NCBI GenBank assembly: GCA_017857855.1 | Contig: JAFMCI010000021.1 | Location: 1-32,500, forward strand | DNA from: Bacteroidia bacterium | GTDB taxonomy: Bacteria > Bacteroidota > Bacteroidia > NS11-12g > UBA9320 | DNA length: 32,500 nt | Direction: 5' to 3' | In this document: piece by piece, positions 1 through 32,500 of the stretch | How the letters are laid out: every line of letters begins with the position of its first letter | Position numbering within the stretch: the stretch's first letter is position 1 | Position numbers and translations under genes: made by a program | The notes under the pieces: model-generated | Databases searched by the model: none | Told to the model about the DNA's origin: nothing | What the model saw: only the letters and a program-made list of their open reading frames with translations

Positions 1-1881
1 AAAGGTCCTGCTAAAATATCTCGAGATGACACCAAGCGAAGAATTGTAATAGGTGTGAACGTTCGAAATCGTGATCTTGAATCGGTAGTAGTGGACGTGC
101 AAGCCTTGATAAGTGCTAATATTAAATTACCGCCGGGATACGCGGTGGAATATGGAGGTCAGTTTGAAAACTTACAAAACGCAACTAAGCGATTAACCAT
201 TGTAGTTCCGATTGCACTTTTGCTTATTTTTATACTCTTATATTTTGCCTTAGGTACCATTAAAGAAGCCATGCTGGTATTTACCGCAGTTCCGCTGTCG
301 GCAGTGGGTGGCGTGTTATTTCTATATCTCCGAGACTTGCCTTTTAGTATTTCTGCGGGGGTTGGCTTTATCGCTCTATTTGGTATTGCTGTGCTGAATG
401 GCATCGTACTGATAGAAGAATTTAGAGAACTTAAAAACACAACAGATATGAACACAAATGAGAGAGTTATTGCAGGTACTATTATGCGATTGCGTCCGGT
501 ATTGCTTACTGCTATGGCCGCAGCTTTAGGATTTTTACCTATGGCGCTTTCAACTTTGGCAGGCGCCGAAGTACAACGACCGCTGGCAACCGTCGTTATT
601 GGAGGATTATTTACGGCTACTATCCTTACCCTCTTTGTAATTCCGGTGCTGTATAGCATTTTTGAAGAACGCAGTTTTAAACTGGCTAAAAAGCCTATGA
701 TGGTGTTGGTCTTATTAGGTATAGGATTGTCGTTGAATGCGCAAGAACAACAAGTTATTAGCCTGGACCAGGCAATAACCATAGCGTTAAGCAACAATAA
801 AGATTTAGCGCAAAATGACGTGCAAATAGCCAAAGCAGAGGCACAAACAACATTAAGGCCAGATAAGACCAATCTTTACTACAACCAAGACGCCAATAAT
901 ATTGCCGAAAACGGTGTGGCTATTCAAGTGTGGGGCGTGAGTCAACAATCTGCTTTTCCTACGTTATATCATAAAACGAAACAACTGAACGAAGCCGTCG
1001 TGAAAACCCAAAACGCAAATAAGGCTTTGAATGTGTTTGAACTTAAAAAAGAAATAACACTTGTTTACAATCGCATCCTGACTGCTAAAGAAGAAGTGAG
1101 GTTAAACCGTTACATCGACAGCATGTACGCGCATTTTAGCACCGCTGCTAAACGTCGTTATGAGCTAGGTGAAATCAATAACTTAGAAAGCTTAATGGCC
1201 GAAAGTAAGTACCAAGATCAACATACAAAACTAGCCCAATCGGAGGCCGTTTTGCGTGCTAGGTTACTCGAACTCAACACGTGGCTACAAACCAATGACA
1301 GGTATGACATACCGGAACAATCGTTAACCAAAAGTACTCTACACACTAAGGAGTTTACATCTACACCAATGCATTCATTAATCTCTAGCTTGGATAATGA
1401 GGCTCAAAAGAAACTAGGCGTGAGTAAGCAACAACTACTACCTGATTTGCAAGCTTCTTATTTTCAAGGCAGCAATAACGCTCCTTATTCTCCCTATGGC
1501 AAGGTGTACCGAGGTGTTCAGGCAGGAATTGCCATTCCTTTGTTCTACGGAGTTCAAAAAGCAGAAATCAAAACTGCCAAACTAGAACTTAAACGGATGG
1601 CACTGGTAGAAGAGAATTACATTTTACAGTATCAAAACCAACAGCAAATACTCCAAGAACAATTGCGCATGAAGGATGCTGCTTTAACCTTGTATGAAAC
1701 CAACACTAAGTCATTAGCAGACGCTATATGGACAACAGCCATGCGTTCTTACGAGGAAGGCGAAATAGGTTACATGACCTTAATACAGAGTTTAGATCAC
1801 GCTAAGTCTCTAGAATTAAATTATATACAAAACGTATCGGATTACAATCAAATCGTAATCTCAATCCAATATCTTAATTAA
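1..1881 (+). CDS. CusA/CzcA-type RND efflux pump fused to TolC-like outer-membrane channel, 5' partial
   Basis: The frame is open from base 1 (first codons read KGPAKISRDD, typical of the CusA periplasmic region), so the gene starts upstream of the window; the GTG at 55 is internal. Bases 1 to about 680 encode the last part of an inner-membrane, proton-driven heavy-metal RND pump: a short periplasmic stretch, then the C-terminal transmembrane block (VVPIALLLIFILLYF to FVIPVLYSIFEE). From about 688 there is a lysine pair, a hydrophobic run and NAQ (688-744), which looks like an internal signal peptide, followed by a TolC-type outer membrane factor of about 380 residues with long helices. Such CusA-TolC fusions are known in Bacteroidota. 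The adaptor gene follows 5 nt downstream. The metal cannot be read, because the substrate-binding methionines and the TM4 acidic motif lie outside the window. Family call is firm; substrate is unknown. Confidence 0.9.
   Translation, partial: KGPAKISRDDTKRRIVIGVNVRNRDLESVVVDVQALISANIKLPPGYAVEYGGQFENLQNATKRLTIVVPIALLLIFILLYFALGTIKEAMLVFTAVPLSAVGGVLFLYLRDLPFSISAGVGFIALFGIAVLNGIVLIEEFRELKNTTDMNTNERVIAGTIMRLRPVLLTAMAAALGFLPMALSTLAGAEVQRPLATVVIGGLFTATILTLFVIPVLYSIFEERSFKLAKKPMMVLVLLGIGLSLNAQEQQVISLDQAITIALSNNKDLAQNDVQIAKAEAQTTLRPDKTNLYYNQDANNIAENGVAIQVWGVSQQSAFPTLYHKTKQLNEAVVKTQNANKALNVFELKKEITLVYNRILTAKEEVRLNRYIDSMYAHFSTAAKRRYELGEINNLESLMAESKYQDQHTKLAQSEAVLRARLLELNTWLQTNDRYDIPEQSLTKSTLHTKEFTSTPMHSLISSLDNEAQKKLGVSKQQLLPDLQASYFQGSNNAPYSPYGKVYRGVQAGIAIPLFYGVQKAEIKTAKLELKRMALVEENYILQYQNQQQILQEQLRMKDAALTLYETNTKSLADAIWTTAMRSYEEGEIGYMTLIQSLDHAKSLELNYIQNVSDYNQIVISIQYLN
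688..744 (+). other. Internal signal-peptide-like segment at the RND/TolC junction
   Basis: The translated segment KKPMMVLVLLGIGLSLNAQ has a positive n-region, a hydrophobic core and an A-x-A-like end (NAQ). It lies exactly where pump homology ends and channel homology begins. It could act as a signal-anchor or be cleaved so that the TolC part is released to the outer membrane; this is inference from the pattern only. Confidence 0.6.
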
Positions 1882-1886
1882 AAAGA

Positions 1887-3008
1887 ATGAAAAAATCAAT
1901 CTATTCCATAGCTATAATCGGACTATTTGCTGCTTGTTCTAGTAGCGAAAATCCTACGAGTGATGAAAATAACGTAAGTACTTCATCGCTTATCGAAGTG
2001 AGCAATGCACAATTTGAGGCGAATCAACTTAGTTTAGCTTCCCCCCAACCCTTTACATTTACTTCTACCATTAAATGTACAGGAAAAGTGGATGTTCCGC
2101 CTGAATTTATGGCATCTATTAGCACCTACTATCAAGGATATGTAAAAGGAATAAAGCTCATAGAAGGTGAGTTTGTAAACAAAGGGCAATTATTATTTGT
2201 CCTAGAAAACCCAGAATACTTGCAAATACAGCAAGATTTCTTAGAGGCGAAAGAACAGTTAGTCTATTTAAAAAGCGAATACGATCGTCAAAAAACTTTG
2301 GCAAATGAGAATATTTCTGCACAGAAAAACTACCTCAAAGCCAAATCGGATTACGCTGTTAATAGTACACGCTATGAAGCGTTAAAAAAGAAGTTGAGCT
2401 TAATGGGAATTAGTACCGCTTCCCTAGACAACTCTAGCCTACAATCATCTATACATATTACGGCCCCCATTTCAGGCTACGTAAGCAGTATTAATGTAAG
2501 CCAAGGTAAAGTCTTGAGTCCAAATGAAGTTGCCCTAATCATTACCAATACCGAGCACTTACATGTCGAAATAATGGTATTTGAAAAGGACATACTAAAG
2601 GTTGTAAAAGGGCAAAAGATTCATTATAAATTTGCAGGAAGCTCTAAAGAATTAGGCGGCGAAGTGCATTTGGTAAGCAGAGCAGTAACTCAAGGTGCAG
2701 GAGCCATTAGCGTTCACGGACACATCAACAATTCTGATGAATTAAAGAACATGTACCCTGGAATGTTTGTAGAAGCAGAAATCATAACAGAAGCCAACAA
2801 TCAACTAGGCTTACCCGAAAGCAGTGTCATAGAAATAGAAGGCAAATTTTACGTTTTACGCTTGAAGGAAAAGAATGCTAAATCGTATAATTTCGAAAAA
2901 CAAGAAGTGACCATAGTAGACAAAAGCAATGGATACGTGCATTTAGAAGGAATTAAAGAAGGAGATCAAGTCTTAAGCAAAGGAGCTTTCGATCTACTTA
3001 CAGAATAA
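1887..3008 (+). CDS. RND efflux periplasmic adaptor (CusB/HlyD-like membrane fusion protein), lipoprotein
   Basis: This 373-residue protein bridges the inner-membrane pump and outer-membrane channel. It begins with a lipoprotein signal, MKKSIYSIAI followed by lipobox FAAC (Cys17), so it is probably anchored by lipid. Next come a barrel-sandwich half (about 60-105, with GYVKGIKLIEGEFVNKGQLL), a helical hairpin (about 108-165), the second lipoyl half (HITAPISGYVSSINVSQGKVL) and beta-barrel and membrane-proximal domains at the C-terminus. The ATG lies 5 nt after the stop of the fused pump-channel gene, so the two are surely co-transcribed. No N-terminal metal-binding domain and no His- or Met-rich stretch is visible, so the sequence does not identify the metal. 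Confidence 0.9.
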   Translation: MKKSIYSIAIIGLFAACSSSENPTSDENNVSTSSLIEVSNAQFEANQLSLASPQPFTFTSTIKCTGKVDVPPEFMASISTYYQGYVKGIKLIEGEFVNKGQLLFVLENPEYLQIQQDFLEAKEQLVYLKSEYDRQKTLANENISAQKNYLKAKSDYAVNSTRYEALKKKLSLMGISTASLDNSSLQSSIHITAPISGYVSSINVSQGKVLSPNEVALIITNTEHLHVEIMVFEKDILKVVKGQKIHYKFAGSSKELGGEVHLVSRAVTQGAGAISVHGHINNSDELKNMYPGMFVEAEIITEANNQLGLPESSVIEIEGKFYVLRLKEKNAKSYNFEKQEVTIVDKSNGYVHLEGIKEGDQVLSKGAFDLLTE

Positions 3009-3019
3009 CTAAAAAACAA

Positions 3020-3484
3020 ATGAAAAGAAACATTATCACTATTATGCTAATGGCTATACTAGGTATGGTCTCCATCCAATCCTGCGAGAAAGAAAAAGGA
3101 GCAAGCGTTACAAATATTAGCGCTGCAGGTAAAACCAAGAGTCACAATATGGGCCAAAACTGTATGAACTGTCACAAATCTGGCGGTGAAGGAGAAGGTT
3201 GGTTTAATGCAGCGGGAACCGTTTACAATGAAGCAGGCACAGCTACTTTAAAAAGTGGAACCGTAGAACTTTACACAGGCCCAAATTCTACAGGAAATCT
3301 GCGCGGTACAATTATAGTAGACGGATTAGGTAATTTTTATACCACAGAAGCAATTAATTTTAGTGGTGGCTTATATCCTAGCGTAAAAGGAAGTACCATT
3401 ACGCAGCACATGAGCACTACCATTTCAAATGGTCAATGCAACAGTTGCCATGGTGTATCCACAAATAAGCTTTGGACTAAATAA
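3020..3484 (+). CDS. Small lipoprotein with two CxxCH haem-binding motifs
   Basis: This 154-residue protein starts with a lipoprotein signal ending SIQSC (Cys22). It carries two c-type haem sites, CMNCH at 48-52 and CNSCH at 140-144, about 90 residues apart. Between them lies a beta-rich segment (GTVYNEAGTAT to GLYPSVKG) resembling a small carboxypeptidase-regulatory or transthyretin-like fold. The protein is probably periplasmic or outer-membrane attached and diheme, or a one-domain cytochrome with a split arrangement. It starts 11 nt after the adaptor gene, so it belongs to the efflux operon. The role is unknown: redox handling of the metal, electron delivery to a periplasmic partner, or metal sensing are all possible. 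The CxxCH motifs are seen directly; haem attachment is inferred from them. Confidence 0.75.
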   Translation: MKRNIITIMLMAILGMVSIQSCEKEKGASVTNISAAGKTKSHNMGQNCMNCHKSGGEGEGWFNAAGTVYNEAGTATLKSGTVELYTGPNSTGNLRGTIIVDGLGNFYTTEAINFSGGLYPSVKGSTITQHMSTTISNGQCNSCHGVSTNKLWTK

Positions 3485-3499
3485 CTAAGGTTATCTTTG
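3472..3499 (+). promoter_or_regulatory. Bacteroidetes-type promoter for the DUF2231-like gene
   Basis: TTG at 3472-3474 and TATCTTTG at 3492-3499 are 17 nt apart, matching the Bacteroidetes -33/-7 consensus (TTG, 17-23 nt, TAnnTTTG). The -33 part lies in the last codons of the cytochrome gene. The ATG at 3513 is 13 nt beyond the -7 element, so the gene can be transcribed independently of the efflux genes. Confidence 0.55.
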
Positions 3500-3512
3500 A
3501 CTACCTCAAATT

Positions 3513-3977
3513 ATGAACGGAGTACACATACATCTAGTCGTTAATCATTTTCCGATTATCACCCCCATTCTTGCATTACTCATACTAATCGCAGGTTTTA
3601 TTTTTAAATCACAGATTGTAAAAAGAGTAGCTTTTGCCCTTTTTATTTTTGGCTCATTATTCACATTTGCGGCTATGGCCACAGGTGATGGAGCTGAAGA
3701 CTTTGCAGAAGAATTAGAAATAGCAAGTCATCTCACCATTCACGCACACGAAGAACACGCAGAGATTTTTGCCATCCTTTCGTACGTGCTGGGCGCATTT
3801 TCGCTAGTCAGTTTATGGTCTAATATTAAAGGCAAAGACTTTGCAAAAGTCCTGGCCTACGTTACCATGGCATTCAGTCTCATCGTCATTTATTATGCGC
3901 AGCAGACTGGTTCTTCGGGCGGAGAAATACGTCACACAGAACTGTATGAGACTGCGCTTAGGGATAACAACGAATAA
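3513..3977 (+). CDS. DUF2231-like four-helix membrane protein
   Basis: This 154-residue integral membrane protein has four predicted helices (about 13-31, 37-57, 83-103, 111-130). It opens with MNGVHIHLVVNHFPI, resembling the histidine-plus-FP opening of DUF2231 proteins. Several histidines (5, 7, 12 near helix 1; 73, 77, 79, 82 before helix 3) lie at the same membrane face, and there is an acidic loop EDFAEELE. Such histidines could bind haem or metal, which fits the neighbouring CxxCH lipoprotein and metal-type efflux genes. The gap to the cytochrome gene is 28 nt and contains part of its own promoter. Function is not known. The DUF assignment is from pattern memory only. Confidence 0.7.
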   Translation: MNGVHIHLVVNHFPIITPILALLILIAGFIFKSQIVKRVAFALFIFGSLFTFAAMATGDGAEDFAEELEIASHLTIHAHEEHAEIFAILSYVLGAFSLVSLWSNIKGKDFAKVLAYVTMAFSLIVIYYAQQTGSSGGEIRHTELYETALRDNNE

Positions 3978-4003
3978 CCCATAACAGGATTTAGCTAACA
4001 CCC

Positions 4004-4043
4004 AATCTGGTGCATTATCGAATTAATTGTAATGCACCAGATT
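4004..4043. terminator. Bidirectional terminator hairpin overlapping a stop codon
   Basis: AATCTGGTGCATTA (4004-4017) and its exact complement TAATGCACCAGATT (4030-4043) form a perfect 14-bp stem with a 12-nt loop between two convergent genes. The stem includes the TAA stop (4017-4015, minus strand) and the last codons (KSGAL) of the minus-strand gene. A run of T and A follows on the plus side; no long U tract is seen on the minus side. Confidence 0.6.
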
Positions 4044-7000
4044 TATTTTGCCAAGTATCATTCTCGGTTGTTTTGTAGCGCATTACATAGCTATACACCC
4101 CTTGCGGAGCATCTCTGCCGTCATATAGTCCATCCCACCCTAGTTCTGCACTATTACTTTCAAAAACTTTGGCTCCCCATCTATTATAGATTGACAGCGT
4201 GTACTTCTCAAAGTTAATTAAGGTAGGCTTGAAAATATCATTTAATCCGTCACCGTTGGGTGAAAATGCATTTGGAATAAAGCTTTTACTAATACAATCC
4301 GGTCTAATTACAAATTTGTCTGAACCCACGCAGCCAAGTGTACTGGTTACTGTAACAGTATAGGTGGTTTGTTCGGAAGCCCATATGGTTTTTGAGGTTT
4401 CGCCAAAAGGTTGCCATAGATAATCCATTCCAGCATTTCCCGCATCCAATAGTAAATTAAATTCACCACACAACGTGGTATCTGGGCCTAAATCAACAAT
4501 TGGATTTTGACCTAATGTAAATCGAACACTGTCTGAAACTAAGTCGCATTTATTAGAAATTGTAACCCAATGTAAACCACTGGTGGCGATAGTATTTTGA
4601 TTAGTCGTATTCCCATTAGACCATAAATAGGTTTCACTATTACCCGGCAAGCCAACGTTGTAAGTGACACTTTGTATTTGCTCACAAAAGACTTTATCCT
4701 CCTTTAAATCTACCTGAGGACTAGCTAATTTGTCTACCACTATACTATCTGTAACGCTACCACAGTAATTACTTACCTTAAGTTTATAGATGCCTGGTTG
4801 GCTAATGCTCAATATGGAATCCATAGATCCAGAGTTCCATAAATACATGCAATTGGCTCCTAAACCTCCATTTACGTTCCAATTTATCTGATCACAAAAA
4901 ACACTGTCTTCTGGTAATTTTAGGATAAGACTCTTGAGCAGATATAGATTGATAGTGTCTCTATCTACGCCACATTTATTTTTGATTTCAGCCCAATAAA
5001 CACCCGGCTGATTAATTACTCTGCTCGCCGAATTTGTATTGTCACTCCAAGTATACAGATCATTATCGCTAAAACTAGGAAGGTTTATTGGTAACAAAAG
5101 ATTATCACAAAAGGTAGTATCGTTGGCTAAGTTAAAATCTGGCGTTTTAAAGAGGGTAACTTTGAGCGTATCCATAGCTATTCCACACTTATTTTGTGCT
5201 TTCACCTCAACCGTTTGAGGAAATTTAAGCGTAATAGAATCTAAACTGGCAAAATTCTGTGTGCCTGTTTCCAAATTGGTAGAGCTGTACGCCTCTCTAT
5301 TATCAGACATCCCATATTTTATGGTCCAATTAATTTGATTGCAAAATGCACTATCATCTGGCAATCTGATGCTCGGAGTAATCAATTTACGAATAGTTAT
5401 TTCCGAAGAATCTATGCCACATACATTAGCACCTACTACTTTAAAAAAGCCAGTGTCCTTTATAGTTAAAAATGAGGTTGTATCTCCCGTATTCCAACTA
5501 TAAACCTCTTCATTAATTAGGCTATCTCCAACGCGTAGCGTCCATGAAATCGTGTTGCAAAATACACTATCTCGTGGAAGGGTAACATCAGGAGTGAGCT
5601 TGTAACCAATGTTTATCGTATCGTATTTTGTACCACAATGTGGCGTCTCTATTTTTACCCAATATTGCGACGGATCACTGACTTGAATAGCTTTAACCTT
5701 ATCTCCGGTGCTCCAGGTATAGTTTGCAAGCATACTATCATTTCCAGCGTCTAAAAAAAGCGTGGGCATGATATCACAATAAACAGAATCCGAGGGCAAT
5801 ACAGGAACTTTTGGCCTGTATTCCAATTTAATATAAATTGAATCTCTTACAGTATCACAGCCATAGGTAGCCTGTACAAAAAGAGGTCCTGCTTTTTCCA
5901 CGATGATTACCGATTCTTTTTTGCCATTAGACCAAATAATATCTGCTCCAATATTTTTGGCATTTAAAATCTCAAAAACTTGATCACACTCGATTATGGT
6001 ATCCTCAAGGCTTAAATCTATGGCGTCGGTATAAAGAGTGTCCCTGAACTTAGAAATAAAGCCGGTCCAAAAAAATCCAGTACTTGAAGATGATTTTGAC
6101 TGTTTATAGGCACCCGTTGTGGTAGGATAATCTGAAGAAGCAGTAAATCCACCATACAGAATATTGGTAAAACAGCTTATGCGTTTTAATTTATTGGCAC
6201 CTGGAATTTCAAAACTGGAGCCACCGTAATACGTACCATATAGCAACTTGCTTCCAAAGTAGTCGAGCTTGGTAATGGTTGCAGCTGTATTCCAATAAGA
6301 ACCAGAGTTACTACTCGGATTTGTGGTCATAAGGGCATCGGAAGTTACAGGATAGTCTGTAGAGCGCGTTATTCCGCAAATTATAGCTTCTTCTCTTACG
6401 TTAGCAGCTATCCTGATGTTTGAATTGTAGATATAACCAGAATAGTATATTTCATCTCCAGACCCACCTAAATACGTTGAGTAAATCACGTTTTGGCCTC
6501 CAGGATTCATCTTCACAATAACTGCTTCCGACATACCTCTTGAGGTTTTTTGATAAGCACTAGACGTGGTATAAAAATTACTGGATTTACTAATCCCAGC
6601 TACATAAGCTTCGTTTTTTTTGTTTATGTAAACCCCTTCAAACCAGTCCTCTCCGCTGCCTCCCATCATTTGACTGTAACTTAGTGAAGTTCCCGTAGGA
6701 TTAAACTTACAAATAAAACCGTCTGAAGTGCCGCTAAGACTTGAATTGAATATTCCTGACCCATCGGTTGTTGGAAAATTAGTGGAAGTCGTTTTACCCA
6801 CAATAAAAATATCTCTGTTAGGCCCAAGAGCTACCTGATAGGCTACATCGTCATAAACACCACCAATAAATGTGGAGAATACCAACCCAGAGCCGTCAGG
6901 TTTCATTTTGGTTAGAAACGCATCACCCGTATTATACCAACCAAAATTATTCGAAGCTCCTCCAAAAGTAGTTTGATACGCTCCTGTTGTAACCGGAAAA

Positions 7001-8301
7001 TCAGGTGAACTCGTTTGACCTGTGATATAAACGTAATTGGAATCATCGAGTACCATAGACTGAATTAAGTCTGACTTCGAGCCACCCAAAAACGTTGAAA
7101 AAATCAACGAATCTCCATTTTTAGAAAATTTAGTAACGTAACCCGCAAAATAATTACCTGCTCCGTTATTGATATTAGGTGTTTTATCAAAGGCATTAAC
7201 CGTAACCGGAAAGTCTGAGCTATAGGTGAAACCAGAAACAACAGGCTGTTCCTGAGCATTTACTGCCAGTGCAAAACAATACTCGTAATTAGAGCCTCCT
7301 AAATACGAAAACCAAATTATGCTATCTCCTGCAGGTGTGAGTTTACAGATAAAAGCGTCATAATACCCATTGGTACTGGTATCATACGTATTTATGGTAC
7401 TGGGAAATCGATCATTGGTCATCCCAGCCACGTAAACACTATTATTAGCGTCAATATCTAAATCATATACCCACGTATAGCCAAAACCCGTTGTTGTACG
7501 CCCAGTACCATAAAAATAGCTACTCCAATCTACATAAATGGGGTCCAAGATAATTTCTTCGGCAGCCACGTTAAAATCCGCATCGAATTTCAAAGTATCG
7601 CCCTTTAGCGCGTAGTCTATTCTTACCTCATTCTTATTTCGTTTCACAAAGGAATAAGGTGCTTTTTCATGAATGGTTCCAAGCTCAGTAACATATGATA
7701 AATTGCCATTCTCTAGTATATCTATGTCCTGAACCCCATGATAAATGATGGCAATGTCAGAGAGTTTCGCGTTTGGATGCAGAATAAAATCATATTTTAG
7801 CTCGTGGTCTTCTGACTTATAAAATACCAAATCAATATTGGGATAGATATTTTCATAAAATATTGATGCCGTATTTCGCTGTTTAATTGAACTTCCATTA
7901 GCTCGAAAACTACTTACGTTACTCGTGGTTAATACCTCCTTATTTTGAACAAAGGCGCTTTTAGCACCCGCAAATTCTAAAGACCAAGTGACATATTCAA
8001 ATTGAACAGATTCCTCTATTTTTTGTGGATTAAACTCCGTTTTGGCTTTTCGAACACTAAATCTTACCTGATTTTTATAAAAATCAACACAGGCATTTCC
8101 ATTCGTAAACCTGTATTCAAATGGATCGTCATATTGCCCATCGTTTTTCTCAAAAAGAGAACTAGACAACAAGTGACTCATGATTTTTTGCGCAGCAGTA
8201 TCTTTTTTAGATATATTTTGGTCTGCATTCTTACCTTTGACCGTAGAACAGCATAAAAGCAAAAAGACAAAGGTCATAAAATAGCTTTTTACCCAAGGCA
8301 T
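4015..8301 (-). CDS. Giant secreted protein: beta-propeller, Ig-like repeats and T9SS type B sorting domain
   Basis: About 1428 residues, exported and probably displayed on the cell surface. After a signal peptide (SYFMTFVFLLLCCSTVKG) comes an N-terminal beta domain of about 200 residues (EKNDGQYDDPFEYRF, of the type before SBBP repeats). Then come seven SBBP-type propeller blades marked by (F/Y)STYLGG-like motifs, eight Ig/PKD-like units of about 75 residues, and a C-terminal domain with SFIPNAFSPNGDGLNDIFKP, YNRWGAKVFES and GVYSYVMRY. That last domain is the gliding-motility-associated C-terminal domain (TIGR04131 type), a signal for type IX secretion. I start at ATG 8301; the longer open frame begins at a TTG (8310) that is part of the -7 element. 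The ligand or substrate is unknown; no catalytic motif is seen. Adhesion is a guess. Confidence 0.88.
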   Translation of the reverse strand: MPWVKSYFMTFVFLLLCCSTVKGKNADQNISKKDTAAQKIMSHLLSSSLFEKNDGQYDDPFEYRFTNGNACVDFYKNQVRFSVRKAKTEFNPQKIEESVQFEYVTWSLEFAGAKSAFVQNKEVLTTSNVSSFRANGSSIKQRNTASIFYENIYPNIDLVFYKSEDHELKYDFILHPNAKLSDIAIIYHGVQDIDILENGNLSYVTELGTIHEKAPYSFVKRNKNEVRIDYALKGDTLKFDADFNVAAEEIILDPIYVDWSSYFYGTGRTTTGFGYTWVYDLDIDANNSVYVAGMTNDRFPSTINTYDTSTNGYYDAFICKLTPAGDSIIWFSYLGGSNYEYCFALAVNAQEQPVVSGFTYSSDFPVTVNAFDKTPNINNGAGNYFAGYVTKFSKNGDSLIFSTFLGGSKSDLIQSMVLDDSNYVYITGQTSSPDFPVTTGAYQTTFGGASNNFGWYNTGDAFLTKMKPDGSGLVFSTFIGGVYDDVAYQVALGPNRDIFIVGKTTSTNFPTTDGSGIFNSSLSGTSDGFICKFNPTGTSLSYSQMMGGSGEDWFEGVYINKKNEAYVAGISKSSNFYTTSSAYQKTSRGMSEAVIVKMNPGGQNVIYSTYLGGSGDEIYYSGYIYNSNIRIAANVREEAIICGITRSTDYPVTSDALMTTNPSSNSGSYWNTAATITKLDYFGSKLLYGTYYGGSSFEIPGANKLKRISCFTNILYGGFTASSDYPTTTGAYKQSKSSSSTGFFWTGFISKFRDTLYTDAIDLSLEDTIIECDQVFEILNAKNIGADIIWSNGKKESVIIVEKAGPLFVQATYGCDTVRDSIYIKLEYRPKVPVLPSDSVYCDIMPTLFLDAGNDSMLANYTWSTGDKVKAIQVSDPSQYWVKIETPHCGTKYDTINIGYKLTPDVTLPRDSVFCNTISWTLRVGDSLINEEVYSWNTGDTTSFLTIKDTGFFKVVGANVCGIDSSEITIRKLITPSIRLPDDSAFCNQINWTIKYGMSDNREAYSSTNLETGTQNFASLDSITLKFPQTVEVKAQNKCGIAMDTLKVTLFKTPDFNLANDTTFCDNLLLPINLPSFSDNDLYTWSDNTNSASRVINQPGVYWAEIKNKCGVDRDTINLYLLKSLILKLPEDSVFCDQINWNVNGGLGANCMYLWNSGSMDSILSISQPGIYKLKVSNYCGSVTDSIVVDKLASPQVDLKEDKVFCEQIQSVTYNVGLPGNSETYLWSNGNTTNQNTIATSGLHWVTISNKCDLVSDSVRFTLGQNPIVDLGPDTTLCGEFNLLLDAGNAGMDYLWQPFGETSKTIWASEQTTYTVTVTSTLGCVGSDKFVIRPDCISKSFIPNAFSPNGDGLNDIFKPTLINFEKYTLSIYNRWGAKVFESNSAELGWDGLYDGRDAPQGVYSYVMRYKTTENDTWQNKSGALQLIR
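4293..6026 (-). repeat. Eight degenerate Ig/PKD-like protein repeats inside the T9SS protein
   Basis: Eight successive units of roughly 70-78 residues share the pattern LP-x-D-S-x-F-C, then Y-x-W-S-x-G-x-T, a turn (PGxYWV) and CG-xxx-DT/S-I. Each has one Cys near the start and one near the end, probably a disulphide per unit. The DNA repeats are strongly diverged, which suggests old duplications rather than recent expansion. Unit 4 is slightly longer and lacks the WS motif. Confidence 0.75.
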
Positions 8302-8307
8302 ATAGAA

Positions 8308-8315
8308 CAAAAGTA
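8308..8315 (-). promoter_or_regulatory. -7 promoter element (TACTTTTG) of the T9SS protein gene
   Basis: On the minus strand TACTTTTG lies 6 nt before ATG 8301 and matches TAnnTTTG. No perfect TTG lies at the -33 distance. The 14-bp gap between the divergent start codons consists mostly of this element. Confidence 0.45.
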
Positions 8316-9836
8316 TTGTATCTCAAGCGTAAAACCATAACACGAGCCCAATCATCGGCCATTTCTTATGTCATTTTATTTTCATTTGTATTTCTATTCA
8401 CTTATTTACCTCATCTAAATGATGGTCCTCGGGGTATACACCAATGGGCACAGGCAGACAGAGTAGCCGTATGCTTGAGGTATGCAGATGGTAAAGAACT
8501 GCTAGATGCCGCGACTTACAGCATGAAAACCCATGATGGTAATACCGGGGTTGAATTCAGTGGTTTTCAATACCTAATTGGTCAGATTATACGCATGGGA
8601 GTTTCTGAAAACTATGTGTTCTTCTTACTTCGATTTGGTACTTTTTTAGTTTTCTTTAGTTCTTTGTTTGCGCTGGTTTTTTCTTTACTACGCAAGGAAA
8701 ACATATGGATAAAAAGTTTGCTGTTAATTTTCATTATAAGCTCTCCCCTTTTGCTTTATTATGGGCACAATTTTTTGCCAGATATATTGGCACTAAGCCT
8801 AGTTTTATGGTGTTATTTATTGCTCGATCACAATTTCCAAAAGCATATTATATGGATTCTGCTGCTTAGTGGTTTAGCTATGCTTGTAAAAACTTCTTCA
8901 GGTATTTACTTTATTAGCTTTATGGGGCTATATATTTTTAAAATAGGCAAAAAGATAAACGTAAAATGGGGTGCAGCCATATTACTATTTGGCGCTATAG
9001 CCTGCGGTATAGCCTATTATGATTTTAATTATGTTCACCTGAGAAGTAAAGAATTATGGTCAACTGTCTTTTTAACTGAATTTGTGCCGGTAACAAATTG
9101 GGGACAGTTTACGGATGTAATTGATACCGCAAGCCGATTTAGGTATGAGTACTTCAGTAGGCCCCAATGGTGGATTATTTTAGGACTAGGCCTTCTTAGC
9201 ATTTGGCATAAACGCAAAGAAGTTACTACCAATATTAACTGGAGAATAGCGATAGTAGTACTACTAGGATTATTAAGTCTAACTATACTTTTTGGGGTGC
9301 AGTTTATGAACCACGACTATTATGTAATTGCGACCTTTATGCCCGTCGTAATCTATTTTACCTTAAAAGCCTTGGCCTATTTTGTTCCTTATGTTCAACC
9401 TCGTACCGCATTAATTATCAGTATTTTGATAGCTATAACTACCTTTTCAGAAGGGAACAGTAAGTACTTTGAGCGAATGAGCGAGATAGTACACATAGAT
9501 GGTCATCCTGAGCCGTATAACCGCAAATGGATATTGGGTGCTAAGCAAATAGTCAATAAGTATGTGCCTAAAGAAAACCTTATCTTCTCGCTATACAATA
9601 TGGAGCCTAATTGGTCACTGGTATATGCAGGCAGAAAGGGAGCTGTTTTTAATGATGAAGAAATGAAAAGGGATGAAAGCCCAATGTTGTATTACTTTCC
9701 CATTTTAAAACCCTCACATATTTTATGTCGAACGAAATTTTGTGCAGATTTTGCCACAGACCAACCGGCATTTTTCAGCCATTGTAACATTGTACATCAA
9801 GACGATGATATAACCCTTTACGCCTATGGATATTGA
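8316..9836 (+). CDS. GT39/ArnT-like multi-pass membrane glycosyltransferase
   Basis: 506 residues with about ten hydrophobic helices over residues 15-390 and a soluble C-terminal part of about 115 residues, the layout of GT-C glycosyltransferases (dolichyl- or polyprenyl-phosphate-sugar dependent). The first extramembrane loop contains GIHQWAQADR, resembling the (H)QWRQAD motif of Bacteroidetes GT39-type proteins with its acidic catalytic residue. It probably adds a sugar to lipid A, a glycolipid or exported protein from the periplasmic side. The only possible start is TTG at 8316: the in-frame stop is at 8277 and no ATG follows before the first helix. It overlaps the next gene by 11 nt (9826-9836). 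Donor and acceptor cannot be told. Confidence 0.75.
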   Translation: MYLKRKTITRAQSSAISYVILFSFVFLFTYLPHLNDGPRGIHQWAQADRVAVCLRYADGKELLDAATYSMKTHDGNTGVEFSGFQYLIGQIIRMGVSENYVFFLLRFGTFLVFFSSLFALVFSLLRKENIWIKSLLLIFIISSPLLLYYGHNFLPDILALSLVLWCYLLLDHNFQKHIIWILLLSGLAMLVKTSSGIYFISFMGLYIFKIGKKINVKWGAAILLFGAIACGIAYYDFNYVHLRSKELWSTVFLTEFVPVTNWGQFTDVIDTASRFRYEYFSRPQWWIILGLGLLSIWHKRKEVTTNINWRIAIVVLLGLLSLTILFGVQFMNHDYYVIATFMPVVIYFTLKALAYFVPYVQPRTALIISILIAITTFSEGNSKYFERMSEIVHIDGHPEPYNRKWILGAKQIVNKYVPKENLIFSLYNMEPNWSLVYAGRKGAVFNDEEMKRDESPMLYYFPILKPSHILCRTKFCADFATDQPAFFSHCNIVHQDDDITLYAYGY

Positions 9837-10182
9837 AGCACTTCGTGATTACTGTTTAACTAAAGCGTGCGTAACTGAAGAAACCCCTTTCGGACCAGAT
9901 GTTTTAGTCATGAAAATTTTAGGGAAGATATTTTGTTTGTTTTCCATCAGCAATTTTGAATCTGTAAACCTAAAATGTGACCCAGAAGAAGCAGAAGAGC
10001 TACGAGCTAATTACATGGCCATACAGCCGGGTTATCACATGAGTAAAAAGCACTGGAATACAATCACATTTCATCAAGATGTAAATGACCAGCTAATTCT
10101 AAAAATGGTAGATGATAGTTATCGACTCGTGGTAGGGAGTCTCCCACTCAAAGCACAACAAGCTATAAACGAGGCGCTTTAA
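9826..10182 (+). CDS. MmcQ/YjbR family protein
   Basis: This 118-residue protein matches the YjbR/MmcQ fold (CyaY-like, double-wing DNA-binding-like): N-terminal LRDYCLTKACVTEETPFGPDVLVMKILGKIFCLF, a middle LKCDPEEAEELR, and PGYHMSKKHWNTI followed by a helical end. These small cytosolic proteins are widespread and poorly understood; DNA binding was proposed from structure only. The ATG lies inside the end of the glycosyltransferase gene (11-nt overlap in another frame), so translation is probably coupled. It ends 19 nt from the convergent methyltransferase gene, with no clear terminator; only a 10-bp palindrome TAAACGTTTA (10191-10200) is seen. Confidence 0.85.
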   Translation: MDIEALRDYCLTKACVTEETPFGPDVLVMKILGKIFCLFSISNFESVNLKCDPEEAEELRANYMAIQPGYHMSKKHWNTITFHQDVNDQLILKMVDDSYRLVVGSLPLKAQQAINEAL

Positions 10183-10201
10183 GAATTTATTAAACGTTTA
10201 T

Positions 10202-11329
10202 CTAATATACAAAAGAAGCCATGTACATTCCATCTGCTTTTTGACGTATCCCATCAAAGGCAATTTCTTCTTTCAACTTAAGCTTGGTATTGGCAAGTAT
10301 CCAATCTTTAACTTCCTCATTTTCCGCTTTAAAAACAGAACAGGTTACATAATAAAAAACACCGTCTTTCTTTAAAAAAGGAATGGCATTTGCCACGATA
10401 GCCTTTTGTTTATCTGCATATTTGGAAAGTTCATTGTAATCAAATCTCGTGAAATGCTCTGGTGTACGAAACCATGTACCACTGCCACTGCAAGGAACAT
10501 CCGCTACGATGCTATCAAAATATTCGGCCTCTATGTTCTTTGCTCCAAATGTTAAGTGCTCAGTCTCTTTCGACATATCGGCAACACCCAGTTTTGCATC
10601 GTAATGCATTGCTCTGAAACGAGATTTTGCATTTTCAATAATAGACGGTCTAATATCACTTAAATACAATTCGCCTCGATCTTGTGACGCCAAATTCAAA
10701 CTTTTACCACCAGACCCGCAGCACAAATCCCAAACTTTATCACCTTCTTTCAATTGCATTTGCAAGCAAATGAACTGCGATGATAAATCTTGCACCTGTA
10801 CAGTTGCATCCAACACCTGATTTACGGCTAACTCCCTACACCCAATTGCTCCAAGATTACGAGGTTCTTTATCCGTATGGTCTTTCGCCCAGTTTTTTGG
10901 TCTAAAGTTAAGATTTTGATCGTCGTTATAATGCACAAAGTCTGCCATTAAATGTGGCTCAGGATAAAAAGTAATTGGCTTTTTAACGAGCGTTCTTAAA
11001 TATTCTAACTGATTTTCTTTAATAAAGAAATCTTCGTGAACATTATAAGTAAAACCCAATTCAGCGCTCAATTTATTCCAATCCTCCGCATACTCTATGT
11101 CTAGCATTAACGCGCTCAACAATAAGCCTTCTTGTAATGAATATTCACTAAATGCGAGACCAAAACGCAGGTAATTATAACATACGTCTGAAATTGCCTT
11201 CCGGTCTTTAGACCCAAATTTCTTATGTTGTTTAAAAAAGTTTTTGGCCGCTATATGAAAGGGCTCTGGGTATGCATAAGAGCCTAAAAGCTCTTTGGCT
11301 ACGGTGAATCTAGATCTGAAATATTTCAA
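10202..11329 (-). CDS. RsmB/NOP family SAM-dependent RNA m5C methyltransferase
   Basis: 375 residues. The C-terminal half is a Rossmann methyltransferase with SAM motif VWDLCCGSGGKSL, an acidic LSDIRP, motif IV DVPCSGSG (Cys280) and motif VI YVTCSVF (Cys330, the usual nucleophile). The N-terminal half is helical, as in RsmB/NOP2-like enzymes, with no NusB-type domain long enough to call. It should methylate cytosine C5 in rRNA or possibly tRNA; the exact position cannot be read. The start is TTG at 11329, immediately after the TAA of the upstream lipoprotein gene (TAA|TTG with no gap), and no ATG is near, so translation is probably coupled. Last gene of the guaA operon. Confidence 0.88.
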   Translation of the reverse strand: MKYFRSRFTVAKELLGSYAYPEPFHIAAKNFFKQHKKFGSKDRKAISDVCYNYLRFGLAFSEYSLQEGLLLSALMLDIEYAEDWNKLSAELGFTYNVHEDFFIKENQLEYLRTLVKKPITFYPEPHLMADFVHYNDDQNLNFRPKNWAKDHTDKEPRNLGAIGCRELAVNQVLDATVQVQDLSSQFICLQMQLKEGDKVWDLCCGSGGKSLNLASQDRGELYLSDIRPSIIENAKSRFRAMHYDAKLGVADMSKETEHLTFGAKNIEAEYFDSIVADVPCSGSGTWFRTPEHFTRFDYNELSKYADKQKAIVANAIPFLKKDGVFYYVTCSVFKAENEEVKDWILANTKLKLKEEIAFDGIRQKADGMYMASFVY

Positions 11330-12646
11330 TTAATAATTGGTTACCGGTACAATAGCCATTTCTTCAAATCTAAACACTTGTAAGAATCTATTTTGAAAAC
11401 AATTAGCTGATTTTACCAAGTGAAAATCTGTGTTGTTATAGCTTACCGATTTGTCAGTAAGGAATATTGGAAAATACTTACCGAATGCATCGAGCGATTC
11501 GCAGGCAAATAAAAGTTGATCGTAACCCATAAAGGCATAAGTACTGGGATCGTCATAATACATGGTTCTATAGATTGCAACCATAGAAGAAGAATCTTCC
11601 AAAGCAATAAACGCCTTGTTTGTAGAAACGAAAGAAATATTCACTTGATCCCATTGCTTGTAATCAATGTCTGAAAATCCTAACCATTTATCTGGCCCAA
11701 TCAGTGTTATTCTGTCTCCTTTTCCCAAGAGACCATTTACGGAGTAAGTTAAGTTTGTTTTGTCTAGAGTAGTATGTACTATAACCGCTTTACCATTACC
11801 TAAATAGTCAGCCCACTTTAAATATTTAGAAAAGGGAACAGCCTGATAATTTATTTTTTGAGCTATGCATTCTTGCACTAAAGCCTTACCAAAAGCAAGG
11901 TCATATCGCTTACCGTCTCTTACAATAACTAATTTTTCACCCGGATGATTTGCTTTAAAATACCTAAGAAAATCTTTAGCCTGCATTTGATCCGATGGAT
12001 TTAAATTAAAGAAGAATGGGTTATTAGTCCATAATTTTTCTACTACTGTAATGGGCGAAAAAAGAGGAATCTCTCTTTTTCTGGCGAAGTATGCCGCAAT
12101 TTTAAGTTGCTCTTCATCCGTCGGACCTATTATAAGGTCTATGTCGTCCATCTCTGGTTTTTTTAATATCGCCTTTAGCTTATTGGTATCATTATCAGTG
12201 TCAAAAAAATGCAGCGTAAATTTAGAATTTAGCGCTTCAATATGTTCAATTGCTGTAAGCATTCCTTGATAATACTCCAGCATAAGGTCGGCCCTTCTTT
12301 TATCAGAAACACTATTTACAGCATCACTGTGAAAAGGTAGTAAAATAGCTATATTAAAATTTTTCTTATGAACTGGAACATCATAGTAATCACCTTTAAA
12401 TTCGACTGATGTATAGGCAATCTCATCCTTAACGGATTTAATATCTAACAGAGTAAAATCGTGATGGATATTTTCAACTACAGTATCTTTTTGCTTTTCA
12501 CTTATCGTTGCGACCTCGTTCTGCGGACAATAGGTATACTGCGTTTTCCGAAACGCACCACAGGATACGAGACTGATAGGAATAAGTAATACCCACAAAA
12601 ATTTATTCCCACTCAATAGTTGCTGGCGGTTTGGAGCTAATATCAT
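11330..12646 (-). CDS. Lipoprotein with periplasmic-binding-protein (type 1, amino-acid ABC-like) fold
   Basis: 438 residues. The signal contains a hydrophobic run ending LVSC (Cys29), so it is a predicted lipoprotein. From about residue 95 it follows the type 1 periplasmic-binding fold of branched-chain amino-acid receptors: [77 protein letters not shown] and later [18 protein letters not shown]. In related Bacteroidota a LysM-plus-binding-fold protein sits beside guaA (my recollection); this one has no LysM repeat. ATG 12646 overlaps guaA by 44 nt; TTG 12616 would give a shorter signal peptide and only 14 nt overlap. No transporter genes are near, so uptake is unlikely; a cell-envelope role is inferred. 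Confidence 0.75.
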
Positions 12647-14129
12647 AAACTACTCTGTTAATCCCTTTTACTTGATTTATTATTTTGTTAGAAACTGAAG
12701 CTAGAAATTTATGAGGAAGATCGGCCCAGTCAGCTGTCATTCCATCTACCGAAGTTACCGCTCTTAGCGCAATCACATTTTCATACGTGCGCTCATCTCC
12801 CATTACGCCTACAGATTGTACCGGTAAAAATATAGCACCGGCCTGCCAAATATCGTTATAAATGCCAAACTCCTTCATTTCATTAATGAAGATAGCATCG
12901 GCCTCTTGAAGTATAGCCACATTGCGATAGGTAATTTCACCAATTATGCGTATTGCCAATCCCGGTCCAGGGAAAGGATGTCTTTCTAATATTATTTTTG
13001 GAACTCCTAGTTCTGCCCCTATTCTACGTACTTCATCTTTAAATAACAAACGTAATGGTTCCGCTAATTTAAGCTCCATATCGTCTGGCAAACCTCCTAC
13101 GTTATGGTGTGATTTTATAGTAGCAGAAGGTCCGTTAACAGACACAGATTCAATCACATCTGGATAGATAGTGCCTTGACCTAGCCACTTAGCATCTGGA
13201 ATTTTGCTCGCTTCTTTGTCAAATACTTCAATAAAAGTATTTCCAATAATTTTTCGTTTGGTTTCTGGGTCTGAAACTCCGTTTAAGCGGCTAATAAACA
13301 ACTCAGATGCATCAACACCAATAACATTTAAACCTAAGCCTTTGTAAGCTTCCAGTACTTGCTCATACTCGCCTTTACGCAGTACTCCATTATTTACAAA
13401 TATGCCCACTAAATTGTCACCAATAGCTCTATGCAATATGAAAGCTGCCACCGAGCTATCTACCCCGCCAGATAGTCCCATGATCACTTTATCGCTTCCT
13501 ATTTGCTCTTTGTAATGCGAAACACTTTCGGTTACAAAGTGTGCAGGCGTCCAATCACCGACGCATCCGCAAATGGTTTTCGTAAAATTTTGAAGTAAAA
13601 GCGTACCATCTATACTATGGCTTACCTCTGGGTGAAACTGTACAGCATATATTTCTTTATCAGTAAATCTATATGCAGCTACTGGAATACTGTCGGTTTT
13701 GGCCAATGTAGTCGTGCCTTCTGGCATTTCTAAAATGGTATCACCGTGGCTCATCCATACTTGACTTCCGTTATCAATACCCTGAAGAAGTCTATCTTCT
13801 GTTACTTTAGTTATGTTGGCACGGCCATATTCCCTATGTATTGATTTCTCCACTTTACCACCATTACTAGCCGCTAAAAATTGTGCACCATAGCATAATC
13901 CAAGTACAGGAACAGAAAGATTCATAATATCTAGATCTGCAACGGGAGCATCAGGTTGGGTGCAAGAAGCAGGACTTCCAGATAAGATTACACCTTTAAT
14001 ATCTGAGGTTAACTCTGGTAGGTTATTAAATGGATGGATTTCACAATATATGTTAAGCTCACGTATTCTGCGGGCTATAAGCTGGGTAAATTGCGAACCG
14101 AAGTCGATGATAAGAATTTGCTCGTGCAT
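12603..14129 (-). CDS. guaA: GMP synthase (glutamine-hydrolysing)
   Basis: 508 residues, full length. It converts XMP, glutamine and ATP to GMP in the cytosol, the last step of guanine nucleotide synthesis. The N-terminal class I amidotransferase has the triad Cys79 (LGLCYGAQ), His166 and Glu168 (VQFHPEV). The ATP-pyrophosphatase domain has the P-loop SGGVDSS at 220-226, and the dimerisation domain ends with the characteristic [13 protein letters not shown]. Start ATG 14129 gives [21 protein letters not shown], the usual beginning. First gene of an operon with the lipoprotein and RNA methyltransferase genes. A TATCTTTG element lies 14 nt upstream. No xanthine/guanine riboswitch-like structure is evident in the 90-nt upstream gap. 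Confidence 0.98.
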
Positions 14130-14143
14130 ACAATAATAAGTTG

Positions 14144-14151
14144 CAAAGATA
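14144..14151 (-). promoter_or_regulatory. -7 promoter element (TATCTTTG) of guaA
   Basis: Minus-strand TATCTTTG ends 14 nt before ATG 14129 and matches TAnnTTTG. No exact TTG is present 17-23 nt further upstream, so this is half a promoter consensus. Confidence 0.45.
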
Positions 14152-14219
14152 TTACATACACTGTGGACTTTTGCCGTGTATTAACCAAGTTATAAACAGA
14201 TAACCTAGTCTTCGTATAT

Positions 14220-14912
14220 TTAAGTTGTGAATTTATAGCCCACACCTCTCAGAGATAAGAAGTATTTTGGATTTTTAGGATCTACTTCAAAGTATTTTCT
14301 AAAAGCAAGTATAAAGTTATCAATTGTTCTTGTACTTGGATAAACAGAATATCCCCATACCGTTTGCAAGATCTTCTCTCTGCTGACCACTTCATCCCTA
14401 TTTTCAATCAGAAGTTTAAGCAATAACGCTTCTTTCTTAGTTAACGAAAACTTGCCTTCTTTGCCATGCGCTTCGTAACTATCAAAATTTATAATATTGG
14501 GTCCAAACGTATATTCTGAAAGAGCATCACTCTTGGTCGTATCTTCCTTTCTGCTAATTAAATTATGAATACGCAACATCAACTCCTCGATATTAAAAGG
14601 CTTTGTCATATAGTCATCAGCCCCTTTTTTAAGTCCTAATACTCTATCTTCAGCACTACTTCTTGCACTTAAAAACATAATGGGTACGTTATTATCATGC
14701 AGTCTAATATTCTCACAAACGGCTATGCCATCTATGTTAGGTATCATAATATCTAAAATCACTAAATCAAAACGTTGCTCTCTGAATGTGCTTATTGCTG
14801 AAGAACCGTCGTAAACCAATATTGTATGGTAATCTTCAATCTCTAGATTTAACTTTATAGTATCAGCTAGATGCTTTTCATCTTCTACGAGCAAAATTCT
14901 TTTTTTAGACAT
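14220..14912 (-). CDS. OmpR-family response regulator (RprY-like)
   Basis: 230 residues: a receiver domain (1-120) with acidic pocket EDE at 10-12, phosphoacceptor Asp54 (LVILDIMIP), the switch Ser (FLSARSS) and Lys (DDYMTKPF). A winged-helix DNA-binding domain follows (about 130-230: FSLTKKEALLLKLLIENRD, RTIDNFILAFRKYF, LSLRGVGYKF). It is the cytosolic transcription factor partner of the kinase encoded 74 nt upstream on the same strand. The signature and pairing resemble RprX/RprY of Bacteroidota. The regulon is unknown; the divergent cytochrome b5 gene beyond the kinase is a candidate target by position only. Confidence 0.93.
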   Translation of the reverse strand: MSKKRILLVEDEKHLADTIKLNLEIEDYHTILVYDGSSAISTFREQRFDLVILDIMIPNIDGIAVCENIRLHDNNVPIMFLSARSSAEDRVLGLKKGADDYMTKPFNIEELMLRIHNLISRKEDTTKSDALSEYTFGPNIINFDSYEAHGKEGKFSLTKKEALLLKLLIENRDEVVSREKILQTVWGYSVYPSTRTIDNFILAFRKYFEVDPKNPKYFLSLRGVGYKFTT

Positions 14913-14986
14913 ATTTACTTATTTACGCAACAAATTTGTCATAATTTACTCAATCTAAAGTCAGTTTACTATCACAAAAATTAAAA

Positions 14987-16117
14987 TTAGCTAAGAATGA
15001 CCCTAAAAATCGTGCCTTTCGGATCGTTTACACCTACCCAGACACTACCATTATGACGCTCAATAGCTTCTTTTACTATAAATAAGCCCAATCCTGTGCC
15101 TTTTGTTGTTCTTGTTTCTTCTTCTTGAATACGATAAAATTTCTTAAATATATTTTTATACTCTTCTTTGGGAATCCCAATCCCTTGATCCTTCACTTCT
15201 ATTATTTTTTGGTTATTCCTTTCAAATAGATTCACCTCAATTGGCTGATCATTAGAGTATTTAAATGCATTTTCAATCAGGTTATTAATCACCATCCGTA
15301 AAATAAAATTATCGCCTTGTACACGTATTCCTGCAGTTAGATTGCCTGTAATCTCTCCTTTAATATTTTGATTTTCTATAATTTGAGTTGCCATTTCGCT
15401 CAAATCTATTTCACTAAGCGCATATTGATACTTATCGTTTTCTATTTGCATACTCACGAGCATATTTTCAGCTAATTCTTCCAGTCTGAAGGTGTTTTGA
15501 ATACTGTTTTCTATTAATTCAGCCTTCTTTTCTTCCTTTACTTTTGGGTTCTTACTGGTTTGTAACATGAGCCGTATAGAAGCAATGGGTGTTTTAAACT
15601 CGTGGGTTACGCTTAATAAAAAGTTGTTTTGGCGTTTATTCAACTGATAAATATTGTCTATGGTATAAAAAACACCATATATACCGCTGGCCACCAAAAC
15701 CAATAAAAGAATGCTCTGATAAATCCAAATATTACGTTGTTGAAACCTTTCTAGTTCTAAGTCTTCGAGCTTACTTGGGTTTATGAATAATTGAACTAAC
15801 TTTTGCTTTTTTGAAATTTGAGATATTTCAGCCAAATAGTTGTCATTGAACCTGTCTTGAACAAAGGCTTTAAGCTGAACCGTATCTACATCTATTTTGA
15901 GTTGCTGTAGGTAGTATTCTTGCGTTGTATCATTGCCCAGTTTGCCATTTTTTGCGTTTTGCATTACCTGTAAGGTACATGCATTTAGGCCAGCCATAAG
16001 CACATTATTTTTAAGATTATAATCTGTATTAGCGTAATTCAACAATGAAAAAGTAAGCCAAGCAAAAGCCGTAAGGATATATACTATTACAAATACTATG
16101 AGGATTTTTACCTTCAT
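14987..16117 (-). CDS. Membrane sensor histidine kinase (RprX-like)
   Basis: 376 residues with two helices (about 5-26 and 131-152) flanking a periplasmic loop of about 100 residues. No HAMP domain follows TM2; the dimerisation helix starts almost at once, with the phosphorylated His172 in SVTHEFKTPIASI. The ATPase domain shows the N-box (INNLIENAFKYS), G1 (VKDQGIGIP), F-box (FKKFYRI) and G2 (GTGLGLFIVKEAIERH). It autophosphorylates and should pass phosphate to Asp54 of the following regulator. The sensor loop has no recognisable domain, so the stimulus is unknown. ATG 16117 is 31 nt from the start of a divergent cytochrome b5 gene; shared control is plausible. Confidence 0.93.
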   Translation of the reverse strand: MKVKILIVFVIVYILTAFAWLTFSLLNYANTDYNLKNNVLMAGLNACTLQVMQNAKNGKLGNDTTQEYYLQQLKIDVDTVQLKAFVQDRFNDNYLAEISQISKKQKLVQLFINPSKLEDLELERFQQRNIWIYQSILLLVLVASGIYGVFYTIDNIYQLNKRQNNFLLSVTHEFKTPIASIRLMLQTSKNPKVKEEKKAELIENSIQNTFRLEELAENMLVSMQIENDKYQYALSEIDLSEMATQIIENQNIKGEITGNLTAGIRVQGDNFILRMVINNLIENAFKYSNDQPIEVNLFERNNQKIIEVKDQGIGIPKEEYKNIFKKFYRIQEEETRTTKGTGLGLFIVKEAIERHNGSVWVGVNDPKGTIFRVILS

Positions 16118-16148
16118 TATCTCTAAAATTGAGGGCTAAAATACATCA

Positions 16149-16397
16149 GTGCAAAAGAAAGATAACAACTTACCTAAAATATCTCTAAGAATGTTGAGTC
16201 TTCACAATGGCCAAGATAAAAAAATGATCTGGGTTGCCTTCCAAAACAGAGTATATGATGTAACTGAGAGTAGATTATGGCTTAACGGAAAACACTACGA
16301 ACATTGGGCTGGTCAAGACCTCACTGCAGAACTGGCTAGTGCGCCGCATGGAATCGCTGTTTTTGATAAGTTTGAATGTATAGGAATATTAGATTAG
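16149..16397 (+). CDS. Small single-domain cytochrome b5-like protein
   Basis: 82 residues, one cytochrome b5-like haem/steroid-binding domain: a start of KISLRMLSLHNG, then WVAFQNRVYDVTES, WLNGKHYEHWAGQDLTAEL and APHGIAVFDKFECIG. His in GKHYEH and in APHG are the likely haem ligands. No signal or membrane helix is present, so it is cytosolic. The start is GTG 16149: an in-frame stop lies at 16137, and ATG 16191 would cut off the conserved first strand. It is transcribed divergently from the histidine kinase with only 31 nt between. No reductase or desaturase partner is nearby; function is unknown. Confidence 0.85.
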   Translation: MQKKDNNLPKISLRMLSLHNGQDKKMIWVAFQNRVYDVTESRLWLNGKHYEHWAGQDLTAELASAPHGIAVFDKFECIGILD

Positions 16398-16512
16398 CTA
16401 CAGGAATGTTGCTTTTATCTAACATATACACCTCATAATCAATTGAATCAACTCTTTTTTTATAAACATTTGGCATATGTTTTTTTTGAGCAAAAGAGTA
16501 TCCGGTATATCC

Positions 16513-16520
16513 TACCTTTG
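16513..16520 (+). promoter_or_regulatory. -7 promoter element (TACCTTTG) of the CvfB-like gene
   Basis: TACCTTTG matches TAnnTTTG exactly and ends 8 nt before ATG 16529; a TTG lies 24 nt upstream, just outside the usual spacing. Transcription starting 5-8 nt downstream would give an mRNA with almost no leader. The rest of the 131-nt gap (16398-16528) shows only A/T runs. Confidence 0.5.
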
Positions 16521-16528
16521 CCCCCGAA

Positions 16529-17380
16529 ATGGAGTTAGGAAAAACACAACTATTAAAAGCCTCAAGAACAACGGATAACGGATGCTACCTTATGGATGAG
16601 GTAGGTAATGAAGTTTTACTTCCTAATGCCTATGTTTCTTCCGAACTTAAATTGGGTGATGACATATCGGTTTTTGTATACAAAGACAACGATCAAAGGC
16701 TTACTGCTACTACCTTAAAACCTAAGGTTGAGCTCGAGCAATTTGCTTTTCTCGAAGTTATGGATGTAAACGCCGCTGGTGCGTTTGTGGATATGGGTAT
16801 CGTAAAACAACTGCTGGTTCCTTACAGTGAACAACCTGTAAAAATGGAAGTAGGTGACTGGTACATTGTGTTTTTTATGCTTGATGATGTATCGGATAGG
16901 TTAATAGGATCTGCTAACATTGAAGACTTTTTATTTACGGAAGACTTAGATATTGAAGTAGGCGAAGAAGTAGATATTTTGATGTACAGAAGAAGTGACT
17001 TAGGCATAAATGCTATAGTAAACGGTTTGTATCAAGGCCTTGTTTTTCATTCTGACGTACACAGACCTGCAAGACCAGGTGATCAAATGAAAGCCTATGT
17101 AAAGAACATTAGAGCAGATGGAAAAATTGACCTTTCGCTACAACCTATGGGTTATCGCAACGTAATTGACAAGGCGACTCAATCGGTTTTAGATGTTCTC
17201 ATAAAAAATGAGGGTTTCTTTAAGTACAGTGACAAAAGTAACCCCGACGAGATTTACAAAGCTTTTAAAATGAGTAAGAAGGCATTTAAAAAAGCGTTAG
17301 GTAGTTTATACAAACAAAAAATTGTGTTGCTTGAAAAAGACGGAACACGACTTTTAAAAGGGAAAGGTTCTAGTAACTAG
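16529..17380 (+). CDS. S1-domain RNA-binding protein, CvfB/YitL-like
   Basis: 283 residues built as in CvfB: three S1-like beta-barrels (about 5-63, 66-128, 143-207) and a C-terminal winged helix (about 220-280: YSDKSNPDEIYKAFKMSKKAFKKALGSLYKQKIV). Motifs include LEVMDVNAAGAFVDMGIVKQLLVPYSEQ and YVKNIRADGKIDLSLQP. It is cytosolic and expected to bind RNA; in Firmicutes the relative affects virulence gene expression, but its biochemical role in Bacteroidota is not established. The stop codon TAG (17378-17380) overlaps the stop of the convergent outer-membrane gene through the palindrome CTAG. Confidence 0.9.
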   Translation: MELGKTQLLKASRTTDNGCYLMDEVGNEVLLPNAYVSSELKLGDDISVFVYKDNDQRLTATTLKPKVELEQFAFLEVMDVNAAGAFVDMGIVKQLLVPYSEQPVKMEVGDWYIVFFMLDDVSDRLIGSANIEDFLFTEDLDIEVGEEVDILMYRRSDLGINAIVNGLYQGLVFHSDVHRPARPGDQMKAYVKNIRADGKIDLSLQPMGYRNVIDKATQSVLDVLIKNEGFFKYSDKSNPDEIYKAFKMSKKAFKKALGSLYKQKIVLLEKDGTRLLKGKGSSN

Positions 17381-20300
17381 AATAAATACCTGGCGACCAA
17401 TCTTCCAATATGAATCACAGGAGATGATTCACTTTTACGCCCATCATAGCTAATAATCACCTGAATATTATTAGACATGGTACGTTGATATCCCATTTTC
17501 CAGGTTGCATTATTGCCATTTTGAAGACCTCGGAGTAATTCATATCCTAAGGTAGAGCTAGCCACACCGTCATACTTCACCTTTATATAACTAACCGCTG
17601 CATTTACGGTTCCTTTAGTTGATTTGGTATACTTTACCTCACTCCCAAATTCTAAGTTACGTGAACTTTCGCCGCCGTATTCCGCAAGATTAGCGGCATT
17701 AAAGTATTTCGTTTTTAGCTCAATGCGATACGTATTATTAATTAGCATTTGCAGCTTAGGTTCTACCTCATAAAAACCGTAATGGTAACTTCGTGCTCCA
17801 AAGAATTCGCTTAGATACAGCTTATCTCCCATTACCATTCGGGTGTCTAACGTGAACATTCTCCCTAAATTAATACGTACATTTAATACGTTATCCCAAG
17901 TAGATCTGCTGTCAAAACCATTACTTAGAAGTGTTTTAGAACTCGCATTCATATAGGTGTAATCAAAACTATACTTAGGATTTCCTCTGTTGTAAAATAA
18001 CGTAGTCCTAAAACTAATAGCACTATTTATAAGCCCTGTATCTGTTAGACTACGTTCAGCTGGATTTAAAAACCCAAGTATAGTGTTGGGTAAGATCTTC
18101 TTGTCTAGAATAAGCGTGCTTATGTTATTAAACCTTGCCATAACAGGCTTCTTTTGAACGCCAGACTTAAAAAAAACTGCAGGTGTTAACTCAAACGTTT
18201 GACTTATTTTATTGCTATTGGTGGTAAAAAAACCAGGAACAGGGGTAAATATTTTGATATAATCTGCCCGTTGCCTATCTAAGTCAGATGCTATTTCGAA
18301 CTCATTAAGTGTCTTCAGGTTATTAGAATCATAATCTATCCAAACATACACTCCATTTCCTGCTTGTACCTGCAAAAATTGAAATTCACGGCGTTGTTCT
18401 TGTCCTGTACCTAATTGATAAAAAGTACGGGTTCTGATAAATTTCTTAAGGAAATGAAAGTCCATCTCTAACCTGCTTTGCAAGGTATTTTCGATAGGTT
18501 TATCACTTAAATTTACGTCTTTAATTTCGAGTTTTCGGTAGGTACTGCTTAGTTCAATTCGTTGGTTTCTAGATGTAGTGTATTGGGTGTTTAAACTTAC
18601 ATCACTTCCCACTGTAGAAAGTAAAAATTGATCATTTTTAGGAAGATTATCCGTTCGCTGATTCGCCATTACAGAATATTTTAGTTGAGCACTGTCCCTC
18701 GACGAAAGAAAAACAGAATAATTCTTAAACGCATAACTCTGTTGGAGTAAGGTATCTAATTGGAATATGCTTCGCTCATTTACGTAACCAACTCCTGCAT
18801 TCACCTTACCTAATGGCCTACTTAGCAGACTATTGAAACTATAAAACACATTACTCAAATCAGCAGTATCACCCTCATTAGTAGAGGATTGAGTCCACTC
18901 TAAACTGGTATTTAATTGTATTTTTTGCCATGTAAATGCTCCATCAGATAGGTTAGAAAAACCAACAAAATTATCGGGTCTAAAGAAGAATGAAGAATTG
19001 TTTTTAACATACTTATTAGCACTTTTCTGTAGTCCAAAACTTACATTTCCAATATGCTCATATGCAGGTAGAAGTTGAGCAACTGAGGTAGGATTGGTTA
19101 ATTGTTTGTTCCATTTTCGATCAAACTCAACAGCACGGTAACGCTCTACATAGCGGTACTGACCACTTACCATCTCGTAATTAACATTGGTATTCCAAGT
19201 TATCGTAGAATCTTTTAATTGTTTTGAAGTGGTACGATATAGCCTAAGACCAAAACCCTCATTATCGTTATCATCTAAGGCCGAAAGCGTGTTTTTATCA
19301 CGATTACTTCTGGAATATTCTATACCGCTTATCCTATTCTTGGTGGCAAATTTAAGTCCCACATTGACGGCTTTTAAGCTTTGAGGGGCAATTAATATTT
19401 CGATAGGATCATAGTCTCCCCTATTTTTTCCTACGTATTCAAATACTTTTCCATTTGCTGCAGTTTGCGCTTGGGAATAGCTGCCCTTGAGCACTCCTAC
19501 ATTACTAAAGAACACTTCATAAAATGTTACATTAGCGGAAGGATCTTGCGCGTAGATAAAAATGTCTGTGCCTCCTACTAAACTTTTGGTGTACATAATA
19601 CGATCCGTATTATATGCCAATTGCGGTTTCACCTTAGAAATTAAAGCAACACCGTCTCCCGCCTCAGATAAGAGTGTTCTAGCACTTTTATTTTGGAGCG
19701 AATCAAAAGTTTCTAAATCCACTTGAAAAGGTTGAGATTTAAGGTCTAGCTCATTAAAGGCATTGGCATATATAGTAAATCCATTTTTGCTAGCCGACGA
19801 ACCTAAGTGCATAACCGCTCTACCGTAGTTCCTATCCGAATATTGAAACTCTACCACTATTCTGCTGTACCTTGTAATAAGAATACGTGGGGTAAAAGTG
19901 ATTTCACCAGTATTATAATTAACTACGTAGTCGTTGTTTTCACCACGTGTTAGGGCCCTACCGTCTAAAAATACATTTTCAGTACCTGCTATAACAACGA
20001 TAAACAATTCACCGTTTTCTCCTGATAGTCTATAAGGACCGCTATTCCCTTCTATTCCATCTATCCTATTTCGATTAAATCTACCACGAGACAAAGCAGC
20101 TTCAGCATCTGTCTTTATGCTCCAATCGTGAGAATGGGTTACATTTTGTATTTGAAGTCCGCGTGATTTTTTATAATAATTGATGAAGTAAGAATCAACG
20201 GGCCTCTGCATCAAAAAATCACCTAAGGTAAGGGTTGTACTGTCCTTTTTTAGGGTAATGTAAACTTGATCAAAGTCCTGAATTTGCTGCGTATTTCCTT

Positions 20301-20823
20301 CGGGTTGAATAGGATTATTTTCGTCACTGATAACGGCTAGCACATCAACGTCATTGGCCACGGTGCCATTTATCCTAAGATTCAAATTTGAGTTAACAAC
20401 CACATCTTGTGCATTGCCAAAGCCAATACCACGAGAAACATTTCCAGCAGAATTTAGCGTTCCATAATCTATCAGTTCACCGGCTTTATTGGGTTCATAC
20501 CTAAATGGATTTTGCTCGTAGCTATTGTAAATTATGCCCTGATCCTTGCGTTTATAGGTTACCGCAAACTGCAGCTTCTTATAACTCACCAACACACTAT
20601 CTGGCCTAGTCTTAGTGTACCAAACTACCTTATTATGAACCTGTAAAAAATCTTTTGGACTCTCATACCCTTGAATGGTAAGTGAACCGTTTAGCACAAA
20701 ACCCGAATCTACCAATGAGGTATCGCCTGGCTCGAGCAACAGGTACTTGCTAATGGACGTACTCAACTGCCCGTGCACTAGAGATGAAAGACTAAGCAAT
20801 AATATAGTAAGTAATTTATGCAA
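17377..20823 (-). CDS. Large outer-membrane beta-barrel protein of unknown function
   Basis: About 1148 residues. No ATG is available; TTG 20823 gives a clean signal peptide MHKLLTILLLSLSSLVHGQ, while TTG 20850 would add nine residues. The first 300 residues contain a beta segment with NLNLRINGTVANDVDVLAVI, PEGNTQQIQDFDQVYI and LTLGDFLMQRP, followed by a small fold with FLDGRALTRGENNDYVVNYNTGEITFTPR and VVEFQYSDRNYGR. The rest is a long run of alternating amphipathic strands ending in F (LVARYLF), as expected for an outer-membrane barrel. The N-terminal pattern reminds me of large SprA-like or related Bacteroidota surface proteins, but length and motifs do not fit SprA. No TonB box or plug is visible. 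Function unknown. Confidence 0.72.
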   Translation of the reverse strand: MHKLLTILLLSLSSLVHGQLSTSISKYLLLEPGDTSLVDSGFVLNGSLTIQGYESPKDFLQVHNKVVWYTKTRPDSVLVSYKKLQFAVTYKRKDQGIIYNSYEQNPFRYEPNKAGELIDYGTLNSAGNVSRGIGFGNAQDVVVNSNLNLRINGTVANDVDVLAVISDENNPIQPEGNTQQIQDFDQVYITLKKDSTTLTLGDFLMQRPVDSYFINYYKKSRGLQIQNVTHSHDWSIKTDAEAALSRGRFNRNRIDGIEGNSGPYRLSGENGELFIVVIAGTENVFLDGRALTRGENNDYVVNYNTGEITFTPRILITRYSRIVVEFQYSDRNYGRAVMHLGSSASKNGFTIYANAFNELDLKSQPFQVDLETFDSLQNKSARTLLSEAGDGVALISKVKPQLAYNTDRIMYTKSLVGGTDIFIYAQDPSANVTFYEVFFSNVGVLKGSYSQAQTAANGKVFEYVGKNRGDYDPIEILIAPQSLKAVNVGLKFATKNRISGIEYSRSNRDKNTLSALDDNDNEGFGLRLYRTTSKQLKDSTITWNTNVNYEMVSGQYRYVERYRAVEFDRKWNKQLTNPTSVAQLLPAYEHIGNVSFGLQKSANKYVKNNSSFFFRPDNFVGFSNLSDGAFTWQKIQLNTSLEWTQSSTNEGDTADLSNVFYSFNSLLSRPLGKVNAGVGYVNERSIFQLDTLLQQSYAFKNYSVFLSSRDSAQLKYSVMANQRTDNLPKNDQFLLSTVGSDVSLNTQYTTSRNQRIELSSTYRKLEIKDVNLSDKPIENTLQSRLEMDFHFLKKFIRTRTFYQLGTGQEQRREFQFLQVQAGNGVYVWIDYDSNNLKTLNEFEIASDLDRQRADYIKIFTPVPGFFTTNSNKISQTFELTPAVFFKSGVQKKPVMARFNNISTLILDKKILPNTILGFLNPAERSLTDTGLINSAISFRTTLFYNRGNPKYSFDYTYMNASSKTLLSNGFDSRSTWDNVLNVRINLGRMFTLDTRMVMGDKLYLSEFFGARSYHYGFYEVEPKLQMLINNTYRIELKTKYFNAANLAEYGGESSRNLEFGSEVKYTKSTKGTVNAAVSYIKVKYDGVASSTLGYELLRGLQNGNNATWKMGYQRTMSNNIQVIISYDGRKSESSPVIHIGRLVARYLF

Positions 20824-20903
20824 TGCGTTTGGGGCAAGTAGGCAAAGCAAAGAAACGAAATTTGTGGTGCTTTAGGTATTCCGGCTTACCCACAAGTAAT
20901 TAT

Positions 20904-20921
20904 TTTACGATTAATCGTAAA
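20904..20921. repeat. Perfect 18-bp palindrome between TolC and the outer-membrane gene
   Basis: TTTACGATTAATCGTAAA is fully self-complementary and abuts the TolC stop codon (20922-20924). It may be an operator for the 1157-residue protein gene, whose start is about 80 nt away, or a short hairpin ending the exporter operon; the U tract is too poor to decide. Confidence 0.5.
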
Positions 20922-22313
20922 CTATTGTACAATTTGGGGCAATATACCTAAGGAATGATAGTAGTCTAGTATTGATTTCCTATAGTCCGAATAGGTCTTA
21001 ATGTATTTCTCACGGCTCTCAATCCATTTCAGCTCTCTATTATTCACTATAAAAAGAGAGCTTTCGCCAGCATTAAATTTAGCTTGCTCTGCGTCTAACA
21101 TGCGCTTATAGTTATCGTTGGTTACCTCCAAAAGATCTAAGCTTTGTTTAAGGTTAATCGTATTCTGATAATAGGTACGCTGCGCATTTTCAAGCTTTAC
21201 CAAAGCCTCTTTTTTCTTATTGCCAATCACTTCATTTTTGATCACAGCTTGTTCTGATTTGGCCCGTTGTTTTCTTAGAAATATAGGCATGTAAACGTTT
21301 AAACCTACGTAATTATTTTGGGTTGGATTGTAATTAAAGTTCCCTATACTACCTCCATCCTCTTGTAATTTAAACGCTAAGTCAACTTGAGGTTTGTAGT
21401 ATTCTTTAGCAAGCATCAGATTGGTTTGGTTAATCATAGAATCCATAACTAAGAGCTGTATATACGGATGCGTCTGCGTAATTTGTCGTTGTTGAAACGA
21501 ATCCGGGAACTGTGCTTTATAGTCAATATCTACAAGAGGAGCTACCATTTTTTGTTGGAGCTCAGGTTGCCACAAAAAGTTAAGTATGTAATTTCGATAC
21601 TTTTCCCATTTTACAGTTGATTCTAAAAGAAACGCTTGCCTATTTTGATAGTTGATAAATGCTTCGAGCGTATCGATATCAGCTGCCTCTCCTATTTTAT
21701 TTTGGAGAACAACATACTGCCATCTATTTCTAGCTTGCTCGATTGCTTCTTGAGAAAGTTCTAACAACATAATACTCTCGTACCAATGCCAGTAAGCCAC
21801 TCCAGAGGATAATAAATGGTCGTTTATTTCAAGTTGATTCACTAAGCCTGCGGCATTATTCTCTATCCGTTGCTGCTTGATATACGTTCTATCTTCATCG
21901 GTAAATAAACCAGCACCTAAGGGTATTTCTATACCCGCGTAGGCAATACCTTGCAAGGGAACCGTCCCTTCTGGATTTAAAAAAACGCCTTCATTTTGGG
22001 TATAGCCACCAGTTACCTTAACACCTAAGGGAGTTTTGACCTTTACACCTGCATCTAGTTTCGAATAATACAATTTATCTCCATAGTTTTTTGCTGCATA
22101 TGTTCCACCCAGTTTGGGTTCAAATACTGCCTTTGCGGCAAGCCAATCTTGGTTTTGAATGTCTACCTGCAAGCCACTGTTTAATACTGATGGCGCAAAT
22201 TGGTAGACTTGTTTCAGAAAACTAGCCTCGTTGACTGCCGCGGTGTCTACCCTTTGGGCAAAACAAGACACCAAAAATCCTAAAGCAAATAGACTATTTA
22301 CTACTCTTTTCAT
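20922..22313 (-). CDS. TolC-family outer-membrane efflux channel
   Basis: 463 residues, outer-membrane and periplasmic trimeric channel component. It has a signal sequence (MKRVVNSLFALGFLVSCFAQ), then two halves of long helices: IEQARNRWQYVVLQNKIGEAADIDTLEAFINYQNR and RMLDAEQAKFNAGESSLFIVNNRELKWIESREKYI, the usual TolC repeat motifs. The signal could be read as a lipobox (LVSC, Cys17) or as ordinary cleavage after FAQ. It overlaps the upstream HlyD gene by 20 nt and is the last gene of the TetR-ABC-HlyD-TolC operon, completing a tripartite exporter. Substrate unknown. Confidence 0.9.
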   Translation of the reverse strand: MKRVVNSLFALGFLVSCFAQRVDTAAVNEASFLKQVYQFAPSVLNSGLQVDIQNQDWLAAKAVFEPKLGGTYAAKNYGDKLYYSKLDAGVKVKTPLGVKVTGGYTQNEGVFLNPEGTVPLQGIAYAGIEIPLGAGLFTDEDRTYIKQQRIENNAAGLVNQLEINDHLLSSGVAYWHWYESIMLLELSQEAIEQARNRWQYVVLQNKIGEAADIDTLEAFINYQNRQAFLLESTVKWEKYRNYILNFLWQPELQQKMVAPLVDIDYKAQFPDSFQQRQITQTHPYIQLLVMDSMINQTNLMLAKEYYKPQVDLAFKLQEDGGSIGNFNYNPTQNNYVGLNVYMPIFLRKQRAKSEQAVIKNEVIGNKKKEALVKLENAQRTYYQNTINLKQSLDLLEVTNDNYKRMLDAEQAKFNAGESSLFIVNNRELKWIESREKYIKTYSDYRKSILDYYHSLGILPQIVQ

Positions 22314-23646
22314 CTATTTTTTCTTGCATACCAGTATAATAATCGGGCGGGAAACCGTTTAACTGTCGCCACAGCTCATACCAAACAGGCACACTGTTGA
22401 GCAGTGCAACTCCTCTTGCACCCGAACCTATTCTCACTTCATCTGGCCATGGTTTAATATCACTTTCTTCAACCAAAATTCTATACTTACCATTCTTACT
22501 AATGTTGTAGTCTATCGCTTGTACCTTTCCAGGGAAGGTGCCATAACTCAGTTGAGGCCAGCCTGAAAAAACGATAGAAGGCCATCCATCAAATAAAAAC
22601 ATCATTTGATTACCGCGCTTGATTAAGGGTAAATCAATAGGATCAACGTAAACTTCTACTGCTTTTTTCCATTTTAGGGGAACGATAGTAATGATAGGTG
22701 TATTTTCTTTGATATTCTCTCCTATCCCTGCTTGAATTGCTTGTGTAATATAACCATCTCTAGGAGCCATCACGTAGTAAAATTCTTGCCTAAGTTCATA
22801 ATTCGCTAATTGATTTTTCATCTTTGACATCTCGCCTAGCCCATCGTATAATTCACTTCCAGCAGAACTTCGCTTACTTTTAACATCACTTATCTTTTCA
22901 GCAAACTCACTGATAACTTGATCCTGTTCTATTAAGGTATTGATGTATTTATTTACACTTAAGCCGTACTTATTCTCTTGTTCAATCGCCTTGGCTTTGG
23001 TTTCTTGTAATTTTAATCTTCGGGTTTCGAGATCGGTAAGTGATATTAAGCCTTGATTGTACATATCCTCTTGCCGCTTCAAACGCTGACGGGCCGTTTC
23101 TAGTTCTATTTCTGAGGCTTTCCAGCCCGCACTATCCGTAGTTACTAGTAATTTGGATTGCTTTACCTTATTATCTACTGTTTGTATCTTTAACCTTTGT
23201 AAATCATTGAGCGAGTGTATTTGATTATCCAAGGCCAGCAGTTTATTTTCATAGGCATTTATACCATTTGCTTTAGCTTGCACCTGCTCTTGGGTCCGCT
23301 CAATTAATTGTGGGTCAAAGTATTCCGTTTTAATCTCTGTAAGGTACAAAATAGTGTCTCCTTTTTTGACCAAATCTCCTTCTTGTACATACCACTTCTC
23401 TATTTTACCTGGTATCGTATTTTGGATGGTCTGAGGCCGTTCGTCGGGACGTAAAGCAGTAATTACACCTTTGCTTTGTATATTTTGTGTCCACGGCAAA
23501 AACAGCATACCTATTACCAGCAGCAATAAGGCTAGAATAAGTTTAAGGAACACCTTTCGTGCTAAACTATTCCCAATATCCTGAACGGTTACGTAGCTTT
23601 TATTCCAAATCGTATTTTGAACGCTATTTTTAGAAATATTCAGCAT
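22294..23646 (-). CDS. HlyD-type membrane fusion (adaptor) protein
   Basis: 450 residues with one N-terminal inner-membrane helix (about 30-52). Then come a biotinyl-lipoyl half (IPGKIEKWYVQEGDLVKKGDTIL), a long helical hairpin (about 110-280, heptad-like, with QRLKRQEDMYNQGLISL), the second lipoyl half (MAPRDGYITQAIQAGIGENIKENTPIITIVP) and beta domains. It should link the ABC exporter to the TolC channel. The gene starts 1 nt after the exporter stop and overlaps TolC by 20 nt, so the three are translated as a unit. The C-terminal end (VALLNSVPVWYELWRQLNGFPPDYY) is unlike classical HlyD. Confidence 0.9.
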   Translation of the reverse strand: MLNISKNSVQNTIWNKSYVTVQDIGNSLARKVFLKLILALLLLVIGMLFLPWTQNIQSKGVITALRPDERPQTIQNTIPGKIEKWYVQEGDLVKKGDTILYLTEIKTEYFDPQLIERTQEQVQAKANGINAYENKLLALDNQIHSLNDLQRLKIQTVDNKVKQSKLLVTTDSAGWKASEIELETARQRLKRQEDMYNQGLISLTDLETRRLKLQETKAKAIEQENKYGLSVNKYINTLIEQDQVISEFAEKISDVKSKRSSAGSELYDGLGEMSKMKNQLANYELRQEFYYVMAPRDGYITQAIQAGIGENIKENTPIITIVPLKWKKAVEVYVDPIDLPLIKRGNQMMFLFDGWPSIVFSGWPQLSYGTFPGKVQAIDYNISKNGKYRILVEESDIKPWPDEVRIGSGARGVALLNSVPVWYELWRQLNGFPPDYYTGMQEKIDEKSSK

Positions 23647-23647
23647 T

Positions 23648-25291
23648 TTAATTCAATTCTATCACGGTTTGACATTCTTTTTTTACACTCGGGTCATTGC
23701 TAACCATCACTAGCGTCTTTCCTTTACATCGATGGAATAAGAGATTTAACAATTCCATTTTGTTCTCTTCTTTGAGTCCAGAAAAAACATCTTCTACTAA
23801 CACTAATTTAGGCTGAGTAATAAGTGCTCTAGCCATAATTAATCGCACCCTATCCGTACCAGATAGTATACTATTGGCATTCATAATAATATGATTATAG
23901 CCGTCTGGAAAGCTAAGAATCAGTTTTTCTAAACCTACTTCTTTGATGATGTTTACCAAATCCTCATCAGATATTCCTTCTTGACCTAAGGATATGTTTT
24001 CCCTAAAGGTTCCATAAAAAATCTCCTGATCATAAAAAACACATCCAATGTCTTTTCTCAGTTCTTCTATATCAATATTTTGAAGTGGAATATCATTGTA
24101 TAAAATAGTTCCGTTATAATTATCAATGCTAGTGCTCAATATTTTCAATAAGCTGGTTTTACCACTTCCAGAGTCACCCACTAAGCAAGTAGCCGTGCCC
24201 GCACTAATGGTAAGATTGACATTTTTCCTAATTATTTTCTGGTCTAAGGTCCCCACTATATCCAAATTCTTCACCTTAATTCCTATGGATGCATGCGCAT
24301 TAAGTGAAAGCGCGTTCTTTACTGGTTCTTCTATTTCTATATCGGTTACTTTACCCAGCTTTTCGATAGAGGTAAGTACATCATAAATAGCCTCCATACT
24401 CATAATCAGTTTTTCGGAGGAGTTGAGTATCAAAATAATTACAATCTCTGAAGCTACAAACTGTCCAATGGTAATGCTATTGGAAATAAGCAATAATGCT
24501 CCTACTACCAGTAGACTTGCGGTCACCAAAGTCTTTAAAGCGATTATGCTACTGTATTGACTCAAGAGGACTTTGAAGTGCCGCTTACGAGAGTCGACAT
24601 AGTTATGCAGAATATCATCTGTTCGTTTAAAATTGAGTTCAGAACTTGCACTTAACTTAAAGGTAGGTATCGCTCGTGCTAATTCCGTTAGCCAAAAAGC
24701 CATTTCATATTTATAATTACTTTCTTCAATGCTTGTTCGCATACCTGGCCTGCCTGTAAGATATATAATAATAAATAAAATGAGTAAAAGCACTATCCCA
24801 AAAGCAATAAAAATAGGATGATATAAGGATAGGAGAATTAATCCAAAAATGATTTGAAGAATAGATGTAGAAAAATCTAGCAATATTTTGGATAGGCTTT
24901 TTTGAATATTAACCGTATCAAAAAAACGATTCACCAATTCAGGTGGGTAGTAGTTTCCTAAGGACTTTAGCTTAAACTTAGGTATACGGTATGCAAAATC
25001 AAATGCCGCACGTGCAAATAATCTGCGTTGAAGTATCTCCACAATATACAATTGCATAATTTGAAATATGCCGGCTACCGCTACTCCCAGCATCACAAGC
25101 ACCGTAAGAATTCCCCATGAGGCAGAAAGTCTGCCAGCTAGCACCAAGCCCATAATCGCTTGTATGCCTATAGGCAAGGATAGACTAATTATACCATTGC
25201 AAATGGCATATAAATACAGATAAGTAAGGTCTCGTTTATCAGGATTTAATAAACCCCAAAATCGCTGTATAGGTTTTAAGGTAGACTTCAT
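23648..25291 (-). CDS. ABC exporter (TMD-NBD fusion) with degenerate ATPase motifs
   Basis: 547 residues. An N-terminal ABC-type-1 transmembrane domain (about 20-300, some six helices) is followed by an ATPase domain, as in peptidase-less type I/bacteriocin exporters; no C39 domain. Walker A is intact (GDSGSGKT, 372-379), but the other motifs are altered: the Q-loop Gln is Tyr420 (IGCVFYDQEIFYGT), the signature is LSGTD (476-480) instead of LSGGQ, the Walker B/catalytic pair DE is Glu500-Asp501 (LVLVEDVF), and the H-loop His is Asn532 (MVSND). ATP binding is likely; normal hydrolysis is doubtful. Its ATG shares one base with the TetR stop (TAATG), and HlyD follows 1 nt downstream. Substrate unknown. 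Confidence 0.88.
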   Translation of the reverse strand: MKSTLKPIQRFWGLLNPDKRDLTYLYLYAICNGIISLSLPIGIQAIMGLVLAGRLSASWGILTVLVMLGVAVAGIFQIMQLYIVEILQRRLFARAAFDFAYRIPKFKLKSLGNYYPPELVNRFFDTVNIQKSLSKILLDFSTSILQIIFGLILLSLYHPIFIAFGIVLLLILFIIIYLTGRPGMRTSIEESNYKYEMAFWLTELARAIPTFKLSASSELNFKRTDDILHNYVDSRKRHFKVLLSQYSSIIALKTLVTASLLVVGALLLISNSITIGQFVASEIVIILILNSSEKLIMSMEAIYDVLTSIEKLGKVTDIEIEEPVKNALSLNAHASIGIKVKNLDIVGTLDQKIIRKNVNLTISAGTATCLVGDSGSGKTSLLKILSTSIDNYNGTILYNDIPLQNIDIEELRKDIGCVFYDQEIFYGTFRENISLGQEGISDEDLVNIIKEVGLEKLILSFPDGYNHIIMNANSILSGTDRVRLIMARALITQPKLVLVEDVFSGLKEENKMELLNLLFHRCKGKTLVMVSNDPSVKKECQTVIELN

Positions 25292-25959
25292 TATTTAATG
25301 GCTGAAAAGGTTAAGTGTACAATAAATTTTTTTAGGTTGGCGTGGTCATCTTCTAGCACATCGGTTAGCCGGGGCAAGTGTTGACTGAAAAATATCTGAC
25401 TATGGCATGTTTCAATGATGGTAGAAGCCAAGGTATGCGAATGTTGATAATTCATGTTTAATGCCAGGATTTGATCAGAAATAAGTGAACAAAGGGTCTT
25501 ATAACTCAAGTAAGCACCTCCAGTGTTTACCATATCAACATCCTTTACCAAATATACTTTAGCTCCTTCTGCAATAATGATGCGATACAACTTTTGCTCA
25601 TCAATGTACGTATAGTTGAAATCTTGCTCTATCGGAGAAGCCAATATATCAATGGTACTTTCAAGTTTTTCAGCAGCAGAGTTAAGCGTATACGTGGTAA
25701 ACAATATTTTGTTCTGCAACCAACTCCAATACCAGTTTACAAGGTAGGTAAGCAGCTTATGCTTATTTTCAAAATACCTATAAATAGTTGCTTCTGTGGA
25801 AGACATGGCGATAGCCAGTTTCTTGAAGGTGAATTGCTCGAGACCAATTTCGTCGATTAGGTTGATACTTTCTTGCAGCAATTTCTTACCCAGATCAGAC
25901 TCGCGAGGGTCTTTTAAACTGATTCCAGTATCTATAGTGAATGAAATATTTTGTAGCAT
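25291..25959 (-). CDS. TetR/AcrR-family transcriptional regulator
   Basis: 222 residues. After a 20-residue extension comes the TetR helix-turn-helix (about 25-75): GKKLLQESINLIDEIGLEQFTFKKLAIAM, STEATIYRYFENKHKLLTYLV. The remaining 145 residues are helical, as in ligand-binding TetR domains, without a recognisable subfamily. It is the first gene of the exporter operon and stands 14 nt behind a pair of palindromes that are likely operators, so autoregulation and control of the ABC-HlyD-TolC genes are expected. TetR proteins usually act as repressors released by a small molecule, often an exported substrate. Start ATG 25959. Confidence 0.88.
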   Translation of the reverse strand: MLQNISFTIDTGISLKDPRESDLGKKLLQESINLIDEIGLEQFTFKKLAIAMSSTEATIYRYFENKHKLLTYLVNWYWSWLQNKILFTTYTLNSAAEKLESTIDILASPIEQDFNYTYIDEQKLYRIIIAEGAKVYLVKDVDMVNTGGAYLSYKTLCSLISDQILALNMNYQHSHTLASTIIETCHSQIFFSQHLPRLTDVLEDDHANLKKFIVHLTFSAIK

Positions 25960-25973
25960 TACTTTTACAGTAC

Positions 25974-26013
25974 AATAGTAATACTATTATTCTATAAAAG
26001 TATTACTATTATA
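25974..26013. promoter_or_regulatory. Tandem palindromic operator, probable TetR binding sites
   Basis: Site 1 is AATAGTAATACTATT (25974-25988), a perfect 7-1-7 palindrome. Site 2 (25993-26013) has core AGTATTACT within a 21-bp palindrome with one mismatched pair. The centres (25981 and 26003) are 22 bp apart, about two helical turns, which suits side-by-side binding of two dimers. The 11-bp arms AATAGTAATAC and GTATTACTATT are also exact inverted repeats of each other. They lie 15-54 nt before the TetR start. Confidence 0.7.
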
Positions 26014-26068
26014 TGAATCTTCCTGAAAATACAATTAGGATAACGAATAGATGAGACGTACCTATAAA

Positions 26069-27571
26069 TTAGATAAGACTTACCCCGTCAAATTCTGTAG
26101 GCACAGGAATGTCTAATAACTGCAAAACCGTTGGTGCAATATCCGCTAGTTTGCCTTCGTGTACCTCTTTATTATCGTCATCTAGCAGGTAGATAGGAAC
26201 CAAATTGGTCGTGTGTGCTGTATTTGGACTACCATCTTCATTCACCGCTAGTTCCGCATTACCATGATCGGCTATGATGATAAATGAATAGCCCTTATTT
26301 TGTCCGTATTCTACTAATTCTTTGGCGCAGGAATCGACCGTTTCGCAAGCTTTTACTATAGCGCTAAACACACCTGTATGTCCTACCATATCAGGATTTG
26401 CGTAGTTTACACACACAAAATCATAGTCGGTTCTATCCATTGCTTGGATCACATTATGGGTTAGTTCTACAGCGCTCATTTCTGGCTTTAAATCATAGGT
26501 AGCTACCTTTGGTGAGCTTGCCATAGTGCGGTCTTCACCTTCAAAAGGCTCTTCTCTTCCTCCATTAAAAAAGAACGTAACGTGAGGATATTTTTCGGTT
26601 TCGGCGGCGCGCAGCTGTTTTTTATGACGGCCAGACAACACTTCGCCAAGCGTATTTTTTAAATCTTGACTTTCAAACAGCACATTTACGTTTCGGTATG
26701 TCTTATCATACTCCGTCATGGTGAAATAATGAAGATCTAGGGTCTTCATGTTTAATGCGGGCATATCCTCTTGGGTAAGCACCGTACTTATTTGTCTACC
26801 TCTGTCTGTTCTAAAATTAAAACACAGTACAATGTCATCTTCTGCTATCTGACCATTTTTAGTTAAGATTATGGGCTTAATAAACTCATCAGTAACCCCT
26901 GCTGCGTAGCTTTCTTTCATGGCATTTTTATAGTCGTTGGCATTATCTCCTATCCCATTTACTAGAGCATCATAAGCTAATTGAGTACGTTCCCATCGCT
27001 TATCCCTATCCATGGCGTAATACCTGCCGCATATACTCGCCAAAGTAGTTTTTCCGAAATGTTCAGATGCTGTGAGGTCATTTAAATAACCTAAACCATT
27101 TTGAGGATCGGTATCTCTACCATCTGTAAAGGCATGTATGTATAAACGATTATCTAAGCCTTGTTCTTTAAATAGATGGGTAAGTGAAATAAGATGATCT
27201 AAACTGCTATGTACTCCACCGTCACTTACTAAACCCATCAAGTGAATCTTTCGATCAGGATTTTCTTTGGCTAAATTTAGCATTTTAATCACATTGTCCA
27301 TCTGAGATACTTCGTGATCTCTAAATGCTTTATTTATTCTAACGAGCATCTGCCATACTACGCGTCCTGCGCCTATATTCATGTGACCTACCTCAGAATT
27401 ACCCATTTGTCCTTCAGGGAGTCCTACATTTTCACCAAAGGTTTTGATATTGGCTTTTGGCTCATTAGCTAAGCTATCTATAAATGGAGTGTGAGCGTTA
27501 TAAATCGCATCGGAAGCATCTTTTTTCCCAATTCCCCATCCATCTAGAATTAACAGTACTACTTTTTTCAT
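26069..27571 (-). CDS. gpmI: 2,3-bisphosphoglycerate-independent phosphoglycerate mutase
   Basis: 500 residues, the usual length. It interconverts 3- and 2-phosphoglycerate in glycolysis/gluconeogenesis with two Mn ions in the cytosol. Seen are metal ligand Asp10 (LLILDGWG), the catalytic Ser59 (GQMGNSEVGH), FTDGRDTDP, the RYYAMDRDKRWERT loop, FNFRTDRGRQ, the metal-binding DMVGHTG and IIADHGNAE, and the end LADIAPTVLQLLDIPVP. I use ATG 27571 (MKKVVLLILDGWG); a TTG four codons earlier belongs to the promoter -7 element. It stands alone on its strand, upstream of the TetR gene (110-nt gap), and divergent from the DUF5686 gene. Confidence 0.97.
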   Translation of the reverse strand: MKKVVLLILDGWGIGKKDASDAIYNAHTPFIDSLANEPKANIKTFGENVGLPEGQMGNSEVGHMNIGAGRVVWQMLVRINKAFRDHEVSQMDNVIKMLNLAKENPDRKIHLMGLVSDGGVHSSLDHLISLTHLFKEQGLDNRLYIHAFTDGRDTDPQNGLGYLNDLTASEHFGKTTLASICGRYYAMDRDKRWERTQLAYDALVNGIGDNANDYKNAMKESYAAGVTDEFIKPIILTKNGQIAEDDIVLCFNFRTDRGRQISTVLTQEDMPALNMKTLDLHYFTMTEYDKTYRNVNVLFESQDLKNTLGEVLSGRHKKQLRAAETEKYPHVTFFFNGGREEPFEGEDRTMASSPKVATYDLKPEMSAVELTHNVIQAMDRTDYDFVCVNYANPDMVGHTGVFSAIVKACETVDSCAKELVEYGQNKGYSFIIIADHGNAELAVNEDGSPNTAHTTNLVPIYLLDDDNKEVHEGKLADIAPTVLQLLDIPVPTEFDGVSLI

Positions 27572-27580
27572 TATACAGTG

Positions 27581-27588
27581 CAAAGCTA
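27581..27588 (-). promoter_or_regulatory. -7 promoter element (TAGCTTTG) of gpmI
   Basis: Minus-strand TAGCTTTG ends 9 nt before ATG 27571 and matches TAnnTTTG. It explains why an apparent TTG start exists at 27583. No clear -33 TTG is seen. Confidence 0.45.
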
Positions 27589-27739
27589 CTTAGGCTATTC
27601 GTAAAACATATTTTAAAAGTTTAAAAATGTAAAGCGGAAACTTTTTTATTTTTATCGAATTCGTAACCAAATAGTGTCAATTAAATTCATTTTTGTGCTG
27701 TTTTAAATTCAAAACACGACCAGACTCAAACCTAACTAC

Positions 27740-30181
27740 TTGAAATATTTTACGCTTATATTGATTTCACTCATATGCTATCATGCCCATGCACAAGAAT
27801 ATTTTACGTTAAGGGGTTATGTAACAGATGCTCAATCCCTTCCTTTGCAGGGAGTTTATGTGCGAGCAACGCAGTTAGGTGTAGGTGCAGTAACCAATGA
27901 AAAAGGCCAATATGAATTAAGATTACCCGAAGGACTAAACAGAATTTCATACTCTTATATGGGCTATACTCCCCAATATTTAGACTTAATCATAACGCCT
28001 AACTTTACCCAAAATATCACTTTAGAAGTAGCTGATAATGAATTAGATGCTGTACAAGTCTCTAACAAAAAAAGAGACTTGTCGTATGAAATTATTCAAA
28101 AAACCATTGACCGAAAGGACATTTACAGTAATCAATATACTACCCAAAAGCGAAGCATTTATGTGAAAAGCGTAGAAGAAAACACCTTTTCTGGGTCCAA
28201 AATGGAAAAACAAAAAAAAGATGAGCTAGAAGATCTTTTTAATTATAAGGACAGTATTCCAAAACTTAATCTCTTTGAAGCTGACTTTGTGCAGCACATT
28301 AAATCACCAACTGGTTTTAAAGAAGAGAAACTTGCCGTAAAAAAACTAGGCAATCAACAAACACTTTTTTTTACGTCTACAACAGATGCTAACTTTGACT
28401 TTAACCAGAACATAATCATATCCAAAAAACTGGGTGATAATGCCTACATCTCGCCTATCAGCAGTACAGCTATGCTCGCATACAAGTATAAATTGCTCGG
28501 ATCTAGGTTTGAGGGAGACATAAAAGTTTACACCATTCGCGTTACGCCCAGAAAAATAGGAAACGCCCTATTTACGGGAGAAATAGAAATATGGGACAGT
28601 CTATTTACCCTCAAAAGCGTAAGCTTAGACGTGAGTAAAAACTCACTTGTCATGTACGATGCTTTCCGTATATCGCAAGATTATAGCTTTATAAATAACC
28701 GACGCGTATTAACTACTGAACGCATGGAGTGGCAGGTTAAAAATGGTACAAGCAAGTCTAATGGTCATTGCGACGTTCGCTATACAAATTACACCTTTGA
28801 CAGCACCTATGCCAAAAAATATTTTAATGATGAAGTAGGTATCACCCTCGAGGATGCTTATAACAAAGACACCTCGTTTTGGGCATTGCTACGCCCTATA
28901 CCACTCACCCATGATGAGCGAATTTATATAAATTACCAAGACAGCATCCAGCGTTTACGACTTAGTAAGCATTATTTAGACTCCGTAGATTCTATTTTTA
29001 ATAAACCTTCGATAAGCAAAATTTTATTGATGGGTTACAGCTTTATCAACCGAGATAAAAAAATACTTTGGAATTTTGACCCGGCAATTGCTTTGCTTGA
29101 TCCTGTGGCAATTGGAGGTCTGAGGTTACGCTATTCTGTTAATTATTTTAAAAAGTACGAAAATTATAAAACGTTATACATTTCACCCTTTTTGAATTAC
29201 GGTTTTAGAAACGGTGACGTAAAAGGCAATCTGGCCATGCAGTTTAAATACAATCCCAAAAAGCAATCTACTATCTCCATAGACCTAAGAAAATACTTTG
29301 GTTTTGTAAATACTTTTGCCACCATACGCGATGTATTTAACCGCAATAACTTTTACGAAGAGAATTACCTAAGCATTAGGCATTCGCACGAAATTAGCAA
29401 TGGACTTTACATGAACGTTGGACTTAAAAATACCCTTCGAAAAGACTTAGGTGATTTTAAGTTTAATAGCGATTATGACAGTGCTTTTGAGAATAACACA
29501 CCCTATACGTTCGCAACTCATTCTGCATTTGAAAGCTCCATTGCTTTGTCCTACACACCCAAGCAACTTTACATTAAAGAACCAAAACAAAAGATAATCC
29601 TCGGATCCAAGTACCCCACTTTTTCACTCATTTATAAACAAGCATTTATAGGTGTTTGGGGATCTAGCACGAAGTATCAATCACTTGATTTTGGCATTAA
29701 TCAAAAATTTAATGTTGGCATTTTTGGTACTTCAGAATACGCCATAAACCTGGGAGGCTTTTTAGATACGAGTAATTTGCGAATCATGGACTATCGTTAT
29801 CAGCGTGGCGGAGATCCGTTTTTACTAATGCCTACGATGTTTGGTTACCAGCTCATCGATTCTACTTTTGCTACATTTCAAACCGTATTTGAAAGTCATT
29901 ACCAACATGAGTTCAATGGATTTATTACCAGTAAAATTCCTATTTTAAAACAATTAGGAATAAAAACCTCTGTGGGTGGTGGCATCCTGTATGTACCCGA
30001 AAGAAATTATCAATACTCCGAAATTTTATTTGGTGCTAATCGTATTTTAAAATTAGGGCGCCAGCGCGTTAAACTGGGTGTATACTATATACTAGCTCAC
30101 TCTAACACCCAAGGAGTCTCTGCAGGATTTAAATTCTCCTTAAATCCATACAATATCAACAATAACACTTGGAGCTTTTAG
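27740..30181 (+). CDS. CarboxypepD_reg-like/DUF5686 outer-membrane protein
   Basis: 813 residues. The only possible start is TTG 27740, which gives a clean signal peptide MKYFTLILISLICYHAHAQ. Residues about 22-105 form a carboxypeptidase-D regulatory-like beta domain (LRGYVTDAQSLPLQGVYVRA, TNEKGQYELRLPEG, ISYSYMGYTPQ). The remainder is a long strand-rich region ending in F, matching the DUF5686 family of Bacteroidota outer-membrane proteins. These resemble TonB-dependent receptors by their first domain but lack a plug. Function unknown. The 168-nt gap to the divergent gpmI contains no perfect TAnnTTTG facing this gene; CATTTTTG at 27688-27695 has one mismatch. Confidence 0.82.
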   Translation: MKYFTLILISLICYHAHAQEYFTLRGYVTDAQSLPLQGVYVRATQLGVGAVTNEKGQYELRLPEGLNRISYSYMGYTPQYLDLIITPNFTQNITLEVADNELDAVQVSNKKRDLSYEIIQKTIDRKDIYSNQYTTQKRSIYVKSVEENTFSGSKMEKQKKDELEDLFNYKDSIPKLNLFEADFVQHIKSPTGFKEEKLAVKKLGNQQTLFFTSTTDANFDFNQNIIISKKLGDNAYISPISSTAMLAYKYKLLGSRFEGDIKVYTIRVTPRKIGNALFTGEIEIWDSLFTLKSVSLDVSKNSLVMYDAFRISQDYSFINNRRVLTTERMEWQVKNGTSKSNGHCDVRYTNYTFDSTYAKKYFNDEVGITLEDAYNKDTSFWALLRPIPLTHDERIYINYQDSIQRLRLSKHYLDSVDSIFNKPSISKILLMGYSFINRDKKILWNFDPAIALLDPVAIGGLRLRYSVNYFKKYENYKTLYISPFLNYGFRNGDVKGNLAMQFKYNPKKQSTISIDLRKYFGFVNTFATIRDVFNRNNFYEENYLSIRHSHEISNGLYMNVGLKNTLRKDLGDFKFNSDYDSAFENNTPYTFATHSAFESSIALSYTPKQLYIKEPKQKIILGSKYPTFSLIYKQAFIGVWGSSTKYQSLDFGINQKFNVGIFGTSEYAINLGGFLDTSNLRIMDYRYQRGGDPFLLMPTMFGYQLIDSTFATFQTVFESHYQHEFNGFITSKIPILKQLGIKTSVGGGILYVPERNYQYSEILFGANRILKLGRQRVKLGVYYILAHSNTQGVSAGFKFSLNPYNINNNTWSF

Positions 30182-30216
30182 TTCGATAAAGCATCACTTA
30201 ATTAAACTAAACCAGA

Positions 30217-30224
30217 TATTTTTG
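30217..30224 (+). promoter_or_regulatory. -7 promoter element (TATTTTTG) of the MazG-like gene
   Basis: TATTTTTG ends 5 nt before ATG 30230. It matches TAnnTTTG; no exact -33 TTG is present. If used, the mRNA would have essentially no leader. Confidence 0.4.
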
Positions 30225-30229
30225 CAGGT

Positions 30230-30559
30230 ATGACCATTACCGAAGCACAAAAAACCATTGATGAGTGGATAACCACCTTTGGTGTTCGCTATTTCGATCC
30301 ACTTACCAATACGGCTATACTGATGGAAGAAGTGGGTGAAGTGGCACGTATTATGAGCCGTAAGTATGGCGAGCAGAGCTTTAAAGAATCTGATAAAGCA
30401 GTAGACTTAGGTGATGAAATGGCAGATGTGCTTTTCGTACTTATGTGCTTAGCCAATCAATGTGGCATTAATTTAGAAGACGCCTTACACCAAAATTTAG
30501 CTAAAAAAACGACTCGCGATGCCACACGACACAGCGAAAACCAAAAATTAAAGGAATAA
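30230..30559 (+). CDS. MazG-like nucleotide pyrophosphohydrolase
   Basis: 109 residues, a single all-alpha NTP-PPase domain. The metal-binding motif EExxE is EEVGE (33-37) and ExxD is EMAD (63-66), separated by the usual 25 residues. It should hydrolyse a nucleoside triphosphate to monophosphate and pyrophosphate in the cytosol, as a house-cleaning enzyme; the preferred base cannot be read. At this length it is one half of the duplicated E. coli MazG and fits short MazG-like proteins. It is the first of three close plus-strand genes, with the next ATG 14 nt after its stop. Confidence 0.9.
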   Translation: MTITEAQKTIDEWITTFGVRYFDPLTNTAILMEEVGEVARIMSRKYGEQSFKESDKAVDLGDEMADVLFVLMCLANQCGINLEDALHQNLAKKTTRDATRHSENQKLKE

Positions 30560-30561
30560 CC

Positions 30562-30569
30562 TACATTTG
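30562..30569 (+). promoter_or_regulatory. -7 promoter element (TACATTTG) of the T/P-tailed outer-membrane gene
   Basis: TACATTTG lies between the MazG-like stop and ATG 30574, ending 4 nt before the start. It matches TAnnTTTG; no exact -33 TTG is seen. It would give the gene its own nearly leaderless mRNA. Confidence 0.4.
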
Positions 30570-30573
30570 AAAT

Positions 30574-31527
30574 ATGCGAAGTATTAAAAATACCCTATTC
30601 GTTTTATGTGCCGCTGCAAGCTTAAACGCTAATGCCCAAGAAAGTAAAGGATATCTGGGAATTGGTTTTCATACCGCTTGCCCACAAAGTGAGCTGAAAG
30701 ATATAAAATACGATGATGGATACGGCATAAATCTAAGTTACCTCAGCAGCAGATACCCTTCTAAATCTATGCTGAATTTTCAAGTAGGCATGCAAATGGA
30801 TTTTGCTAAAATGCAGTCCAAAAAATTTGAAAATTTAGAACTCTCCGATCCTAACATTATCGGCACAGCTACCATTACAGCAACCAATTCAATGTATGCA
30901 ACCATGGGTGTGGTTAGATTAAACTGGGGAACCGATGATGATAAGTTTGTACCCTATGTCAATTTTTTAATAGGAAACAGGCAGTACAATACACGTCAAA
31001 GACTTCAGCTAGATGAAGTCTCACAAAACCCTGATTACCAGTCAGACACCACCACACGTCATATTGTATACACCTCCAGACTTCACTATGGTGCGGGTAT
31101 AGGGTGCAGTTATCGTTTGAATAAGTCGTTCTCATTAGAAAGTGGAATCACCTATACCTTTGGTGATAAAGGAGCTGCCCTGCCATTGCGTAACATAAAA
31201 CAAGTAGAAGGAACTAGCCAAGTAGATTTCAGTGATTACAAAATAGTAAAAACGGATATGCTGTTAATTAATGTGGGATTTAGAATTCATTTATTTCAAC
31301 AATATCAGACCCCTCACGAATCTACTTCAAGTCCTACCACAGCGCCCACAACGACACGGTATAAAGACGTTAACACGCCAAGAACCAGCACTACAACTCC
31401 TAGAACTAACACTCCTAGAACTACCCCAAGTACACCTACTAGCGGAAGCACAAAATCCAGTAGCCCTAAAAAAACGCCCATATCTACTAAAGGAGCCGGC
31501 GCGGTAAAAGGCGGCGGAAAAGGATAA
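30574..31527 (+). CDS. Outer-membrane beta-barrel-like protein with Thr/Pro-rich C-terminal tail
   Basis: 317 residues. Signal peptide MRSIKNTLFVLCAAASLNANAQ, then about 220 residues of alternating strands with Tyr/Gly (YLGIGFHT, INLSYLSSRYPSK, VPYVNFLIGNRQYN, LHYGAGIGCSYRLNKSFSLESGITYTFGD, LLINVGFRIHLF), the pattern of a small 8-stranded outer-membrane barrel. After the last strand a 75-residue disordered tail follows, rich in Thr, Pro, Ser and Lys with TPRT/TPRTN repeats, ending KGAGAVKGGGKG. The barrel is a common Bacteroidota porin-like type without assigned function. The tail would project into the periplasm and could bind the cell wall or be glycosylated; this is inference. The next gene begins 1 nt after the stop. 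Confidence 0.75.
   Translation: MRSIKNTLFVLCAAASLNANAQESKGYLGIGFHTACPQSELKDIKYDDGYGINLSYLSSRYPSKSMLNFQVGMQMDFAKMQSKKFENLELSDPNIIGTATITATNSMYATMGVVRLNWGTDDDKFVPYVNFLIGNRQYNTRQRLQLDEVSQNPDYQSDTTTRHIVYTSRLHYGAGIGCSYRLNKSFSLESGITYTFGDKGAALPLRNIKQVEGTSQVDFSDYKIVKTDMLLINVGFRIHLFQQYQTPHESTSSPTTAPTTTRYKDVNTPRTSTTTPRTNTPRTTPSTPTSGSTKSSSPKKTPISTKGAGAVKGGGKG
31396..31425 (+). repeat. Two-copy 15-nt tandem repeat in the Thr/Pro-rich tail
   Basis: ACTCCTAGAACTAAC (31396-31410) is followed by ACTCCTAGAACTACC (31411-31425), differing at one base and encoding TPRTN and TPRTT. It looks like recent slippage that lengthened the tail. Confidence 0.7.
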
Positions 31528-31528
31528 A

Positions 31529-32110
31529 ATGAGTAATTTGAATGCGGCCTATTGGCAAAACAGGTACGCCCAGAATGACTTCTCTTGGGATATTGGTTAT
31601 GCCAATAAAGTGCTCACAGATTACGTAGAGCAAAACGTTGTCAAAAACGCTCACATACTGATACCAGGCGCTGGAAGTGGCCATGAGGTCGAGTACTTAT
31701 GGAATAAGGGCTACACACATGTATACGCGCTAGACTACGCAACTGATGCCAAGGCCTTATTGTTAAGCCGTGTATCTAACTTTCCAGAAGATAAGTATCT
31801 AACGTGCGATTTTTTTGAGCTAGATCAACGTTTTGATCTAATCATAGAACAGACTTTTTTTTGTGCACTTAACCCTGCGCTAAGGCCCCAATATGTAGAT
31901 CACATGCACCGACTTTTAAATAAAGAAGGCGTCCTCTTTGGTTTACTCTTTGACATGGATAAAAATGACGGTCCACCTTACGGGGGAAATGCAGATGAAT
32001 ACGTGGGCTTATTTCAAAATAAATTTGAGTTAAATGTACTGCAAAAATGCCTAGAATCGATAGCTCCGAGACTTGGACGGGAGTTGATATTTGAATTCAA
32101 AAAAAAATAA
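31529..32110 (+). CDS. TPMT-family SAM-dependent methyltransferase
   Basis: 193 residues of class I methyltransferase fold close to the thiopurine S-methyltransferase family: YWQNRYAQNDFSWDIGY, SAM motif I ILIPGAGSGHEVEYL, acidic ALDYATDA, CDFFEL, then LIIEQTFFCALNPALRPQYVDHMHRLLNKEGVLFGLLF and GGPPY-like DGPPYGGNADEY. It is cytosolic; bacterial relatives methylate small molecules such as selenium, tellurium or thiol compounds, but the substrate here is not known. The ATG is separated from the outer-membrane gene by one base, so expression is linked. No function in common with that neighbour is apparent. Confidence 0.88.
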   Translation: MSNLNAAYWQNRYAQNDFSWDIGYANKVLTDYVEQNVVKNAHILIPGAGSGHEVEYLWNKGYTHVYALDYATDAKALLLSRVSNFPEDKYLTCDFFELDQRFDLIIEQTFFCALNPALRPQYVDHMHRLLNKEGVLFGLLFDMDKNDGPPYGGNADEYVGLFQNKFELNVLQKCLESIAPRLGRELIFEFKKK

Positions 32111-32121
32111 TTTAAAACTTA

Positions 32122-32151
32122 TTGCAAGGTATGAAATCGTGATTATTTTTG
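32122..32151 (+). promoter_or_regulatory. Bacteroidetes-type promoter of the tRNA-Gly gene
   Basis: TTG at 32122-32124 and TATTTTTG at 32144-32151 are 19 nt apart, a full match to the -33/-7 consensus. It starts 12 nt after the methyltransferase stop and stands 45 nt before the tRNA. Confidence 0.65.
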
Positions 32152-32195
32152 CACCCGCTTACGGAGGGAAACGTTCATTGAAGTAAGTAAATAAA

Positions 32196-32268
32196 GCGAA
32201 AGTAGCTCAGCTGGTAGAGCATCACCTTGCCAAGGTGGAGGTCGCGAGTTCGAATCTCGTCTTTCGCT
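32196..32268 (+). tRNA. tRNA-Gly (anticodon GCC)
   Basis: 73 nt, complete cloverleaf. Acceptor GCGAAAG pairs with CTTTCGC, discriminator T. The D-arm is AGCTCAGCTGGTAGAGC. The anticodon stem TCACC/GGTGG closes loop TTGCCAA with GCC at 32229-32231. The T-arm is GCGAG TTCGAAT CTCGT. CCA is not encoded. Reads codons GGC and GGU. Confidence 0.97.
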
Positions 32269-32278
32269 CAAACGATAT

Positions 32279-32300
32279 AAAAAGGGAGCAATCCCTTTTT
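32279..32300 (+). terminator. Rho-independent terminator after tRNA-Gly
   Basis: AAAAAGGGA (32279-32287) and TCCCTTTTT (32292-32300) form a perfect 9-bp stem with loop GCAA, ending in a run of six T. It probably separates the two tRNA transcripts, unless read-through occurs. Confidence 0.75.
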
Positions 32301-32403
32301 TAGTTTAGCAGTGTACCTTGTAATGTTTAAGGTATGCACATTATGGGCAACCATTTTGTATTGCGAATAAATCTCATTATCTACCGAGTTTGAGATTTAA
32401 GAT

Positions 32404-32487
32404 GCTTGGGTGGTGGAATCGGTAGACACGCTGGACTTAAAATCCAGTGCCTTCACGGGCGTACGGGTTCAAGTCCCGTCCCGAGTA
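32404..32487 (+). tRNA. tRNA-Leu (anticodon TAA)
   Basis: 84 nt with the long variable arm of class II tRNAs. Acceptor GCTTGGG pairs with CCCGAGT (two G-T pairs), discriminator A. The anticodon stem CTGGA/TCCAG closes loop CTTAAAA with TAA at 32438-32440. The variable arm TGCCTTCACGGGCGT is followed by a T-arm with GGTTCAAGTCC. CCA is not encoded. Reads UUA and UUG. The 135 nt before it show no clear promoter. Confidence 0.96.
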
Positions 32488-32500
32488 CTTTTTAGATTTA

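Follow-up and report, generated by a model that had tools for sequence, protein, structure and literature searches.

A Bacteroidota-wide family of putative tripartite export pumps with a disarmed or deleted ATPase domain

In ABC transporters the nucleotide-binding domains (NBDs) are conserved more than any other part and are said to supply the energy. What drives a membrane protein of the ABC-exporter type when nearly all motifs of its NBD are degenerate? A gene from a Bacteroidia bacterium raises this question, and we analyzed it within a stretch of 32,500 nucleotides (contig JAFMCI010000021.1, positions 1–32,500; referred to as the window) and compared it with relatives from across the phylum. 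The reading we prefer, with a probability of roughly 0.58, is that the gene product is the inner-membrane component of a tripartite exporter under TetR control (ABC-fold transmembrane domain (TMD), HlyD and TolC) belonging to a Bacteroidota-wide family, in which ATP hydrolysis would have been lost, the TMD would be an ion- or proton-coupled engine and the NBD would be non-hydrolytic.

The features of the locus are listed in Table 1. The exporter ORF is intact, and Pfam assigns ABC_membrane to residues 26–283 and ABC_tran to residues 356–499 of its product. The TetR, ABC, HlyD and TolC/OEP genes all lie on the same strand and abut or overlap by no more than about 20 bases, so that the operon holds an inner-membrane transporter, a HlyD adaptor and a TolC channel, the gene set of a HlyD/TolC tripartite exporter. 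A previous reading of the window, made from the letters alone (the sequence-only reading), had described the operon as intact and tight, and both ORFs and Pfam agree with it. In relatives the OEP gene occupies the same position, and a TetR gene adjoins or diverges from most NBD-bearing members; HlyD is the partner gene of NBD-bearing and NBD-less forms alike and is fused to the TMD in one clade. The family gene is single-copy in the source genome, whose other ABC exporters include ones with LSGGQ. At 71 bases downstream of the TolC gene, on the same strand, a 1157-aa protein without Pfam match is encoded (17377–20850, minus strand); it ends in Phe like an outer-membrane barrel and is possibly part of the operon.

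Table 1. Position of the operon genes and of the exporter's domains and motifs in the window.
Feature	Position	Strand	Basis or remark
TetR-family regulator	25291..25959	-	ORF; Pfam TetR_N, E=9.7e-6; heads the operon
ABC-exporter-type membrane protein, 547 aa, with degenerate NBD	23648..25291	-	ORF, Pfam, AlphaFold2, Foldseek
HlyD-family periplasmic adaptor, 450 aa	22294..23646	-	Pfam
TolC-type outer-membrane channel (OEP), 463 aa	20922..22313	-	Pfam OEP, E=2e-25
Transmembrane domain, residues 5-325	24317..25279	-	present in every relative, NBD-less and HlyD-fused forms included
TM6, residues 275-316, with near-invariant E282, E293, K294, D304	24344..24469	-	alignment and AlphaFold2 model
Coupling helix 1, residues 116-123	24923..24946	-	conserved in the window protein; eroded in two of the three clades without NBD
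Coupling-helix 2 region, residues 198-220	24632..24700	-	conserved in the window protein; eroded and shortened in two NBD-less clades, reduced in the third
Degenerate NBD, residues 338-547	23651..24280	-	Pfam, AlphaFold2, identity and dN/dS comparisons
Walker A GDSGSGKT, intact, residues 372-379	24155..24178	-	translation and family alignment
Q-loop position, Tyr420 in place of Gln	24032..24034	-	profile alignment
Signature position LSGTD, residues 476-480, in place of LSGGQ	23852..23866	-	profile alignment
Walker B Asp and catalytic Glu positions, Glu500-Asp501	23789..23794	-	profile alignment
H-loop position, Asn532 in place of His	23696..23698	-	profile alignment

The sequence-only reading had named an intact Walker A and four degenerate motifs, and translation and profile alignment confirmed each residue (Walker A, Tyr420, LSGTD, Glu500-Asp501 and Asn532). 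As a control on the register, a canonical exporter of the window's order was represented by 29 orthologues in the same profile alignment. At the motif columns of the window protein these controls showed the Q-loop Gln, LSGGQ, the Walker B Asp, the catalytic Glu and the H-loop His in 29/29 cases each. A matching of the wrong residues, which the reading had itself named as its possible error, is thus excluded. The A-loop aromatic is also gone in the window's genus, where the position is Gly347, and is Tyr or Phe in 79 of 109 relatives. Compared with ATP-driven type IV (ABCB-like) exporters, the window protein has the fold with a C-terminal NBD and the Walker A motif but lacks LSGGQ, the Walker B Asp, the catalytic Glu, the Q-loop Gln and the H-loop His.

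We then determined how far these substitutions extend. A homologue at E≤1e-60 was present in 65 of the 108 genomes of the window's order; a match to the family profile at the same threshold was found in 213 of the 396 genomes of its class, a count that may take in ordinary C39-type exporters. The cognate HlyD was detected in 79 of 392 genomes sampled from the phylum. Motifs were compared in 109 NBD-bearing sequences from across Bacteroidota, some of them partial. The Walker A pattern G-x4-GK is retained in 105 of these, and LSGGQ in none. The Q-loop Gln was found in 18/109, the Walker B Asp in 12/109, the catalytic Glu in 13/109 (the D-E pair in 3/109) and the H-loop His in 2/109; the complete catalytic set does not occur (0/109). 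Twelve further relatives lack Walker A too. Only in six distant relatives, which belong to other classes of the phylum, is the D-E pair retained together with the His; their signatures include LSTGQ. Members from Riemerella anatipestifer and Aureibacter tunicatorum are annotated as "ABC transporter ATP-binding protein" with the motifs gone, in the latter including Walker A.

The sequence-only reading had suspected a whole non-canonical subfamily rather than a single oddity. The collected homologues and their motif alignment bear this out and show that it did not go far enough: the same positions are substituted in one family of the phylum after another, and three lineages have no ATPase domain at all. 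Judged by sequence, this is a large and unrecognised family of bacterial export pumps with an ATPase domain that appears disarmed and in some lineages deleted, its members still annotated as ATP-driven. A description of the family was not found in the open-access literature searched. Its parts are of known kinds, and so is an ABC-derived transporter without a working ATPase; the setting, with a tripartite exporter, a TMD-HlyD fusion and graded intermediates, was not found described.

Some members differ in length or context. Three relatives (L204–L206) carry an N-terminal extension of about 160 residues as in C39-peptidase exporters together with the same degenerate NBD; in L204 no C39 domain was called by Pfam. 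L169, L200 and L201 (511 aa) have an NBD remnant with no recognisable P-loop, which looks like late NBD erosion. In Riemerella anatipestifer (NZ_CP081930.1, 94362–98716) the family is located on a 100-kb record labelled as a plasmid; murB and further housekeeping genes lie on this record too, which is possibly a mislabelled chromosome.

The substitution pattern could be taken for residual or unconventional ATP hydrolysis, in which the acids of Glu500-Asp501 have traded the Walker B and catalytic roles and the pump remains a primary transporter. Both acids are common (E500 in 85/109 and D501 in 76/109 NBD-bearing relatives) and Walker A is retained. We nevertheless consider this distinctly improbable, as signature, Q-loop and H-loop are lost too, 20/109 have Asn, Ser, Lys or Ala at position 501, and the operon stays intact in several branches that lack Walker A or the entire NBD. 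In heterodimeric exporters, degenerate sites with Asp for Glu do function, next to a canonical partner site (reviewed in PMC7756269). Swapped acids, one of four mechanisms proposed by the sequence-only reading, are unlikely as a general mechanism because several branches have lost Walker A and the acids, in part by deletion, and kept the rest of the system.

Next we compared the constraint on the two domains. TMD identity exceeded NBD identity in 630/630 family pairs, whereas the canonical controls showed the opposite, with the NBD more similar than the TMD in 369/406 pairs. Against the nearest relative, dN/dS was 0.068 for the NBD, 0.046 for TMD residues 1–250, 0.016 for TM5-6 and 0.030 for HlyD; these values rest on one pair, beyond which the comparison is saturated. 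The NBD of the window's lineage is under purifying selection and is not junk. The earlier statement that the gene is not a decaying pseudogene holds with this NBD value and with the conservation of the substitutions across families, and the same two results reject a strain-specific decay.

The strongest departure from ABC exporters is the absence of the NBD itself. At 26 inspected loci, 16 in the window's order (L060–L073, L075, L076) and 10 in other families (L172, L174–L182), only a membrane domain of about 320–340 aa is encoded, followed by HlyD and then TolC/OEP. The TMD stop overlaps the HlyD start at most of these loci, with gaps of 35 and 67 bases in two, and such loci occur in near-closed genomes (G356 with 1 contig, G368 with 2, G273 with 4). 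Four more genomes with ORFs of NBD-less length are outside the 26 inspected. Six relatives (L183–L188) are TMD-HlyD fusions, single proteins of about 750 aa in which the TMD runs directly into HlyD with no ATPase; L185, the only fusion scanned with Pfam, gave ABC_membrane and HlyD and no ABC_tran. At the fusion loci (e.g. L185:4630–6873) TolC comes after the fusion gene and a divergent TetR gene is often located before it.

Two candidates were excluded from the NBD-less set: in L173 (genome G795) the NBD is present in the next frame, and in L074 (G040) the gene is split across two ORFs. A further case, in G673 (L170/L171), is a contig break. For the remaining ORFs an assembly or frameshift artefact was rejected, since the TMD stop lies beside the HlyD start in many independent genomes, some of them near closed.

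A maximum-likelihood tree of the TMD (95 rows) requires three separate changes between presence and absence of the NBD. Well-supported branches force two of them for the TMD-only forms, and the fusion clade accounts for the third. The window protein and L020 are sister (99/92) to a clade of L078, L079 and 13 NBD-less rows, and in L078 and L079 the Walker A Lys is changed to Arg. The tree thus suggests dead motifs, then an altered P-loop, then deletion beside the window's own lineage. The root depends on a very long branch to the canonical outgroup; the direction of the changes varies with it, whereas their number does not. We infer loss rather than gain because the distant relatives are near-canonical. 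More tentatively, and at somewhat less than even odds, these forms would make up a Bacteroidota class of tripartite efflux or secretion pumps with the ABC-exporter fold, energised by an ion gradient, in which the ATPase was lost repeatedly and stepwise (dead NBD, no Walker A, no NBD, TMD-HlyD fusion) and of which the window represents one intermediate.

An NBD-less or degenerate subunit might obtain its energy in trans, from a canonical half-exporter or a free NBD that is encoded elsewhere and pairs with it. It is normal to find degenerate sites in heterodimeric exporters such as TM287/288, TmrAB, TAP and MsRv1273c/72c, which likewise have degenerate signature and catalytic residues with Walker A kept, and all 12 NBD-less genomes searched have several other ABC exporters. 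However, the heterodimers retain one canonical site with their second subunit, whereas a homodimer of the window protein would have both sites dead. We found no second half-exporter gene with a canonical site in the operons, which hold one ABC gene each and no second one, and one family copy in the source genome. Near the NBD-less loci no separate NBD gene was found, and a search of the 12 NBD-less genomes with a family-NBD profile detected no stand-alone or family-type NBD: the best hits reached at most 172 bits and were always within a long exporter ORF (at least 514 aa), compared with 280 and 317 bits in two NBD-bearing control genomes. In two NBD-less clades the coupling helices have become eroded and shorter, so that the docking surface is gone, and the TMD-HlyD fusion suggests a self-contained unit. 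Taken together we regard energy in trans as highly improbable, and the pairing with another ATPase put forward by the sequence-only reading finds no support from operons or genome searches.

The fate of the coupling helices was quantified as conservation relative to the rest of the TMD. In NBD-bearing forms the two helices reach 0.50/0.51 vs 0.53. In two NBD-less clades the values are 0.21/0.19 vs 0.58 and 0.20/0.19 vs 0.56, with deletions; in the third clade the drop is confined to coupling helix 2. Such a collapse is as expected if the NBD is truly gone. The helices are conserved like the remaining TMD as long as the NBD is present, and this could also speak for an ATP-gated facilitator, a regulated channel or ligand-gated conduit resembling CFTR/SUR, in which the NBDs bind ATP and switch the TMD without hydrolysis while the substrate moves down its gradient or is pulled otherwise. 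The retention of Walker A (105/109) and of an A-loop Tyr/Phe (79/109), the loss of the hydrolytic residues and the NBD dN/dS of 0.068 fit this explanation. It is less easily reconciled with the NBD-less and Walker A-less relatives, which retain the system without any nucleotide site, and with the missing A-loop aromatic in the window's own genus, and we regard it as unlikely.

The membrane domain itself is well preserved. In NBD-bearing forms near-invariance was seen for K131, K135, K194, H238, E282, E293, K294, D304 and K311; NBD-less and fused forms mostly retain these residues, H238 more weakly in the fusions. E85 is retained except in some NBD-less members. The conserved charges of the TMD comprise E85, E282, E293 and D304 as well as K131, K194, K253 and K294. 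E282 and E293 are located in the hydrophobic TM6, and K253 in the hydrophobic TM5. In the canonical controls the E282 column is mostly Tyr and the E293 column mostly Lys or Ala, and both glutamates are already present in near-canonical relatives. An AlphaFold2 model of the window protein shows six long TM helices and an NBD fold (pLDDT 77, pTM 0.50; a single monomer model built with 14 sequences, its pTM modest), and the best Foldseek matches of this model were TM287/288, PCAT1, TmrAB and HlyB (HlyB/D). The catalytic loss and the fixed partners would also suit a protein that is no longer a transporter and serves as a membrane scaffold or sensor anchoring HlyD-TolC. This appears scarcely credible given that membrane charges and TM helices are strongly conserved, even after NBD loss, and that the adaptor and channel set, sensible for export, is retained.

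Because the ATPase is disarmed or deleted and the membrane part and its partners are intact, the energy of the pumps probably comes from a source other than ATP hydrolysis. Among the four mechanisms of the sequence-only reading a different energy source appears most favoured, by the NBD-less and HlyD-fused relatives. In the ion- or proton-coupled reading that we prefer, the TMD would be the engine of a secondary exporter, most likely one similar to SbmA, and coupling would proceed through the conserved membrane charges on TM5 and TM6 (K253, E282, E293, K294), which could instead serve substrate binding or HlyD contact; a further point against this reading is the presence of E282 and E293 in near-canonical relatives. 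The NBD of NBD-bearing members probably binds ATP without turnover and would act as a docking, gating, clamp or stabiliser module on the coupling helices; strong Walker A and coupling-helix conservation suggest that it still binds nucleotide and touches the TMD. As Walker A is so strongly kept, nucleotide would matter in these members, and the window protein and its NBD-less relatives need not run alike.

Precedents exist for a TMD that works without NBD. SbmA, an importer derived from ABC transporters and driven by protons, has a glutamate ladder but neither NBD nor coupling helices, and YddA, its full-length NBD-bearing relative, already has part of this ladder (PMC13316013). In both SbmA/BacA (SLiPT) and the family described here charged residues persist in an ABC-exporter TMD from which NBD and coupling helices have disappeared, and the partial ladder of YddA parallels E282/E293 in the near-canonical relatives. 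Unlike the family, SbmA imports peptides, stands alone and has an extra TM0 domain; here a HlyD/TolC tripartite exporter is found, dead-NBD intermediates are abundant and one clade has a TMD-HlyD fusion. The window protein differs from SbmA/BacA in possessing both NBD and coupling helices, which relatives in two clades lack, and no SbmA-family Pfam match was obtained for it or for the scanned NBD-less and fused relatives. Transport with delta-pH was described for MsbA-MD without NBD (PMC4979069), and TM6 E314 of LmrA is required for proton-coupled transport (PMC6155054). The truncated TMDs MsbA-MD and LmrA-MD, for which proton- or ion-coupled transport was reported, were engineered from canonical exporters, whereas the truncation here is natural and repeated. 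With type I secretion and other tripartite ABC exporters (HlyB-HlyD-TolC; C39 PCAT) the family shares gene set and fold, as seen in the Foldseek matches to HlyB and PCAT1, and its best NCBIfam scores are for type I secretion and NHLM exporters, far below the cut-off. It differs from them in that the ATPase motifs are lost or the NBD is absent, and most members are without the C39-type N-terminal extension.

Present in many Bacteroidota genomes, the family offers a natural series of intermediates from primary to secondary transport, and its native proteins allow a direct test of the long-debated idea of the ABC TMD as a stand-alone ion-coupled motor. It would also change how a large set of exporters, labelled by default "ABC transporter ATP-binding protein", is annotated.

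The neighborhoods of several loci showed further features. In the NBD-less clade of the window's order (L060–L076, e.g. L062:1695–8797) the TMD-HlyD-OEP genes are located downstream of a conserved block that holds two unassigned genes of about 300–330 aa and one for a bacterial sugar transferase (PF02397; checked for L062), and gyrB lies downstream of the locus; this clade may have a substrate linked to a glycan or lipid. In several members of family f3 a small ORF of about 116–146 aa without Pfam match lies directly upstream of the NBD-less TMD (L178:6256–6603, L179:5299–5682, L181:4493–4867, L182:4097–4537) and possibly encodes a substrate or an accessory protein. In the window itself, positions 55–1881 on the plus strand encode the C-terminal part of an RND (CusA-type)-like pump that, as judged by eye from the translation, apparently continues in frame into a TolC-like channel domain, forming an RND-OEP fusion, and an adaptor-like gene follows at 1887–3008.
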